A stretch of DNA of 64,000 nt from Endobacter medicaginis (lineage in GTDB: Bacteria; Pseudomonadota; Alphaproteobacteria; Acetobacterales; Acetobacteraceae), in assembly GCF_014192375.1 (NCBI RefSeq), contig NZ_JACHXV010000002.1, positions 62,001 to 126,000 of the forward strand, read 5' to 3'. Position 1 is the stretch's first letter. Each line of letters begins with the position of its first letter. This document shows, piece by piece, positions 1 to 64,000 of the stretch. A program made the translations under genes and the position numbers. A model generated the notes under the pieces. It saw nothing but the letters and a program-made list of their open reading frames with translations, was not told the origin of the DNA and did not search any database.

Positions 1-800
1 AGCCGCCAGCGATCGACGGCCAGGCGCGGTCCGGGACGGGCAAGCAGCGCGCGGCCGGCGAAGAACGCCGCCACCGCCACCACAAGTGCCGGCAGCCAGC
101 TCGCACCGACAATGGCGCCGAGCGCGATCACGAAGCGCGTCGAGGCGGGCAGCTCGGCGCCGCTCTCGGCGAACAGCGGCACGAATTGCGGCAGCACCTG
201 GGTGAGCAGCAGGCCGATCGAGCCGATCGCGGCGACGATCAGCAGGGTCGGGTAGATCATCGCCGACTGCACAGAGGCCGAGAGCGCGCGTTCGCGCTCC
301 AGCACCGAGGCGAGGCGGTCGAGCGTCGGGCCGAGCGTACCGCCCGCCTCGCCGGCGCGCACCATGCCGACATACAGGCGCGAAAAGCTGCCCGGCTCGC
401 GGGCAAGGGCGCCCGAGAGCGGACCGCCGTCGCGCAGATGCGCGCGGACCCGGCCCAGCACCTCGCGCGGGCGCCGCGCTTTCGTGGTTTCGATCAGAAA
501 GCGCAGCGCGCGGTCGAGATCCTGCCCCGCGCCGAGCATGATCGACAGCTCGCGGGTCAGATGCGCAAGCTCGCTGCGCGACAGGCCGCCACTCCCGAGG
601 CTGAGCCCAGGGAGGGTGAGACTGACGCCGCCGCGATCGGCGGTGATCGACAGCGGCATGCGTCCCTGCGCCTGCAGCCGGCGCGCCAGCTCCTCGGCGC
701 TGGGGGCGGAGGCCCTGCCGCGCTCGGTGCGCCCGTCCGCGGTCAGCGCGCGGTAGTGGAAACTCGCCTCCACCAGGCCCGCCGGCACCGCCTCGCGCAT
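1..800 (-). CDS. gspF: Type II secretion inner-membrane protein GspF (3' end outside window)
   Basis: GspF is the polytopic inner-membrane platform protein of the type II secretion system and contacts the GspE ATPase. The visible 266 codons start at the ATG at 800. Residues about 73-190 form the first cytoplasmic GspF domain (SELAHLTRELSIML near 76-89, RLYVGMVRAGEAGGTL near 141-155). Residues about 181-210 form the first membrane segment (MIYPTLLIVAAIGS). A second hydrophobic stretch lies near 225-247. The start lies 7 bp after the gspE stop, so it should be co-transcribed with gspE. The frame is still open at base 1, and the usual length of about 400 aa implies that roughly a third is missing. 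Confidence 0.93.
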   Translation of the reverse strand, partial: MREAVPAGLVEASFHYRALTADGRTERGRASAPSAEELARRLQAQGRMPLSITADRGGVSLTLPGLSLGSGGLSRSELAHLTRELSIMLGAGQDLDRALRFLIETTKARRPREVLGRVRAHLRDGGPLSGALAREPGSFSRLYVGMVRAGEAGGTLGPTLDRLASVLERERALSASVQSAMIYPTLLIVAAIGSIGLLLTQVLPQFVPLFAESGAELPASTRFVIALGAIVGASWLPALVVAVAAFFAGRALLARPGPRLAVDRWR

Positions 801-807
801 CGGCGGC

Positions 808-2589
808 TCAGGCGTCCATGTCGAGCGGCAGCACCGGGGCGGGGTCCGGCGCGGCAAGGGAGTCCGCCTCGCCGGCGGCGCCGATGGCGCGGATCACCTC
901 CTCGATGGTGGTCTCGCCGGCCAGTGCCGCGTTGAGCCCGGCACGCAGCATCGGCACCATGCCGGAGGCGATGGCGGCGCGCTCGATCTCGCCATGGTCG
1001 GCGCGGGCCAGCACCAGCCGCTCGATCGCCGCGTCGGGCTCGAGGAACTCGGCGATGGCCAGGCGGCCGCGATAGCCGGTGCCGCGACATTGCGCGCAGC
1101 CGGCGGCGTGCCAGATGGTGGCATCGCGCGGGAGCGCGAAGCGCTCGGCGACGGCCGCGCTGACGGTCTCCGGCCGGCGGCAGGCGGCGCAGAGCCGGCG
1201 CACCAGGCGCTGGGCCAGCACGCCGCGCAGCACGGCGGTGACGAGATAGTCCTCCAGCCCCATGTCGCGCAGCCGGGTGATGGTGGCGGCGGCCGAGTTG
1301 GTGTGCACCGTCGACAGCACCAGATGGCCGGTGAGTGCGGCCTGCACGGCGATCTGCGCTGTCTCGAGATCGCGGATCTCGCCCACCATGATCACGTCGG
1401 GGTCCTGGCGCAGGATCGAGCGCAGCAGGGAAGCGAAATCCAGCCCGATCTGCGGCTTGACCTGGATCTGGTTGATGCCGTGCAGCTGGTATTCGATCGG
1501 GTCTTCGACGGTGACGATCTTGCGCGTCGTCGCGTTCAGCGCCGACAGACCGGTATACAGCGTGGTGGTCTTGCCGCTGCCGGTCGGCCCGGTGACCAGC
1601 ACGATGCCGTTGGGCAGGTCGAACGCCGCATGCAGACGCGCCACCAGCCGGGAATCCAGGCCCAGAGTAGCGTAGTCGAAGCGCACAGAGGAGCGGTCGA
1701 GGATGCGCAGCACCACCGTCTCGCCGTGCAGCGACGGGATGGTGGAGACGCGGAAATCGACCTCCTGGCCGCGCACCGCCATGCGGATGCGGCCATCCTG
1801 CGGCAGGCGGCGCTCGGCGATGTCGAGCCGGGCCATGATCTTGATGCGCGAGATCACCGCCGCGATCAGCCCGGCCGGCGGGCTGTCGGCCTCGTGCAGC
1901 ACGCCGTCATGACGGTAGCGGATGCGCAGTCGGTCCTCGAACGGCTCGATATGGATGTCGGAGGCCTGGGTCTCGACGGCGCGGGCGATGATCTGGTTCA
2001 CCAGCCGGATCACGGGCGCTTCGGAGGCGAGGTCCTTGAGCCGGTCGGTGTCCTCGGCATGGGCGTCGTCGTCGGCGGCCTCGCCTGCGTCCGTGCCGGC
2101 CGCCTCGCCGGTCGGGTAGAGACGGTTGAGTGCGGCGTCGAGATCGATCGGCAGGGCGATCTCGACGACGACCGCCAGTCCGGTGGCGGCAGCGACGGCA
2201 TCGCGGGTGAAGGCGTCGAGCGGATCGCTCATCGCGAGGGTCAGCACATCGCCCTCGACCGCCACCGGCAGCGCGCGGGCCTGGCGCAGGAAACGCGCGC
2301 CGAGCCGCTCCTCGAGCAGCGGCGCGTCGAGCGCGAAACGCGCCGGTGCGGCGAGCGGTGCGCCGAGCAGGTCACCATAGGCCTCGGCCAGCATGCGCTC
2401 GCTGACCATGCCGAGCTGCAGCAGCACCGATTCGATGCGCTGCCCGGTGGCCTCGGCGACGCCGCGGGCACGCTCGATGGTGCGCGGCTCGGCGGTGCCG
2501 CGGGCGATCAGCACATCGGTCAGTGACGGCGCGGGCCCGCCTTCAGGCTCTGGACGCGCGGCGGACGGGGCGGGAAGCTCTTGCAGCAT
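808..2589 (-). CDS. gspE: Type II secretion system ATPase GspE
   Basis: This is the hexameric cytoplasmic ATPase that powers pseudopilus assembly. In the 593 residues one sees an N-terminal GspE/PilB N domain (about 20-160), an acidic linker (165-183), Walker A GPTGSGKT at 334-341, an Asp box VEDPIEY near 361, Walker B with VGEIRD near 402-407, and a zinc site made of C467xxC470 and C498xxC501. Length and domain order are normal for GspE. The strongly acidic linker is a local peculiarity. The gene is transcribed away from the prepilin peptidase with a 46-bp divergent gap and is followed by gspF. PilB is the alternative, but the direct gspF neighbour favours a secretion role. Confidence 0.95.
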   Translation of the reverse strand: MLQELPAPSAARPEPEGGPAPSLTDVLIARGTAEPRTIERARGVAEATGQRIESVLLQLGMVSERMLAEAYGDLLGAPLAAPARFALDAPLLEERLGARFLRQARALPVAVEGDVLTLAMSDPLDAFTRDAVAAATGLAVVVEIALPIDLDAALNRLYPTGEAAGTDAGEAADDDAHAEDTDRLKDLASEAPVIRLVNQIIARAVETQASDIHIEPFEDRLRIRYRHDGVLHEADSPPAGLIAAVISRIKIMARLDIAERRLPQDGRIRMAVRGQEVDFRVSTIPSLHGETVVLRILDRSSVRFDYATLGLDSRLVARLHAAFDLPNGIVLVTGPTGSGKTTTLYTGLSALNATTRKIVTVEDPIEYQLHGINQIQVKPQIGLDFASLLRSILRQDPDVIMVGEIRDLETAQIAVQAALTGHLVLSTVHTNSAAATITRLRDMGLEDYLVTAVLRGVLAQRLVRRLCAACRRPETVSAAVAERFALPRDATIWHAAGCAQCRGTGYRGRLAIAEFLEPDAAIERLVLARADHGEIERAAIASGMVPMLRAGLNAALAGETTIEEVIRAIGAAGEADSLAAPDPAPVLPLDMDA

Positions 2590-2635
2590 CGCCGGTCAGT
2601 ATAGCGTCGATGTTCCGCCACGGGAGAGCGCATCG

Positions 2636-3442
2636 ATGGGCGAAGGGGGATTTGCGGGCTTCGGCCGGGGCGATGCGGCGGGGTGCGTGCTCGCGCTGCT
2701 GGCGGCGCCCGCGATCGGCTCGTTTCTCGGCGTGCTGGTCGAGCGCCTGCCGCAGGGGCGGGACGTGCTGTGGAGCCGCTCGTGCTGCGACGATTGCCAC
2801 ACGGTCCTCGGGCCGCGCGATCTGGTGCCGCTGGCGAGTGCGGCGCTGTCGCGCGGGCGCTGCCGGCATTGCGGTGCGGGGCTGGACCCGTTCGTCTGGC
2901 GCATCGAGCTGGCCGCGATCGTGGTGATGGCGGCGGCCCTGCTGGCGGGGCCCGACTGGCCGACGCGGATCGCCAACGCGGTGCTGTTCGAACTGCTGCT
3001 CGCGCTGGCCTGGTGCGACCTGCGCTGGTGGCGCCTGCCCGACGGGCTGACACTGCCGCTGCTGCTCGCCGGCCTCGCGGAAGCGCTGTGGCAGTCAGGG
3101 GGCGCGGTGGCCGACCCGGTTGTGACCGACCGGGCGATCGGCGCGGTAGCCGGCTGGGGGCTGCTGGCGGCGATCGGCTGGATCTATCGCCGGCTGCGGG
3201 GGCGCGACGGCCTCGGCGGCGGCGATGCGAAGCTGCTGGCGGCCGGCGGCGCCTGGCTCGGCTGGGCGGCACTCGGGCCGGTGCTGCTGGTCGCCTCGGT
3301 CGCGACGCTTGGGGCGGCGGCCGGCGCGTGGGCGGCGACGCGTCGCGGGGCGGTGTGGCGGGCATCGACCGCACTGCCGTTCGGTCCCGGCCTGGCGGCC
3401 GGCATCGCGCTGCTGCGGGTCTGGCTGTCGGCGGCATCGTAG
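2636..3442 (+). CDS. Prepilin peptidase (A24 family)
   Basis: This bifunctional inner-membrane aspartic protease and N-methyltransferase matures type II pseudopilins or type IV pilins. The start is the ATG at 2636, preceded by GGGAG, giving 268 aa. The cytoplasmic zinc loop carries C51xxC54 and C76xxC79. The two catalytic aspartates of the family are D128 (WCDLRWWRLPD) and D197 in the GGGDAKLL motif. About seven hydrophobic helices are visible. It is divergent from gspE, which supports a GspO/PilD role. Its last 259 bp overlap an open antiparallel tail of the HxlR gene, which is unusual. Confidence 0.92.
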   Translation: MGEGGFAGFGRGDAAGCVLALLAAPAIGSFLGVLVERLPQGRDVLWSRSCCDDCHTVLGPRDLVPLASAALSRGRCRHCGAGLDPFVWRIELAAIVVMAAALLAGPDWPTRIANAVLFELLLALAWCDLRWWRLPDGLTLPLLLAGLAEALWQSGGAVADPVVTDRAIGAVAGWGLLAAIGWIYRRLRGRDGLGGGDAKLLAAGGAWLGWAALGPVLLVASVATLGAAAGAWAATRRGAVWRASTALPFGPGLAAGIALLRVWLSAAS

Positions 3443-3825
3443 GCGGCGCGCGCCGTCTCGATGCGCGACCAGTGCGTGCCGATCCAGCCGAGCAGCACCT
3501 CGAGAGCCGGCAGCAGGCTCGCACCCATCTCGGTCAGCTCGTATTCCACCCGTGGCGGCACCTCGGGGAAATAGTGACGGGTCAGCAGTCCGTCGCGTTC
3601 GAGATGGCGCAGTGTGAAGGTGAGCATGCGCTGGCTGATGCCCTCGATCCCCTGCCGGAGTGCGGAGAACCGCATGCGGCGGTCCGGTGCGAGTGCGAGC
3701 AGCGACAGGGTCAGGATCGCCCATTTGTCCGCAACCCGCGGCAGCACCCCGTTCGGCGCGCAGGGCCGCAGGCGCGGCCCGCGCTCGGTCATCTCGTAGG
3801 GCCGGCCGTGGATCAGCTCCGTCAA
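3184..3825 (-). CDS. HxlR-family transcriptional regulator with long antisense tail
   Basis: This is a winged-helix HxlR regulator, predicted to control the divergent NmrA-like gene. The HxlR core covers about residues 20-125 (VADKWAILTLSLLAL, then ISQRMLTFTLRHLERDGLLTR). HxlR proteins are usually 110-150 aa, yet this frame stays open for about 213 codons. The last 80 or so are Ala/Pro/Ser-rich and lie antisense to the prepilin peptidase gene, so the natural stop appears lost or shifted. I prefer the TTG at 3825, eight bases after AGGAG; the GTG at 3834 overlaps that Shine-Dalgarno and the ATG at 3792 lacks one. The divergent gap contains two short inverted repeats (3841-3853 and 3861-3874) that could be operators. 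Confidence 0.82.
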   Translation of the reverse strand: MTELIHGRPYEMTERGPRLRPCAPNGVLPRVADKWAILTLSLLALAPDRRMRFSALRQGIEGISQRMLTFTLRHLERDGLLTRHYFPEVPPRVEYELTEMGASLLPALEVLLGWIGTHWSRIETARAAYDAADSQTRSSAMPAARPGPNGSAVDARHTAPRRVAAHAPAAAPSVATEATSSTGPSAAQPSQAPPAASSFASPPPRPSRPRSRR

Positions 3826-3923
3826 CGGTATCACTCCTGTGCCTCAGGGAGGCGAATGTGCCGTCTTCCGACGGTCAGCAGGCCGTCTATATGGGAAGCC
3901 CTCACCAGCAGGAGGGCCCGACG

Positions 3924-4853
3924 ATGGCCGGCAGCGACAGATCTATCCTCGTCTTCGGGGCGACAGGGCAACAGGGAGGATCGGTGGCGCGTGCGCTGCT
4001 GGCCTCGGGCTGGACGGTGCGGGCCTTCGTGCGCGATGCGGCGGGGGAGAAGGCCGGGGCACTGCGCCGAGCCGGTGCCGTGACCGTCGAGGGCCGTTTC
4101 GGCGATCGCGAGGCCATCATGGCCGCGATGCAGGGGGCCTATGGCGTCTTCAGCGTCCAGCCGAGCTCCGGCCAGGGCGAGATATATGGGGTCAGCGACG
4201 CTCAGGAGGTCGCCTGGGGGATACAGATCGCCGATCTGGCTGTCGCCTGCGGCCTGCATCACCTCGTCTACAGCTCGGCGAACGCCGTAGGCGACAAACC
4301 CACGGGCCTCGGTCATTTCGACAGCAAGGCCCGCATCGAGGCCCATATCCGCACGCTGCCGATTGCGGCGACGATCCTGCGTCCGGCGGCGTTCATGGAA
4401 ATGCTGACCATGCCGGGCTTCGGGCTCCCGGAAGGCCAGTTCAACTTCTTCGCCCGGCCCGACCAGGCCATGCAGCTTCTGGCGGTGCCGGATATCGGCA
4501 AAATCGTCGCGGCCGTACTTGCCGATCCCGAGCGGTTCGCGGGCCGAACGATGGAGGTTGCCAGCGACACCGTGACGGGACAGGAGCTGGCTCAGGCTTT
4601 CACCCAAGCCGCCGGGCGACCGATCGCCTATCGGCGCTTCCCTGACACGGTACTCGACGCCAACCCGTTTCTCGCAGCACTTGCCGGTCTGTTCGACGAC
4701 GGACGGCTGACCGGTTCCGCCGACCTGACCGAGCTGCGGGCAATGGTGCCGAGCCTGCAGGATTTCGGCACATGGATCCGGGATGACGGACGCGAGGCAT
4801 TCGAGCAGGCGAGCCGAGCCAAGGGAAGTTGGGCCTACGGTCCGGCTTCCTGA
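3924..4853 (+). CDS. NmrA-like NAD(P)-binding oxidoreductase
   Basis: This is an atypical short-chain dehydrogenase of the NmrA type, 309 aa. The start ATG at 3924 follows GGAGG by eight bases. The N-terminal dinucleotide motif is G12xxG15xxG18 (FGATGQQGG), followed by a Rossmann fold, a YSSAN segment (the SDR Tyr region) and an NmrA-type C-terminal lobe. The substrate is unknown; relatives are quinone or redox-sensing reductases. HxlR/NmrA divergent pairs are common, with the regulator responding to electrophiles or quinones. The gene ends next to a terminator shared with csbD on the other strand. Confidence 0.88.
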   Translation: MAGSDRSILVFGATGQQGGSVARALLASGWTVRAFVRDAAGEKAGALRRAGAVTVEGRFGDREAIMAAMQGAYGVFSVQPSSGQGEIYGVSDAQEVAWGIQIADLAVACGLHHLVYSSANAVGDKPTGLGHFDSKARIEAHIRTLPIAATILRPAAFMEMLTMPGFGLPEGQFNFFARPDQAMQLLAVPDIGKIVAAVLADPERFAGRTMEVASDTVTGQELAQAFTQAAGRPIAYRRFPDTVLDANPFLAALAGLFDDGRLTGSADLTELRAMVPSLQDFGTWIRDDGREAFEQASRAKGSWAYGPAS

Positions 4854-4854
4854 C

Positions 4855-4885
4855 AAAAAAAGGCCCGCGCCTGACGGCGCGGGCC
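4855..4885 (-). terminator. Rho-independent terminator of the csbD gene
   Basis: On the minus strand a perfect 10-bp GC stem (arms 4885-4876 and 4871-4862, loop of four) is followed by seven T residues (complement of A4855-4861). It lies 25 bp after the csbD stop. On the plus strand the hairpin may also stop NmrA transcripts. Confidence 0.85.
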
Positions 4886-4910
4886 CCTGGCATATCGCCT
4901 GGAAACGTTC

Positions 4911-5093
4911 TCAGAGCTTGTCGCCGAGCGCGCCCTTGACGCTGCCCTTGACGTCCTGGCCCGTGCCCTTGAGCTTCTGGGCTGCGCCCTCGGCTTCCAG
5001 CTGCGGATCGTTGGTCGCACGACCCACACCTTCCTTGGCCGAGCCTGCGATCTTGTTGCCCGCGGCTTTCAGCTTGTCGGTGACTTCACCCAT
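4911..5093 (-). CDS. CsbD-family stress protein
   Basis: This is a 60-residue hydrophilic CsbD-like protein (MGEVTDKLKAAGNKIAG, then a repeat-like GTGQDVKGSVKGALGDKL). The family is abundant under general stress in many bacteria, but its biochemical role is not known. The ATG at 5093 has GGAGG seven bases upstream. It lies downstream of pckA on the same strand, separated by a hairpin, and has its own strong terminator, so it may have a separate promoter inside the 3' part of pckA; no confident promoter was found. Confidence 0.88.
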   Translation of the reverse strand: MGEVTDKLKAAGNKIAGSAKEGVGRATNDPQLEAEGAAQKLKGTGQDVKGSVKGALGDKL

Positions 5094-5109
5094 CGTGACC
5101 TCCTGTTCT

Positions 5110-5135
5110 GGTCTGCCGGCATAACCCGGCAGACC
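5110..5135 (-). terminator. Hairpin between pckA and csbD
   Basis: This is a perfect 10-bp inverted repeat (arms 5110-5119 and 5126-5135, six-base loop) 36 bp after the pckA stop. There is no T tract, so it may be a weak terminator or an mRNA 3'-end stabiliser rather than a classical terminator. Confidence 0.55.
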
Positions 5136-5171
5136 GACGCAGGTTGCCCGATGCACGCGGGCGTGATCGGC

Positions 5172-6824
<1,653 letters not shown>

Positions 6825-6910
6825 CATTTCCTCGTTGTCTCGTCTGTCTCGGCTGTGTGGCGCATCTGTAGGACGCATCGTCCGGCGTCGTTCTCGCCGT
6901 GATGGCGCCG

Positions 6911-6940
6911 ACACTAGTGAGCCGGACCGGGCCGCGTCAA
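6911..6940 (-). promoter_or_regulatory. Candidate sigma-70 promoter of pckA
   Basis: On the minus strand TTGACG (6940-6935) and TAGTGT (6916-6911) are separated by 18 bp, about 85 bp upstream of the pckA start and inside the most AT-rich part of the gap. The match to consensus is moderate. Confidence 0.4.
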
Positions 6941-7152
6941 ATAATTAAGAAGCCTACCTTACTTTTTGTGCGACGCAGCAAAATTCATGTCGAAATTGTG
7001 GTAACACAGCGTGTTAGGGAGTGTTGAACCTGTCACAGCCGATCGGGCGCGGGCGCGGAAAACTTTCGCGGGCTGTCCACGTTACAAAAACGATCGACAA
7101 TCAGTCGGTACGAACCCTGACGTTAATACATCATCACGAAGGAAACAGGTCG
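6941..7152. other. Remaining divergent intergenic region pckA / entericidin
   Basis: No gene was recognised here. The stretch around 6940-7020 is clearly richer in A and T than its surroundings and must carry the divergent promoters. A GGAAA (7057) and CGTT (7080) pair resembles an ECF general-stress promoter, but with an 18-bp spacer and no C in the -35 box it is too weak to call. Confidence 0.5.
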
Positions 7153-7341
7153 ATGCAGACCCGTCGCGTTCTCTCCACCGCCGCCTGTGCCGCCCTGATC
7201 GGCTCGGCGCTGGCCCTCTCGGCCTGCAATACCGTGCATGGCATGGGCCAGGATGCCAGCGCCGTGGGTCATGACGTCTCAGCCGGCGCCAAGGCGACGC
7301 AGAGCGCCGTCGTCAACAACACGGGTGCCGCCCGCAACTGA
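7153..7341 (+). CDS. Entericidin-type small lipoprotein
   Basis: This is a 62-residue lipoprotein with a basic N-terminus (MQTRR), a hydrophobic core and a lipobox LSAC ending at C26, followed by a short Ala/Gly/Ser/Val tail (TVHGMGQDASAVGHD). This pattern is that of the entericidin EcnA/EcnB family, cell-envelope lipoproteins linked to stationary phase and stress. GGAAAC upstream of the ATG at 7153 serves as ribosome binding site. A divergent antidote partner was not found nearby, so a toxin/antidote role should not be assumed. Confidence 0.85.
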   Translation: MQTRRVLSTAACAALIGSALALSACNTVHGMGQDASAVGHDVSAGAKATQSAVVNNTGAARN

Positions 7342-7349
7342 CGCCCCGC

Positions 7350-7373
7350 GGGCCCGGGCAATGCTCCGGGCCC
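7350..7373 (+). other. Hairpin enclosing the CPBP start codon
   Basis: Perfect 8-bp GC arms (7350-7357 and 7366-7373) flank an eight-base loop that contains the ATG at 7361. It may end entericidin transcripts or mask translation of the next gene. No T tract follows. Confidence 0.5.
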
Positions 7374-7993
7374 GTTCGCCTCGGCTGTCGCGAGCGGCCG
7401 AGTTCGCCGCCCTGTTCATCGGCGGCCCGTTGCTGATCCTCTGGCTGCATCGGCCTGGCGTGCTGTTTGCCGCACTCTGGCTCGGAGCCCTGCTCGCCTG
7501 GGTGCTCACCTGCCATGTCCAGCCTCGCCCGCACCGGCCTCGACGAGAACTGTCGTTCGTGCTGCTGCGCTTCGTGGTTCTTTCCGTACCGCTTGCCGTC
7601 CTCACGGCCCGGTGGCTGCCGGAAGGGTTTCTCGATCTCCCCCGTCAGCGTCCGCTGCTGTGGGCGGCGATCATGTTGCTCTATCCGCTGTTGTCCGTCT
7701 GGCCCCAGGAAATGCTGTATCGGGCCTTCCTGTTCGCCCGCTATGACGCCCTGTTCGGCGGCGAGCGTGGCTGCATCGTCGCCAGCGCCGCGGCGTTCGG
7801 TTTTGCGCACATCATCTTCGTCAACTGGGTCGCGGTCGCGATGACCGTCATCGGCGGCGCCCTGTTTGCCCGCGACTATGCGCGCCACCGGTCCCTGCGG
7901 CTGGTGTGTGTCGAGCACGCCCTGTTCGGCTGCCTGATCTTCACCATCGGTCTCGGGCGTTTCTTCTATACCGGCAGCGCCTGGCGCCATTAG
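7361..7993 (+). CDS. CPBP-family intramembrane protease
   Basis: This is a 210-aa polytopic membrane protein of the CPBP (Abi, Rce1-like) family. The three family motifs are present in order: QEMLYR with E117 and R121, FGFAH with H150, and HALFG with H186. The first motif normally reads EExxxR; here the second glutamate is Met, while the first glutamate and both histidines are kept, so activity remains possible. About six hydrophobic helices are visible. The only in-frame ATG near the N-terminus is at 7361, 20 bp after the entericidin stop and inside the loop of a hairpin, with no obvious Shine-Dalgarno. The substrate is unknown. Confidence 0.8.
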   Translation: MLRARSPRLSRAAEFAALFIGGPLLILWLHRPGVLFAALWLGALLAWVLTCHVQPRPHRPRRELSFVLLRFVVLSVPLAVLTARWLPEGFLDLPRQRPLLWAAIMLLYPLLSVWPQEMLYRAFLFARYDALFGGERGCIVASAAAFGFAHIIFVNWVAVAMTVIGGALFARDYARHRSLRLVCVEHALFGCLIFTIGLGRFFYTGSAWRH

Positions 7994-8103
7994 CAGGCTA
8001 TTGAAGACCGGGGGGGGTCGGCTGAGCGGCGACATTGAGCGCAGGAAGCGTTCGGCCTTTCCTGCACATAATCACACAAATTCTGCGGGCCGGCTTGCCC
8101 CGC

Positions 8104-9054
8104 TCAGGCGCCGTCAGGATGGTCGTGGCGACGGAACGCGTCCGACACGGCGACACGCTCGGCGGCGCATTCGCGGCCGAGATGGTCGAGCAGCACGCGC
8201 ACCGCCGGCAGCAGGCCGCGTCGCGCGGCGAACACCGCATGCACGATGCCGTCGTGCGGGCGCCAGTCCGGCAGCACATGGAGCAGGCGCCCGGCCTCGA
8301 TATCCTTCCAGATCGCCAGCGTCGGCAGTTGCACGATCCCGATCCCGGCCAGGGCGGCCTCGCGCAGCACGCCCATGTCGTCGGTCACCAGCCTCGGACG
8401 GTGCGGCACGGTGGCGGTTTCGCCCGCGCGCTCACCCAGCACACGCAGGGTCCAATGATGATCGCGACGCGGCGGGCCGAGGTCGAGGCTGGACAGCCCC
8501 GCGAGGTCCGCCGGCGAATGCAGCCGCCGCGGCACCAGGGCCGGGCTGGCAACCAGACACTGGCTCGATGTGTCGAGTTGACGCATCACCAGTTCGGAGG
8601 GCTCCAGCGGCGGGAAACGCACGCGAATGGCGAGGTCGAAATTCTCGGCGATCACGTCGACCCGGCGATTGGTCGCCTCGAGCTGGAGATCAATCTGCGG
8701 ATAGCTGGCCATGAAGGCCGCGAACAGACGGCCGAACTGGAAATCCAGCAGAGCGATCGGACAGCTCAGCCGAACCACCCCGCGCGGCGCGGCCGTCAGC
8801 CTGAGCGCGACCTGCTCGGCTGCCTCCGCCTCGACCAGCATCGCGACACAATGGTCGTGGAACTCGCGGCCGACCTCGGTGACGGAAAAGCTGCGTGACG
8901 ACCGGTTCAGCAGCCGCACGCCGAGGCTCTCCTCGAGGGCGGCGACGCGACGGCTGAGCTTGGATTTCTGCAGGCCGAGCGCGCGCGCCGCAGCGGCGAA
9001 ACCACGATGCTCGACGACACTGGCGAAATAGAACAGGTCGTTAAGATCCCGCAT
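8104..9054 (-). CDS. LysR-family transcriptional regulator (pirin locus)
   Basis: This is a 316-aa LysR regulator. The N-terminal winged helix-turn-helix covers about residues 4-63 (FAAAARALGLQKSKLSRRVAAL) and the substrate-binding domain about 90-295. It is divergent from the pirin/cysteine-hydrolase pair with a 114-bp gap that contains two inverted repeats. LysR plus pirin plus isochorismatase-like hydrolase is a recurrent proteobacterial arrangement, so this regulator very likely controls that pair. The inducer is unknown. Confidence 0.92.
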   Translation of the reverse strand: MRDLNDLFYFASVVEHRGFAAAARALGLQKSKLSRRVAALEESLGVRLLNRSSRSFSVTEVGREFHDHCVAMLVEAEAAEQVALRLTAAPRGVVRLSCPIALLDFQFGRLFAAFMASYPQIDLQLEATNRRVDVIAENFDLAIRVRFPPLEPSELVMRQLDTSSQCLVASPALVPRRLHSPADLAGLSSLDLGPPRRDHHWTLRVLGERAGETATVPHRPRLVTDDMGVLREAALAGIGIVQLPTLAIWKDIEAGRLLHVLPDWRPHDGIVHAVFAARRGLLPAVRVLLDHLGRECAAERVAVSDAFRRHDHPDGA

Positions 9055-9070
9055 CGTTGCACCAACAGGA

Positions 9071-9125
9071 CGCTGCGTTGAAAATCAGAGACTACGCGCC
9101 GCAGCGTTGCGACACTAGTTTCAAC
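9071..9125. promoter_or_regulatory. Nested inverted repeats, candidate LysR operator
   Basis: Two inverted repeats lie between the LysR and pirin genes: CGCTGCG (9071-9077) with CGCAGCG (9100-9106), and GTTGAAA (9077-9083) with TTTCAAC (9119-9125). Position and symmetry suit a divergent LysR operator, but no TSS is known. Confidence 0.4.
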
Positions 9126-9168
9126 TCCGACGGCGACCTCAATCAGGCTCGCCGAGGAGATGACAGCC

Positions 9169-10035
9169 ATGAGCAGACCGATTCTCGGCCGCTACGGCAA
9201 TGATCGCGGCCATTGGGTGGGCGACGGTTTTCCCGTTCGCTCGCTGTTTTCCTACAACACGCTGGGCGCCCATATCAGCCCGTTCCTGCTGCTCGACTAT
9301 GCCGGGCCGCACAATTTCGCCCCGACCAGCCAGCGGCGTGGTGTGGGCCAGCACCCGCATCGCGGCTTCGAGACGATCACCATCGTCTATGACGGTGAGG
9401 TCGAGCATCGCGATTCCGCCGGCCACGGTGGCGTGATCGGGCCCGGGGACGTGCAGTGGATGACCGCAGGTGGCGGCATCCTGCACGAGGAATATCATTC
9501 CCCCGCCTTCGCCAGGACCGGCGGGCCGTTCCGCATGGTACAGCTCTGGGTCAACCTGCCGGCGAAGGACAAGAACGCGCCCGGCGGCTACCAGGGGATC
9601 GAGGCAGCCGACATCCCGGCTGTGCAGCTGCCCGGCGACGCCGGCATCGGGCGGGTGATCGCGGGCGACCTGCTCGGCGCGCACGGCCCGGCCCGCACCT
9701 TCACGCCGATCAACGTGTGGGACCTGCGGCTCAACCGCGATGCCACGCTCGAGCTGGCGCTGCCGGAGGGACACACCGCAATGATCGTGGTGCTGGGCGG
9801 TCATCTGACCGTCGAGGGTAGCCATGCGGTGGGCGAGGCGGAAATGCTGCTGCTGGGCCGCGAGGGCGGCCCGGTGACGATCTCGGCCGATGGCGACACC
9901 ACCGCGCTGGTGCTGACCGGCGAGCCGATCGACGAGCCGATCGTCGGCTACGGCCCGTTCGTGATGAACAGCGAGGCGGAGATCCACCAGGCGATCGAGG
10001 ATTTCAACCGTGGCCGCTTCTCGGCCGCCGCCTGA
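9169..10035 (+). CDS. Pirin-family bicupin protein
   Basis: Pirins are metal-binding bicupins; some have quercetinase activity and others act as redox-sensing regulators. The 288-aa protein keeps all four N-terminal metal ligands: H62 and H64 in QHPHRGFET, H106 and E108 in GILHEEYH. The C-terminal cupin (about 170-280) lacks the ligands, as is usual. GAGGAG overlaps the ATG at 9160 but sits nine bases before the ATG at 9169, so I choose 9169. It is the first gene of a pair with the cysteine hydrolase, 59 bp apart, divergent from LysR. Confidence 0.93.
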   Translation: MSRPILGRYGNDRGHWVGDGFPVRSLFSYNTLGAHISPFLLLDYAGPHNFAPTSQRRGVGQHPHRGFETITIVYDGEVEHRDSAGHGGVIGPGDVQWMTAGGGILHEEYHSPAFARTGGPFRMVQLWVNLPAKDKNAPGGYQGIEAADIPAVQLPGDAGIGRVIAGDLLGAHGPARTFTPINVWDLRLNRDATLELALPEGHTAMIVVLGGHLTVEGSHAVGEAEMLLLGREGGPVTISADGDTTALVLTGEPIDEPIVGYGPFVMNSEAEIHQAIEDFNRGRFSAAA

Positions 10036-10094
10036 CACCGACGCGCAGGACCACCTGCGCGTCATTCACGCCCCAGCGAAAGGACACGTCATAT

Positions 10095-10739
10095 ATGGCC
10101 AGCGAACAACCGATCCGCGATCCGAAGACCGATCGCCTGCTGACGCCGCAGAACGCCGCGTTCATCGCGATCGACTACCAGCCCGTACAGGTGAACTCGA
10201 TCGCCTCGATGGACCGCCAGCTGCTGGTCAATCATATCGTCGGCTGTGCGAAGGCGGCGATCGTTTACGGTCTGCCGATCGTGCATTCCACGGTCAACGT
10301 CAGGACCGGGCTCAACAAGCCGCCGGTTCCGCAGCTCCGTGCGGCCCTGAAGGACTACCCGACCTACGACCGCACTTCGATCAATTCGTGGGAGGACGTG
10401 GAATTCCGCCGCGCGGTCGAAGCGACCGGCCGCAAGAAGCTGATCATGACCGCATTGTGGACGGAGGCCTGCCTGACCTTCCCAGCGATCGACGCGCTGG
10501 CCGAAGGCTATGAGGTGTATGTGCCGGTCGATGCGGTTGGCGGCACCTCGGTCGCGGCGCACGAGGCCGCGCTGCGCCGCATCGAGCAGGCGGGTGCGAA
10601 GCTGATCTCGGTCGCGCAGATGTTCTGCGAATTGCAGCGTGACTGGGCGCGCAAGGACACGGTGCCGCAGTTCATGAACCTGTTCATTGAAACCGGCGGC
10701 ACCGCAGCGCTCCAGTTCGCCGCCGATCGCGCCGAATAG
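10095..10739 (+). CDS. Isochorismatase-like cysteine hydrolase (YcaC type)
   Basis: This is a 214-aa protein of the isochorismatase-like superfamily. The nucleophile is C126 in LWTEACLTFPAIDA, and D27 (AIDYQPVQ) is the general base of the Asp-Lys-Cys triad; K75 in GLNKPP is a candidate for the lysine. A C-terminal extension (about 190-214) matches YcaC-type members. The substrate is unknown. It follows pirin in an apparent two-gene operon, a pairing that often responds to aromatic or oxidative stress; this is inference from context. Confidence 0.9.
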   Translation: MASEQPIRDPKTDRLLTPQNAAFIAIDYQPVQVNSIASMDRQLLVNHIVGCAKAAIVYGLPIVHSTVNVRTGLNKPPVPQLRAALKDYPTYDRTSINSWEDVEFRRAVEATGRKKLIMTALWTEACLTFPAIDALAEGYEVYVPVDAVGGTSVAAHEAALRRIEQAGAKLISVAQMFCELQRDWARKDTVPQFMNLFIETGGTAALQFAADRAE

Positions 10740-10853
10740 GACACCCCGCGGCCTCGGCGGAGCGCCTCGTGCCTGCAGCACACGGCACGCGCGCAGATCG
10801 AGATTGGGTGCTTCTCGAAACCCGGAGCCCGGATTTACGCTCTGAAGGTCCAG

Positions 10854-10888
10854 ACCGACCGATCGCCCGGGCCTGCCGGGCGGTCGGT
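10854..10888 (+). other. Bulged hairpin upstream of catalase
   Basis: Arms ACCGAC and CGCCCG pair with CGGGCG and GTCGGT around a seven-base loop, with a CGAT bulge on the left arm. It lies 24 bp before the catalase start, so it could end the hydrolase transcript or structure the katA leader. Confidence 0.4.
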
Positions 10889-10911
10889 CGAACCGATGGG
10901 AGCACCCTTTC

Positions 10912-12372
10912 ATGACGCAGAGTTCCGGCGGCATTCTCACTGACGAATCCGGCATTCCAGCTGCCAGCGACGAATTCTCGCTGACCGTCGGCGCCGACGG
11001 GCCAGTGCTGCTCCAGGATCACTACCTGATCGAGCAGATGGCGACGTTCAATCGCGAGATGATCCCCGACCGCCAGCCCCACGCCAAGGGCGGCGGCGCG
11101 TTCGGTGTCTTCGAGGTCACCCACGACGTCAGCGCCTACACCTGCGCGCACTTCCTGCAGCCCGGCCGCAAGACCGAGATGGTGGCGCGCTTCTCGACGG
11201 TGGCCGGCGAATCCGGCAGCCCCGACACCTGGCGCGATCCGCGCGGCTTCGCGCTGAAGTTCTATACGGAGGAAGGCAATTTCGACATGGTCGGCAACAA
11301 CACGCCGATCTTCTTCGTCCGCGATCCGCTCAAGTTCCAGCACTTCATCCATTCGCAGAAGCGCCGTGCCGATAACGGCCTGCGCGACAACGACATGCAG
11401 TGGGATTTCTGGACACTGAGCCCCGAGACCGCACATCAGGTCACCTGGCTGATGGGCGATCGCGGCATCCCGTCGAGCTGGCGCCATATGGACGGGTTCT
11501 CGAGCCACACCTACATGTGGGTGAACGCCAAGGGTGAGCGGTTCTGGGTGAAGTATCACTTCAAGACCGACCAGGGCATCGGCTTCCTCACCCAGGAGGA
11601 ATCGGGCAAGATCGCCGGCCAGGACGCGGATTATCATCGCCGCGACCTGTTCGAGGCGATCAAGCGGGGCGAGTTCCCGAGCTGGACGCTCAAGATGCAG
11701 ATCATGCCCTACGAGCAGGCGAAGACCTATCACATCAACCCGTTCGACCTGACCAAGGTGTGGCCACAGGGCGAGTTCCCGCTGCACGAGGTCGGCAAGA
11801 TGACGCTGAACCGCAACCCGACCGATTTCTTCGCCCAGATCGAGCAGGTCGCGTTCGAGCCCAACAACATGGTGCCGGGTACCGGTCTGTCGCCGGACAA
11901 GATGCTGCTCGGCCGTTCGTTCGCCTACGCCGATGCACATCGGGCCCGTCTGGGCGTCAACTACAAGCAGCTCCCGGTCAACGCGCCGAAAACTCCGGTG
12001 CGCGGCTACGTCAAGGGCGGCACGATGCGCTACAGGCTCGCCTCCGACCCGGTCTATGCACCCAACTCGAAGGGCGGCCCGGTGCCCGATGCACAGAGCT
12101 TCCCCGAAAACGCCGTCTGGGCGGCCGATGGCGAGTTCGTCCGCTCCGCCTATACGCCGCGCGCGGATGACGACGATTTCAGTCAGGCGAACGACCTCAT
12201 CAACAAGGTGATGGACGATGCGGCGCGCGAACGGCTGGTCGCCAACATCAGCGGCCACCTGCTGACCGGCGTCGAGGAGCCGGTGCTCAGCCGCGCCTTC
12301 GAATACTGGACGAAGATCGATGCCACGATCGGCGCGAAAGTGAAGGAAAAGGTGCTCGCCGCAAAAAGCTGA
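10912..12372 (+). CDS. Monofunctional haem catalase
   Basis: It disproportionates hydrogen peroxide to water and oxygen in the cytoplasm. At 486 aa this is a small-subunit catalase. Distal residues are H57 ([12 protein letters not shown]) and N130 (VGNNTPIFF), and the haem-coordinating tyrosine is Y339 in [10 protein letters not shown]. The C-terminus ends after the helical domain, without the flavodoxin-like domain of large-subunit catalases. It stands alone downstream of the pirin operon; a hairpin and 172-bp gap separate them. No OxyR site was identified with confidence. Confidence 0.96.
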
Positions 12373-12399
12373 CCAAGCCCGCGTCACGCAGGTGAACGA

Positions 12400-12427
12400 G
12401 CCGTTCCCGGAGAGGTCCGGGAACGGC
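12400..12427. terminator. Convergent hairpin between catalase and DUF2142 gene
   Basis: A perfect 11-bp stem (12400-12410 with 12417-12427, six-base loop) lies between the stops of two convergent genes. There is no long T tract in either direction. Confidence 0.65.
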
Positions 12428-12429
12428 CG

Positions 12430-13941
12430 TCAGTGCAGGTAGAAGAACGACACCACCATTGGCGGCAGGAACAGCAGGGTCGCCACCGCCGCCCCGGCCG
12501 GGATCCAGGCCAGCAGGGCCGAGGCGAGCGTGGTGGCGCGGATCTGGCGGTCACGGTCGGCGAGCGGCAGCAGCAGGGCCGCCATCGGCAGCAGCGGCTC
12601 GAAATAGCGCCCCTGCACGCCGCGCACGCCGTCCTCGCCGACCCGCGTCCAGACCAGATATTGCGACAGCTCGATCGCTTCCACCGCCACGGCGAACAGC
12701 ACCAGCACGAATCCGGCCTGGAGCAGCCCCTCGCGGAGCCGGCTGCGCGCCTGGGCGATGCCGGCCAGCAGCCCGGCCGGGACAGAGGCGATCGCCGCCC
12801 ATTGCCACCACGTCAGCAGCCAGCCCGGTAGGCGCAGGTTCAGCCAGCCGAGGATGCCGATCGTCTCCTCGACATACCACTCATGGTCGACCAGCGCCCG
12901 CCACGGCAGCGACAGCATCAGCGACGGCGCATGCAGCAGCACCCCGAGCTGGGCATGCGGATCGGTGCTGGCGAAACTGTCGGCCGGGCCGTGATAGAGC
13001 GGGCCCGGGACGTAAGGATTGCGCGCCAGCGGCGCCGAGGCGACGAGCTGGCCCGCCAGCGTCCAGACCAGCACCGGTGCGGCGCAGGCGACGATCAGCC
13101 CGGCGCGGCGCAGCAGGGCGACCCGCCCTGCCCGGCTGCGCCAGCCGGCCGGCAGCGGCAGCAGCAGCACGCCGAGCACCGGCAGGTAGGGCGGCTTGGC
13201 CAGGCAGACCAGGGTCAGGCAGGCCGCCCCGCCGAGCAGCCGGCGCCCCTGCCCACGCTCCGGTGCGATGCCCGACAGCAGCGCGAAGCCCAGCACGGCG
13301 GTGGCGATCAGCAGCCCGTCCTGGTTGAGCGAGGCGCCGAGCGAGAGGCTCATCGGAAACGCCAGCACGCAGAACAACAGCGCTCGACCGCGCCGGGCCA
13401 GCAGCAGGGCCGTGGCACCGATCAGCGCGTAGAGCAGCGAATTGACTGCCCGGGCGACCAGGAACGCCCGCAGCGGCCCCGCCCCCGCCGCGCGGGAGAT
13501 GCCGATCGCCGCCGCGGCCGGGGCGTAGAAGACCGGGCAATAGGCCGCGACCGGGCCGATCTCGAAGAACTGGTCCGCGGCACCCGACCAGTCACGGCTG
13601 GCGATGCCGCCATGATAGACCCAGGTCATCATGTGGTACCAGTAATTCGGGTTGGTGACGTCGAAGATCGCCGCATCGGCATTGATCCCGGCCGCCACCG
13701 GACGACCCGGATCGCCGCCGGCATGGGCGCGGTGGCCGATGATCTGTCCTCGGCTGAGCGCATCGGCCCGCAGCGCATGCACGGTCTCGTCGGCGACCTG
13801 CCCCGGCGGGGTGATCTGACCCAGCATCACGCCGAGCGGGGCGACAAGGCAGAGGAACACCGCCGCCAGCACCCAGGCGATCGACAGGCGGGCCTCGATC
13901 GCGGCACGCAGCCGCTCGAGAAAGGTCAGGACAGGCTGCAT
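12430..13941 (-). CDS. DUF2142-type polytopic membrane protein
   Basis: This is a 503-aa protein with about ten to twelve hydrophobic helices. The first helix (about 20-42) is followed by a periplasmic PPGQVADETVHALR segment that matches the acidic, His-containing loop of DUF2142 proteins, which resemble GT-C glycosyltransferases acting on lipid-linked sugars. No enzymatic function has been shown for the family. It is the last gene of a long minus-strand run, 10 bp after coq7, with a strong hairpin after its stop. Confidence 0.75.
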   Translation of the reverse strand: MQPVLTFLERLRAAIEARLSIAWVLAAVFLCLVAPLGVMLGQITPPGQVADETVHALRADALSRGQIIGHRAHAGGDPGRPVAAGINADAAIFDVTNPNYWYHMMTWVYHGGIASRDWSGAADQFFEIGPVAAYCPVFYAPAAAAIGISRAAGAGPLRAFLVARAVNSLLYALIGATALLLARRGRALLFCVLAFPMSLSLGASLNQDGLLIATAVLGFALLSGIAPERGQGRRLLGGAACLTLVCLAKPPYLPVLGVLLLPLPAGWRSRAGRVALLRRAGLIVACAAPVLVWTLAGQLVASAPLARNPYVPGPLYHGPADSFASTDPHAQLGVLLHAPSLMLSLPWRALVDHEWYVEETIGILGWLNLRLPGWLLTWWQWAAIASVPAGLLAGIAQARSRLREGLLQAGFVLVLFAVAVEAIELSQYLVWTRVGEDGVRGVQGRYFEPLLPMAALLLPLADRDRQIRATTLASALLAWIPAGAAVATLLFLPPMVVSFFYLH

Positions 13942-13951
13942 CGCGCAGGGT

Positions 13952-14506
13952 TCAGACGATCTCGCTGGCCACGATCGCCGCCTTGCAGCCGACCCGGATC
14001 ACCTGACTGAGCAGGCGATAGGCCGGGGCGAGCTCGGCCTCGTTGGCAAGACCGATATCGCGATGCTCGAGCTCCTCGGCGCGGAAGATCTCGATCGTCT
14101 CGCGCAGCGGCGCCTCGTCCTCGCCGAGACTCTCGGCCTGCCGGGCATAATGCTCGTCGATGGTCTCCTCGACCGCCACCGTGCAGGCCATCGCCGCGCG
14201 TTCGCCGATCAGCGCGGTCACCGCGCCAAGCGCGAAGCCGGCGACATGCCACAGCGGCAGCAGCGCGGTGGGCCGTACCCGGCGCTCGGCGATGAGCTGG
14301 GCGAAGCGCTCGCGGTGCACGACCTCCTGGTCGCGCATGTGGCGCAGCAGGTCGCCTTTCGCGCCACGGCCGAGCACGGCGAGCTGCCCGGAATAGATGC
14401 GCTCGGCGCCGTATTCGCCGGCGTGATCGACGCGGATCATGCGTGCGAGACGCTGTTCGGCGCTGCCGTCGCCCGGCAGCGGGGCCGAGGATTGGGAATG
14501 ATTCAT
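13952..14506 (-). CDS. coq7: COQ7-type demethoxyubiquinone hydroxylase
   Basis: This di-iron monooxygenase catalyses the C6 hydroxylation of demethoxyubiquinone in ubiquinone synthesis. The 184-aa protein shows the family ligand set: E31 (DHAGEYGAE), E61xxH64 (QEVVH), E113 (VEETIDEHY) and E145xxH148 (EELEH). The ATG at 14506 shares one base with the dsbB stop (TGATG), so translation should be coupled. Ubiquinone accepts electrons from DsbB and complex I, which makes the neighbours dsbB and NDUFA12 biologically coherent. Confidence 0.92.
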   Translation of the reverse strand: MNHSQSSAPLPGDGSAEQRLARMIRVDHAGEYGAERIYSGQLAVLGRGAKGDLLRHMRDQEVVHRERFAQLIAERRVRPTALLPLWHVAGFALGAVTALIGERAAMACTVAVEETIDEHYARQAESLGEDEAPLRETIEIFRAEELEHRDIGLANEAELAPAYRLLSQVIRVGCKAAIVASEIV

Positions 14507-15024
14507 CAGGACCGTCCGAAGAAGATCAGTTGCGCACGCCGCAGCCGCGACAGCGAAAATCCCGTCACCACGACCAGCAGCAAGGTACAGATCAGGTCGA
14601 ACGTGGCGAACGAGACCGGCACCGCGGGGATCGGATAGCTCGGCTCGTCGCACGGCACCGCCGGATGCGCGGGCATCTGCGACAGCATGTCGCTGGCCGA
14701 GCCGTGCAACGAGGCCGCGTGGCATGACGGCAGCGGCGAGGCCCACCATTTCTGCTCGACGCCGATATGGACCGCCGCCAGGCCCGCGCCGCACAGCATC
14801 ACGACGATGAACGCCACCATCACCCACCGCGCCAGCGCGCGTGGACTGACCACCAGGATCAGTCCGAGCAGCAGCCCGATCCGGTAAGGCCAGCGCTCCC
14901 ACAGGCAGAGCGGGCACGGCGCCATGCCGGCGATATGCTGCGCCCACCACGCGGTACCCAGCGCGAGCAGGCAGATCGCCGACAGCCCGATGCCATACAG
15001 GCGCCAGCCGTCACGGCTCCGCAT
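14506..15024 (-). CDS. dsbB: Disulfide bond formation protein B
   Basis: This four-helix inner-membrane protein reoxidises DsbA and passes electrons to quinone. In 172 aa the first redox pair is C37xxC40 (APCPLCLWERWPY), with the quinone-proximal segment just after it. The second periplasmic pair is C101 (LPSCH) and C125 (VPCDEP). The ATG at 15024 overlaps the end of otsA by 14 bp. The frame is open further upstream, but that part is antisense-like otsA sequence. It is coupled to coq7 through TGATG. Confidence 0.93.
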   Translation of the reverse strand: MRSRDGWRLYGIGLSAICLLALGTAWWAQHIAGMAPCPLCLWERWPYRIGLLLGLILVVSPRALARWVMVAFIVVMLCGAGLAAVHIGVEQKWWASPLPSCHAASLHGSASDMLSQMPAHPAVPCDEPSYPIPAVPVSFATFDLICTLLLVVVTGFSLSRLRRAQLIFFGRS

Positions 15025-16387
15025 GATCGGCCTCCGCATTCTCCTGCGGATCAAGACGCTCGAGATCGGCAAGGAAGGAGGTGCCCCATTGCGCGGCGGT
15101 GGCGGTGTGGATCGCCGCATCCATCGCCTGCCAGCGGCGGCGGCGTTCGCCACGCGGCATGCGCAGGGCCTGGTCGAGGGCTTCGGCGATGGCGTCGGGG
15201 TCGTGCGGGTTGACCATCAGCGCGCCCTCGGCCAGCTCATCGGCGGCCCCCGCGAAGCGCGACAGCACGAGCACGCCGGGATCCTCTCCGTTCTGCGCTG
15301 CAACGTATTCCTTGGCGACCAGGTTCATTCCGTCGCGCAGCGGGGTGACCAGCGCCACGCGCGCGAGGCGGCAGAATCCGGCCAGCGTGCCGCGCGGCAC
15401 CGACCGCGTGATGGTTCGCAGCGGCGACCAGTCGAACTCGGCGTAGCTGCCATTGATGTGTCCGGCGAGCTCGTCGAGCTGACGGCGGAGGGCCTTGTAC
15501 TGCGCCACCTCGCCGCGCGAGACGGGTGCGACCTGGAGCATCATCACCTTGTTGCGGTGCTGCTCGAAGCGCTGCAGCAGGCGCTCGTAGCCGCGCAGCC
15601 GTTCGGGGATGCCCTTGGAATAGTCGAGCCGGTCGATGCCGAGGATCAGGGCGCGATCGCCCAGGCTGTCGACCATCCGCCGCACGTCGCGTCCGGCCTC
15701 CGCCCGGCGGGCCTGGGCGGCGAATCCGTCCGGGTCGATGCCGATCGGAAAGGCCTGCACCCGCAGCCTGGCCCCGCGCGCCCGGCCGGCGGCGTCGAGA
15801 TGGTCGGCATCCTGACGGGTCTGTACGCCGACGAGATCGTAGGCGGCGAAATCATGCAGCAGCGAATCGCAGTCCGGCAGCGCCTCGAACAGGGCGAGCG
15901 GCGGGAACGGGATGTGCAGGAAGAACCCGATGCGTGCCCGCACGCCACGCGCGCGCAGCGCCGCGCCCAGCGGGATCAGGTGGTAGTCGTGCACCCAGAT
16001 CAGGTCGTCGGGCCGCAGCAGCGGCAGCAGCGCATCGGCGAAGCGCTCGTTGGCCTCCTCGTAGCTTTCGCGATCGGCGCGACGATACTCCATCAGCCCG
16101 ACGCGATAATGCATCAGCGGCCACAGCAGCCCGTTTGAGTAGCCCTCGTAGAACCCCTTCACCTGCGAGCGGGTCAGGTCGACGCGGGCGAAGGTCAGGT
16201 TCTCGATCGTGGTGATCTGGGGCGCGGCGACATTGTCCGACGCGTCGCCCGACCAGCCGAACCAAAGCGTCTCGCGACCGGCGATCGCCTCGGCGAGTCC
16301 GACCGCCAGCCCGCCGGCCAGTTGCTGGCGCTCCTTCGGCGCCGGCACCCGGTTCGACACGATGACCAGCCGCGGTGCCGCCGGCAT
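15011..16387 (-). CDS. otsA: Alpha,alpha-trehalose-phosphate synthase
   Basis: A GT20 glycosyltransferase, it joins UDP-glucose and glucose-6-phosphate into trehalose-6-phosphate. The 458-aa protein shows the N-terminal SNRVP segment, GGL (25-27), YSNGLLWP (83-90), the HDYH motif (133-136) and RLDYSKG in the donor-binding lobe, followed by DGMNLVAKEY and a late VLSRFAGAADEL. The ATG at 16387 is used; a GTG lies just before it. It follows otsB by 53 bp and overlaps dsbB. Confidence 0.95.
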   Translation of the reverse strand: MPAAPRLVIVSNRVPAPKERQQLAGGLAVGLAEAIAGRETLWFGWSGDASDNVAAPQITTIENLTFARVDLTRSQVKGFYEGYSNGLLWPLMHYRVGLMEYRRADRESYEEANERFADALLPLLRPDDLIWVHDYHLIPLGAALRARGVRARIGFFLHIPFPPLALFEALPDCDSLLHDFAAYDLVGVQTRQDADHLDAAGRARGARLRVQAFPIGIDPDGFAAQARRAEAGRDVRRMVDSLGDRALILGIDRLDYSKGIPERLRGYERLLQRFEQHRNKVMMLQVAPVSRGEVAQYKALRRQLDELAGHINGSYAEFDWSPLRTITRSVPRGTLAGFCRLARVALVTPLRDGMNLVAKEYVAAQNGEDPGVLVLSRFAGAADELAEGALMVNPHDPDAIAEALDQALRMPRGERRRRWQAMDAAIHTATAAQWGTSFLADLERLDPQENAEADHAEP

Positions 16388-16440
16388 CACACGCGACGAC
16401 CCGCCGGGGGGCTTCGCCGGGCTGCGCCTGGGAGCCCTGG

Positions 16441-17178
16441 TCAACGCGCGCCGCCCTGGCGCGCAGCCAGCTCGCCCAGCCAGGCGCGGACATCGGCGGG
16501 CTCGCCGAAACGCTCGGGCACCATCAGCCCGATGCCGCCAGCGCGCTCCGCGGCCTCGATCGCATCGCGGTCGGTGACATCGTCGCCGATGAACAGCGGC
16601 ACCCGTCCGGCAAATGGCGGCCTTGCCATCACCGCCTCGAGCGCGCTGCCCTTGTCGGAACCCACGGGGCGCAGTTCCCAGGCCATTTTCGATGACAGGA
16701 TGTGGAAATCCGCCGCGCGCGGCGCGATCATGTCCTCCAATGCAGCACGCAACGGCTCGCCAGCTTCGGGCACGGCCCGAAAATGCAGCACGAAACCGCT
16801 CTGCTTGCGCTCGACATGGGCGCCGGACCACCCCGCGACCATCGCCTCGGCGCGATCGAGCCATTCCTCGGGCAGTTCCGGCAGCACGACATGATCGACC
16901 GCCTCGCCCGGCGCATGTCGGATCGCCGAACCGTGTTCGCCGGCGACCGCGTAGGGCAGGTCGGGCAGGAAATGATCGATCTGCGCGATCGGCCGGCCGG
17001 TGATGACGGCCAGCGCATCGCCACAGGCGACGCGAAGCACCGACAGCGCGTCGCGCAGCCCATCGGGCACCACGACCTTGTCCGGCGCGGGAGCGATATC
17101 GACCAGCGTGCCGTCGAAATCGAGCAGGATCGCCAGTCGGTCGGGAGGCGGCAGATCGGGAAGCTGATGGCTCGGCAT
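16441..17178 (-). CDS. otsB: Trehalose-phosphatase
   Basis: A HAD-superfamily phosphatase, it dephosphorylates trehalose-6-phosphate to trehalose. HAD motif I is LLDFDGTL, with D20 as nucleophile and D22 as acid/base. Motif II is the VITGRP segment. The late motif reads FIGDDVTDRDA, and DKGSALE supplies the lysine. The start ATG at 17178 gives 245 aa; the open frame upstream has no family similarity. It lies 16 bp after the DUF2155 stop and before otsA, forming an otsBA unit for osmotic and desiccation tolerance. Confidence 0.94.
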   Translation of the reverse strand: MPSHQLPDLPPPDRLAILLDFDGTLVDIAPAPDKVVVPDGLRDALSVLRVACGDALAVITGRPIAQIDHFLPDLPYAVAGEHGSAIRHAPGEAVDHVVLPELPEEWLDRAEAMVAGWSGAHVERKQSGFVLHFRAVPEAGEPLRAALEDMIAPRAADFHILSSKMAWELRPVGSDKGSALEAVMARPPFAGRVPLFIGDDVTDRDAIEAAERAGGIGLMVPERFGEPADVRAWLGELAARQGGAR

Positions 17179-17194
17179 GCGCGGGGCGCCCTGG

Positions 17195-17797
17195 TCAGTT
17201 CTGCGGAGACGGCGGTGGTGACAATGGAGCGGGCGCGTTCGGATCGGGAATACCGGGCACGGCGTCGTCGCTGGCCGGCGGCCCCGACCCTCCCGGCGAC
17301 TGCGGCAGCGCAGACCCGTCGGGCGTGGCCGGCGGCAGCGCGGGCTGAGCATCGTGGCCTGCATAGGTCGCGGTCTGGGCGCCGGAACAGCCGATCAGCG
17401 TCACCCCGTAGACGGGATTCTGGAACATCACCAGCGACGGTTCGGCGACGAACAGCCAGTTTGTGAAGGCAGGTGTATCGGGACGCTGATCGTCGATCTC
17501 GAGCCAGGCGGCGGCGTCCTGCGGCAGGCCGTCCGGCCGCGACAGGCAGCGGCCGAGCTTGATCGACAGCGACTTGACGTGCGCCACCTCGCCCGGGGTG
17601 AGCGTCACGATCGCGGTACTGGCATCAAGCTTGTCGAGCACCCGCACCTGCGCCTGCGCGCGCCCCACCCACGCATCGGCGGCGGGCATCGACGGCGGCG
17701 GCACCACGGTCGCGGCCTGTGTCACCGGCGCCTGTGCGAGACAGCTCACGGCCAGGGCGGCCATGCCCGCCGGCCGGACGAGGTGGGCGACGATCAC
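17195..17797 (-). CDS. DUF2155 domain exported protein
   Basis: This is an exported protein of about 200 aa with a signal-like segment (MAALAVSCLAQAPVTQA) followed by the DUF2155 domain (VRVLDKLDASTAIV, HVKSLSIKLGRCLSRP) and a Pro/Ser-rich C-terminus. DUF2155 is an alphaproteobacterial envelope domain without a defined activity, often encoded beside NDUFA12 and mlaD as here. The GTG at 17797 follows the preceding stop by one base (TGAGGTG), which favours coupled initiation; an ATG at 17764 is the alternative and would leave a shorter signal peptide. Confidence 0.82.
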   Translation of the reverse strand: MIVAHLVRPAGMAALAVSCLAQAPVTQAATVVPPPSMPAADAWVGRAQAQVRVLDKLDASTAIVTLTPGEVAHVKSLSIKLGRCLSRPDGLPQDAAAWLEIDDQRPDTPAFTNWLFVAEPSLVMFQNPVYGVTLIGCSGAQTATYAGHDAQPALPPATPDGSALPQSPGGSGPPASDDAVPGIPDPNAPAPLSPPPSPQN

Positions 17798-17798
17798 C

Positions 17799-18023
17799 TC
17801 AGCCCCGCAGCGGACTGCGCAGGGCGGCGATCCGCAGGGCGGCGAAGGCGGCGAGGCGCGAGCGCACGCGCTCCGCATCCAGCCCCATCAGCACCGCGTC
17901 CTCGAACGCGTCGAGCAGTCGCTCGCCGATCTCGGCCTCCGCCTCGGCCAGCAGGCGCAGCTTCTCGGCACAGCCGACCGCGCTGCCATCGGCGAGACGC
18001 CATTCGGGCAGCGTCTCGGTCAA
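17799..18023 (-). CDS. Small helical hypothetical protein between mlaD and DUF2155
   Basis: This is a 74-aa soluble, mostly helical protein (LRLLAEAEAEIGERLLDAFE). I do not recognise a family. It is kept as a gene because it fits exactly between two partners: it begins with TTG inside a TTGA overlap with the mlaD stop, and its own stop is one base from the GTG of the DUF2155 gene. No signal peptide or cysteine pair is present that would suggest export or metal binding. Confidence 0.6.
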   Translation of the reverse strand: MTETLPEWRLADGSAVGCAEKLRLLAEAEAEIGERLLDAFEDAVLMGLDAERVRSRLAAFAALRIAALRSPLRG

Positions 18024-18535
18024 GGTGTGGCGTCCTTGCCGGAGGCGGCCGGTGTGGCTTTCGGCGCATCCTTGCCGTTGGCGACGCTGAACACGAACTT
18101 GCTGAGCAGCTGCTCAAGGCTGATCGAGCCCTGGGTGAGCATGACCTGCGCACCGGGGGCGAGTTCCTCGCTCGCGCCGCCGGGGGCGATGGCGATATAC
18201 TTGCCGCCCATCAGCCCGTCGGAGGTGATCACCGCGCTGCTGTCGGTCGGCAGCCTGACCTGATCGCCGACGGTGAAGCTGACATCGGCGCGGAAGCTGT
18301 GCGGATCGACATGTTCGGCCGTCACCTGCCCGACCGTCACCCCGGCCACACGCACGTCACTGCCGATGTCGAGCCCGTCGACATGATCGAAGCTGGCGTG
18401 CAGCGTGTAGCCCTCCGCCGTGCGCCGCCCGGAGCCCAGCATCGCCAGCACCAGGGCCAGCACGACGCCGCACAGCACCAGCACGCCCACCGCGATCTCG
18501 ACGCGCGCCCGGCCCATCACGGCTTGCGCACTCAA
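18020..18535 (-). CDS. mlaD: MlaD-type MCE lipid-transport protein
   Basis: This is the inner-membrane-anchored, periplasmic substrate-binding subunit of the Mla phospholipid transport system. The 171 aa contain one N-terminal helix (about 13-34) and an MCE domain (about 40-118: DGLDIGSDVRVAGVTVGQV, then SDGLMGGKYIAI). The MlaE, MlaF and MlaB partners are not in the window. The TTG at 18535 overlaps the NDUFA12 stop as TTGA; a GTG (18520) and an ATG (18517) follow, but use of either would break the tight junction. Position beside NDUFA12 and DUF2155 is characteristic of alphaproteobacteria. Confidence 0.9.
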   Translation of the reverse strand: MSAQAVMGRARVEIAVGVLVLCGVVLALVLAMLGSGRRTAEGYTLHASFDHVDGLDIGSDVRVAGVTVGQVTAEHVDPHSFRADVSFTVGDQVRLPTDSSAVITSDGLMGGKYIAIAPGGASEELAPGAQVMLTQGSISLEQLLSKFVFSVANGKDAPKATPAASGKDATP

Positions 18536-18918
18536 TGACCCGCGCCCGCGTCATCGGGCACCCAGGCGTCATAATCGCCGCTGGCGCGTGGCCGCACGCC
18601 GCCGCGATAGGCGCTCCCCGGCGGGCGGTAGCCGGCCGGCGTGCCGGTCATGTTCGGCTCGTAGGGAAGCTGCCACGGCCGCCGCGCCTCCACCGGCAGT
18701 GGTGCGGCGGCGGCATAGTGCAGCCAGGCCCACCATTCCGGCGGCACCGCCGAGGGATCCTCGGCGCCACGGTACAGCACCCAGCGCCTGACATGCAGGT
18801 GGGGTGCGACGCCCTTCGCGCGGGCGCGGCGGTCTTCGAAATAGCGCCGTCCGTCCGCGTCGCGGCCGACCTCGCGGCCGCGCAGGAAGGTGGCGATGCG
18901 GGTGCCGAGGATGCTCAT
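18532..18918 (-). CDS. NDUFA12-type NADH:ubiquinone oxidoreductase accessory subunit
   Basis: This 128-aa homologue of mitochondrial complex I subunit NDUFA12 (B17.2) is an alphaproteobacterial supernumerary subunit of NADH dehydrogenase I. Family features are GRDADGRRYFE near the N-terminus, RWVLYRGAEDPSAVPPEWWAWLH in the middle and the basic PWQLPYEPNMTGT segment. The ATG at 18918 is chosen. The core nuo operon is not in this window. It is the first gene of a nine-gene minus-strand run and overlaps mlaD by four bases. Confidence 0.92.
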   Translation of the reverse strand: MSILGTRIATFLRGREVGRDADGRRYFEDRRARAKGVAPHLHVRRWVLYRGAEDPSAVPPEWWAWLHYAAAAPLPVEARRPWQLPYEPNMTGTPAGYRPPGSAYRGGVRPRASGDYDAWVPDDAGAGH

Positions 18919-19072
18919 GGGCGGCAATCTGCCACGCTGCCCCCTCACGGTCTATGGGCCAGGGCCGGAGCCGGGGCGGTCCCCGTTATCCCCGTTTTCC
19001 GCAGGCAACGAATCGGGCCGCGGCCGGGGTGGTGGCCTGTCTTGCGGCGCCACCGCCGCCTATGATCGGAAC

Positions 19073-20662
19073 ATGGCCCCCAAACCGCGCAAGCCGAGCT
19101 CCGCCTCTCCCACCGACCCGATCTGGCGGGGCGTGCGGCTGCGCCGGCTGCGCATCGGCGCCGACCCGGACGCACCACGCCGCGACGTCCGGATTCCTGC
19201 CCTGTGGGACGACGATGCCGGCGCGGCACTCGCAGCACTCGCGCCCGGCGAGGGAGCGGCCGACCTGCCGGAGGTGGTCGATGGCTGGGCGCTGGCTCTG
19301 GCCGAGCGCACCGAGCCGCACGACCCGGGCCCGATCGCGTGCGCGCTGGCCGATGCCATCCTGTGTCGCCGCTTCGCGCCCGATGCCGCCTGCTGGCGGG
19401 GTGCGGCCCCACGCGGGTTCAGCCTGCGCCTGTCGGCCTTCACCGGTGGCGAGACCGCCGGCGCGGGCGGGACGTTCGATCTCGCCGGCTACGAGGCGGC
19501 GCTGGCGCTGATCGCGCGGCTGCTGCCGGGCGGCACCGAGGGCGGCGGGCAGCTCAGGCTGACCGATCTCGATGCAGCCCTCGCCGGCCTTGGTCTGGCC
19601 TATGACAGCGCTGCCGCCCGGGCGAGCGCTGCCGCGCTGGCCGCGATCGCCACCGCGCGGCTGGCCGGCGCCGAGGCGGCCGACGCACCGGTGCCGCGCG
19701 ATTCGAGCCCGTTCGCGGAAGTGTTCCACGACGCGCCCGCCCCGCTCGCCGACGCGGCCGCGCGCGCCTGGCGGTCGGCGTCCGCGGCACCCGCCCGCAG
19801 GACGGGACGCTCCGCCCGTCACACCACCGTCGCCCGGCCCGACGCCGTCGATCCGGCCGAGACGGCGATCGAGGCACTGCTCGGGGTGGAGGCGCGCGGC
19901 ATCGCGCCGGTCTTCGCGCCCGTCGCGCCGGATGGCAGCCTGCGCCGCTCCACCCTGGCCCGCCTCGCCGCGGCATCGATGACGCCCGAACAGGCGCTGG
20001 CGCGGATGCTGAGCGGCGATCCCGCGCCTCTGGTCGGCGAGCCACGCCGTCGCGCACCGGCGCATCTGGCGATGCATGCCGCGATCGCGCCGTTTCTCGA
20101 CCTCGCGCCGCCGAAACCGCTGCAGCAGTTCGAGCTCGACCTCCCGCCTGGCGAGGCCGCGGCGCCCGCCGGGCGGCCACGCCGGCGGGAACTGTCCGCG
20201 CGGCACAAGGGCTTCACGCAGAAGGTGACGATCGGCGGCCACCGGCTGTTCCTGCGCACCGGCGAGTATGACGATGGCAGCCTCGGCGAGATCGAGGTGC
20301 TGCCCGCCCGCGAGGGCGCCGCGCTGCGCGGTGCGATCGAGGCCTTCGCGCAGGCGGTGACGATCGCCCTGCAATATGGCGTGCCGCTCGATGCGTTCGT
20401 CGACGGATTCGCCCATGCCCGGTTCGGCGGCTCGGCGGGCCCGGTCGAGGGCGATCCGCAGATCGCCCAGGCCTCCTCGGTGCCCGATTACGTGTTCCGC
20501 ACGCTGGCGGCGCATTATCTCGGGCGCACCATCGCCGATCCGTCGGCAGAGGCGACCGAGGGCGAAACTCCGCTGCTGCCGATGGCGTTGCCGATCGAGC
20601 CGCCGGTGCCTCCGCCCCCCGGCCGCCGACGTGGCCGTCCTTCCCTGCGACTGGTGAGCTGA
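19073..20662 (+). CDS. Shrunken, catalytically dead B12-dependent ribonucleotide reductase homologue (NrdJ-like, TSCPD domain)
   Basis: Residues 379-486 match the C-terminal TSCPD module of class II ribonucleotide reductase closely (KGFTQKVTIGGH, LRTGEYDDGSLGEI, EGAALR, LQYGVPLDAFVDGF, LGRT). Weaker NrdJ-like pieces occur in family order before it: a GVRLRRL and VRIPALW start (20-45), FDLAGYEAAL (135-144), GLGLAYDSAAAR (172-183), RAWRSA (231-236), GIAPVFAPV (276-284) and HLAMHAAIAPF (331-341). NrdJ enzymes are roughly 1000-1250 aa; this one is 529 aa. Only three cysteines remain (90, 98, 107), so the radical and redox cysteines and the C-terminal CxxC are absent. Reduction of ribonucleotides is therefore not expected; a regulatory or scaffold role is inference. 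RidA starts directly after its stop. Confidence 0.75.
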   Translation: MAPKPRKPSSASPTDPIWRGVRLRRLRIGADPDAPRRDVRIPALWDDDAGAALAALAPGEGAADLPEVVDGWALALAERTEPHDPGPIACALADAILCRRFAPDAACWRGAAPRGFSLRLSAFTGGETAGAGGTFDLAGYEAALALIARLLPGGTEGGGQLRLTDLDAALAGLGLAYDSAAARASAAALAAIATARLAGAEAADAPVPRDSSPFAEVFHDAPAPLADAAARAWRSASAAPARRTGRSARHTTVARPDAVDPAETAIEALLGVEARGIAPVFAPVAPDGSLRRSTLARLAAASMTPEQALARMLSGDPAPLVGEPRRRAPAHLAMHAAIAPFLDLAPPKPLQQFELDLPPGEAAAPAGRPRRRELSARHKGFTQKVTIGGHRLFLRTGEYDDGSLGEIEVLPAREGAALRGAIEAFAQAVTIALQYGVPLDAFVDGFAHARFGGSAGPVEGDPQIAQASSVPDYVFRTLAAHYLGRTIADPSAEATEGETPLLPMALPIEPPVPPPPGRRRGRPSLRLVS

Positions 20663-21133
20663 ATGCCTGAAATCGAAACGCCGGATTCACGTCTCGCCGC
20701 GCTCGGCATCGCTCTGCCGGTGCCCGCCGCGCCCGTCGCCAACTATGTCGCGGCCGTGAGCGAGGGCAGTGTGCTCGTCATCTCCGGGCAGTTGCCGCTG
20801 GTCGAGGGCAAGCTGCTCTGCACCGGGCTGCTGGGCGGAACGGTCGAGATCGATCAGGCGGTGATCGCGGCGCGGGCCTGCATGATCAACGTCATCGCGC
20901 AGGCGAAGGCCGCACTCGGCGATCTCGGCCGGGTGCGTCGCGTACTGCGTCTGGGCGGGTTCATCGCCGCGACGGCGGAATTCACCCAGCACGCGACGGT
21001 GATGAACGGCGCCTCCGACCTCGCAGTGGCCGTGTTCGGCGAGGCCGGACGGCATGCGCGCAGCACGATCGGCGTGGCCTCGCTGCCGCTCGGCGCCCCG
21101 GTGGAAGTCGAAGCGCTGTTCGCGATCGACTGA
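20663..21133 (+). CDS. RidA/YjgF-family protein
   Basis: This is a 156-aa member of the longer RidA subgroup (YjgF/YER057c/UK114). The trimeric family includes enamine/imine deaminases that protect PLP enzymes from 2-aminoacrylate. Family-like segments are VLVISGQLPLVEGKL, GQ-type turn residues, ARACMINVIAQAKAALGDL and ARSTIGVASLPLGAPVEVEA; the Arg of ARSTIG corresponds to the substrate-binding arginine. The ATG at 20663 follows the stop of the NrdJ-like gene with no gap, so the two should be co-translated. Confidence 0.9.
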   Translation: MPEIETPDSRLAALGIALPVPAAPVANYVAAVSEGSVLVISGQLPLVEGKLLCTGLLGGTVEIDQAVIAARACMINVIAQAKAALGDLGRVRRVLRLGGFIAATAEFTQHATVMNGASDLAVAVFGEAGRHARSTIGVASLPLGAPVEVEALFAID

Positions 21134-21142
21134 GCCACGCGG

Positions 21143-22297
21143 TTGGCGGAATTCACGCTCGAACTGCACGAGGCGATCGCCGGGATCGACGCCGCGGACT
21201 GGGATCTGTGCGCCGGTACCGATAATCCGTTCGTCAGCCACGGTTTTCTCAGCGCCATCGAGGAGAGCGGCTCGACCGGACGGCGGACCGGCTGGCTGCC
21301 GCGTCATGCGACCCTGCGCGATGCGTCAGGCGTGCTGGTCGCCGCCGCACCGCTCTACGCCAAGCTGCATTCCTACGGCGAATACGTGTTCGACCACGGC
21401 TGGGCACGGGCCTACGAGCAGGCGGGAGGACGATATTATCCCAAGCTGCAGGCGGCGGTGCCGTTCAGCCCGGTACCGGGCCCCCGCCTGCTGGTACGCC
21501 CCGGTGAGGACGCCGGGCGGGTGCGTCGCCATCTGGCAGCCGGCATCGCCCAGGTGACGGGAGAACTCGGCCTGTCATCGGCACATGTCACTTTCTGCAC
21601 CGACACGGAACAACAGGACCTCACGGGCGACGGCTGGCTGCCGCGACTCGGGCTGCAATATCACTGGCACAATCAGGGCTACGGAAGTTTCGACGATTTT
21701 CTCGGCGCGCTCGCGTCACGCAAGCGCAAGTCGCTGCGCCGCGAGCGACGCGAGGCACAGGGCGCGGGGCTGACGTTCCGCACGCTGCGCGGCAGCGCGA
21801 TCAGCCCCGCCGACTGGGCGGCGTTCTACGAATTCTATACGTCGACCGTCGATCGCAAATGGGGCAGCGCCTACCTCACCGAGGCATTCTTCCCGCTGTT
21901 GGGCGAGCGCCTCGGTGAGCGGGTGGTGCTGATGATGGCCGACGATCGCGGCACGCCGGTCGCGGGCGCGCTCAACCTGCTCGGCGGTGACACGCTGTAT
22001 GGCCGCAACTGGGGCTGCCGGGGCGAATGGCCGTTCCTGCATTTCGAGCTGTGCTATTATCGGGCGATCGATTTCGCCATCTCGCAGGGGCTGTCGCGCG
22101 TCGAGGCCGGCGCGCAGGGCGAGCACAAGATCCAGCGCGGCTATCTTCCGGTGCCGACCCATTCGGCGCATTTCATCGCCGATCCGGCCCTGCGCCGGGC
22201 GGTAGCGGGATTTCTCGACGTCGAACGCCCCGCGATCCTGGCCGAGATCGCGGAGCTGGAGACGTTGTCGCCCTATCGCAGCGAGGCGGAGGGTTAA
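21143..22297 (+). CDS. GNAT-family N-acetyltransferase (DUF482 / COG3146 type)
   Basis: This 384-aa protein belongs to the duplicated-GNAT DUF482 family, similar in fold to FemAB peptidyltransferases; its substrate is unknown. Typical stretches are [60 protein letters not shown] and [13 protein letters not shown]. The likely start is TTG at 21143, ten bases after the RidA stop, making a three-gene plus-strand unit. Its TAA stop overlaps the TAA of the convergent icd gene within TTAA at 22294-22297. Confidence 0.88.
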
Positions 22298-23523
22298 CCC
22301 GCGATGATCGCGGCGCGGAGATTCTCGTCGATCTTGGCGAGGAAATCCTCTGTGGTCAGCCATTTCTGCTCGGGGCCGATCAGGATGGCGAGATCCTTGG
22401 TCATGAAACCGCTCTCGACGGTCTCCACGCACACGCGCTCGAGCGTCTCGGCAAACTTCGTCACCTCGGGGGTCCCGTCGAACTGGCCGCGATAGATCAG
22501 GCCGCGGGTCCAGGCGAAGATCGAGGCGATCGGGTTGGTCGAGGTCGCACGGCCCTTCTGATGCTCGCGATAGTGGCGCGTCACCGTGCCGTGGGCGGCC
22601 TCGGCCTCCACGGTCTTGCCGTCGGGCGCGAGCAGAACCGAGGTCATCAGCCCGAGGCTGCCAAAGCCCTGGGCCACGATGTCGCTCTCGACGTCGCCGT
22701 CATAGTTCTTGCAGGCCCAGACATAGCCGCCGCTCCACTTGAGCGCGGCAGCGACCATGTCGTCGATCAGCCGGTGCTCGTAGGTCAGCCCGAGCGCGTC
22801 ATACTGCGCCTTGTATTCGGCGTCGAAGATGGCCTGGAACGTGTCCTTGAACATGCCGTCATAGGCTTTGAGGATGGTGTTCTTGGTGGACAGGTACACC
22901 GGCAGCTTGCGTGACAGGCCATAGTTGAAAGTCGCGCGCGCAAAACCCTCGATGGAGGCGAGGGTGTTGTGGATGCCGAGTGCGACGCCCGTGCCCTTGA
23001 AATCATGCACCTCGAGTTCGACCGGGGCGGAGCCGTCGGCGGGCTTGTAGACCAGCGACACGGTGCCGGGAGCCGCGATCTTGGTCTCGGTGGCACGGTA
23101 GATGTCGCCATAGGCATGGCGGCCGATGACGATCGGCTTGTCCCAGTGCGGCACCAGACGCGGCACGTTGCGACAGACGATCGGCTCGCGGAAAATGGTG
23201 CCGTCGAGGATGTTGCGGATGGTGCCGTTGGGGCTGCGCCACATCTTCTTCAGCCCGAATTCGGCCACGCGGGCCTCGTCGGGGGTGATGGTGGCGCATT
23301 TGACGCCGACGCCATACTGCTTGATCGCGTTGGCGGCGTCGACCGTCACTTGGTCGTCGGTCTGGTCGCGATATTCGATGCCGAGATCATAGTATTTCAG
23401 GTCGATATCGAGATAGGGCAGGATCAACCGGTCCTTGATGAAGGCCCAGATGATGCGGGTCATCTCGTCGCCGTCGAGCTCGACGACCGGGTTCTTCACC
23501 TTGATTTTCGCGAAATCCGCCAT
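22294..23523 (-). CDS. icd: Isocitrate dehydrogenase (NADP+)
   Basis: It oxidatively decarboxylates isocitrate to 2-oxoglutarate in the TCA cycle. The 409-aa protein is of the eukaryote-like dimeric type II class, as in many alphaproteobacteria: [10 protein letters not shown] near the N-terminus, TPDEARVEF-like segment, [41 protein letters not shown] split across the active site, and [15 protein letters not shown] for NADP. The ATG at 23523 has a GGGG-rich ribosome binding site. It converges on the GNAT gene with shared TTAA stops, and a perfect 12-bp palindrome (23581-23592) lies upstream. Confidence 0.96.
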
Positions 23524-23580
23524 GTACCCCCCCTTCTTCGGCACGCTGACTGCGCACCGGCCGGACCCTGTGTCCGTCGC

Positions 23581-23592
23581 TTGGTTAACCAA
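23581..23592. promoter_or_regulatory. Perfect 12-bp palindrome upstream of icd
   Basis: TTGGTTAACCAA lies 58 bp upstream of the icd start and 88 bp after the recA stop. It could be an operator; no regulator is identified. Confidence 0.35.
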
Positions 23593-23680
23593 CAGGCGCG
23601 AAAAATAAGGACCGCCGGCCGGATGTGTCCAGCCATGCGGCCCTGATTTTCGGCGGCCCGTATGGGCGCGTGGGTGCGGA

Positions 23681-24709
23681 TCAGTCGGCGGCTTCGTTCT
23701 CGTCGGGCGACACCAGCATGGCGTTGGCAACCACGCCGGCCTGCTCGCGCACACGCTTTTCAATCGACGACGCGATATCGGGATGATCGCGCAGGAACTG
23801 CTTTGCGTTCTCGCGCCCCTGGCCGATCCGCTGGCTGTCGCAACTGAACCACGCGCCCGATTTCTCGACGATTCCGGCCTTCACGCCGAGATCGATCAAC
23901 TCGCCCATCTTGCTGACGCCCTCGCCGTACATGATGTCGAACTCGACCTGCCGGAACGGCGGCGCCATCTTGTTCTTGACGACCTTTACACGGGTCTGGT
24001 TGCCCACCACCTCGTCTCGTTCCTTGATCGCGCCGATGCGGCGGATGTCGAGCCGGACCGAGGCATAAAATTTCAGCGCGTTGCCACCGGTGGTGGTCTC
24101 GGGGTTGCCGAACATCACGCCGATCTTCAGACGAATCTGGTTGAGAAAGATCATCATCGTGTTCGAGCGTGAGACCGTGCCGGTCAGCTTGCGCAGTGCC
24201 TGGCTCATCAGGCGCGCATGCAAGCCGACATGGCTGTCGCCCATGTCGCCCTCGAGCTCGGCACGCGGCACCAGGGCGGCGACCGAATCGATCACGAGCA
24301 CATCGATCGCCTCCGAGCGGACCAGCGTGTCGGCGATCTCGAGCGCCTGCTCGCCGGCGTCTGGCTGGCTGATGAGCAGATTGTCGACATCCACGCCGAG
24401 CTTGCGGGCATAGCCGGGATCGAGCGCATGCTCGGCGTCGATGAAGGCGCAGGTGCCGCCAAGCTTCTGCGCTTCGGCGATCGCATGCAGCGCCAGCGTG
24501 GTCTTGCCCGAGCTTTCCGGCCCGTAGATTTCGATGATGCGGCCGCGCGGCAGGCCACCGATCCCGAGCGCGATGTCGAGCCCGAGCGATCCGGTCGACA
24601 CCACCTCGACCTGCTCGTTGGAGCGCTGCCCCATCCTCATCACCGAGCCCTTGCCGAATGCCCGCTCGATCTGCGTCAGCGCGCCCTCGAGAGCCTTGAC
24701 CTTGTCCAT
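23681..24709 (-). CDS. recA: Recombinase RecA
   Basis: RecA forms filaments on single-stranded DNA, catalyses strand exchange, and triggers LexA self-cleavage. The 342-aa protein has Walker A GPESSGKT (63-70), Walker [11 protein letters not shown], the L1/L2 DNA-binding loops with [20 protein letters not shown], and an acidic C-terminus. GGAG lies upstream of the ATG at 24709. A LexA box lies 134 bp upstream. It is unusual only in being placed next to flhB, in the same direction. Confidence 0.98.
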
Positions 24710-24843
24710 ACCAAACTCCCGATTTCGCCCGAGGCGTCTGAAAGCGACGTCACGGCATCGACCCTCTCATGCCACGAGGACCAACGCCACACCCGATTCG
24801 CGGCGTCATCCTAGCGCCTCGACGAGGCCCCGACCAGCGCCGT

Positions 24844-24858
24844 GTTCACTCATTGTTC
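24844..24858 (-). promoter_or_regulatory. LexA (SOS) box of recA
   Basis: GTTC-N7-GTTC on the plus strand (GAAC-N7-GAAC in recA orientation) is an exact match to the direct-repeat LexA site known from alphaproteobacteria. It sits between the flhB stop and recA, 134 bp before the recA start. Confidence 0.75.
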
Positions 24859-24878
24859 CGGCAAGCCTAGGAATGGTG

Positions 24879-25943
24879 TCACCCGGCCGTGCCGGAGCGT
24901 CTCTGTCGCCAGACGAAGGCGATGATCGCGGCGACGGCCTGAAAATGCTCGTGCGGGATCTCGGTATCGAGTTCGAGCCGATGCAGTGCGCGCGCCAGCG
25001 GCGGATTGGGCACCAGCGGCACATTCGCCTTGCGCGCCGCCTCGCGGATTCGCGCAGCGACCTCGTCGACGCCCTTGGCGACGATCTTCGGCGCGCCCTG
25101 CCCGCCTTTGTCATAAGCTAGCGCCACCGCGTAATGGGTCGGATTGGTGATCACCACCGCGGCCTTCGGGACCTCGTCGAGCATCCGCCTGCGCGCACGA
25201 CGCTGGCGCAGGGCGCGGATGCGGCCCTTGATATGCGGATCACCTTCGGTCTCCTTGAACTCGTCGCGCTGTTCCTGACGCGTCATCTTCAGCTTTGACA
25301 GCCGCCGCCAGCGCACCCATCCAAGATCGAGCACCGCGATCAGCGCCTGCAGTCCGACGATCTCGACCAGCGCGCGGAACAGCAGGCGGCCGAACAGGCC
25401 CAGCATCGACGCGGGATCGAGGCTGACAAGCCGGCCGACCTCCGGCACCGCCGCTGCCGCGCAGGACCAGATCACCACGGCGAACGCGCCGAGCTTGAGC
25501 AGCGCCTTGAACGCCTCGACCAGCGTTTCGCCACCAAAAATGCGTCCGATGCCCGACAGCGGGCTGATGCGGGAGAATTGCGGCATCAGCGCCTGCGGCC
25601 GCAGCGACAGACCGCTCTGCAACAACCCGATCGCGAGGGTGCCGAGCGCGGAGGCGAGCAGCAGCGGCAGGAACGGCATCATGTCGTGGGTCAGAAGCGA
25701 CCGCATGAGCGGGCGCAGGCCACCTCGCGCCACATCGACCTGGCCTAGATTTCCCAGCAGACCGGCCATCGACCGGGCCAGTGCCGCAACCGCGGACGGC
25801 AGGCTCGCCAAGGCCGCCGCCCCCGCCGCCGCCAGCATGGCGAGCATGCCGAGTTCGCGCGAGATCGCCAGATTGCCGTCCCTGCGCGCCTGTTCGAGGC
25901 GCCTGGCGGATGGGGCCTCCGTACGGTCCTCGCCCTCGGCCAT
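24879..25943 (-). CDS. flhB: Flagellar export apparatus protein FlhB
   Basis: This is the membrane switch protein of the flagellar type III export apparatus, which changes specificity from rod/hook to filament substrates. The 354-aa protein has a typical N-terminus (EDRTEAPSARRLEQARRDGN), four membrane helices between about 30 and 210, a conserved cytoplasmic linker (MTRQEQRDEFKETEGDP) and the autocleavage site NPTH at 267-270 followed by YAVAL. The start overlaps the fliR stop (TGATG). It is the last gene of the flgB-flgC-fliE-fliQ-fliR-flhB string. Confidence 0.96.
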   Translation of the reverse strand: MAEGEDRTEAPSARRLEQARRDGNLAISRELGMLAMLAAAGAAALASLPSAVAALARSMAGLLGNLGQVDVARGGLRPLMRSLLTHDMMPFLPLLLASALGTLAIGLLQSGLSLRPQALMPQFSRISPLSGIGRIFGGETLVEAFKALLKLGAFAVVIWSCAAAAVPEVGRLVSLDPASMLGLFGRLLFRALVEIVGLQALIAVLDLGWVRWRRLSKLKMTRQEQRDEFKETEGDPHIKGRIRALRQRRARRRMLDEVPKAAVVITNPTHYAVALAYDKGGQGAPKIVAKGVDEVAARIREAARKANVPLVPNPPLARALHRLELDTEIPHEHFQAVAAIIAFVWRQRRSGTAG

Positions 25944-26740
25944 CAGCCCGCCCCCGATCCGGGCAGGAGCCCCCAGCCGGACTGTACGGCCCCGGTCCAG
26001 ACACCGACGAGCGACGAGATCAGCATCGCCGACAGGAGCAGGCCACCGAGGAGCTGCAGGGGCGCGGTGAAGTTGCCAACCTGCATCGACGGCACCAGCC
26101 GGCCGAGAACGCCGATCACGGTCTGCAACAGGGCGGCCGCAATCACGAACGGAGCAGCGAGTTGCAGCGCGAGCGCGAATGCCCGGGCAGTCGCCTCGGT
26201 GACCTCCGCGGCCATGTCGCCCATCCGCGGCGGACCCGACAGCAGGAAACCGGGTGCGAGCAGGTGATAGCTGCCGGCGAGCGCCGAGATCGGCAGGGTA
26301 TAAAGACCGGAAACCAGCACCAGTACCGGCACGGCCAGCGACATCATCCGGCTCAGCCCGGTCGTCTGCGCGCCGAGCGCCGGGTCGGGGTTGAGCACGC
26401 TGGCCAGGCCAATCATGGTCGACATCAACTGCCCGGCGATCGGCAACGCCATCCCGATCAGCCGCGCCAGCCAGCCCAGCACACCGCCGGCAAGCAATTC
26501 ACCGGCCACCAACGCCAGCAGTGCCGCCGGCGCGCCTGGCGGATCGGGCAGCAGCGGCAGGACCGCCGGCATCAGCACCAGGCTCATGGCGAGGGCCAGC
26601 CCGGCACGCACCGTTATCGGCGCCTCGCTCTCGCCCAGACCAGGCAGCAGCATCACCGCTGCGCTCACCCGGCACACGGTGAGCATGAAGCCGAAGGCGA
26701 GCGGGGTGAGCGCGCCAAGCACCGGCAAGTCAGCTCCCAC
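25943..26740 (-). CDS. fliR: Flagellar export apparatus protein FliR
   Basis: This is the core export-gate membrane protein, 265 aa with about six helices. Family features are LLPGLGESEAPITVRAGLALAMS near residues 30-55 and SYHLLAPG with the later VGNFTAPLQLLGG. It starts with GTG at 26740, overlapping the end of fliQ by 11 bp, and its stop shares one base with the flhB ATG. Translational coupling matches the stoichiometric FliP-FliQ-FliR assembly. Confidence 0.94.
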   Translation of the reverse strand: MGADLPVLGALTPLAFGFMLTVCRVSAAVMLLPGLGESEAPITVRAGLALAMSLVLMPAVLPLLPDPPGAPAALLALVAGELLAGGVLGWLARLIGMALPIAGQLMSTMIGLASVLNPDPALGAQTTGLSRMMSLAVPVLVLVSGLYTLPISALAGSYHLLAPGFLLSGPPRMGDMAAEVTEATARAFALALQLAAPFVIAAALLQTVIGVLGRLVPSMQVGNFTAPLQLLGGLLLSAMLISSLVGVWTGAVQSGWGLLPGSGAG

Positions 26741-27002
26741 CGGTGGTCACCAGATGCTCGAAGATGCGGTGGCTGTAGTCGTCGAGTGTGGTGAACATGA
26801 ACGGACCGACCAGCAGCAGCACGCCACCCACCGCCAGCACCTTGGGCACGAAGGCGAGCGTCGCCTCGTTGATCTGGGTGACGGCCTGGATGAACGACAC
26901 CACCAGCCCCACCACGAGTGCCGCGATCAGCGGCGGCCCGACCAGCTTGACCACGACGATGAAGAGATCGCGCATCATCAGCGCGACATCGGCTTCCTGC
27001 AT
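26730..27002 (-). CDS. fliQ: Flagellar export apparatus protein FliQ
   Basis: This 90-aa protein with two long helices wraps the FliP/FliR export gate. Characteristic sequence includes VGPPLIAALVVGLVVSFIQAVTQINEATLAFVPK (20 to about 53) and the second helix GGVLLLVGPFMFTTL. It overlaps fliR by 11 bp and follows fliE by 48 bp. Confidence 0.95.
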   Translation of the reverse strand: MQEADVALMMRDLFIVVVKLVGPPLIAALVVGLVVSFIQAVTQINEATLAFVPKVLAVGGVLLLVGPFMFTTLDDYSHRIFEHLVTTGGS

Positions 27003-27050
27003 CAGGCCCTCCTGGCCTCGTCCCGCCGGCCCGGATCGGGCCGGACCGGG

Positions 27051-27368
27051 TCAGATCGACATGCGCATGATGTCCTGATAGGCCTGCACCACGCGATCGC
27101 GGATCACGGTGGTGGTCTGCAGCGCGAGCTGTGCGCGCGACACAGCGGTCACGACATCGGTAAGGCTGGCTTCCCCGTTCAAGGCTGCGACCGTCTGCTG
27201 ATCGGCCTGGTGGCCGGTATCGACGGCGCCCTGCAACGCCCCCTGGAGGGTCGCGCCGAAGCTCGACAGCCCGGATGAGGCATCGGTGCCGCTGGCAGTG
27301 GAGCGTTCGATGCGGCCATAGGCGGCAGATGCGAACTGCGAGAGCGAGGATGCGGCGCGGTCAATCAT
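27051..27368 (-). CDS. fliE: Flagellar hook-basal body protein FliE
   Basis: FliE connects the MS ring and export gate to the proximal rod. The 105-aa protein has a divergent, low-complexity N-terminus (to about 45) and a conserved C-terminus (VVTAVSRAQLALQTTTVIRDRVVQAYQDIMRM). The ATG overlaps the flgC stop as ATGA, so the two are coupled. Confidence 0.92.
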   Translation of the reverse strand: MIDRAASSLSQFASAAYGRIERSTASGTDASSGLSSFGATLQGALQGAVDTGHQADQQTVAALNGEASLTDVVTAVSRAQLALQTTTVIRDRVVQAYQDIMRMSI

Positions 27369-27769
27369 TTCAGCAGGTCGATCGTGCGGTTGAGCATGGT
27401 TCGGGTCATCTGCATGACGTTGAGATTGGCGCTGTAGGACCGTTCGGCTTCGCGCATGTCCATCATCTCGACGAAGCTGTTGACGTTCGGCGTCTTGACG
27501 TAACCATCAGCGTTCGCCGCCGGGTGCGATGGATCGTAACGGGTGCCGAAATCGGAATTGTCGCGACCGACGGTGGAGACCTCGACGAGCGGTGTTCCCG
27601 CCTGATCGACAACGTCGCGGAATGTCACCGTCTTGCGTCGGTATGGGTCCGCCCCCGGCGCCGAGCCGGTCGTGTCCTGATTGGCGAGATTCTCGGCGAT
27701 CACGCGCAGGCGCGTCGTCTGAGCATCCATTGCGGAAGCGGAGATATCGAACAGGGAGCCGATGTCCAT
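27365..27769 (-). CDS. flgC: Flagellar rod protein FlgC
   Basis: This is a proximal rod component, 134 aa. The N-terminal rod signature (FDISASAMDAQTTRLRVIAENLANQDT) and the C-terminal FlgC motif (EMMDMREAERSYSANLNVMQ) are both present. It follows flgB by 38 bp and overlaps fliE by four bases. Confidence 0.95.
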   Translation of the reverse strand: MDIGSLFDISASAMDAQTTRLRVIAENLANQDTTGSAPGADPYRRKTVTFRDVVDQAGTPLVEVSTVGRDNSDFGTRYDPSHPAANADGYVKTPNVNSFVEMMDMREAERSYSANLNVMQMTRTMLNRTIDLLK

Positions 27770-27807
27770 CTAGGCGTTTCCTCTGCCGTGTCGGGCGCCG
27801 AGGCCGA

Positions 27808-28230
27808 TCATCGGCCCAGAACCGTCGAATACATCTGCATGACCTTCGAATAGAGCGAGGTGGTCATGCGCTGGTCGCTGTCATTGCCGGCGATTTCGGT
27901 GAGCTGCTGCTGGAGCGAGATGGCGTTGCCGTCCGGCGCGCGCTCATGCGCGACGGTCTGCACACCGGCGATCCCGGAACCGGAATCGATCGAAAAATGC
28001 GCCGGATCGGTACGCGCGGCCTGCATCGTGATCTGCGAAAGCTGGTCGGCAAAAGGGCTGACGTCGCGGGAGACGTAGCCGGGCGTATCGGAATTGGCGA
28101 CGTTGGCGGCCAGCACCTGCTGGCGCGCGTCGAGCCATTGCAGGCGACGCGCCGCGAGATCCAGCACGCCGCCGGCGCCTGATGACCCGACCGCCACATC
28201 CGATCGCGGATTTGAACCGACTTCCAGCAT
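27808..28230 (-). CDS. flgB: Flagellar rod protein FlgB
   Basis: This is a proximal rod component, 140 aa. The rod-type N-terminal motif ARQQVLAANVANSDTPGYVSRD and a C-terminal segment (RMTTSLYSKVMQMYSTVL) identify it. GGAGG lies eight bases before the ATG at 28230. It is the first gene of the minus-strand flagellar string. The 161-bp gap to fliO must hold divergent promoters; no sigma-54 or CtrA site was certain. Confidence 0.92.
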   Translation of the reverse strand: MLEVGSNPRSDVAVGSSGAGGVLDLAARRLQWLDARQQVLAANVANSDTPGYVSRDVSPFADQLSQITMQAARTDPAHFSIDSGSGIAGVQTVAHERAPDGNAISLQQQLTEIAGNDSDQRMTTSLYSKVMQMYSTVLGR

Positions 28231-28391
28231 CTCGAGCCTCCGTGCCGCCAATCTGGCCGCAAAAGACTGCGAAAACGTTAACGCTGCCGAACAATGCCGA
28301 AAGGGCGCGACCGGCGCGGGTGTTCACCTTCCCTTAACCGGTCCAAGGCAATGCTGGTGCCTCCGCAACGCCCGGCAAAAGGCCGCGCCCG

Positions 28392-28682
28392 ATGACGACA
28401 TCGACGCTCTGTTCCGCCACCGCCTTCCTCCTGCTGCTGATCGCCGCCGCCATCGTGCTGCGGCGGCGCGGCACATCGTGGCGGGGGATGCTGCGCCCGC
28501 CTGCCGCCAGGCCACGGCGACTGCGGGTGGTGGAAACCCTGGCCCTGGACCCGAAACGGCGGGTGCTGCTCATCGACTGCGCGGGGCGCGAGATCGCCGT
28601 ACTCGTCGGCGGCGGTACCGACCTGCTGCTGGGCGACTGCGCGCCTGCATTCGCGGCCCTGGTCGCCGAGGGTCTGTCGTGA
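28392..28682 (+). CDS. fliO: FliO-like flagellar biosynthesis protein
   Basis: This is a 96-aa protein with one N-terminal helix (about 8-24) and a cytoplasmic SH3-like tail (RVVETLALDPKRRVLLIDCAGREIAVLVGGGTD, then LLGD), the pattern of FliO, which assists FliP assembly. It is very small and divergent, but position immediately upstream of fliP with a TGATG overlap supports the call. Confidence 0.85.
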   Translation: MTTSTLCSATAFLLLLIAAAIVLRRRGTSWRGMLRPPAARPRRLRVVETLALDPKRRVLLIDCAGREIAVLVGGGTDLLLGDCAPAFAALVAEGLS

Positions 28683-29422
28683 TGCGGCGGCTCATGCTGC
28701 CGGTCCTGCTGGCCGGGCTGCTGCTGTTGCTGCCCGAGGCGGCTCGGGCGCAGGCCTTCTCGATCGATCTCGGGCACAATGACGCCGGCACCACCAGCCG
28801 GCTGGTGCAGCTCACCGCGCTGATCACGCTGCTGTCGCTGGCGCCGAGCCTGCTGGTGATGGTCACCGCCTTCACCCGCATCATCATCGTGCTGTCGCTG
28901 CTGCGCAGCGCGCTGAGCGCGCAGGGCACGCCGCCGAACACGGTGCTGATCGGGCTGGCGCTGTTCCTGACCTTCTTCGTGATGGAACCCGCCCTGTCGC
29001 AGGCCTGGGCGAACGGGATCGTGCCGATGATGCAGGGCCAGATCGCCGAACTCGACGGGCTGCGTGCGGCGGCCTCACCGTTTCACCACTTCATGATCGC
29101 CAATATCAGGCCCGACGATCTCGCCCTGTTCCAGCACATCGCGAAACTGCCGGATGCGCCGCCCTCGGCCGACACCTCGTGGCGCGCGCTGGTGCCGGCC
29201 TTCATGATCGGAGAGCTGCGGCGCGGGTTCGAGATGGGGTTCCTGCTCTATCTGCCTTTTCTGGCCATCGACATCGTCGTCTCGTCGATCCTGATGAGCC
29301 TCGGCATGATGATGCTGCCACCGAGCGCGGTGTCGCTGCCGTTCAAGCTGATCTTCTTTGTCCTGATCGATGGCTGGCATCTGGTCGCCGGCAGCCTGGT
29401 CCAGAGCTTCGCACCGGGCTGA
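28682..29422 (+). CDS. fliP: Flagellar export apparatus protein FliP
   Basis: This is the pore-forming core of the flagellar export gate. The 246-aa protein has a cleavable signal peptide (to about residue 24, ARAQA), then FliP motifs: TAFTRIIIVLSLLRSALS, TPPNTVLIGLALFLTFFVMEP, FMIGELRRGFEMGFLLYLPF and a C-terminal LPFKLIFFVLIDGW. It overlaps fliO by one base and is convergent with speE, 22 bp apart. Confidence 0.96.
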   Translation: MRRLMLPVLLAGLLLLLPEAARAQAFSIDLGHNDAGTTSRLVQLTALITLLSLAPSLLVMVTAFTRIIIVLSLLRSALSAQGTPPNTVLIGLALFLTFFVMEPALSQAWANGIVPMMQGQIAELDGLRAAASPFHHFMIANIRPDDLALFQHIAKLPDAPPSADTSWRALVPAFMIGELRRGFEMGFLLYLPFLAIDIVVSSILMSLGMMMLPPSAVSLPFKLIFFVLIDGWHLVAGSLVQSFAPG

Positions 29423-29444
29423 AGGCGAGCCAGGCGGGAATGCC

Positions 29445-30308
29445 CTACTTCGGCAGCTCGCGAGCGATGTAGGGGGGGAGGGCGAAGGAGGCGACGTGAA
29501 CCTCCGGAGACCAGTAGCGGGTGGTGCCGAGGATGCCATCACGCTCGGCGCGCTCGGCGATGGTAGCGGCATCCTGGGTGCCGATCGCGTCACCCTTGGA
29601 GGCGTAGCCAAGCGTCATGAACCCACCGACATAGGTGGGCACGGCAGCGACATAGGCCGAGACATGCGGGAAGAACTGACGACGGCGCAGCGAGGTCTCG
29701 CGCAGCTCGTCGGCCTGCATGAACGGCACGCCGCACTGGTTGACGATCAGCCCCTCGGCGCTGAGCACACGCGCGCAGTTGGCATAGAACTCGTCGGTGA
29801 ACAGCACTTCGCCGACGCCGATCGGATCGGTGCTGTCGACGATGATGACGTCGAACGCCCCGTCGGGCGCGCGACGGACATAGTCGATGCCGTCGCCGAC
29901 GATGACTTCGGCGCGCGGATCATTCCAGGCATCGCCGGCGATGCCGGGGAGAAACTCCTTCGACAGGCGGATCACCTCGCCGTCGATCTCGACCATCACC
30001 GCGCGCGTCACACCACGATGGGCGAGCACGCGGCGCAGCACGCCGCCATCGCCGGCACCGATGATGAGCACGTTCTTCGCCGAGCCATGAGCGAGGATCG
30101 GCACATGGGTCAGCATTTCCTGATAGACGAACTCGTCGCGCTCCGTGATCTGGATGACGCCATCGAGTACCAGGACATTGCCGTGCGAACTGCTCTCGAA
30201 GACCACGATGTCCTGGAAATCGGAGGTCACCCGGGCGAGTTCGCGCCTGACCGCGAAGCGCTGGCCCCAGTCGGGATACAGGGTCTCGTTGATCCAGGAG
30301 TCGGCCAT
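29445..30308 (-). CDS. speE: Spermidine synthase
   Basis: It transfers the aminopropyl group of decarboxylated SAM to putrescine. The 287-aa protein carries the SAM-binding GAGDGG (84-89), the catalytic Asp in VIIVDSTDP, and the polyamine-binding YQEMLTHVP segment near 62-70. AAGAGG is six bases from the ATG at 30308, preferred over the ATG at 30314. It lies downstream of speD, which makes the decarboxylated SAM donor; a strong hairpin lies between them. Confidence 0.95.
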   Translation of the reverse strand: MADSWINETLYPDWGQRFAVRRELARVTSDFQDIVVFESSSHGNVLVLDGVIQITERDEFVYQEMLTHVPILAHGSAKNVLIIGAGDGGVLRRVLAHRGVTRAVMVEIDGEVIRLSKEFLPGIAGDAWNDPRAEVIVGDGIDYVRRAPDGAFDVIIVDSTDPIGVGEVLFTDEFYANCARVLSAEGLIVNQCGVPFMQADELRETSLRRRQFFPHVSAYVAAVPTYVGGFMTLGYASKGDAIGTQDAATIAERAERDGILGTTRYWSPEVHVASFALPPYIARELPK

Positions 30309-30337
30309 CGTCATCCTCTTGATGTGGTCGATAAACG

Positions 30338-30370
30338 AACACGCCGCCCGGTGATGCCGGGCGGCGTGTT
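30338..30370 (-). terminator. Strong hairpin between speD and speE
   Basis: This is a perfect 14-bp inverted repeat (30338-30351 with 30357-30370, five-base loop), 62 bp after the speD stop and 29 bp before speE. On the minus strand CGTTTATC follows, so it may be a partial terminator that lowers speE relative to speD. Confidence 0.65.
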
Positions 30371-30432
30371 GTGTGTCTTAGGCGAAGGTCGCTTGTCGCG
30401 GCCAGCGACAATTCAGCGACAGGCGTGCGCGA

Positions 30433-30900
30433 TCAGAACACGCGGCCGCGACGCTGCTCGTCGAGATCGACGCGGCCGGCACGGAAGGTCTTCTGCATCA
30501 CCGGGATGGCGATGTGCGGATCGCACGCGCCACACATGAAGATGTCGACGGCCGCGAAATTGCGCTCCGGCCAGGTGTGGATCGAGATGTGGCTTTCGGC
30601 CAGCACGACCACGCCCGACACGCCGCCATTGGGCGTGAAGTGATGGAAGTGGCTGTGCAGGATCGTCGCCCCCGCCGCCACCGCCGCCTCGCACAGGGTG
30701 CGGTCGATCAGCGCCGGATCGTCGAGGTTGGTGGCCTCCCACAGATCCACGAGGAGGTGAGTCCCCGCGAACTTCATCCCATCTTTTTCGACGAAATAAT
30801 CCTTGCTTTCCTCGCCGGTCATCACCGGAAAGGACGCGGTCGAAATCTGGTTCTCGCTCGGGATATCCGAGACCATCCCCAGTTGAGCAAGTGCGTTCAT
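30433..30900 (-). CDS. speD: S-adenosylmethionine decarboxylase proenzyme (pyruvoyl type)
   Basis: It makes decarboxylated SAM for spermidine synthesis. The 155-aa prokaryotic class 1B-like proenzyme self-cleaves at S103 in AESHISIHTWPE to form the pyruvoyl group; H108 and C123 (FMCGAC) complete the processing and proton-donor set. An N-terminal extension of about 40 residues precedes the region where short family members begin. The ATG at 30900 has a G-rich ribosome binding site. A hairpin 41 bp upstream lies in the leader. Confidence 0.95.
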   Translation of the reverse strand: MNALAQLGMVSDIPSENQISTASFPVMTGEESKDYFVEKDGMKFAGTHLLVDLWEATNLDDPALIDRTLCEAAVAAGATILHSHFHHFTPNGGVSGVVVLAESHISIHTWPERNFAAVDIFMCGACDPHIAIPVMQKTFRAGRVDLDEQRRGRVF

Positions 30901-30941
30901 CACGTACCCCCAAACCAGTAGATAGCCTGTTGGGCGGGATC

Positions 30942-30962
30942 GCCCCCTTGGGCCAAGGGGGC
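30942..30962 (-). other. Hairpin in the metC-speD gap
   Basis: This is a perfect 10-bp inverted repeat with a one-base centre (30942-30951 with 30953-30962), 41 bp before the speD start and 99 bp after the metC stop. It could be a metC terminator, an operator or a speD leader structure. Confidence 0.5.
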
Positions 30963-31061
30963 CGGAAATAGGACCCCCTGCCCCCCGATGCAAGAACTTT
31001 TCGTGTCAGCGGGCGGAATTTCACATTTCTCCGCGCAGTCTTGTCACGAGGGCCAGCAATC

Positions 31062-32267
31062 TCAGGCACTTGCCTCGCGCAGCACACGCAGGCCACCCTC
31101 GAGATCGGCAATCAGGTCGGCAGGATTCTCGAGACCGACATGGAAGCGGCACAGCGGCCCGACATGGCCGGTCGGATGGGTGCGGGTGGCCGGGCTGCGC
31201 GACGGCAGGGCGAGGCTCTCATAGCCGCCCCAGGATTCGCCCAGGCTGAACACGCCGAACGAGCCGACCATCGCATCCACCCCGGCATCGGTGAACGAGG
31301 GCGCGAACTCCACCCCAAACAGGCTGCTCGCGCCGGTGAAGTCGCGCCGCCAGAATTCATGCCCCGGACAATCCGGCAGCGCGGGATGCAGCACACGGGC
31401 CACCTCGGGCCGGCCAGCCAGCCAGCACGCGATCTCGAACGCGCTGCGCGACTGCTGGGCGAGGCGCACGCCCATGCTGCGCAGGCCGCGCAGGGTGAGC
31501 CAGCAATCATCGGCACTCGCGCACTGGCCGAGCTGGATCGCGCAGTCGCGCAGCGTGTGCCAGTCGTCGTCATCGGCCACCGTGATCGCGCCGAGGATCA
31601 GGTCAGCATGGCCGGAGGGGTATTTGGTCAGCGCCTGGATGGAGACGTCGACGCCGTGGCGGAAGGGCTGGAAAACGTGGATGCCCCAGGTATTGTCCAT
31701 CAGCACCTTGACGCCATGCGCGTGCGCCGCTTCGGCAAGGGCGGGGATGTCCTGCACCTCGAACGTGTGCGAGCCGGGGCTTTCGGTGAACAGCACCTGC
31801 GTGCTGGGCCGGATCAGCGCGGTGATCCCGGCCGCGTCGGTCATCGGCGGATAGTAGGTCGTCTCCACCCCCATGCGGCGCAACAGCGTGTCGCAGAAGC
31901 GTCGTGTCGGGCCATAGACGCTGTCGGGCATGAGACAGTGGCCGCCGGCGCCGAGGAAGGCGAGCAGCGGCGTGGTGACGGCGGCGAGGCCGGAGACCAC
32001 CGCCTGACAGTGCGTGCCGCCTTCGATCTCGGCGATCGCCTCCTCCAGCAGATGCTGGGTCGGATTGCCGGTCGCACCATAGCTGAGCTGGCCGCGGTAG
32101 CGCCCGCCCCAGGCCTCGCGCAGCGCGTCCATCGACGGGTAGAGCACCGTCGAGCCGCGCTCGACCGGCGCGTTGACGAAGCCGGTGCCGTCATGCGGGC
32201 GGCCGACCCGGGTGAGCCTGGTGTTGAGGTCCGCCCAGCCGGATCGGGACGCGGACGGATCGGTCAT
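31062..32267 (-). CDS. metC: Cystathionine beta-lyase
   Basis: This PLP enzyme cleaves cystathionine to homocysteine, pyruvate and ammonia. The 401-aa protein has the Cys/Met-metabolism fold: YGATGNPTQHLLEEAIAEIE, the PLP-phosphate SGLAAVT segment, DNTWG, and the Schiff-base lysine K215 in SIQALTKYPSGHAD. The ATG at 32267 overlaps the sseA stop (ATGA). The downstream neighbour speD consumes SAM, so methionine supply is a possible theme. Homologues with a similar sequence can also act as gamma-lyases; the SIQALTKY form favours the beta-lyase. Confidence 0.92.
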   Translation of the reverse strand: MTDPSASRSGWADLNTRLTRVGRPHDGTGFVNAPVERGSTVLYPSMDALREAWGGRYRGQLSYGATGNPTQHLLEEAIAEIEGGTHCQAVVSGLAAVTTPLLAFLGAGGHCLMPDSVYGPTRRFCDTLLRRMGVETTYYPPMTDAAGITALIRPSTQVLFTESPGSHTFEVQDIPALAEAAHAHGVKVLMDNTWGIHVFQPFRHGVDVSIQALTKYPSGHADLILGAITVADDDDWHTLRDCAIQLGQCASADDCWLTLRGLRSMGVRLAQQSRSAFEIACWLAGRPEVARVLHPALPDCPGHEFWRRDFTGASSLFGVEFAPSFTDAGVDAMVGSFGVFSLGESWGGYESLALPSRSPATRTHPTGHVGPLCRFHVGLENPADLIADLEGGLRVLREASA

Positions 32268-33151
32268 GCCGCGGCTCCTGTCTCGACCGGAGTGTCGCCA
32301 CGCGCGCCCCATTCCGCCCAGGAGCCGTCATAGAGCGCGCCTTGCGGGAGTCCGGCCGAGACCAGCGCGAGGGTGAGCACCGAGGCGGTCATGCCCGAGC
32401 CGCAGGAGGTCACCACCGGGCGCGAGAGGGAAGTGCCTATACCGTGGGCGGCGAAGATCTCGCGCAGGCGCTCCGCCGGCAACAGGCGGGCCGGCCCGTC
32501 CAGCACTTCGGTGAAGGGCAGGCTGATGGCGCCGGGAATATGGCCCGAGCGCAGGCCGGGCCGCGGCTCGGGCGCGGTGCCGGTGAACCGCCCGGCGCTG
32601 CGGGCATCCAGTACGAGCGCGGGTGTGCCGTGCGCGATCGCGTCGCGCAGGTCGCCCAGCGCTGCGACGCGCGAGCCGCGCCAGGCGGGCGCAAGCCGGG
32701 CGGCGGCGGGTGTGGGCCCCTCGCCCTGCTCGACCGGCAGGCCGGCCGCGCGCCAGGCGGGCAGGCCGCCATCGAGTACCTGCACCCGGTCGAGGCCGAG
32801 CACGCCCAGCATCCACCAGCAGCGCGCCGCCCCGGCAATGCCGCGCTGGTCGTAGGCCACAACCCGCGAGGCGGGGCCGATGCCGAGACGTCCGACCGAG
32901 GCGGCGAACTGTGCCGGCGAGGCCAGCATATGGGGCAGGTCCGCGGCCGGATCGGAGAGGGCGTCGATGTCGAAGCGCAACGCGCCCGGCAGATGGGCTG
33001 CCACGAACTCCCCCTGCGGGTCGAAATTCTGGCCGGGCAGCACGGCGGTCGCATCGAGCAGCACCAGATCGGGCGCGTGCAGCAGATGCGCCAGCGCATC
33101 GGGTGCGATCAGCGGCGGGAGAGCGGGGTCGGGGATCGACACGAGAAGCAC
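32264..33151 (-). CDS. sseA: 3-mercaptopyruvate / thiosulfate sulfurtransferase
   Basis: This is a tandem rhodanese, 295 aa. The catalytic cysteine is C250 in the loop CGSGMTA, which matches the mercaptopyruvate-type CGSGxTA rather than the thiosulfate-type loop. The inactive N-terminal rhodanese domain lies at about 15-140 (LLDATAVLPG, EFVAAHLPGALRFDID). GTG at 33151 is the listed start; a second GTG three codons on is also possible. It overlaps metC by four bases, forming a sulfur amino acid operon. Confidence 0.92.
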   Translation of the reverse strand: MLLVSIPDPALPPLIAPDALAHLLHAPDLVLLDATAVLPGQNFDPQGEFVAAHLPGALRFDIDALSDPAADLPHMLASPAQFAASVGRLGIGPASRVVAYDQRGIAGAARCWWMLGVLGLDRVQVLDGGLPAWRAAGLPVEQGEGPTPAAARLAPAWRGSRVAALGDLRDAIAHGTPALVLDARSAGRFTGTAPEPRPGLRSGHIPGAISLPFTEVLDGPARLLPAERLREIFAAHGIGTSLSRPVVTSCGSGMTASVLTLALVSAGLPQGALYDGSWAEWGARGDTPVETGAAA

Positions 33152-33193
33152 CTGGGGCGACGGGCGGAAGAGGCTGCCATCATCGCCGCTTGG

Positions 33194-34081
33194 TCAGTTC
33201 ATCGCCAGCCCCTGCTGCGCGATGATCTCGCGCACCCGGCGCGCGGCGTTCGGGCCCTTGGCGGAGGCGCGCCACATCTGCTCGGCAACGCGCTGGTGGG
33301 AGCTGACCGCCTCGGGCGCGGAGGTGACCATGGCCACGCCGGTGGCCGACGCATAGCTCGAATCGGCCCGGAACGGGTTGATGGCGAGGGTGGCGCGATC
33401 GCGGTCGCGCATGATCGCGCAGTGCGACGAGGGCTCGATCGCGCCCAGGACGCTGAATTGCAACCCCATCGGCTCGGAGTCGAGCAGGTCGGCGATGCGG
33501 CCCATCTCTTCGGACGCGACCCGCCGCGCCGAGCGGCGCAGCTCGTCGGAGAGCGGCATGCCCTCGCCGACTCCGACCTTGAGCACGCGCTCGATCTGGG
33601 CCTCGGAGACCATCGCGATGATGCCGGGGCGCCGGTGCTGGTAGGTGCGCTTGCGCGACAGCATGATCTCCAGCACCTGCTCGCCGAGCGAGCGCTGCGT
33701 CGCGCGTTCCGGCCCGGCGAGCTCGGCGAGCTCGGTATAGGCGCGGGCGACGAGTTCGTCATAGGCATCGGAGGTGACGAGATAACAGAACGGATCGGAT
33801 ATCTGGAGGATCTGGTCAGCACTTTCCTCAAGCTGACGGAGACGTTCGAAGAAGCCGATGGTCCGGTTGTAATACTCGACGCCGATGCCCAGCAACGAGA
33901 GAGGCGAGATCTTGAGCAGCTCGGCAAGGCGCTGGACGGTGTCCAGCTTGATGACCTCGCCCTTCTCATATCGATAGAGTGCGGCACGAGAGACACCGAG
34001 ACGCGCGGCGATCTCCTCGGCCCGCAAACCGGACTCCAGTCGAAAGGCCCGCAACTGCTGGCCGATCTCGTTAAGGCGCAT
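33194..34081 (-). CDS. XRE-family helix-turn-helix regulator
   Basis: This 295-aa protein has an N-terminal XRE helix-turn-helix at about residues 5-60 (RAEEIAARLGVSRAALYRYEKGEVIKLDTV) and a large C-terminal domain with no motif that I can name. AGGA lies six bases before the ATG at 34081. It is 42 bp upstream of sseA in the same direction, so it may regulate or belong to the sseA-metC operon. A 15-bp inverted repeat (34210-34224) in its upstream region is a candidate binding site. Confidence 0.85.
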   Translation of the reverse strand: MRLNEIGQQLRAFRLESGLRAEEIAARLGVSRAALYRYEKGEVIKLDTVQRLAELLKISPLSLLGIGVEYYNRTIGFFERLRQLEESADQILQISDPFCYLVTSDAYDELVARAYTELAELAGPERATQRSLGEQVLEIMLSRKRTYQHRRPGIIAMVSEAQIERVLKVGVGEGMPLSDELRRSARRVASEEMGRIADLLDSEPMGLQFSVLGAIEPSSHCAIMRDRDRATLAINPFRADSSYASATGVAMVTSAPEAVSSHQRVAEQMWRASAKGPNAARRVREIIAQQGLAMN

Positions 34082-34430
34082 CATCAATCCTCAAAGCGAA
34101 CGCTCCCTCCCGCCCCCGGCCCGGGCGCCGGGGCCCCGATTCGCCCAGGGCCGCGGAGAGATCCGTTTCTCGGGCAATCGTGCGTGACACATTATCGGTT
34201 GTCCACCGCGAGAAGAGATTTCTCACAAAAACATTGCCCCTGGGTTGTTTCATTATCTGTTTTTGTCTCGTTCCGTGGGACGATGTTCTTGGAATTATTT
34301 CGGTCTTGAAAATACACCGTCGCAGGCACCCTGCTCGTGGAGCGGTCGCGGCGGGACGGAACGCAACCGCCCGGGACTTGCTTTTGAGCGCCAGGGGCGG
34401 ATCATCCCGCCAACGGAGAGACCCGGCCGC
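34082..34430. other. Divergent intergenic region XRE regulator / AI-2E permease
   Basis: These 349 bp hold no gene that I can support. The part 34180-34320 is markedly AT-rich compared with its surroundings and must contain divergent promoters. It contains the inverted repeat GAGAA-N5-TTCTC at 34210-34224. A 60-codon open frame on the minus strand (34071-34253) has no ribosome site or family resemblance. Confidence 0.6.
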
Positions 34431-35594
34431 ATGATCGTCGAACGCATCCTGATGGCCATCCTGCTCGGCGCCATCGCTACCGGCTGCGTGGTGGTGCTCT
34501 ATCCGTTCGCCTCAGCGCTGCTGTGGGCGGCGATCCTCGCCTTCACCACCTGGCCGCTCTATCGGCTGTTCCGGGCGCGGATCGGGCGCATCCCGGCGGC
34601 GTTGCTGATGAGCGTTCTGAGTACGCTGCTGGTGGTGCTGCCGATCGCCGTGGTGGCGTCTGCCGGCGCCGAGGACGTCTCGCAGATCACCGTGGCGGCG
34701 CGCGACCTTGTGGCAGGCGGCCTGCCGCCCCCGCCCGCCTGGATCGGGCACTTGCCTGGGGTAGGCGCACGGATCGACACCGCCTGGCGGCGGTCAGCGG
34801 CCGACATCTCGGCGGCCGTGGCCAGCGTCGAGCCCTGGTTCGGGACCATCGCCAGTTCGCTGCTGAGCCTGCTGCTGCGTATCGCGGGCGGGATCTTGCA
34901 ATTCGCGCTGGCGGTGTTCATCGCGTTCTTCTTCTGGATCAGCGGCGATGCGCTCGGGCTGACGGTGCGCCGGTTGCTGCATCGCATCGCCGGCGGCCAG
35001 GCCGAGCGCCTGCTCAACGTCACCGGCAGCACGGTCCGCGGGACGGTCTATGGCGTGCTCGGCACCGCGCTGCTGCAGGGCATCCTGACCGGCGCCGGTC
35101 TCAGCCTCGCCCACGTCCCGAGCCCGGTGCTGTTCGGCGCCATCGCCGCCTTCGTAGCCGTACTGCCGATCGGCGCGCCGCTGGTGTGGATCCCGGCAGC
35201 ACTCTGGCTGCTGTGGAGCCACCATGTCGGCTGGGGGATCTTCCTTCTCGGCTATGGCGTGCTGGTGATCTCCGGGGTCGATCACGTTGTGCGGCCGGCC
35301 TTCATCGCGCGCGGCGCGCAGCTTCCGTATCTGATCACCGTGCTCGGGGTACTGGGCGGGGTGGTGGCGTTCGGCGCACTCGGCATTTTCCTTGGCCCGG
35401 TGCTGCTGGGGGTCGGGTTCAGCCTGGTGGCCGAATTCGCCCGCACGGCACCGATGCTGGGCACCGCGCCACCGCCCGGACCGTCGCCCGCCCATCCCAT
35501 TGCCAGCCCGGCGCCATCGGCGCACAAGACCGCCTCTCCCTCCGCCCCGCCCGCCGAACGTCCCACCGAACCCGCACTCGACCCGCCCGCTTGA
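34431..35594 (+). CDS. AI-2E family transporter
   Basis: This is a 387-aa polytopic protein of the AI-2E/YdiK/PerM superfamily, with about eight helices. Features are an N-terminal double helix (ILMAILLGAIATGCVVVLYPF, ALLWAAILAFTTWPLY split), the long periplasmic helix region, and the C-terminal GVDHVVRPAFIARGAQLPYL motif of the family. The last 45 residues are Pro/Ser/Ala-rich. Transported substrates vary within the family (quorum signals, Na+/H+, none known). It starts a three-gene overlapping run and ends in a TTGA junction with the next gene. Confidence 0.88.
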   Translation: MIVERILMAILLGAIATGCVVVLYPFASALLWAAILAFTTWPLYRLFRARIGRIPAALLMSVLSTLLVVLPIAVVASAGAEDVSQITVAARDLVAGGLPPPPAWIGHLPGVGARIDTAWRRSAADISAAVASVEPWFGTIASSLLSLLLRIAGGILQFALAVFIAFFFWISGDALGLTVRRLLHRIAGGQAERLLNVTGSTVRGTVYGVLGTALLQGILTGAGLSLAHVPSPVLFGAIAAFVAVLPIGAPLVWIPAALWLLWSHHVGWGIFLLGYGVLVISGVDHVVRPAFIARGAQLPYLITVLGVLGGVVAFGALGIFLGPVLLGVGFSLVAEFARTAPMLGTAPPPGPSPAHPIASPAPSAHKTASPSAPPAERPTEPALDPPA

Positions 35595-36256
35595 CCCCCG
35601 CCCTTCCTCCCATATCCGCTGACACGCCTGCTTCGCTGAAGGTGGTGAGCTGGAACCTGCTCCGTCGCACCGGCGCGAGCGTGCAGGAGGTCGCACGTCT
35701 GGTCGCCGAGGAGCGGCCCGACCTGCTGCTGATGCAGGAGGCGACGCGCGAGATCGACCAGTTGCCGGGCCTGATCGGCGGGTATTACGCGCGTCATCCG
35801 CTGCCCGACCGCATCCACGGTCTCGCCTGCTGGAGCCCCCGCCCCTTCAGCACCGAGCCACGCTCGGTGCATCTGCCGCCGGGCACGCTGATCCGGCGGC
35901 TGAGCCAGCTCGTCGATATCGGAGCGTTCACCGTCGCCAACGTGCACCTGTCGCACGGGCAGGTGCTCAACCGGCGTCAGCTCCGCCATATCGCCACCTA
36001 CCTGCCGCGGCGTGCGGCGGTGCTGGGCGACTACAATCTGGTCGGGCCGGTACTGCTGCCCGGGTTCCGCGATGTCGGGCCGCGCCAGCCGACCCACCGC
36101 ATGGCCGACATGGTGCCGCTGCGCATCGATCGCTGTCTCGTGCGCGGCCTCGCCTGTGCGTCGGCCCGCGTGCTGCCGAACCGCTCGTCGGACCACCATC
36201 CGATCGCGGTGTGGCTGACCCCGGCACAGGGTGGCGCCGAGAGCGCGAGGTCATGA
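35591..36256 (+). CDS. Endonuclease/exonuclease/phosphatase-superfamily protein
   Basis: This is a 221-aa EEP-fold hydrolase. The family residues appear in order: WN (SWNLLRR), the metal-binding E in LLMQEATRE, the GDYN motif, and the C-terminal SSDHHPIAV with the catalytic Asp-His. No signal peptide is seen, so it is probably cytoplasmic; the substrate (nucleic acid, sphingolipid-like or phosphoester) cannot be told. The start is TTG at 35591 within the TTGA overlap with the AI-2E gene; no other start precedes the first catalytic motif. The stop overlaps marC as ATGA. Confidence 0.85.
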   Translation: MTPALPPISADTPASLKVVSWNLLRRTGASVQEVARLVAEERPDLLLMQEATREIDQLPGLIGGYYARHPLPDRIHGLACWSPRPFSTEPRSVHLPPGTLIRRLSQLVDIGAFTVANVHLSHGQVLNRRQLRHIATYLPRRAAVLGDYNLVGPVLLPGFRDVGPRQPTHRMADMVPLRIDRCLVRGLACASARVLPNRSSDHHPIAVWLTPAQGGAESARS

Positions 36257-36969
36257 CGTTCGGCCACGCCCTCGATCCCGCCGCCGTCGGCAACGCGTTC
36301 CTGCTCGCCTTTCCGGCACTGTTCTCGATCGTCAACCCGATCGGCGCGTCGCTGGTGTTCGCAGACGTCACCGCCGGGCGGTTGCCGGCGGAACGACGGC
36401 TGCTGTCGCGCCGGGTCGCGCTCTACAGCGCCATCCTGCTGCTGGTTTCGCTGTGGGCCGGCAGCGAGGTGCTGCGCTTTTTCGGCATCTCGCTCTCCGC
36501 GCTGCGCATCGCCGGCGGGCTGGTGGTGGCGGTGCGGGCCTGGGACATGCTGCAGACACCCGAGCGGCAGGAAGCCAACAAGGAGCGCCAGGCGCATCAG
36601 GACGGGCGCACGGCGGCGGCCGGCGATGTGGCGGCCACCGCGTTCTTTCCGCTGACGATGCCATTCACGGTCGGACCGGGCAGCATTTCGGTGGCTGTGG
36701 CTCTGGGCGCCGAGCGGCCGGTCGGCGACACCGTCGCGGCGATCGATTTCGGGCTCGGCACCTCGCTCGCCGCGATCGCGATGAGCCTGGTGGTGTGGGC
36801 ACTGTACTCGTCCTCGCCGCGGCTGGTGAGCATGCTCGGCCGCTCCGGCTCGCGCATCGTGACACGGCTGGTCGCCCTGATCCTGCTGGCGATCGGGGTG
36901 CAGATCGTGATGACCGGCGTGCAGCAGGAGGTGCTCGATCTCGCCGCCCATATCCGCATGGCGGACTGA
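36253..36969 (+). CDS. MarC-family membrane protein
   Basis: This is a 238-aa six-helix MarC/YchE-type protein. Family features are ALFSIVNPIGASLVF (about 17-31), the central PLTMPFTVGPGSISVAVALG and the last helix LVALILLAIGVQIVMTGVQ. Despite the name, a role in multiple antibiotic resistance is not established for the family. It overlaps the upstream hydrolase by four bases and converges directly on the cardiolipin synthase gene, with adjacent stops. Confidence 0.9.
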   Translation: MTFGHALDPAAVGNAFLLAFPALFSIVNPIGASLVFADVTAGRLPAERRLLSRRVALYSAILLLVSLWAGSEVLRFFGISLSALRIAGGLVVAVRAWDMLQTPERQEANKERQAHQDGRTAAAGDVAATAFFPLTMPFTVGPGSISVAVALGAERPVGDTVAAIDFGLGTSLAAIAMSLVVWALYSSSPRLVSMLGRSGSRIVTRLVALILLAIGVQIVMTGVQQEVLDLAAHIRMAD

Positions 36970-38427
36970 TCAGAGGTAGGGCAGCCCGAGCCGGAGCGCG
37001 GCGTCGCGCAGCTTGACCCAGCGCGGGCGGAGGGCGAGATCGCGTTCGGCAAGCCACCCGCCGCACAGCGCCTCGATCCTGGCCGCAAGATTCGATGCCA
37101 GATCGACGTCGTAGACCTCCATGTCGATCTCGAAATTCAGCCGCAGGCTGCGCATGTCCCAGTTCGCACTGCCGACCAGGCTCCAATCGTCATCGACCAC
37201 CATCAGCTTGCTGTGGTCGAAGGCGCCCTCGTTGAAGCGGATCGACACGCCGGCCTTGAGCAGCGGCCAGACGTGACCCCACATCGCCCAGTCGATCAGC
37301 CGGTGGTTGCTGCGTCTCGGCAGCAGGATGCTCACCTTCACCCCGCGCATCGCGGCCAGCGAGAGCGCCGTGACGAGGCGCTCCTCGGGCAGGAAATAGG
37401 GCGTCATCACCAGCACCCGCGCGCGTGCCACGCTGATCGCCTGGAGCAGTGCGAACTCGATCTTCTCGATGTCGGAATCGGGCCCCGAGGTGATGACCCG
37501 CGCGGCGGCGTGTCCGGTTTCGGCAATGTCGGGGCACCAGATCTCGTCGTCGAGGGTTTCGCCGCACGCAAGCGACCAGTCGCGCGCGAACGTCTCCACG
37601 AGCTGTGTCACCACCGGCCCGCTGAAGCGGAAATGCGTGTCGCGCACGGGATGCGGCGGCGCGGCGGCCAGCACGTTCTCCGCGCCGATATTGATGCCAC
37701 CCATGAAACCGATGTGGCCGTCGATCACGAGGATCTTCTTGTGGGTGCGCAGATTGAGAAACGGCATCCGCCAGGGCAGCGGCGAGTGCATGAACTGCTG
37801 CACCGCCACCCCGCCGAGGCGGAGCCGGTTCGCGGCGGCGGAATGGAAATAGCCAGCCCCGATCCCGTCGAGCAGGACGCGGACGCTCACTCCACGCTCA
37901 TGCGCGGCAATCAGCGCGTCGATCACCGGGCCGCCGGCGGCATCGTCGCGGAAGATGTAGCTGCACAGTCCGATGGTGCTGCGTGCAGCACCGATCGCCT
38001 CGATCATCGCAGGATAGGTCTCGTCACCATCGGACAGCACCGCGACCGTGTTGCCGCCAAGCAGCGGGCGTGCGGTCAGTTTCGTCAGTGCTGTGACGAG
38101 CTGCGCGTGGCCCGCCTCGCTTTCGCGCCGCGCTGCACGGGTGATGAACGCACCACGACGGTCGCGACGACGCTGGATGCGCTGGGCAAGACGGCGGACG
38201 CGGTTGATGCCGAGCAGCGCGTAGAGCACGCTGCCGATCAGCGGCGACAGCCACACCAGCCCGATCCAGCCGATCGAGGCGGCGACATCGCGCTTGGTGC
38301 GCAGCACGTGCAGCGTGACGGTGATCGCCAGCACCACGCCGAGCAGGCTGAGCGCGGTATGCAGCCACGGCCAGTGCAGCGTATCGGAGGCGAGATCCGT
38401 CGCAGTGCCTTCGGGAGTGGAGTTCAT
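36970..38427 (-). CDS. cls: Cardiolipin synthase (phospholipase D type)
   Basis: It condenses two phosphatidylglycerol molecules into cardiolipin at the inner membrane. The 485-aa protein has two N-terminal helices (about 24-42 and 50-72) and both HKD motifs: H229xK231 to D236 (THKKILVIDG) and H405xK407 to D412 (DHSKLMVVDD), each followed by the GGIN or GSANWD turn. Length is standard. It is 27 bp downstream of the S1/P1 nuclease gene, on the same strand. Confidence 0.95.
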   Translation of the reverse strand: MNSTPEGTATDLASDTLHWPWLHTALSLLGVVLAITVTLHVLRTKRDVAASIGWIGLVWLSPLIGSVLYALLGINRVRRLAQRIQRRRDRRGAFITRAARRESEAGHAQLVTALTKLTARPLLGGNTVAVLSDGDETYPAMIEAIGAARSTIGLCSYIFRDDAAGGPVIDALIAAHERGVSVRVLLDGIGAGYFHSAAANRLRLGGVAVQQFMHSPLPWRMPFLNLRTHKKILVIDGHIGFMGGINIGAENVLAAAPPHPVRDTHFRFSGPVVTQLVETFARDWSLACGETLDDEIWCPDIAETGHAAARVITSGPDSDIEKIEFALLQAISVARARVLVMTPYFLPEERLVTALSLAAMRGVKVSILLPRRSNHRLIDWAMWGHVWPLLKAGVSIRFNEGAFDHSKLMVVDDDWSLVGSANWDMRSLRLNFEIDMEVYDVDLASNLAARIEALCGGWLAERDLALRPRWVKLRDAALRLGLPYL

Positions 38428-38454
38428 CCGCGTCTGGCCCGGCGCACGCGGGCG

Positions 38455-39507
38455 TCAGTGCGCGTCGATGATGTCGCCGCGGGTGAAGCCGCCATGGCCA
38501 GCCAGGATGTCGGCGAGCGGCACCGCCGGGTAGCCGACCTTCGCATGGTCGGTCGCCGCCCAGGCCGCGACGATCAGATCGCGCATCTCGCCCACGCCGG
38601 CGGCGAGCGAGGTCACTTCCAGCCCGATCGCCTGCGGGTTACCGTCGACGAACGCGCCCGCCTTGTACAACCTGTAGACGTCATCGACGCGGCCATGGGT
38701 GGCAAGCAGGTAGCGCGAGGTCTCGGCGGAGATGTCGTGCGTCGCCGCCATCGGCGCCGGGAGCGCCGCGCGCACCGCGGACGCGGTGACGTTGTGCTTG
38801 AGATATTCGGTCTCGAAGAAGGCGTGGATGTGGTCGGTGGTGTAGCCGTTCGGGTTCGGGCCATCGCCCCAGCCGTTGAAATGCACCGTCACATGCAGCG
38901 GCTGGCTGCCGTCGCCGACGAAATGGCTCCAGATTCCGATGTCGTGGATCGCCATCGCCGCCCACAGGTCGCGCTCGCGGGCGAAGAAGCGACGATCGGA
39001 ATCGGTCTCGCCCTCGCTGCGCGTCGCCTGCGCGTCGGCCGCGCGCCACTGGGCGAGATCGCGCACGATCTGCTGCCAGCCGTCGATGATCTCGTAGGGC
39101 AGGAAGCCCATCCTGTACTGATCGGAGCCGGCGGCGCGCAGCGCGGTGTCGTAGGCCTCGCGATCGGGCGGCAGGCTGGCGAGCGGCACCACGCCGGCGA
39201 CGCGGCCGTCATCGCCGAGATCGAGGAAATGGCCCGGATCGCGGTCATGGTCCCAGGAGCGCCCCGCCCCCTTGAGCCTGTCCGGCATCACCGACAGCGC
39301 CTCGACGGTATCGACCGCGGTGTCGTCGCGCAGGAAGGCCGGCAGCGTGGCGGGCAGGGACTGGATCGCCAGTCTGGCGATCAGCCGGTGGCCCTGCGCG
39401 CCCCAGGCGAGGGCGTGTGGCGCGGCCGCCAGGCCGAGTGCAAGGCCGATCGCCGCTCCGGCATGCGTCAGATGACGTGAGGCCGACTGACGGTGTGCCG
39501 AGCGCAT
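38455..39507 (-). CDS. S1/P1-type secreted nuclease
   Basis: This is a zinc-dependent single-strand nuclease of the S1/P1 family, 350 aa. The signal peptide ends at ALA before W35, and the mature N-terminal Trp and H40 (WGAQGHRLIA) are zinc ligands, as in P1. Further ligands lie in HFVGDGSQPLHVTVHFNGWG and in the THDISAETSR region. It is probably periplasmic or secreted, and could release phosphate and nucleosides from nucleic acids. It is divergent from yraN with a 15-bp gap. Confidence 0.9.
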   Translation of the reverse strand: MRSAHRQSASRHLTHAGAAIGLALGLAAAPHALAWGAQGHRLIARLAIQSLPATLPAFLRDDTAVDTVEALSVMPDRLKGAGRSWDHDRDPGHFLDLGDDGRVAGVVPLASLPPDREAYDTALRAAGSDQYRMGFLPYEIIDGWQQIVRDLAQWRAADAQATRSEGETDSDRRFFARERDLWAAMAIHDIGIWSHFVGDGSQPLHVTVHFNGWGDGPNPNGYTTDHIHAFFETEYLKHNVTASAVRAALPAPMAATHDISAETSRYLLATHGRVDDVYRLYKAGAFVDGNPQAIGLEVTSLAAGVGEMRDLIVAAWAATDHAKVGYPAVPLADILAGHGGFTRGDIIDAH

Positions 39508-39522
39508 GATAGGATCCTGCTG

Positions 39523-39939
39523 ATGGAAGGCCCGCCACTCAAGCCGCAAGCGCGCCCGCCCGCAACCCCCGCCCCGGCGCGACGCCTGCGTGGACGCCGG
39601 GCGGAGGCAGGGGGACGCGCAGCGGAGACCATGGCCGAACGCGCACTGCTCGACGACGGCTGGACGATCCTCGCCCGCCGCCTGCGCAACGCGGGGGGCG
39701 AGCTCGATCTGGTGGTCCGGCGCGACGGGCTGCTGTGCTTCGTGGAGGTGAAGGCACGGCCCTCGCTGGCCGAGGCCGCATTCGCGCTCACGCCGCGTCA
39801 GCAGGCGCGGCTGCGTCTGGCCGCCGAGATCGCGCTGGCCGAGCACCCGGACTGGGCCGTGGAGGGTTGTCGCTTCGACGTGATCGTGGTGGATCCCGCC
39901 GGCCAGCTCCGCCGGATCACCGACGCCATCAGGGATTGA
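39523..39939 (+). CDS. YraN / UPF0102 nuclease-fold protein
   Basis: This is a 138-aa protein of the UPF0102 family with the PD-(D/E)XK nuclease fold. Active-site-like residues are E60 and D62 (GGELDLVVRR) and E75/K77 in CFVEVKAR. An Ala/Pro/Arg-rich N-terminal extension of about 30 residues precedes the domain. AGGA lies upstream of the ATG at 39523. The function is unproven. Its TGA stop abuts the left inverted repeat of an IS remnant. Confidence 0.9.
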   Translation: MEGPPLKPQARPPATPAPARRLRGRRAEAGGRAAETMAERALLDDGWTILARRLRNAGGELDLVVRRDGLLCFVEVKARPSLAEAAFALTPRQQARLRLAAEIALAEHPDWAVEGCRFDVIVVDPAGQLRRITDAIRD

Positions 39940-39958
39940 GAGCGCCTTTCAGAACCCT
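39940..39958 (+). repeat. Left terminal inverted repeat of the IS remnant
   Basis: GAGCGCCTTTCAGAACCCT begins at the base after the yraN stop codon. It pairs with 40236-40254 with two mismatches. Confidence 0.75.
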
Positions 39959-40061
39959 GTCGGTTGCGGGCCGCCGACAAGATCGACTAGAGCCGGGCTT
40001 GCCACCGACGCAAACGGGCTTTTTCCGGCGTTCGTTCTGACCGGCGTCAACACTCACGACA

Positions 40062-40235
40062 CCTCGCATCGCACGGCGCGGCTCGGAAACCGTCCAGAAA
40101 CTCGGCCGCCACAAGTGTGGTGATCGAACGCAGCTTCGCCTGGAGCAACGGCTGCCGGAGGCTCGTCACATGCTACGAGCGCAGGAGCGACATCCATCAC
40201 GCATCCTCGCTCGTCTGCCTCAGAAAACTGGCTGG
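40062..40235 (+). pseudogene. IS5-family transposase C-terminal fragment, frameshifted
   Basis: The frame from 40062 reads PRIARRG then LGRHK; after one extra base near 40116-40120 the next frame reads VIERSFAWSNGCRRL, YERRSDIHHA and CLRKL. Removing the extra base restores HKWVIERSFAW, the catalytic-Glu region of DDE transposases of this family. A short deletion after DIHHA is also likely. The start of the protein is missing. Confidence 0.75.
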
Positions 40236-40254
40236 AGGGTTTTCAAAGGCGCTC
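40236..40254 (-). repeat. Right terminal inverted repeat of the IS remnant
   Basis: Read on the minus strand the sequence is GAGCGCCTTTGAAAACCCT, matching the left end at 17 of 19 positions. It lies directly after the transposase fragment. Confidence 0.75.
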
Positions 40255-40344
40255 CTAACCCCGGGGTTCAGCCTGATTGAAGGAATCGGGCTTCACCGCC
40301 CGGCACGCGCCGCGCAGACTGCGCCGAAATCCCAATCGAGCGAA

Positions 40345-41550
40345 ATGATGCCTGTCAGACCGACCCGCCCCATGCCGATCACTGGCCTGCCCCGCCGGCA
40401 ATGGCTGGGCAGCAGCGTAGCCCTGGGCGCGCTGGGCCTGCTCGGCGCCTGCGCAGGTCCGGCACGCCGTACGGGCCTCGCGACGGACGTGCCCCCACTG
40501 ATCGCGGCGCGTGCGGACCGGATCTCGCGCATCACCGTCTGCCTGCGGCCGTTCCGTGCGGCCGGCCCGCGGATCGAGACCGAGACGCTCGCTTCCAAGA
40601 CTGTGGTGCATCATTACGGCCATGGCGGCAGCGGGTGGTCACTGTCATGGGGCAGCGCTGCCGCCGCGCTGGACCGCGCCCCGCCGGTGCAAGGCATCCG
40701 GGTCGGCGTCATCGGCTGTGGCGCGATCGGGCTGACCACCGCGCTGGTCGCGCAGGAGCGCGGTGCGATCGTGACCATCCACGCCGCCGCCCCCGTCTCG
40801 CAGGCGCGTTCGGCGCGCGCCTCAGGAAGCTGGACGCCGTCATCGCGGATCGCCAAAGCCAGCGACGTCACCCCGGCCTTCGCCGCGCAATGGGAGACGA
40901 TGGCGCGGACCTCGTTCGCCCGCTACCAGGGCATGCTTGGCCTGCCCGGCATGCCGATCGAATGGGACCGCTTCTACGGCCTGACCGCCCGCGACGCGCC
41001 GCCGCCGGCACCGGACCCGATCGGCTTCGCCGAACTCGACAACCGCATCGCCGACATGGAGCCGCAGGGCGACCGCTTCGAGACCGGCGACACCGCCCTG
41101 CCCTACACGAGGGTTCACACCAAGCCGAACCTGATCTTCAACGTCGCCTCCTATGGCGACTATCTGCTGCGACTGTTCCTCGAGCGGGGCGGGCGCCTGG
41201 AGATCCGGTCGTTCAGCCATCCCTCGCAGCTTGCCGGGCTGCCGGACCCCATCCTGTTCAACTGCACCGGCTATGGCGCGCGTGCGCTCTGGGGCGATAC
41301 CAGCATCGTACCGATCCGTGGCCAGATCGCCTGGCTGATCCCGCAGCCCGATGCGCTATGCAGCCTCTATTACCGCGACATCTACGTCGTCTCCCGACGC
41401 GACGGCATCGTGGTGCAGTGGCTGGGGCATGACATGGCCCAGGGCTACGGCCGGACCGACGAGACAGCCGATCCCGCCGAAGCCCGTCACGCGGTCGAGG
41501 TGCTGCAATCCCTCTATCGCGGCATGGGTTACGCCGCCCGAGACGCGTGA
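40345..41550 (+). CDS. Exported DAAO-like FAD oxidoreductase with circularly permuted motif order
   Basis: This is a 401-aa flavoprotein. It has a Tat-type signal (PRRQWLG, 16-22) and a lipobox-like LLGAC ending at C36. Sequence typical of the C-terminus of D-amino-acid oxidase, LRPFRAAGPRIE (67-78, R68 equals the carboxylate-binding Arg) and VVHHYGHGGSGWSLSWG (87-103), comes first. The FAD-binding GCGAIG (124-129) and the rest of the DAAO fold follow (FNCTGYGARAL, PIRGQIAWL, YVVSRRDGIVVQWLG). The protein ends in the helix that normally precedes the GLRP segment. The fold should be complete but permuted. The substrate is unknown. The start could also be ATG 40372; the open frame upstream is IS remnant. 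Confidence 0.8.
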   Translation: MMPVRPTRPMPITGLPRRQWLGSSVALGALGLLGACAGPARRTGLATDVPPLIAARADRISRITVCLRPFRAAGPRIETETLASKTVVHHYGHGGSGWSLSWGSAAAALDRAPPVQGIRVGVIGCGAIGLTTALVAQERGAIVTIHAAAPVSQARSARASGSWTPSSRIAKASDVTPAFAAQWETMARTSFARYQGMLGLPGMPIEWDRFYGLTARDAPPPAPDPIGFAELDNRIADMEPQGDRFETGDTALPYTRVHTKPNLIFNVASYGDYLLRLFLERGGRLEIRSFSHPSQLAGLPDPILFNCTGYGARALWGDTSIVPIRGQIAWLIPQPDALCSLYYRDIYVVSRRDGIVVQWLGHDMAQGYGRTDETADPAEARHAVEVLQSLYRGMGYAARDA

Positions 41551-41629
41551 GGCCGGCTGGCGCTCAGCAGGTCCCGCACGAAAGGCGCTCCAAGACGTCT
41601 GTCTGAAAAATCGCCGGAAGTTCTTTGAT

Positions 41630-41646
41630 CCTTTCTTTCAGAAAGG
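41630..41646 (+). other. Short hairpin upstream of the DUF1800 gene
   Basis: This is a 7-bp inverted repeat CCTTTCT-TTC-AGAAAGG in the 167-bp gap after the DAAO-like gene. It may be a weak terminator or operator; no T tract follows. Confidence 0.35.
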
Positions 41647-41717
41647 AACGCCCGTTGATCTTTCGTCACGCTTGGTGACACCCGCGAGGGACTTTCCCGC
41701 GCTACTCTGCCTGCATC

Positions 41718-43031
41718 ATGACGACACCGATCGACCCTTTCCGCGCCCTCCAGCGCTTCGGGCTCGGGCGCCGCGGTGACGAGCCGCTGCCGTCTGATCC
41801 GCACGCCTGGCTGATCGCCCAGACCACCGGCCCCGATCCGGCCGCGACCGCGCTTGGTGGATTGCCGAGTGCAGCCGAAGGTCTTGATCTGCTCTACGAA
41901 CAGCGCAAGCTGCGCCAGACCGGCGTGAAGCTGGTCGAGCCGGTGTTCGCCGCCGATGCCGACACGCAGATGGATGCGCTGCTCGACAGCACCTCGCCGT
42001 TCCGCGAGCGGCTGGTGGCGTTCTGGGCCAATCACTTCACCGTCAGCACGCGTCAGGGCGAGACACGCGCGCTGGTCGGGCCGTATGTGCGCGAGGCCAT
42101 TCGTCCTTACGTGACTGCACGCTTTGCCGACATGCTGTTCGCGGTGATGCGTCATCCGGCGATGGTGAAGTATCTCGACAACGAAAGCTCGATCGGTCCG
42201 CAGAGCCGTGCGGGACTGCGCAGCGGGCGCGGGTTGAACGAGAACCTGGCCCGCGAATGTCTCGAGCTGCACACGCTCGGCAGCGATGGCGGCTACAGCC
42301 AGGCGGATGTGACCAGCTTCGCCGCCATCCTGACCGGCTGGAGCGTGGCACGGCCCGGCGAGATCGAAAACTCGCGCAACGGCTTCGTCTTCCGGCCGAA
42401 CGCGCATCAGCCGGGCGACAAGACGCTGCTCGGACGGGTGTTCGGCGAGGGCGAGGATGGCGGCGTCGAGGCGCTGTCTATGCTGTCGACGCATCCGGCG
42501 ACCTATCGGCATCTGGCGCGGCAGATGGCGGCGCATTTCATCGCCGACACCCCGCCCCCGCAGGCGGTGGCGAAGCTGCAATCGGTGCTGGCCGACACCC
42601 AGGGCGATCTGGGCGCGGCGGCGCGGGTGCTGGTCGGCCTGCCCGATCCCGGGGCCACCGAGCAGCGCAAGCTGCGCACGCCGATCGTCTATGCCGCGGC
42701 GGCGATGCGCACGCTCGACCTACCGCAGGGGCACCGGCCGAAACTGCGCGGCGCGCTCTATGAACTCGGCGAGCCGTTGTGGGAGGCCCGCCTGCCGAAC
42801 GGCTGGTCGGACCGCTCGGTGGACTGGGCCGCACCCGATGCGCTGCTGCGCCGGGTGGACTGGGCCTACGGGCTGGCCGGACAGGGTGCCAAGGCCGACC
42901 CGATGGCCGTCGCGCAGGCTGCACTGGGCCCGAACCTGCATCCTGCGACGATGGAGGCGATCCGCCATGCCGGCGATCGTCGCGACGGGCTGACATTGCT
43001 TTATGCATCTCCGGAGTTCCTCAGATGCTGA
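41718..43031 (+). CDS. DUF1800 family protein
   Basis: This is a 437-aa DUF1800 protein. Family segments are ALQRFGLGRR at the N-terminus, PFRERLVAFWANHFTVS (about 94-110), the GLNENLARECLELHTLG core (about 173-189), and the FAAILTGWSVARP motif. The function is unknown; such genes occur beside DUF1501 genes, as here, and have been linked to envelope or secreted-polymer processes only by context. It overlaps the DUF1501 gene by seven bases. Confidence 0.9.
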   Translation: MTTPIDPFRALQRFGLGRRGDEPLPSDPHAWLIAQTTGPDPAATALGGLPSAAEGLDLLYEQRKLRQTGVKLVEPVFAADADTQMDALLDSTSPFRERLVAFWANHFTVSTRQGETRALVGPYVREAIRPYVTARFADMLFAVMRHPAMVKYLDNESSIGPQSRAGLRSGRGLNENLARECLELHTLGSDGGYSQADVTSFAAILTGWSVARPGEIENSRNGFVFRPNAHQPGDKTLLGRVFGEGEDGGVEALSMLSTHPATYRHLARQMAAHFIADTPPPQAVAKLQSVLADTQGDLGAAARVLVGLPDPGATEQRKLRTPIVYAAAAMRTLDLPQGHRPKLRGALYELGEPLWEARLPNGWSDRSVDWAAPDALLRRVDWAYGLAGQGAKADPMAVAQAALGPNLHPATMEAIRHAGDRRDGLTLLYASPEFLRC

Positions 43032-44311
43032 ATCTGCGCAAATCCCATGCGCCGCTGATCGGCCGTCGCGCCGCGCTGCTCGGGCTGTCCGCCGCATGGA
43101 GCTTCGGCGGTGCGTCGCTGGCGTTCGGCGATGCGCCGATGCTGGTCGGTCCGCGCGACCCGCGTCTGGTCATCGTGCTGCTGCGCGGCGCGCTCGACGG
43201 CATGTCGGCGGTGGTGCCGTATGGCGATCCCGCGCTGGCCTCGCTGCGCGGCCCGCTGGTCGGCGCGCCGCCCGGACAACCGGGCGGGCTGCTCGATCTC
43301 GGCGGGTTCTACGGGCTGCATCCGGCACTGGCCGGGATGTACGGGATGTATCGCGCCAACGAACTGCTCGCCGTGCATGCGGTGGCCGGCGCGACGCGCA
43401 GCCGCAGCCATTTCGACGCGCAGGACAGTCTCGAGAGCGGCGCCGAGCACCGGCTCAACAGCGGCTGGCTGAACCGTGCGGCGCTGGCGTTCGCACAGTC
43501 CAATGCCGGTGGCCGCGGCCTGCACGATGCGGCCGCTTCGCGCGATCCGATGGCGCTGGGGGTGACGGTGCCGCTGCTGTTGCAGGGCCCGGCCAAGGTC
43601 GGCAGCTACGCGCCGGACCACACCGGACGCCCCTCGCCCGACCTGTATGCGCGGATCGCCGCACTGAGCGGCAGCGACCGGCTGCTGGGCGGGACGGTTG
43701 CGGAGGGGTTGCGCCTGCGCACCCTCGCCGAGACCGGCATGCAGGATCCAATGGCGATGGGAGCCGGCGGACGTCCCGGTGCGCCCGATCCGTATGCGCG
43801 CAATCCGTTCGCCCAACTTGCCGCCGCCGGAGGGCGCCTGCTGGGCCGGCCGGACGGACCTCGGCTGGCGGCGATGGAGATCGGCGGCTGGGATACCCAT
43901 GCCGGCCAGGCGAGCCGTCTCAGCGCACCGCTCGCCCAGCTCGACCAGGGGCTGGTGGTGCTGCGCGACAGTCTCGGGCCCGAGGCCTGGGGGCGCACGG
44001 TGGTGGTGGCGATGACCGAGTTCGGCCGCACCGCGCGCATCAACGGCACCCAGGGCACCGATCACGGCACCGGCGGCGTGGCGTTCCTCGCCGGAGGTGC
44101 GATACAGGGCGGCAGGGTCGGTGGCGACTGGCCGGGCCTGGGTGCGGGGAAGCTGTATCAGGACCGCGACCTTGCGCCGACCACCGACCTGCGCGCGCTG
44201 CTCAAGGGCGTGCTGGCCGGCCATCTGGGCATCACCGATCGGGGGGCGCTGAACCGCATCTTCCCCGGCAGCGACGGCATCGGCCCGACAACGGGCCTGC
44301 TGCGGGCCTGA
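43025..44311 (+). CDS. DUF1501 family exported protein (sulfatase-like fold)
   Basis: This 428-aa DUF1501 protein has a Tat-like N-terminus (GRRAALLGLSAAWSFGGASLA). Family features are LVIVLLRGALDGMSAVVPYGD, the SRSHFDAQDSLESG segment with metal-type His/Asp residues, EIGGWDTHA and TEFGRTARINGTQGTDHGTG. The fold resembles alkaline-phosphatase/sulfatase hydrolases. It is translationally coupled to DUF1800; the pair is a conserved module of unknown role. It converges on the SDR gene six bases downstream. Confidence 0.9.
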   Translation: MLNLRKSHAPLIGRRAALLGLSAAWSFGGASLAFGDAPMLVGPRDPRLVIVLLRGALDGMSAVVPYGDPALASLRGPLVGAPPGQPGGLLDLGGFYGLHPALAGMYGMYRANELLAVHAVAGATRSRSHFDAQDSLESGAEHRLNSGWLNRAALAFAQSNAGGRGLHDAAASRDPMALGVTVPLLLQGPAKVGSYAPDHTGRPSPDLYARIAALSGSDRLLGGTVAEGLRLRTLAETGMQDPMAMGAGGRPGAPDPYARNPFAQLAAAGGRLLGRPDGPRLAAMEIGGWDTHAGQASRLSAPLAQLDQGLVVLRDSLGPEAWGRTVVVAMTEFGRTARINGTQGTDHGTGGVAFLAGGAIQGGRVGGDWPGLGAGKLYQDRDLAPTTDLRALLKGVLAGHLGITDRGALNRIFPGSDGIGPTTGLLRA

Positions 44312-44317
44312 GCCCGC

Positions 44318-45193
44318 TCAGGCGGTGACGTTGGCGCTGTCGCCGCCGGTGACCGCCAGCGAGGTGCCGGAGACCATCGCGGCGGCGTCGGAGGCGAGAA
44401 AGACCACCGCCGGCGCGACGCTGTCCGGCGCCAGCCAGGGCAGGCCCAGAGGCAGCTTGGCGGCAAGCGTCTGGGCCGCGGCGTTCTCGTCCTTCGCCTC
44501 GTCACCACTGGGCTGCTTGCCGCCGGTCTCGATCGCCTGTGCATAGCGGTCCTCGTGACGGGTGAGCGCGGTGTCGATCAGCCCGGGGACCAGCGCATTG
44601 ACGGTGATGCGATGCGGGCCGAGCTCGAGGGCGGCGGATTTCATCAGCCCGAGGATGCCCCATTTCGAGGCCGAGTAGCTGGCGCCGTTGAGCGTGCCAT
44701 GCTGCCCCTGCGTCGACGAGGTGACGATGATCCGGCCGCCGCCGCGTTCGACCAGCACCGGAGCGACCGCGCGGATCGTATTAGCGGTGCCGTTGAGATT
44801 GACCTCGATCTGATCGTGCCAGTCGGCATCGTCCATCTCCAGCAGCGGCCGGAAGGCCTGGATACCGGCATTGGCCAGCACGATGTCGAGACCGCCGAAA
44901 CGGGCCGTCACCTGCGCCACCGCGTCGCGCAGGGCGGCGATGTCGCGTGTGTCGGCGACGATGCCCAGCCAGCGCCGGCCGAGCCGTTCCACCGCCTCAC
45001 CGGTCGCGTCGAGATCGGCGCGGCTGGCGGGAGCGAAGGTATCGATCGTGCTGGCGACGGCACAGAGATCGAGCCCGGCGACGTCCGCGCCAGCCTCGGC
45101 AAGGGCGAGGGCCGCGGCACGGCCGATGCCGCGCGCGGCGCCGGTGACCAGTGCGATCCGGCCGGCGAGCGCTGAAGGGGAAAAGGTCGTCAT
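44318..45193 (-). CDS. SDR-family oxidoreductase
   Basis: This is a 291-aa classical short-chain dehydrogenase. The cofactor motif is TGAARGIG (17-24), followed by LANAGIQ, the catalytic serine in IIVTSSTQG and YSASK. An insertion around 225-245 (TGGKQPSGDEAKDENAAA) is larger than in minimal SDRs and resembles the mycofactocin/carveol dehydrogenase-type subgroup. AAGGAG lies upstream of the ATG at 45193. It follows the TetR gene on the same strand by 185 bp, so it may be in the same regulon. Confidence 0.9.
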   Translation of the reverse strand: MTTFSPSALAGRIALVTGAARGIGRAAALALAEAGADVAGLDLCAVASTIDTFAPASRADLDATGEAVERLGRRWLGIVADTRDIAALRDAVAQVTARFGGLDIVLANAGIQAFRPLLEMDDADWHDQIEVNLNGTANTIRAVAPVLVERGGGRIIVTSSTQGQHGTLNGASYSASKWGILGLMKSAALELGPHRITVNALVPGLIDTALTRHEDRYAQAIETGGKQPSGDEAKDENAAAQTLAAKLPLGLPWLAPDSVAPAVVFLASDAAAMVSGTSLAVTGGDSANVTA

Positions 45194-45378
45194 CGGGAAC
45201 TCCTTGCACGCAGGCCAGTGCGATGGCCTCGGCCTGGCCGGTGACATCAACGCTGCCGATGCTGATTGGGTGCGCGAGCCGCAGGCAGGGCGCGTTCGCG
45301 GTGCCCGGGCAATCGCTGCGCTCTCGCCAGCACGGAGCTCGGCGGATCAGGCGGCCGGAAATGCATCGCAGCCGGCGT

Positions 45379-45951
45379 TCAGCCGATCGCGCGATCGATC
45401 AGCGCCTCGTCGTGCGGCAGCCGGCCGTCGAGCATCAGCATCGCCAGGCCGTGCACCAGCGCCCAGGCGCGCACGGCGCGGATATCGCCATCGCCGCCGA
45501 CACGCGCGGCCTCGGCGAGGGCGTTGTCGCGCAGCATCGCACCGGCTTCGGTGTCGGCGCAGTCCGCCGCCGCGCCGCCCCCGAGCGCATCGGAAGCAAA
45601 GATCAGCCGGAACAGTGCCGGATTGGCCAGAGCGAAGCGCACATAGGCACGCCCGGTGGCGGCGAACCCCGCCTCGCCGCCACCGGCGGCCTCCGATGCC
45701 GCGCGCTGGGCGAGAGCGAGCCGTGCCAGCCCCTCGCGGGCGAGAGCCGCCATCAGTGCCCCCTTGTCGGGAAAATGCCGATAGATCGACGTCGCACTCA
45801 CGCCGGCGGCACGCGCCACCTCGCGAAGAGACAGCGATTCGGCGTCCCGTTCGGCGAGCAGCCGCATTCCCTCCGCCATCAGCACACGTCGCAGATCGCC
45901 ATGGTGATAGGCCGGCTTCTTTATGTTGACAGTGTTATCATTGGCGCACAT
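45379..45951 (-). CDS. TetR-family transcriptional regulator
   Basis: This is a 190-aa repressor-type protein. The helix-turn-helix covers about residues 18-64 (SLSLREVARAAGVSATSIYRHFPDKGALMAALA), followed by a ligand domain of the WHG/TetR_C type (FALANPALFRLIF). The ATG at 45951 lies inside a large inverted repeat that also covers the promoter region of the divergent carotenoid oxygenase gene, 28 bp away. Autorepression and control of that operon are the natural inference. The ligand is unknown. Confidence 0.9.
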   Translation of the reverse strand: MCANDNTVNIKKPAYHHGDLRRVLMAEGMRLLAERDAESLSLREVARAAGVSATSIYRHFPDKGALMAALAREGLARLALAQRAASEAAGGGEAGFAATGRAYVRFALANPALFRLIFASDALGGGAAADCADTEAGAMLRDNALAEAARVGGDGDIRAVRAWALVHGLAMLMLDGRLPHDEALIDRAIG

Positions 45952-45965
45952 GGTAACGGTGTAAA
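45926..45965. promoter_or_regulatory. Large inverted repeat, candidate TetR operator
   Basis: Arms of 16 bp (45926-45941 and 45950-45965) match at 12 positions around an eight-base spacer. The repeat covers the TetR start codon and a TTGACA (45926-45931) that could be the -35 of the carotenoid oxygenase gene. Confidence 0.55.
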
Positions 45966-45979
45966 CATTGGAGCCCGAG

Positions 45980-47425
45980 ATGGGAAGCCCGATCGAGACG
46001 CTGATGCGCCGCACGGTGACGAAGGGGGTCGAGGCGCTTGCCGCGCACAACCGGCGCCGGCTCGAACCACCGCCGGACGGCAACCCGTTCCTGACCGGGC
46101 TGCACGCGCCGATGGATACGGAACTCACCCTCACCGAGCTCGACGTCATCGGCCGCATTCCCGCCGGGCTGGACGGCCGCTATCTGCGCATCGGCCCCAA
46201 CCCGGTCGAGGCCGACCCGGCCAGCTATCACTGGTTCTCCGGCGACGGCATGGTGCACGGGCTGGCGATCTCCGAGGGCCGGGCGCTGTGGTATCGCAAC
46301 CGCTGGATCCGCTCGAACGCGGTGGCGGCGAAGCTCGGCACGTCCCCCGCCCCGGGCCCGCGGCACATCTTCGATACCGTCAACACCAATGTGGTCGCGA
46401 TCGGCGGCCGCAGCTTTGCCCTGGTCGAGGCGGGCGCTTATCCGGTGCGTCTGAGCGACACGCTCGACGAGCAGTGCTACGATCCGTTCTCCGGCACGCT
46501 GAAGGGTGGCTTCACCGCGCATCCGCACCGCGATCCGCTCACCGGCGAGCATCACGCGATCTGCTACGAGGGACCCAATCCGGGCGAGATCCGCCATGTG
46601 GTGGTCGATCCAGACGGGCGGGTGGTGCGCGAGATGCCGATCCCGGTGCGGCATGGCCCGATGATCCATGATTGCGCCATCACCGCGCGTTTCGCGATCA
46701 TCCTCGATCTGCCTGTGACGTTCTCGATGAAGGCACTGATCGGCGGCCACACGCTGCCCTATCGCTGGAACCCCGATCACCGCGCGCGGGTTGGATTGCT
46801 GCCCAGACGGGGCACTGCGCAGGACATCGTCTGGTGCGATGCGCCGATGGCGTACGCGTTCCACGTCGCCAATGCGCATGACGACGCCGATGGGCGCGTC
46901 GTTCTCGATCTGTGCGTATATGACACGATGTTCGTCGAGGATGCCCCGGGGCCGGATGCGCACTCGCGCGGACTCGAACGCTGGATCATCGACCCCGTGA
47001 CGCGCTCGATCGACATCCGCAGCCTCGATGCGGCTCCTCAGGAATTTCCCCGCATCGACGAACGCTTCTTCGCGCAGGAGCATCGCTTCGTGTGGACGAT
47101 GGCGACCCCGACGGAACGCGACGAGCGCTTCATCGGCGCGACGCGGCTCTATGCGCACGATCTGGCGATCGGCACGCGCGCGGTGCACGAGTTCGGCCCC
47201 GCACGCATCCCGGGCGAGTTCGTCTTCGTCCCCGACGCACCCGACAGCCCCGAGGGCCACGGCCATCTGATCGGCTTCGTCGTCGATCTGGCCGCACAGA
47301 CCACCGATCTTGCCATCATCGACGCAAGGCACTTCGAGGACGCACCCGTGGCCAGCATCCGGCTGCCACACCGCATCCCGCCGGGCTTCCACGGCAACTG
47401 GTTCGCGCGCGAGCAGGTCGGATGA
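45980..47425 (+). CDS. Carotenoid cleavage oxygenase
   Basis: This is a 481-aa member of the retinal-pigment/carotenoid oxygenase family, non-haem Fe(II) enzymes that cleave polyenes or stilbenes. The four iron-ligand histidines are visible: H181 (TAHPHRDP), H230 (MIHDCAIT), H295 (AFHVANAHDD) and H471 (PPGFHGNW). YLRIGPNP and YHWFSGDGMVHG are typical N-terminal motifs. GGAG is six bases from the ATG at 45980; a TTG at 45968 is the alternative. It is coupled by ATGA to a membrane protein gene. The substrate could be a carotenoid, apocarotenoid or lignostilbene. Confidence 0.92.
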   Translation: MGSPIETLMRRTVTKGVEALAAHNRRRLEPPPDGNPFLTGLHAPMDTELTLTELDVIGRIPAGLDGRYLRIGPNPVEADPASYHWFSGDGMVHGLAISEGRALWYRNRWIRSNAVAAKLGTSPAPGPRHIFDTVNTNVVAIGGRSFALVEAGAYPVRLSDTLDEQCYDPFSGTLKGGFTAHPHRDPLTGEHHAICYEGPNPGEIRHVVVDPDGRVVREMPIPVRHGPMIHDCAITARFAIILDLPVTFSMKALIGGHTLPYRWNPDHRARVGLLPRRGTAQDIVWCDAPMAYAFHVANAHDDADGRVVLDLCVYDTMFVEDAPGPDAHSRGLERWIIDPVTRSIDIRSLDAAPQEFPRIDERFFAQEHRFVWTMATPTERDERFIGATRLYAHDLAIGTRAVHEFGPARIPGEFVFVPDAPDSPEGHGHLIGFVVDLAAQTTDLAIIDARHFEDAPVASIRLPHRIPPGFHGNWFAREQVG

Positions 47426-48117
47426 GCGACACATCGGGACACACCGACAGAACCCGCGCCGCGCTCATCGACTGGTTCCGCCGCCGGGGGCCGCATCTGG
47501 CGGCCGAAACCATCGTCAACGTCGCGCTGCCGACGCTGATCTACGGTCAGCTGCACCAGCGCTTCGGCGATGTGGATGCGCTGCTCGCCTCGTTCGCGCC
47601 CTCGCTGGCATGGACGGCGGTGGTGTTCCTGCGGGAACGTCGCGTCGACGCCTACGGGGTGCTGGCGATGGCGGCGCTCGCCCTGTCCACGCTGAGCCTG
47701 ATCGGCAGCGGTTCGCCACGCCTGCTGCTGCTGCGCGAACACATGGTGACGCTGCTGATCGCGCTGGCATTCCTGTTTTCCGCGGCGATCGGGCGGCCGC
47801 TGATCGGGCCGCTGGCCCGCGCCAGCTTCGCCAGACGCTCCGCCGCCGACGCGGCCGCCTTCGATGCCAGGCGCGGCCGCGCGGCAGTGCGCCACACGGT
47901 GATGGTGATGACTCTGGTCTGGGGGTTCGGGCTGCTGGCCGGATTCGCGCTGTCCGCCGTGATGGCGTTCACCCTCTCGATCGGCCGGAACCTGGCCCTC
48001 GGTCCGTTCGTGCTCTACGGAATGATGGGTGGGCTGGGACTCTGGACGGTGTTGTACCGCCGCCACCGGGAGCGTCTGGTGCGGGTCGCGTGCGGTGCGG
48101 CGAACCGGTCGATCTGA
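47422..48117 (+). CDS. VC0807-type polytopic membrane protein
   Basis: This is a 231-aa protein with about six hydrophobic helices and the segment AETIVNVALPTLIYGQLHQRFGDVDALLAS near the N-terminus, as in VC0807-family proteins, which resemble septation protein A. The function is unknown. Overlap with the carotenoid oxygenase by four bases shows joint translation, so it may handle the substrate or product in the membrane; that is inference. Confidence 0.8.
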   Translation: MSDTSGHTDRTRAALIDWFRRRGPHLAAETIVNVALPTLIYGQLHQRFGDVDALLASFAPSLAWTAVVFLRERRVDAYGVLAMAALALSTLSLIGSGSPRLLLLREHMVTLLIALAFLFSAAIGRPLIGPLARASFARRSAADAAAFDARRGRAAVRHTVMVMTLVWGFGLLAGFALSAVMAFTLSIGRNLALGPFVLYGMMGGLGLWTVLYRRHRERLVRVACGAANRSI

Positions 48118-48121
48118 CCCC

Positions 48122-49315
48122 TCAGCCGGCGCTTCGGCCGCCAAGCCCGCCACGAAGATCGACCACGTTGGAGCCCGGCGCATCGCAGACCACGCGATCG
48201 CGGCCGGCCTGCTTGGCACGGTAGGCGGCCTGGTCGGCACGACGCAGCAATTCGCCGAGGGCCTCGTCGGGCCAACGCTGGGCGACACCCAGGCTCACGG
48301 TGACGCGCGGCAGTGCGCAGGGCTGGCTGCGGAGCTGATGGCGGACGGTCTCGGCGATCAACTGGCCGCCGGCGAGGGTGGTGTCGTCGAGCAGGACGGC
48401 GAACTCCTCGCCGCCCATGCGGGCGACGAGTGCGCAGCGCGGCAGGACATGGTTGAGCACGGCGGCGAAATGCCGGATCACGCCATCGCCGACATCGTGA
48501 CCATACGTATCGTTAATGCGCTTGAAGTGGTCGAAGTCGATCATCACCGCGGTGATGTCGCGGCCGTTGCGGGCGGCGGCAGCGAGGATCTGCTGCGCCT
48601 GGCGCTCGAAGCCGCGCCGGTTGAGCAGGCCGGACAGCGGATCGGTCTCGGTGGTCAGCGTGAAATCCTGCACCAGGGCCTGCACCACCACCACCAGCAC
48701 CACAAGCCCGGCCGCGATCAGCAGGATGCCGGTGCTGGCCTGGGAGAACAGCGCGTAGGCGCTTGCGACATAGCCGCGCGGGCTCGCACCGGATCCGACG
48801 CTCACGGCGACGAACGGCTTGAGCAGGAAATCCATCGCGATCACGGCGAACAGGGTGCCGAGCAGCAGTTGCAGCGGCCGCCGCGCCGATTGTGCGATCG
48901 CGGTCCATGCGCACAGGCCGAGGGCGGCGACGAACGGCGCCTGATAGCCGAGTTCGTAGGCAAGGTGGTTGCGCTCCGCGGTCCAGATCGACATGCGCAG
49001 CGCAGTGCCCACCAGCCCGATAGCGGCAATCGCGCCCCAGTAGGGTCGCCGCCGCTCGAACGCCGACAAGGCGGCCGACATGACGAGGAAGGCGACCAGC
49101 AGCGTCAGCGGACTGAGCACCATGAGCGGCTCGAGCGGCGCGCCCCAGTGGATGGCGAGTTCGCAGAGTGGCGTGAGCATGCCGATGAAATAGCTGATGC
49201 CGAAGGCGATCACCGGGCGCTGGCCGCGCCCGACCACGGCAATCAGCACATAGGAGACAGCAAACAACCCGGCCACCGCCGTATTGACGATCAACAGGAC
49301 GACGGTGCCGTTCAA
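48122..49315 (-). CDS. Membrane-anchored diguanylate cyclase (GGDEF)
   Basis: It makes cyclic di-GMP from two GTP. The 397-aa protein has six or seven N-terminal helices (about 3-212, MHYT- or MASE-like sensor of unrecognised type) and a C-terminal GGDEF domain (about 224-385) with the active loop GGEEF at 301-305 and DFDHFKRINDTYGHDVGD. No RxxD inhibitory site precedes the loop, so product inhibition through the I-site is unlikely. The start is probably TTG at 49315, six bases after GGAG. The frame stays open far upstream, but only as antisense of the next gene. Confidence 0.88.
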   Translation of the reverse strand: MNGTVVLLIVNTAVAGLFAVSYVLIAVVGRGQRPVIAFGISYFIGMLTPLCELAIHWGAPLEPLMVLSPLTLLVAFLVMSAALSAFERRRPYWGAIAAIGLVGTALRMSIWTAERNHLAYELGYQAPFVAALGLCAWTAIAQSARRPLQLLLGTLFAVIAMDFLLKPFVAVSVGSGASPRGYVASAYALFSQASTGILLIAAGLVVLVVVVQALVQDFTLTTETDPLSGLLNRRGFERQAQQILAAAARNGRDITAVMIDFDHFKRINDTYGHDVGDGVIRHFAAVLNHVLPRCALVARMGGEEFAVLLDDTTLAGGQLIAETVRHQLRSQPCALPRVTVSLGVAQRWPDEALGELLRRADQAAYRAKQAGRDRVVCDAPGSNVVDLRGGLGGRSAG

Positions 49316-49525
49316 CGCGCTCTCCCCCCAAAGGCAGGCCGACCGTGCGACGCGCGAGGGCCCAGGGACGAGGGCGTCGCAGCGTCTGCGGTCATTTCGG
49401 ATGCCTTCTATCAGCCCGCCGGATGCGTCCGCGAGCCCCACCGCCGCCGCCGGCATGCGATTTGGTGCAAGACTTCCGCCATGCCAATGTCGCGGTGCCA
49501 TCGTGGCTGTCGGGAAGGGGCTCGG

Positions 49526-51076
49526 GTGAGACGTTCTGTTCTGTTCGGCGGCGTCGCCGTCGCGGTTCTCGCCATCGCGGGCATCGGTGCCGGCGTGGTG
49601 CTGCCCCACATCGCGCAGTCGACGCTCGAGCGCGACATCGCCACGTTCCGGGCCAGCCTGCCACCGGGCGCCAGCCTGACCTATACCCGGGCGACGCCGC
49701 ATGCGTTCAGCCGTTCGGCGAGCCTCGATGCGGTCGAACTGCGTGAATCCAACGGCAGCACCCTCGCCGCCGGGCATGTGGACCTCGCGCCCGACGGCCC
49801 GCACCGTCTGCGCCACCTGCATGCGACGGCAGTGAGCCTGCATGTCGCCTCGGCCACGAAAGACATCACGCTGACCGCCGCCACGCTCGACGGGAGTGAC
49901 CTGCGCGACGACGCCACCCCGCTGACACTGACGCCTGCATCGTCCGCGACGGTGACCGAGGGGCCGACACCGGCCATGCGCGCCGCCGCCGTCGCGCAGC
50001 ACCTCTCCGCCGGCACGCTGCGCCTGGACGACGTGCGGGCGACGATCGCGGCGACGGCTGCCGCCACGGACGGCCCGCAGCCGCAGGTGATCACCGCCCG
50101 ATCGGCCCGACTGACCGCGTTCGGCCCGCAGCAGAGCTCCGATGTGACGATCGACGGGCTGGCCGTCACCGGGCTGAGCTACACCGTGCCTGCCACGCCG
50201 CAGCAACTCGGTCCGCAGTTCCAGGTGACGCGCACCGCCTCGCTCAGCCTCGACTCCGCCTCGCTCGAGCACGTCCGGCTGGCCGACGAGGCCACCTATC
50301 TGGCCGCCGGACGCAGCGACGGGCCACGCCGGCTCAGCCAGCCCTCCACACTGCATCTGGTCCGGCTGGTGGCCTCGGTGGAGGGCGGCAGGCCGCAAGC
50401 ACCTCCGGCATCCGGCGAGCTGCGCTTCGGCGACATCCGGCTCATGGAACACGACACCGCCCCGAAAACGCGCAGCGATCTCGATGTCGACGGCATCGAC
50501 CTGCCGGCCGGGCACCTGCCGGCGCTGATGCCCGGCACGTTCGACGACGGACGCGTGCATGGCGCGCTGATCGCGCGCGGCAGCGGCGACAATGCCACCG
50601 GCGTGTTCGACCTGCGGGCCGTCCAGATCTCGTTCGACCATGTCGGCACGCTACGGCTGTCGATGCAGGGGCGCATCGACCCGCACGATCTCGATGCCGG
50701 CCTGCCGCCGCACGAGCTGCTGGCCGGCGCGGTCTTCTCCGCCGCCACGCTCGCCATCGCCGATGGCGGCCTGCGCGACGCGCTGCTCAAACGCAGCGCC
50801 GCCGCCTCGGGCAGCACGCCGGAGGCCGTCGCCACCCTGCTCTCGGCCCGCGTGCAGGCGATGCTGGCCCCGCTCGGCCAGGCCGGCGCGCGTCTCGCCC
50901 CCGGGCTGAGCGCCTTCCTGGCCCAGGGCGGCGCCCTGACGATCGCGGCGCGCCCGGCCCAGCCGATCGCGCTGAGCGCGCTCAATACCGGCTCGATGGA
51001 CGCGACGATCGGCCTGCTGAACACGCTCGATCTCGACGCCACCCGCACCCCGACCCTGCCGCCACTGCCGCAGTAG
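49526..51076 (+). CDS. Unknown membrane-anchored protein
   Basis: This is a 516-aa protein that I do not recognise. It has one N-terminal membrane anchor (VLFGGVAVAVLAIAGIGAGVVL) and then a long periplasmic part rich in Ala, Thr and Leu, with recurrent short beta-strand-like units (DGLAVTGLSYTV, SLSLDSASLEHVRLAD, DGIDLPAGHLPALMPG). This recalls AsmA/DUF945-type beta-rich envelope proteins, but no signature was certain. GTG at 49526 follows GAAGGGG. It is divergent from the diguanylate cyclase (210-bp gap) and convergent with LysR. Confidence 0.7.
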   Translation: MRRSVLFGGVAVAVLAIAGIGAGVVLPHIAQSTLERDIATFRASLPPGASLTYTRATPHAFSRSASLDAVELRESNGSTLAAGHVDLAPDGPHRLRHLHATAVSLHVASATKDITLTAATLDGSDLRDDATPLTLTPASSATVTEGPTPAMRAAAVAQHLSAGTLRLDDVRATIAATAAATDGPQPQVITARSARLTAFGPQQSSDVTIDGLAVTGLSYTVPATPQQLGPQFQVTRTASLSLDSASLEHVRLADEATYLAAGRSDGPRRLSQPSTLHLVRLVASVEGGRPQAPPASGELRFGDIRLMEHDTAPKTRSDLDVDGIDLPAGHLPALMPGTFDDGRVHGALIARGSGDNATGVFDLRAVQISFDHVGTLRLSMQGRIDPHDLDAGLPPHELLAGAVFSAATLAIADGGLRDALLKRSAAASGSTPEAVATLLSARVQAMLAPLGQAGARLAPGLSAFLAQGGALTIAARPAQPIALSALNTGSMDATIGLLNTLDLDATRTPTLPPLPQ

Positions 51077-51080
51077 CCCC

Positions 51081-52001
51081 CTATCCCAGCCTCGCTGCGA
51101 GAAAATCGACGAACACCCGCACCCTGGCCGGCAGGTTCTGGCCGCCGACGAACACGGCGTGGATGAGCTCGACATCGCCCGGATTGAACGCCTCCAACAG
51201 CGGCACCAGGCGGCCAGCGCCGATCTCGGCCTCGACCGAAAAGACACCGACGCGGGCGATGCCGAGCCCGGCCAGCGCGCACTGGCCGAGGGTCTCGCCG
51301 TTATTCGCCTCGATGCTGCCATGCACGGCGAGCGCGAAGTCGCGCCCGTCGCGCCTGAACGGCCAGCTCGGTTCGGCGCGGCGGAAATTGAAGTTCAGAC
51401 AGTCATGCGCAAGCAGGTCCTCCGGCACCAGCGGCGTGCCGCGACGGGCCAGGTAGTCCGGCGAAGCGACGATCACGCGCCGGGTCTCGCCGAGCCGGCG
51501 CGCGGTCAGCGTGCTGTCCGGCAGCGGGCCGAAGCGGATCGCCACATCCGCCTCCCCGGCGGCGATGTCGACCACGCGGTCGGTGGTGCCGAGATCGAGC
51601 CGGATATGCGGATAGGCCGAGATGAACGCGCCCAGCAGCGGCACCACGGCCAGGCGGCCATGCGCCAGCGCCATGCTGACCCGCAGGCGCCCGCGCGGGG
51701 CGCCACGATCGGCAATCGCCTGCTCGGCCTCGTCGAGATCGGCGAGGATGCGTCGGGCGACGCCCAGATACGATCGCCCCTCCGCCGTGGGCGACAGTGC
51801 GCGCGTGCTGCGCAGCAGCAGCCGCACGCCGAGCCGTGCCTCGATGCGGTCCACGGCGCGCGCGACGGCGGAGGGGGTGAGGCCCAGCGCGCGGCCGGCG
51901 GCGGAGAAGCTGCCGTGATCGATCACGGCAGCGAACAGGCTCAGCGCGCGCGCCCGGTCGGTTCCGTTCACCTTTGCGTCTGGTTCAAAGATGCTTCGCA
52001 T
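51081..52001 (-). CDS. LysR-family regulator divergent from MFS transporter
   Basis: This is a 306-aa LysR protein. The winged helix-turn-helix covers about residues 17-75 (GSFSAAGRALGLTPSAVARAVDRIEARLGVRLL), and the effector domain about 103-300, ending with the RVRVFVDFLAARL tail common to the AaeR/DhcR-like subgroup. The ATG is at 52001. It is divergent from an MFS efflux-type gene with a 77-bp gap, the classic layout for a regulator controlling its neighbour. Confidence 0.92.
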   Translation of the reverse strand: MRSIFEPDAKVNGTDRARALSLFAAVIDHGSFSAAGRALGLTPSAVARAVDRIEARLGVRLLLRSTRALSPTAEGRSYLGVARRILADLDEAEQAIADRGAPRGRLRVSMALAHGRLAVVPLLGAFISAYPHIRLDLGTTDRVVDIAAGEADVAIRFGPLPDSTLTARRLGETRRVIVASPDYLARRGTPLVPEDLLAHDCLNFNFRRAEPSWPFRRDGRDFALAVHGSIEANNGETLGQCALAGLGIARVGVFSVEAEIGAGRLVPLLEAFNPGDVELIHAVFVGGQNLPARVRVFVDFLAARLG

Positions 52002-52078
52002 CGTTTCGGTCTAATCCGGACCGGATGGCCCGTCCATCTTTGCGGACGACATTCATCGACATCGCAAAGGCCGCGTGC

Positions 52079-53233
52079 ATGAAGACCCCTCCCGCGCTCT
52101 TCGCCCTCGCCCTCGGAGCCTTCGGCATCGGCATGACCGAATTCACGCCGATGGGGCTCCTGCCGCAGATCGCCGCCAGCCTCGACGTATCGATCCCTCG
52201 CGCGGGGATGCTGGTCAGCGCCTATGCGCTCGGTGTCATGATCGGCGCACCGGTCATGACGCTGGGCACCGGCCGCGTCGCGCGTCGCACCCTGCTCATC
52301 GGCCTGGCGCTGCTGTTCACCCTCGGCAACGGGCTCGCCGCCCTGAGCCATTCGTATGGTTTGCTGCTGGCCGCACGGGTGATCACCTCGTTCAACCACG
52401 GCGCGTTCTTCGGTGTCGGCGCGGTGGTCGCCGCCTCGCTGGTGCCGGCCGAGCGCAGCGCCGGCGCAGTGGCGACGATGTTCATGGGCCTCACCCTGGC
52501 CACGGTCGCCGGGGTGCCGCTGGCCACCTGGATCGGCGAGCGGTTCGGCTGGCACGCCACCTTCGGGGTGATCGCGGCGCTCGGCATGGCCATCGTGGCG
52601 GCCCTCGCCCTCACCCTGCCCCGGCAGCCCGCGCCGGCGCACGGCAGTGCGCGGGCCGAACTGCGCGTGCTGATGCGTGGCGAGGTGCTGGCGGCGCTGG
52701 GGCTGACAGTGCTGGGCTCGACGGCGATGTTCACCGTATTCACCTATATCGTGCCGATCCTGCAACGCGGCAGCCACGCCTCGTTCGGCTTCGTCGCCGC
52801 GATGCTGTCGCTATGGGGCGTGGGGCTGTCGGTCGGCAACTGGATCGGCGGCCGCTATGCAGACCGCTCGGTCAACGGCACGCTGATCGCCACGCTGACC
52901 GGCCTGGCATTGGTGCTGGTGGCCTTCGCGGTGCTGCTGCCGCATGAGCAGGCGGTGGCGGTGCTGGTGTTCCTGTGGGGGGTGGCGAGCTTCGCGCTGG
53001 TCCCACCCCTGCAGATGCAGGTGATGCGTGCAGCCGCCGACGCGCCCAACCTCGCCTCCTCGGTCAATATCGGCGCGTTCAATCTCGGCAACGCGCTCGG
53101 CGCCGCACTCGGCGGGGCGATGCTGTCGGCGGGGTTCAGCTATGGCGCGATCCCGCTCGCTGGCGCGGTCACGTCGCTGCTCGGTCTGGGCTGGGTGCTG
53201 CTGGGGACGCGACGCCGGGTGGCGGTCTCGTGA
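52079..53233 (+). CDS. MFS transporter (DHA1 / AraJ-like)
   Basis: This is a 384-aa twelve-helix major facilitator. The N-terminal signature GIGMTEFTPMGLLPQIA and GRVARRTLLIG (the loop 2-3 motif) place it with AraJ/YdhP/ChlR-type drug or sugar efflux proteins. Conserved FNHGAFFGVGAVVAA in helix 4 is typical. The ATG at 52079 gives a normal length. Substrate is unknown; the divergent LysR gene probably controls it. Confidence 0.9.
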   Translation: MKTPPALFALALGAFGIGMTEFTPMGLLPQIAASLDVSIPRAGMLVSAYALGVMIGAPVMTLGTGRVARRTLLIGLALLFTLGNGLAALSHSYGLLLAARVITSFNHGAFFGVGAVVAASLVPAERSAGAVATMFMGLTLATVAGVPLATWIGERFGWHATFGVIAALGMAIVAALALTLPRQPAPAHGSARAELRVLMRGEVLAALGLTVLGSTAMFTVFTYIVPILQRGSHASFGFVAAMLSLWGVGLSVGNWIGGRYADRSVNGTLIATLTGLALVLVAFAVLLPHEQAVAVLVFLWGVASFALVPPLQMQVMRAAADAPNLASSVNIGAFNLGNALGAALGGAMLSAGFSYGAIPLAGAVTSLLGLGWVLLGTRRRVAVS

Positions 53234-53456
53234 GCGGCGTTATCCGATCACCCGGGCGATCGTCGCGACCACCGCTTCCGGCGTGATCAGCCGGGCGCGC
53301 TCGAACTGGCGCGGCGTGTCCTTGTGACGGGGGGTGGCCTGTCCCGGACTGTCACGCAGCGTGGCGGAGGTCGGCGTCGACGCTGCTCGACCGGACCGAT
53401 CTGCGGGCGATACGCGAGGCGGTCGCCAAGCTTGTGACGCTCCAGAACCCGCGCGG
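53234..53456. other. Gap with possible decayed coding sequence
   Basis: This 223-bp gap lies between the MFS gene and smpB. On the plus strand a frame ending at the TAG at 53458-53460 reads LLDRTDLRAIREAVAKLVTL, protein-like but without a start. On the minus strand a frame ending at 53240 reads RLITPEAVVATIARVIG, again without a clear start. Either may be the tail of a lost gene. I cannot assign a family. Confidence 0.3.
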
Positions 53457-53945
53457 CTAGCCCCGCGCGCGCAGCAGACGGGCCTTGTCGCGGGCCCAGT
53501 CGCGTTCGGCGATGGCGGCGCGCTTGTCGGCCTTCTTGCGGCCCTCGGCGACGCCGAGCAGCACCTTGGCCATGCCGCGATCATTGAAATGGATGTCGAG
53601 CGGCACCAGTGTGGCGCCCTCGCGCTGCACCGCGCCCAGCATCTGGTTCACCTGCTTGGTGTGCAGCAGCAGCTTGCGCGGCGCGCGCGGCTCGAAGCGC
53701 GACAGCACGCCGCCCTGGTATTCGGGGATGTAGCAGTTGAACAGCCACAGCTCGCCGTCGCGCTCTCCGGCCCAGGCCTCGGTCAGCGTCGCGCGGCCGT
53801 GGCGGAGGCTCTTGACCTCCGGCCCCTTGAGCACGATCCCCGCCTCCATCGTCTCGCGGATGGTGTAGTCGTGACGCGCCTTGCGGTTCTGCGAGGCGAT
53901 GCCGTGCGCGATCAGGCCGGACTTCGTCTTGTCGGACTTGCTCAT
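53457..53945 (-). CDS. smpB: SsrA-binding protein SmpB
   Basis: SmpB carries tmRNA to stalled ribosomes in trans-translation. The 162-aa protein has the OB-fold core: IASQNRKARHDYTIRETMEAGI, LKGPEVKSLRHGRATLTEAW, FNCYIPEY, RKLLLHTKQ and the basic C-terminal tail (GRKKADKRAAIAERDWAR) that enters the decoding centre. The ATG at 53945 overlaps the dapA stop as ATGA. The ssrA gene itself is not in the window. Confidence 0.97.
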   Translation of the reverse strand: MSKSDKTKSGLIAHGIASQNRKARHDYTIRETMEAGIVLKGPEVKSLRHGRATLTEAWAGERDGELWLFNCYIPEYQGGVLSRFEPRAPRKLLLHTKQVNQMLGAVQREGATLVPLDIHFNDRGMAKVLLGVAEGRKKADKRAAIAERDWARDKARLLRARG

Positions 53946-54859
53946 CCGGGCAGCGCGACCTCGGGTACGGCACGGTCAGCGGCGCTGGCCAGACCGACCT
54001 CGTCCATCGCCTCGCGCACCCGTGCGCGCGCCGCGTCCCCGATCGGTGCGAGCGGCAGGCGCACCGTCTCGGTGCAGCGGCCGAGCAGGCTGAGGGCGTA
54101 TTTCACCGGGCCCGGATTGCTCTCGACGAACATCGCCTCATGCAGCGCATAGAGGCGCTGCTGGATCTCCATCGCCTCCTGTACCGCGCCCTCGGCCCAG
54201 GCCCGATGCACGCGCGCACACAGCCCAGGCGCGACATTGGCGGTGACACTGATGCAGCCCTCGCCGCCGGAGGCGAGGAAGGCGACGGTGGTGGCATCCT
54301 CGCCGGAAAGCTGGTTGAACCCCGCCCCGCAGGCGCGGCGGATCGCCAGCGGCCGGGCGAGATTGGCGGTGGCATCCTTCACACCGATGATGTTGGGATG
54401 CCGCGCGAGCCGCGCCATGGTCTCGACGCTCATGTCGACCACCGAGCGGCCGGGAATGTTGTAGATCACCAGCGGGATCTCCACCGCATCGGCGATGGTC
54501 ATGTAGTGACGGTACAGGCCTTCCTGGGTCGGCTTGTTGTAATAGGGTGTCACCACCAGCACCGCATCGGCGCCGCTCTCACGGGCGTGGCGGGTGAGAT
54601 CGAGCGCCTCGCGGGTCGAGTTCGACCCCGCGCCGGCGATCACCGGAACGCGTCCGCCGGCCTGGCGCACGGTGAGATCGACCACGCGACGATGCTCGGC
54701 ATGGGTCAGGGTCGGGCTCTCGCCGGTGGTGCCGACGGGCACCAGACCATGCGTTCCCTCGGCGACATGCCAGTCGATCAGCGCTTCCAGCGCCGGTTCG
54801 TCGAGCGATCCATCCGTCCCGAACGGCGTGATCAACGCGACGATGGACCCCTTGAACAT
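53942..54859 (-). CDS. dapA: 4-hydroxy-tetrahydrodipicolinate synthase
   Basis: It condenses pyruvate and aspartate semialdehyde in lysine and diaminopimelate synthesis. The 305-aa protein shows the TTGES motif (44-48), Y107 (VVTPYYNKP), Y133 and R138 (VIYNIPGRS), and the Schiff-base K161 (IGVKDAT). The dapA-smpB order with ATGA overlap is common in alphaproteobacteria. Divergent from the lytic transglycosylase with a 97-bp gap. Confidence 0.96.
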   Translation of the reverse strand: MFKGSIVALITPFGTDGSLDEPALEALIDWHVAEGTHGLVPVGTTGESPTLTHAEHRRVVDLTVRQAGGRVPVIAGAGSNSTREALDLTRHARESGADAVLVVTPYYNKPTQEGLYRHYMTIADAVEIPLVIYNIPGRSVVDMSVETMARLARHPNIIGVKDATANLARPLAIRRACGAGFNQLSGEDATTVAFLASGGEGCISVTANVAPGLCARVHRAWAEGAVQEAMEIQQRLYALHEAMFVESNPGPVKYALSLLGRCTETVRLPLAPIGDAARARVREAMDEVGLASAADRAVPEVALPG

Positions 54860-54956
54860 CCCTCAGAACTCTCCGCTGCGATCCGCGCCACCTGCCGGCG
54901 CCGTCGCGAAGCGTGAACCTAGGCAGACACCCCCCGCTCCGCAAGCATTGACCGGC

Positions 54957-57059
54957 ATGCTTGCGGCGGCGGGCCTTCCGCCCGAAGCTGTGCCCGTGCC
55001 CAGATCGACCAAGCTCCCGGCGAAACCCGCCCTCCTCGCACTCGTGCTCGGCCTCGCCGCCTGTCAGCCGAATGTTGGCGCCCCGCTGCCGGGCAGTCCG
55101 GCCAGCAACGGCGTCACCGTCAACGACGCCCAGCCCGACCCGTCGGTGGCGCAGGCGCTGCGCGACCGCAACTGGGCGCAGGCCCGCGCGCTCGCGGCCC
55201 GCGGGGCGGACCCGCTGGCGCCGGAACTGGTCGACTGGCTGCGCCTGCAGACGCCGGATGCGGCCAGTGCCACCGAGATCGCCGCCTTCCTCGACACCCA
55301 TGCCGGCTGGCCGGGCCGGAGCGTGCTGACGGCACGGCTGAGCCAGGCCCTGGCGGCCGAGCACGACCCGTCGGTGCTGCGGGCCCTTTGCAGCGGTGCG
55401 AGACTGGCCGCGACCACGCCCAGCCTGGCGACGCTGACGGCCTGCGGGTCGGTGCTGACGCCAGCGGATGCGGGGTTTGCGGCGCTGCTGCGTCAGGCCT
55501 GGATCTCGGGACTCGGCCGGCCGGAGGATGCGCGTGCCTTCCTCGCCCGCTGGGCCGGAGTGGTCACGCCCGGCGATGATGCCGCCCGGTTCGACGCCCT
55601 GCTGGCCCGCAACGCGCTGCCGGCCGCCGACGAGATGTCCGGGCGCGTCGATGCGGCGCGGCAACTGCGACTCGCCCTGCGGCGCACGCCGGCGACGGCG
55701 GTCACCGCGGCCCAGAGCTTCGTGGCCCAGAGTTTCGCGGCGAGGGGCAATGCCGACCCGGCGCTGCTGCGCGACCTCGCCCACGCCCTGCACCGCCGGG
55801 GCAATCTCGATGCGGCCATCGCCCTGTGGTCGGGTCCGGCCGCAGCCCTGTCCGATGCGTCGGCGGGGGCGGAGCGCGGCGCCCTCGCCCGCGACCTGTT
55901 TTCAGCCGGACGCGAGGCGGAGGCGCGCCGGATCGCCGATCCTGCATCGATCAGCGACCGGACGGCGCGGGCGGAGCTGCTGTCGCTCGGCGGCTGGATG
56001 GCCTGGCGCATGCACGACATCGCGGCCGCCAATGTCGCGTTCGCAGCCCTCGCCCGCACCGCCCGTGCGCCTGCCAGCCTCGCCCATGCCCATTACTGGC
56101 TGGCGCGGACCAGCACCGATCGCGCCACCATCGAGGCCGAGGACCAGGCCGCCAGCCTCTATCCGACCACTTTCTACGGCCAGCTCGCCCTCGCCCGCCG
56201 GCTGAACGGCGATGCCGCCCCGGCCTTCGACCCGTTCACCACCGCGGGGCTGCGCAGTGCCGCGGCGATGCGGTTCAGCGCCGAACTGGCGCGCGCGCTC
56301 GCCGCCCTGCCGCAACCGCAATGGACCCGCGCCCAGGCGCTCGATTTCGCCACCCGCCCCTTCGCCCGGGCCACCGCCCTGCTGGTCGGCTGGGAGCAGA
56401 CCGTGCCGGCACGCGGCTTCCTGCTGCGTATCGCGATCGACGATACAGACCCGGTCACGCGTGCGATGGCGGCGTCCGAGGCGCTGCATCTCGGCCTGCC
56501 GGAGGCGGCGGTGGCAATCTCGCGCATGGTCGGCCGCGAGGGCGTGCCGCTGCTCGATCCGGGCTGGCCCTCGCCCTGGCCGGTGCCTGGCGATCCGGCG
56601 CTGCCGCCGGGCCTGGTGGCGGGGCTGATCCGGCAGGAAAGCAGTTTCGACACGCAGGCCAGCAGCCCCGCCGGCGCGCGCGGGCTGATGCAGCTTCTGC
56701 CCGGCACCGCCAACGAGATCGCCCGGCGGGACCCGCAGGCCGGCGTGATCCCGCCGGTGAGTGTGGCGATGCTGCTGGATGCGCCGCAGGTCAACATCGC
56801 GCTCGGCGAGGCCTATCTGGCCGGGCTGGTGAACCGTTTCTCGGGCAGCCTGCCGGTGGCGGTGGCCGCCTATAATGCCGGCCCGCACCGGCTCGACCTG
56901 TGGCTCGGCAGCCCGATGCCGGGGCCGCTGCCGTCCGGCGGCGAGCAGGTGGTGGTCGACTGGATCGAGGCGATCCCGTTCCGCGAAACGCGCGACTATG
57001 TCCAGTATGTGCTGGCCAACGCGGCCGTCTATCGCGCCCATCGTGGTGGGCGGCCCTGA
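54957..57059 (+). CDS. Soluble lytic murein transglycosylase-type lipoprotein
   Basis: It cleaves the MurNAc-GlcNAc bond of peptidoglycan with 1,6-anhydro product. In 700 aa there is a lipoprotein-like signal (PALLALVLGLAAC), a long superhelical Ala-rich helix domain (about 60-520), and a C-terminal SLT domain with the catalytic glutamate in LIRQESSFDTQASSPAGARG, then GLMQLLPGTA and AAYNAGPHRLDLWL. The exact start is uncertain: ATG 54957, or GTG 54990/54996, which would give a more conventional 20-residue lipoprotein signal. It is followed by pgpA one base after the stop. Confidence 0.9.
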   Translation: MLAAAGLPPEAVPVPRSTKLPAKPALLALVLGLAACQPNVGAPLPGSPASNGVTVNDAQPDPSVAQALRDRNWAQARALAARGADPLAPELVDWLRLQTPDAASATEIAAFLDTHAGWPGRSVLTARLSQALAAEHDPSVLRALCSGARLAATTPSLATLTACGSVLTPADAGFAALLRQAWISGLGRPEDARAFLARWAGVVTPGDDAARFDALLARNALPAADEMSGRVDAARQLRLALRRTPATAVTAAQSFVAQSFAARGNADPALLRDLAHALHRRGNLDAAIALWSGPAAALSDASAGAERGALARDLFSAGREAEARRIADPASISDRTARAELLSLGGWMAWRMHDIAAANVAFAALARTARAPASLAHAHYWLARTSTDRATIEAEDQAASLYPTTFYGQLALARRLNGDAAPAFDPFTTAGLRSAAAMRFSAELARALAALPQPQWTRAQALDFATRPFARATALLVGWEQTVPARGFLLRIAIDDTDPVTRAMAASEALHLGLPEAAVAISRMVGREGVPLLDPGWPSPWPVPGDPALPPGLVAGLIRQESSFDTQASSPAGARGLMQLLPGTANEIARRDPQAGVIPPVSVAMLLDAPQVNIALGEAYLAGLVNRFSGSLPVAVAAYNAGPHRLDLWLGSPMPGPLPSGGEQVVVDWIEAIPFRETRDYVQYVLANAAVYRAHRGGRP

Positions 57060-57060
57060 G

Positions 57061-57573
57061 ATGGCACGCAGCGACAGGCTTGCCTGGCTGATCGCCTGCG
57101 GCTTCGGCAGCGGCCTCGCCCCGCGCGCACCGGGTACGTTCGGATCGCTGCTGGGCCTGGGGATCGGTGGCGTTGTGCTGTGGGCCACAGGCTCGGCCGC
57201 AGGCGGCGTCATCGGGCTGCTTGCGGCGGCGGCGGCCGCCACCCTGGCCGGGCTATGGGCGATCGCGCGCGTCTCGGACGGTGACGATCATGGCTGGATC
57301 GTGATCGACGAGATCGCCGGCCAGTTGCTGGCGATGCTGCCGCTGGCCGGTCTGGCGGCCGGTCGGGACGTGCGGGTGGCACTGATCGGCGGGGTGATGG
57401 CGTTCGTGCTGTTCCGGCTGTTCGACATCACCAAGCCCGGACCGGTGGGCTGGGCCGACCGGCAGCATGGGGGCGCGGGAATCATGGGCGACGATCTGCT
57501 GGCAGGTCTCGGGGCGGCGATCGTGCTGGCCGGGCTGCGCTGGCTGGCGGCATATTGGGGCGGGGTCGCATGA
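57061..57573 (+). CDS. pgpA: Phosphatidylglycerophosphatase A
   Basis: It dephosphorylates phosphatidylglycerophosphate to phosphatidylglycerol, the precursor of cardiolipin. The 170-aa protein has the PgpA motifs: GSGLAPRAPGTFGSL at residues 16-30, IVIDEIAGQLLAM (acidic metal site), LFRLFDITKPGPVGWAD and GGAGIMGDDLLAG. Membrane helices alternate with these motifs. Its ATG is one base after the slt stop and its own stop overlaps pncC (ATGA). Confidence 0.94.
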   Translation: MARSDRLAWLIACGFGSGLAPRAPGTFGSLLGLGIGGVVLWATGSAAGGVIGLLAAAAAATLAGLWAIARVSDGDDHGWIVIDEIAGQLLAMLPLAGLAAGRDVRVALIGGVMAFVLFRLFDITKPGPVGWADRQHGGAGIMGDDLLAGLGAAIVLAGLRWLAAYWGGVA

Positions 57574-58082
57574 GGGACGCGGCCCCGCTGGTGGCGGCAC
57601 TGATCGCGCGCGGGCTGCGTGTGGGAACCGCCGAGAGCCTCACCGGCGGGCTGATCGCCGCGCGGCTGACGGCGATGGCGGGCGCGTCAGCCTGTGTAGT
57701 GGGCGGTTTCGTGACCTACACCGACGCGGCCAAGCACGCGCTGCTGGGCGTGGAGCGCGAATTGCTGGCGGTCGAGGGCGCGGTGAGCGAGGCGGTGGCC
57801 TGCGCGATGGCACGCGGAGCACGGGCGCGTCTCGGCGTGGATCTGGCGGTGAGTGCGACGGGCTATGCCGGTCCCCAGGCCGGCCCGGACGGCGAGGTGG
57901 GGCTGGTCTGGCTCGCGATCGCGTCTGCCGGCGGAGTGTCGGCGCGACGCTACCGGTTCGGAGGTGATCGGGCGGCGGTGCGCGATGCCAGTGTCGACGC
58001 CGCGCTGGCGCTGATCGCCGAGGCAATCGGGGGAGGCAGACAAGAAAACGGCGGACCCGAGGGCCCGCCGTCGATGACCTGA
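57570..58082 (+). CDS. pncC: CinA-type C-terminal domain protein (nicotinamide-nucleotide amidohydrolase)
   Basis: This is a 170-aa stand-alone CinA C-terminal domain, which in characterised members deamidates NMN to nicotinic acid mononucleotide. Motifs are GTAESLTGGLIAARLTAMAGAS (19-40), GGFVTYTDAAKHALLGV, EGAVSEAVA and SATGYAGPQAGPDGEVGLVW. It is coupled to pgpA. Its last codons double as the terminator hairpin of the convergent small periplasmic protein gene. Confidence 0.92.
   Translation: MRDAAPLVAALIARGLRVGTAESLTGGLIAARLTAMAGASACVVGGFVTYTDAAKHALLGVERELLAVEGAVSEAVACAMARGARARLGVDLAVSATGYAGPQAGPDGEVGLVWLAIASAGGVSARRYRFGGDRAAVRDASVDAALALIAEAIGGGRQENGGPEGPPSMT
58042..58071 (-). terminator. 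Terminator inside the pncC 3' end
   Basis: On the minus strand a 10-bp stem with one mismatch (58071-58062 with 58057-58048, loop of four) is followed by TTTTCTT (complement of 58048-58042). It lies 27 bp after the stop of the small periplasmic protein gene. Confidence 0.7.
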
Positions 58083-58097
58083 CGATCGACCGCCAGA

Positions 58098-58346
58098 TTA
58101 CTGGGGCTGCGCCGGGGCTTCGGCCGGGGCCGCGGGCGCCGGGGTGTTGGCGGTACGGGCCTGCTGCAGCGACTGCTCGTTCAGGCGCGCCACGGCGGCA
58201 TCACCCTCGGACTCCTTCGCCATATGCTTGCCCTTGACGTGCTTGGCGGTGTGAGCGTGATGCTTGGTGGCAGCGGAAGCGGCCACCGGGGAGACGGCCA
58301 GCGCGGCCACGGCGGCGGCGGCGGCGAACTTGGCGACAATGTTCAT
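58098..58346 (-). CDS. Small His/Lys-rich periplasmic protein
   Basis: This is an 82-aa precursor with a clear signal peptide (MNIVAKFAAAAAVAALAVSPVAASA). The mature part starts with a basic TKHHAHTAKHVKGKHMAK stretch and ends in an Ala/Pro tail. Basic His-rich small periplasmic proteins of this kind resemble acid-shock (Asr-like) proteins, but no family is certain. GAGGAA lies upstream of the ATG. It has a strong terminator and 113 bp before the next gene's stop upstream. Confidence 0.75.
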   Translation of the reverse strand: MNIVAKFAAAAAVAALAVSPVAASAATKHHAHTAKHVKGKHMAKESEGDAAVARLNEQSLQQARTANTPAPAAPAEAPAQPQ

Positions 58347-58459
58347 GACGATCTTTCCTCTGTTAACCTCAGCCGCGTGCGCGACACACGGCACGGGCCG
58401 TTCTGCGGCTCGCATGTCCGACCCAACGGCGCAGGCACCCGCAGGTTCCCGGATAATCG

Positions 58460-58930
58460 TTACGTCGCCGGCCGTCCATCCGTCACAGGGCGCCGCGCGC
58501 CATAGACATCCTCGGCGCGCCTGAGGAAGGCATTGACCATCCGGCGTACCGCTTCGTTGAAGACCACGCCGATCGCGCTCTTGAGGATCGGGTTGCGGAA
58601 CTCGAAATCGACGAAGAAATCCACCGTGCAGCCCTGACCGGCGGCGGCCGGGGAAAACGACCATTCGTTGTTGAGGTAGCGAAAGGGGCCGTTCTCGTAG
58701 CGCACCCGCACGCGACGGGGGCGATCGAGGGCGACGCGGGAGGTGAAGCTCTCGCGGAACGGGCCGAAGCCGATCGAGAGATCGGCGACCAGCTCCGTGT
58801 CGCTGCGGCTGCGGATACGCGCACCCGTGCACCACGGCAGGAAACGCGGATAGGCGCCGACATCGGCGACGAGGTCGAACATCTGCTCCGCGCTGAAGGG
58901 GAGCGCGCGTTTCTCCGCATAGGTGGGCAT
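58460..58930 (-). CDS. RatA/COQ10-type START-domain protein
   Basis: This 156-aa SRPBCC protein is of the ubiquinone-binding COQ10/RatA family (RALPFSAEQMFDLVADVGAYPRFLPWC, then FGPFRESFTSRV and FRYLNNEWSF). Homologues are coenzyme Q chaperones; the RatA name derives from a ribosome-association toxin claim in E. coli. Gene order lipA-ratA with a three-base gap is common in alphaproteobacteria. Together with coq7 in the window it points to respiratory-quinone function. Confidence 0.92.
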   Translation of the reverse strand: MPTYAEKRALPFSAEQMFDLVADVGAYPRFLPWCTGARIRSRSDTELVADLSIGFGPFRESFTSRVALDRPRRVRVRYENGPFRYLNNEWSFSPAAAGQGCTVDFFVDFEFRNPILKSAIGVVFNEAVRRMVNAFLRRAEDVYGARRPVTDGRPAT

Positions 58931-58933
58931 CGC

Positions 58934-59908
58934 TCAGCCGAAACGGGCGAGTCGTGCGGCGCGCAGCTGCGCGAAATCCGAATCGGCGTGATAGGAGGAG
59001 CGCGTCAGCGGCGTGGAACTGACCATCAGGAAGCCACGGGCACGGGCCATCGCCGCATAATCGGCGAATTCGTCGGGGGTGACGAATTTCTCCAGCGCGG
59101 CATGCTTCACGGTCGGCTGGAGATACTGGCCGATGGTGATGAAATCGACGTCCGCCACACGCATGTCGTCCATCACCTGCAGGATCTCGGGGCGCTCCTC
59201 GCCGAGCCCGACCATCAGACCGGACTTGGTGAAGATGGTGGGATCGAGCAGCTTGACCCGATCGAGCAGGCGCAGCGACTGGTAGTAGCGCGCGCCGGGA
59301 CGGATCGACGGGTACAGCCGCGGCACGGTCTCGAGATTGTGGTTGAACACGTCCGGCTTCGCCGCGACGACGATCTCCAGCGCGCCGGGCTTGCGCAGGA
59401 AGTCCGGTGTCAGGATCTCGATCGTGGTGTCGGGCGCGGCCGCGCGGATCGCGCCGATCACCGCGGCGAAATGCGCCGCCCCGCCATCGGGCAGATCATC
59501 GCGGTCGACGGAGGTGATCACGACGTGGCGCAAGGCCAGCCTGGCCACCGCATCGGCGACGCGCTGCGGCTCGCCGTCATCGAGCGCTTCCGGCAGGCCG
59601 GTGCGTACGTTGCAGAAGCTGCATGCGCGGGTGCAGATCTCGCCCATGATCATCATCGTGGCGTGACGCTGCGACCAGCACTCGCCGATATTGGGGCAAG
59701 CCGCCTCCTCGCAGACCGTGGCGAGGTTGTTCTCGCGCATCAGGGCGCGGGTCTCGTGATAGACCGGATGACCGGGCGCACGCACCCGGATCCAGTCCGG
59801 CTTGCGCCGGATCGGGTTGTCGGGACGATGCGCCTTCTCGGGATGGCGCAGACCTGCCTGCGTGCCCTGCCCTTCCCGCCGATGATCGATCACCAGTCGC
59901 GTCGCCAC
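58934..59908 (-). CDS. lipA: Lipoyl synthase
   Basis: This radical-SAM enzyme inserts two sulfurs into protein-bound octanoate. The 324-aa protein shows the auxiliary cluster C66xxxxC71xxxxxC77 ([12 protein letters not shown]) and the radical-SAM C92xxxC96xxC99 (CTRACSFC), plus the C-terminal RSSYHAD serine that ligates the auxiliary cluster. The start is a GTG at 59908 with a G-rich ribosome site. It is 3 bp upstream of the ratA gene. Confidence 0.96.
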
Positions 59909-60102
59909 CGCGCCCGCCCCCCGCCTGATTTCGGCCTAGCAAGTGGACCTGCGGTCGCGGATCGTCAAGCGCGAGCCGCGCCGGAAGAGACGATGGCGGG
60001 CCGATCGACGCCGTTGCGTTCCGGCCACAGCAGCCGTTGATGTACGTTCGCGACGAATGGATCGGTCTTGCGCCGAACCACGGGCAGCGCCTATGCGGAC
60101 GC

Positions 60103-62229
60103 ATGCAAATGCGAGTAATTCTCATAGCCGCCAGTGGCGCCCTCGGGCTCATGTCGGTTCCGGCTCGGGCGCGAGACAACACCGCTCCCGCCACTACCCC
60201 CGATGAGACGCAGCAGACCATCGTCGTGCATGGCGTCCAGCGCGGTCCGGTGGCCAAGAACTCCGCCGCCGGCACCAAGACCGACACGCCGATCACCGAG
60301 ATTCCGCAATCGGTCAGCGTGGTCACCCAGTCCACCATCCGGCTGATGGATGCGCAGAACCTCAACATGCTGATGCGCTATGTCTCGGGCGTGACGCCGG
60401 AGACGCGCGGCGGCGATGCGGCGCGCTATGACCTGCTCAGCGTGCGCGGCTTCGACGCCGACACGTACTACAACGGGCTGAAGCTGCTCTCCAATGGCCA
60501 GTATGCCGCCCCGCAGGTCGATCCGATGGTGCTGGGGCGCGTCGATGTGCTGAATGGCCCGATTTCGGTGCTGTATGGCCAGGCGGCCGCCGGTGGCGTG
60601 CTCGACCAGACCACCACCCTGCCCGAGCCCGGTCCGCTGCATGGCACTTTTGCGGTGGAAGGAGGCAATTTCCGCCATGCGCAGGGGTTCGGCGATGTGT
60701 CCGGCTCGCTCGATGCATCGGGCAAGTGGGCCTTCCGCGTCACCGCGGTCGCACGCAGCCAGGACGACCAGACGGATCACACGCGCGACGAGGAGGTGGC
60801 GGTCGCGCCCTCGCTGAGCTGGCGACCGGACGAGAAGACCACGATCAATTTCATCGGCCTGTATGAATGGACACCTCAGAGCGGCGGCTACAGCGGCATC
60901 CTGCGCGGCATGGACGTCCCGATGGGTTTCTTCACCGGCGACACGAATTTCAACCGCTTCTATCGCACCGAGGGCTCGTTCGGCCTGCAGTTCGAGCGCC
61001 GGGTCAATGACTGGCTCACCCTGCGCAGCAACGACCGCTGGTTCCATGTGGCGCTGGATTACCGCAGCGTCTATGCCTCCTCCATCGACACCACCACGCC
61101 ATACACGATCAACCGCGGCATCGCCGCCTCGACCGAGTGGTCGGACCAGTATGCCTCCGACAACCAGGCGGAGGCGAAGTTCCATACCGGGACGGTCTCG
61201 CACACGGTGCTGGCGGGATTCGATTTCCAGCACCTCGACAGCGCCTATGATTCCGGCTTCGGCTATGTGGGCGGTGGGGCCGGCGCAGTGCCGCCGCCGG
61301 ATCTGAACTGGAAGAACCCGGACTACACGCTCGCGGTGACGCCGCCGGCGAAGACCAAGACCGACGTCACGCTGGCCCAGTATGGCATGTATCTGCAGGA
61401 CCAGCTCCGCTGGCACCGCTTCGTCCTCACACTGTCGGGCCGGCATGACTGGGCAGGCACCATCACCCGCACGCCCTCCAACAACTCGCGCTCGACCCAG
61501 TGGGACAGCGCCTCGACCGGCCGCGCCGGCATCAACTATGTGTTCGCCAACGGGATCGCACCGTATTTCAGCTATTCGCAGTCGTTCAGCCCACTGGCCG
61601 GCACGGATGCCAACGGCAAGCCGTTCAAGCCCGAGCGCGGCGAGCAGTACGAGGTGGGCGTGAAATACGCGCCTCCTGGCCGGAACATCCTCCTCACGCT
61701 CGACGGCTACGACCTGACCCGCAACAACCTGCTGACCGGCTCGTCGCCGCTCAACCCCTATCTCTATGTGCAGGCCGGCGAGGCACGTTCGCTGGGCATC
61801 GAGGCGGAGGCGCGGGCGACGTGGCATAATGTCCAGCTCATCGCCAATTACGCCTACATCAACGCCTACTACACCAAGGACAATACCGGGCTGAAGGGCA
61901 AGCGCCTGGCCGCGGTGCCGCACAACGCGGTGTCGCTGTGGGGGATGTACAGCCTGCCGAAGACCGGGCTGAGCCTCGGGGCGGGGATGCGCTACACCGG
62001 CAGCAAGCCGAGCGTGGACAACTCCTACTCGGTGGGCGACGTGACCCTGTTCGACCTGGTGGCACGATACGATCTCGGGGTCGCCGACCGGCGCCTGAAG
62101 GGCTTCGAGCTGACCGCGAACGTCAACAACCTGTTCGACCGCGCCTATATCGCCTCGTGCTATTACGGCGAGTGGTGCGGACAGGGCTATCGCCGCACGG
62201 TAATGGGCGGTCTCGCCTGGCATTTCTAG
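60103..62229 (+). CDS. TonB-dependent siderophore receptor
   Basis: This is an outer-membrane receptor of the ferrichrome/FhuA-like TonB-dependent siderophore type, 708 aa. The signal peptide is MQMRVILIAASGALGLMSVP with ARA cleavage, then a TonB-box-like QTIVVHG, a plug domain (TEIPQSVSVVT, YVSGVTPETRG, LLSVRGFDAD, VDVLNGPISVLYGQAAAGG), a 22-strand barrel and the terminal Phe. There is no N-terminal STN signalling domain, so no sigma-regulator partner is expected. A Fur-box-like palindrome overlaps the first codons. A PepSY protein gene follows 10 bp later. Confidence 0.94.
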   Translation: MQMRVILIAASGALGLMSVPARARDNTAPATTPDETQQTIVVHGVQRGPVAKNSAAGTKTDTPITEIPQSVSVVTQSTIRLMDAQNLNMLMRYVSGVTPETRGGDAARYDLLSVRGFDADTYYNGLKLLSNGQYAAPQVDPMVLGRVDVLNGPISVLYGQAAAGGVLDQTTTLPEPGPLHGTFAVEGGNFRHAQGFGDVSGSLDASGKWAFRVTAVARSQDDQTDHTRDEEVAVAPSLSWRPDEKTTINFIGLYEWTPQSGGYSGILRGMDVPMGFFTGDTNFNRFYRTEGSFGLQFERRVNDWLTLRSNDRWFHVALDYRSVYASSIDTTTPYTINRGIAASTEWSDQYASDNQAEAKFHTGTVSHTVLAGFDFQHLDSAYDSGFGYVGGGAGAVPPPDLNWKNPDYTLAVTPPAKTKTDVTLAQYGMYLQDQLRWHRFVLTLSGRHDWAGTITRTPSNNSRSTQWDSASTGRAGINYVFANGIAPYFSYSQSFSPLAGTDANGKPFKPERGEQYEVGVKYAPPGRNILLTLDGYDLTRNNLLTGSSPLNPYLYVQAGEARSLGIEAEARATWHNVQLIANYAYINAYYTKDNTGLKGKRLAAVPHNAVSLWGMYSLPKTGLSLGAGMRYTGSKPSVDNSYSVGDVTLFDLVARYDLGVADRRLKGFELTANVNNLFDRAYIASCYYGEWCGQGYRRTVMGGLAWHF
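60109..60125 (+). promoter_or_regulatory. Fur-box-like palindrome over the receptor start
   Basis: ATGCGAGTAATTCTCAT is an imperfect 17-bp palindrome similar to iron-responsive Fur operators. It lies inside the first eight codons of the receptor, which is unusual for a repressor site but suits an iron-uptake gene. Confidence 0.35.
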
Positions 62230-62239
62230 CAGTCACCGG

Positions 62240-63472
62240 ATGCTGGCGTCGCGCACGACCCTGCTGCTGCTGCATCGCTGGGTCGGGCTCGCCCTGGCGG
62301 CGTTCCTGGTCTGCGAGGGGCTGACGGGCAGCGTCATCGTCTTCGACGACGCGCTCGACGCATGGCTGAACCCCGACCTGTTCGACGTGGCCGCGCGACC
62401 GGGCCTGCCCCCGCAGGAGCTGATCGACCATATCGAGGCGCAACGGCCGCAGGCGAGCGTGAGCTACATCATCCACCGCCCGCCGCCGGGGCGCGCGGCG
62501 GTGGCGTTCCTCTCGCCACGCGGCGGTGCGCCGCTCGCCGAGGACGAGATCTTCGCCGATCCGGCCACCGGCCGCGTGCTGGGCGGGCGGCTGTACGGCG
62601 GGTGCTGCGTGTCGCGGCGGGTGCTGATCCCGTTCATCTACCGTATCCACGATTCGCTCGCGCTGGGGGTGTTCGGCCAATGGCTGCTGGGCGCGGTGGC
62701 GATCGCCTGGGCGCTGGATTGCATCAACGGTTTCCTGCTGACCCTGCCGCCGCATCTGGTCAGCCGACGGCAGATCGCGCTCAAGCAGTGGCGGCTGGCC
62801 TGGACCATCAGCCTCGCACGAGGCGGCATCCGGCGGCTGTTCGACCTGCACCGGGCGGTGTCGCTGTGGCTGTGGGTCGTGTTGTTCGGCATCGCGATCA
62901 GCGGCATCTCTCTGACCCTGCCGCGCAGCTTCGAGAGGGTGGTGGCGTATCTGCTGCCGGTCCAGGGTGCCGCGGACGATCCGCCAGCGGCTGACGCGCG
63001 ACAGCCGGGCAATCTCGACCGGATGGAGGATGCGGCCTGGCACGCGGCGCGTGCGGCGGGCTGGCAGGGCGGGCGGCCCTCCGGGTTGTTCCGGTTCGGC
63101 GGAACGACCACCTTCTACTTCAGCCAGGACGGCACGACACGCGGCACTGGTTTCGGCTCATGGCACGTGCGGATCGATGCGTCCGGCCGCACCCAGGTCC
63201 TGCATCCGGGCACCGGTCGCGCCGGCGACGTGGTACTCGCCCTGCAACTGCCCTGGCATGACGGACGCCTGATCGGGCTGACGGGACGGATCCTGGTCGC
63301 GGTGAGCGGGGTGGCGACGGCGATGCTGTCGGTCACCGGAGTGCTGATCTGGTGGCGCAAGCGCCGTTCCCGCCTGTCGATGGCGCGCCGCCGCCTGGCC
63401 GGGAGCGGCGATGCGCTAGGCAAGCGAAGGAAAAGCGACCATAGTGTAAAACGGCTGACGTTGACCGAATGA
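62240..63472 (+). CDS. PepSY-domain membrane protein
   Basis: This is a 410-aa PepSY-TM (DUF337-like) protein with four helices: about 5-33 (LHRWVGLALAAFLVCEGLTGSVIVFDD), about 130-160, about 200-225 (DLHRAVSLWLWVVLFGIAISGISL) and a final one (LVAVSGVATAMLSVTGVLIWW). Conserved His residues in the LHRWVG and DLHR helices resemble haem ligands of ferric-siderophore reductases. It follows the TonB receptor gene by 10 bp, as in siderophore uptake operons, so reduction of imported ferric siderophore is the likely role. Confidence 0.85.
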   Translation: MLASRTTLLLLHRWVGLALAAFLVCEGLTGSVIVFDDALDAWLNPDLFDVAARPGLPPQELIDHIEAQRPQASVSYIIHRPPPGRAAVAFLSPRGGAPLAEDEIFADPATGRVLGGRLYGGCCVSRRVLIPFIYRIHDSLALGVFGQWLLGAVAIAWALDCINGFLLTLPPHLVSRRQIALKQWRLAWTISLARGGIRRLFDLHRAVSLWLWVVLFGIAISGISLTLPRSFERVVAYLLPVQGAADDPPAADARQPGNLDRMEDAAWHAARAAGWQGGRPSGLFRFGGTTTFYFSQDGTTRGTGFGSWHVRIDASGRTQVLHPGTGRAGDVVLALQLPWHDGRLIGLTGRILVAVSGVATAMLSVTGVLIWWRKRRSRLSMARRRLAGSGDALGKRRKSDHSVKRLTLTE

Positions 63473-63561
63473 CAGCAAGGCAACAGCCAGCGAACGGACA
63501 GACAGCCGGCAAACGGGCTGAGACGATCCCCTGATATGGCCCGGGGAACAAGGAGCCGGCT

Positions 63562-64000
63562 ATGACCCTCATCACGGATCCCCCGGTCCTGAACCTCACC
63601 GAATGCGATCGTGAGCCGATCCACCGTCCCGGTGCCATCCAGCCGCACGGACTGCTTCTGGTCGCCGACCGACTTTCACTGGTCGTGGTCGCCTGCGCCG
63701 GCGAGGTCGAGGCGCGGCTGACGGATCCGGTTCTCGGCCGTCCCGTCAGCGAGTTGCTGGGCATCCAGGCCGCACACCACCTCGCCCGGCATTTCGCGGA
63801 CGAGGCGCCGACCGTGCCCGACCCGCTGGTCGTGCTCGACGGCACCATCGCCGGCCGCAGCGAAACCTTCGTGGCGGTGGCCCATCGCAAGGGCGAACAG
63901 ATCCTCATCGAGCTGGAACCGATGGACGAGGATCCCCGTGGCGCGATGCAGCTCCTCGCCGAGCTGGAGAGCCTGGGGCGCTGGTTCGAGGCGGCGCCGC
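63562..64000 (+). CDS. Bacteriophytochrome, N-terminal part (3' end outside window)
   Basis: The visible 146 codons encode the PAS domain of a bacteriophytochrome photoreceptor. C15 in TECDREPIH is the biliverdin-attachment cysteine position, followed by the family signature REPIHRPGAIQPHG and a PAS_2 fold. GAF, PHY and the output domain lie beyond the edge, so signalling type (His kinase or c-di-GMP enzyme) is unknown. AGGAG precedes the ATG at 63562. The frame is open to 64000. Red/far-red light sensing is expected, given the retained cysteine. Confidence 0.9.
   Translation, partial: MTLITDPPVLNLTECDREPIHRPGAIQPHGLLLVADRLSLVVVACAGEVEARLTDPVLGRPVSELLGIQAAHHLARHFADEAPTVPDPLVVLDGTIAGRSETFVAVAHRKGEQILIELEPMDEDPRGAMQLLAELESLGRWFEAAP

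Follow-up and report, generated by a model that had tools for sequence, protein, structure and literature searches.

Ribonucleotide reductases (RNRs) are essential enzymes, and few catalytic cores are known to be as constrained as theirs. Non-catalytic homologues of the RNR large subunit with a non-enzymatic role occur in beta-herpesviruses; these are viral, are derived from class I, and have only the RNR fold in common with the protein described here. Stand-alone TSCPD proteins (PF12637) are a further case in which this module exists outside a working RNR, as it does here. The class II enzyme NrdJ of alphaproteobacteria (NF005736, about 1220 aa) shares with our protein the locus, the TSCPD module and, in collinear order, parts of the N-terminus and second barrel half. 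In class II RNRs, oligomers induced by dATP/dGTP are brought about by the C-terminal region, as is electron transfer (PMC5704485). Ahead of the zinc finger, this region has a folded, IscU-like part for which a function in oligomerisation was proposed; a role of this IscU-like C-terminal domain in class II RNRs has not been reported (PMC9669993). In NrdJb from the split class II RNR of Pseudomonas, the IscU-like/TSCPD part is located apart from the catalytic chain, and in the protein described here TSCPD is likewise found without one; NrdJb has retained its zinc finger and functions together with NrdJa (PMC9669993). Searches of the openly licensed literature on TSCPD and RNR, on nrdJ in Acetobacteraceae and on the B12-dependent RNR of Gluconobacter yielded nothing relevant. 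In agreement with the original prediction, which knew of no such protein, reports of such a bacterial family were not found there.

The window is a stretch of 64,000 nucleotides from Endobacter medicaginis (Acetobacteraceae). It contains an open frame whose product had been interpreted as a collapsed class II RNR. This frame and its neighbours are:

18020..18535, minus strand: MlaD-domain protein, second marker of the nrdJ locus (Pfam PF02470)
18532..18915, minus strand: NDUFA12 homologue, divergent neighbour and marker of the ancestral nrdJ locus (Pfam PF05071)
19073..20662, plus strand: coding sequence of the reduced NrdJ-derived protein (529 aa), an open frame, non-catalytic as judged by its sequence
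20663..21133, plus strand: RidA/YjgF-family gene, immediately 3' of the reduced gene (Pfam PF14588/PF01042), adjacency conserved
21143..22297, plus strand: FemAB-like/GNAT protein, next in the conserved neighbourhood (Pfam PF04339)

In alphaproteobacteria of other families, an intact nrdJ is divergent from NDUFA12 and mlaD at most of the loci examined. The reduced gene and the intact nrdJ are thus found at the same place, which makes the former the in-place descendant of the latter. At one intact nrdJ locus (L118 of genome G135), RidA and FemAB-like genes lie nearby in the same order. The coupling to RidA, for which the stop codon of the reduced gene directly precedes the RidA start codon (TGA|ATG at 20660-20665), therefore goes back at least partly to the old surroundings of nrdJ. 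It had been noticed correctly, but it says little about the function of the reduced protein. Neither a B12 riboswitch nor any other Rfam element was detected at the gene at the gathering threshold.

Pfam identified TSCPD (PF12637) at residues 383-482 of the window protein P0001, with an E-value of 8e-10 and 39.3 bits versus a gathering score of 22.8. The presumed TSCPD match to NrdJ is thereby established, although the module makes up about a quarter of the protein and not its last third. The NrdJ model NF005736 matched with an E-value of 2.5e-42, yet with 145 bits versus a cut-off of 1737. No domain besides TSCPD was found by Pfam in P0001, and a PHROGs search gave no match, as would be expected if an unrelated N-terminal domain had been fused to TSCPD. 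Such a fusion can practically be dismissed: an hhalign comparison of the N-terminal profile of 28 orthologues with one built from about 30 alphaproteobacterial NrdJ proteins yielded an E-value of 2.2e-15 over NrdJ 491-728, sequences of solved RNRs were matched, the gene occupies the nrdJ locus, and for the sister forms of G044 and G037 an RNR barrel is called by Pfam. Six pieces of the protein were each scored singly by hhalign against column-shuffled controls, the bar being the best of 40 shuffles:

19115..19240, plus strand: block A, residues 15-56, corresponding to NrdJ 12-58 (score 25.0 versus control maximum 17.9)
19331..19402, plus strand: block B, residues 87-110, corresponding to NrdJ about 135-158 (16.4 versus 15.0; weak but collinear)
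19421..19714, plus strand: block C, residues 117-214, second half of the RNR barrel (87 versus 15.3; E 7.9e-14)
19745..19996, plus strand: block D, residues 225-308, corresponding to NrdJ about 686-770, second stretch of the second barrel half (39.4 versus 15.6; E 1.9e-5)
20054..20104, plus strand: block E, residues 328-344, collinear with NrdJ 863-879 (16.0 versus 17.7; not significant alone)
20177..20530, plus strand: block F, residues 369-486, TSCPD domain, IscU-like by analogy with class II RNRs (405 versus 28.2; supported by Pfam and hhalign, pLDDT mostly above 90)

That NrdJ-like pieces precede TSCPD in the correct order was thus right for blocks A to D, which exceed their controls, with the reservation that two of the pieces are weak on their own. 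Block B is bridged to NrdJ by the sequence from genome G138, and block C starts just past the position of the second redox cysteine of NrdJ. When the orthologue profile was compared to PDB sequences, class II RNRs ranked first (7b9p/7b9q, E 1.8e-12); for residues 340-442 of 1xje from T. maritima the E-value was 1.2e-5. Most orthologues keep 49 of the 80 NrdJ-invariant residues in TSCPD versus 11 of 59 in block C. Chance resemblance to NrdJ is ruled out by the profile alignment, the shuffled controls and the matches to solved class II RNRs. A similarity confined to TSCPD with an unrelated N-terminus, which would have refuted the original prediction, is likewise ruled out by the NrdJ-like N-terminal pieces. 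Remote homology, the identical place of the gene and the intermediates described below all agree with a collapsed class II RNR: that the frame 19073-20662 is an NrdJ reduced at its ancestral locus is close to certain, and descent from nrdJ, as inferred from the shared locus and collinear homology, is well supported.

A single-sequence AlphaFold prediction of the window protein was uninformative (pLDDT 37). Based on an alignment of 48 rows, including one NrdJ and relatives from viral contigs, a model was obtained with good confidence for TSCPD and for much of residues 112-240. In VIA-align, RNR large subunits were the best matches of this model (Z up to 12.6, residues about 40-350). Because the alignment contains NrdJ, the RNR fold matches are supportive and not an independent proof. 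Foldseek gave no match of the model with an E-value under 0.001, and no match to the TSCPD part appeared in the fold searches, whose lists were filled by RNR barrel matches.

Compared to alphaproteobacterial NrdJ, the window protein lacks the radical cysteine, both redox cysteines, the first barrel half, the DCANPCG region and the six-cysteine zinc finger, and comprises 529 instead of about 1220 aa. As had been stated, it is about half as long as NrdJ, and none of its three cysteines is a catalytic one. A comparison of 32 orthologues, P0001 included, showed that every catalytic and every zinc-finger cysteine of NrdJ has been lost from all of them. The position of the radical cysteine in the NPC(S/G)E finger loop is absent in 32/32; of the redox-active pair (HACFIQ, TACNLAS), the first position is deleted and the second is never a Cys; and none of the six cysteines of the C-terminal zinc finger is found. 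Residues corresponding to NrdJ about 159-494 are gone and with them the first barrel half, the radical cysteine and the first redox cysteine; the effector-binding part of class II RNR structures lies within this segment. Large parts of NrdJ 59-134 and 600-860 have no counterpart either, and the protein stops short of the zinc finger at the NrdJ C-terminus. Only parts of NrdJ 488-603 and 632-770 are retained, so that the barrel with its effector and B12 sites is incomplete. From these missing residues it is inferred that the RNR-derived window protein is non-catalytic. The protein is also no NrdJb: it has no zinc finger, carries an attached half-barrel and is encoded in a genome without NrdJ, so that neither the zinc-finger cysteines nor a cognate NrdJa are given.

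Other proteins with the C-terminal module of NrdJ were observed. Viral contigs (L175, L177, L223, L225, L233 and others) contain stand-alone TSCPD ORFs of 135-260 aa, some of them with few or no cysteines; unlike the window protein, they have no RNR barrel pieces. In small genomes of other families, two frames of about 280 aa (L073, 1732-2577, plus strand; L074, 1891-2724, plus strand) contain the module, one with and one without the zinc cysteines, and the catalytic half of NrdJ was not found there. A contig scan with P0001 as query matched only one ordinary NrdJ.

A search of the window genome with NF005736 and the barrel model PF02867 did not detect an NrdJ elsewhere. Besides the reduced gene, both models match only a class I large subunit (NrdA) on another contig; its gene is followed by that of NrdB. 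An ATP-cone was not detected in this NrdA by Pfam. Judged by its gene content, the window genome uses class I NrdAB. The proposal that the reduced protein is the partner of a genuine NrdJ has to be rejected for this genome, which possesses class I NrdAB instead.

Several genomes contain forms that are intermediate between NrdJ and the window protein. At the nrdJ locus of G138 (L076, G138:C1:3434500-3441000, frame 926-4612, plus strand), a full-length NrdJ without any catalytic or zinc cysteine is encoded, which is the sole NrdJ of this genome; G138 is the single genome sampled for its order. In the window's family, the form of G037 has about 765 aa (open frame 801) and its first barrel half is gone. 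The forms of G044, G280 and G293 comprise roughly 450-480 aa; they retain barrel pieces and have lost TSCPD, which was also lost in g97. Orthologous open frames with barrel pieces and NrdR-type boxes that have lost TSCPD were observed in L166 (2204-3664, plus strand), L111 (6255-7823, minus strand) and L112 (6432-7865, plus strand). A 667-aa frame on the reverse strand of L072 (G198) represents a reduced NrdJ in a third lineage; the contamination of that genome is 10%. In a FastTree phylogeny calculated from the shared pieces, the non-catalytic forms cluster, with G138 being sister to the rest (support 0.90). One or two inactivation events are both possible; long branches could favour a single cluster. 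The genome G052 (L035 and L075) has an intact NrdJ that groups with the working NrdJs in the tree; it lies on the contig that also carries the reduced gene, which is still at the old locus. NrdB was not found in G052, which thus resembles a natural swap of RNR class.

Orthologues of the reduced gene are present in 91 of 100 genomes of the family, with one genome chosen per genus, and in 83 of the 87 good-quality ones. In a second draw, 116 of 120 genomes were positive, a count that includes one or more very weak matches, a few genes that are split and the forms without TSCPD. No match was obtained in G065. Values of dN/dS between congeners range from 0.02 to 0.29, are low in both halves of the protein, and lie between 0.02 and 0.15 for most pairs. 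The family-wide presence and these values support the view, put forward originally, that the gene is maintained under purifying selection and not decaying; the relaxed selection that would have contradicted it was not seen. A functionless, slowly decaying remnant would match the progressive loss, the absence of the gene from most genomes of the genus g62, where other genes adjoin NDUFA12, and the gene of G218, which is broken into two pieces. Given the near-universal open frames, the low dN/dS of most pairs, the NrdJ-invariant TSCPD residues that were kept and the conserved promoter, this explanation is very improbable.

Upstream of the gene, a search with the general NrdR consensus revealed a conserved element whose distance from the start codon is fixed. 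The architecture recognised by NrdR consists of two boxes about three helix turns apart (PMC9110341). A weight matrix was trained only on promoters of nrdA and of working nrdJ genes, and 1200 control segments served to set the limit, which 95% of them did not exceed. Since the boxes used for training had been chosen by consensus, the matrix is somewhat noisy. A double NrdR-type box above this limit is contained in 22 of 28 orthologue promoters, nearly always at about -80 and -48 and with box starts 31-32 bp apart. Examples are CCACAGGATTTTGTGG and CCACAAAATACGCTTC. A box pair of like kind precedes the TSCPD-less forms and those of G037, G099 and G041. Five of the 27 other orthologues have no clear NrdR-type box. 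The window's own promoter contains none; its best score of -13.3 is under the control median. The corresponding site is:

18990..19005, plus strand: site of box 1 in most orthologues; the window has CCCCGTTTTCCGCAGG, which is not recognised as a box

The boxes lie in a region shared with the divergently oriented NDUFA12. Their constant distance from the start of the reduced gene argues that they belong to this gene. NrdR is encoded in 57 of 60 genomes, the window genome included, and NrdB in 90 of 100. In the absence of NrdR binding data, the orthologue family can be said to meet the double-box criterion of a putative NrdR regulon, and the window copy does not. The promoters of L018, L104, L154 and others contain a DnaA-box-like sequence, TTATCCACA, at about -85 that overlaps NrdR-type box 1; in part of the family, the conserved sequence GTTATCCCCCATATCC takes its place.

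The missing box of the window copy also fits a process outside dNTP synthesis, for which the RNR fold would have been co-opted as a scaffold, the boxes being inherited baggage that is fading in some lineages, the window's included. The persistence of the gene in G052, where a class I RNR was not detected, the strong divergence between genera (40-50% identity) and the TSCPD-only ORFs in viral contigs and small genomes, which have no catalytic half of NrdJ at that place, point in the same direction. Boxes persist, however, in most orthologues with fixed spacing and position, and this explanation is rather unlikely.

Our preferred interpretation, which is tentative and stops short of being probable, is that of a non-catalytic, RNR-derived protein that belongs to the dNTP-supply regulon and acts via TSCPD, perhaps on NrdA. 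Its mechanism is inferred. With class I NrdAB supplying the dNTPs, nrdJ would first have lost its catalytic residues and then most of the first barrel half together with the zinc finger at the C-terminus. The product would have been kept as a non-enzymatic protein with a role in dNTP supply, expressed ancestrally under NrdR-type control alongside a working RNR. TSCPD, IscU-like by analogy with class II RNRs, and the remaining half-barrel may form homo-oligomers, or hetero-oligomers with an RNR large subunit, which has not been shown. Such oligomers could tune the activity or the assembly of RNR; the partner, for which NrdA is the obvious candidate, and the direction of the effect are inferred. 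Because TSCPD was kept, the electron-transfer cysteines were dropped and control is of the NrdR type, an oligomerisation partner or regulator is the most economical reading. The double box found in most orthologues lends support to the originally suggested role as a regulator without demonstrating it, and no interaction, expression or phenotype data stand behind the mechanism. Furthermore, NrdA cannot be the only partner, since G052, which has an intact NrdJ and no detected NrdB, keeps the reduced gene; and as G044 and g97 have lost TSCPD, this module is not always the working part. It is doubtful whether the more specific claim holds, namely that the class II RNR of the family became a trans-acting, NrdR-controlled regulator of class I RNR, which would provide oligomeric control for an NrdA in which, in the window genome, no ATP-cone was detected.

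With NrdJ about 159-494 deleted, and thus what is by general knowledge the effector-binding part, it is quite improbable that the protein is a sensor of dNTPs or other nucleotides that has no RNR protein partner and signals upon binding of a nucleotide to the half-barrel or to TSCPD. The RNR ancestry would be compatible with such a sensor, as would the dATP/dGTP-induced oligomerisation caused by the C-terminal region of class II RNRs (PMC5704485).

A bacterial pseudo-RNR that is under selection throughout a family and has living intermediates at one locus would make it possible to follow an essential enzyme while it turns into something else. If the reduced protein acts on class I RNR, dNTP synthesis would be controlled in a novel way, via a pseudo-reductase. 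The family may also offer a handle on the function of the IscU-like C-terminal domain in class II RNRs. Finally, if gene callers name such proteins by means of NrdJ models, the family would be credited with more B12-dependent dNTP synthesis than it has.
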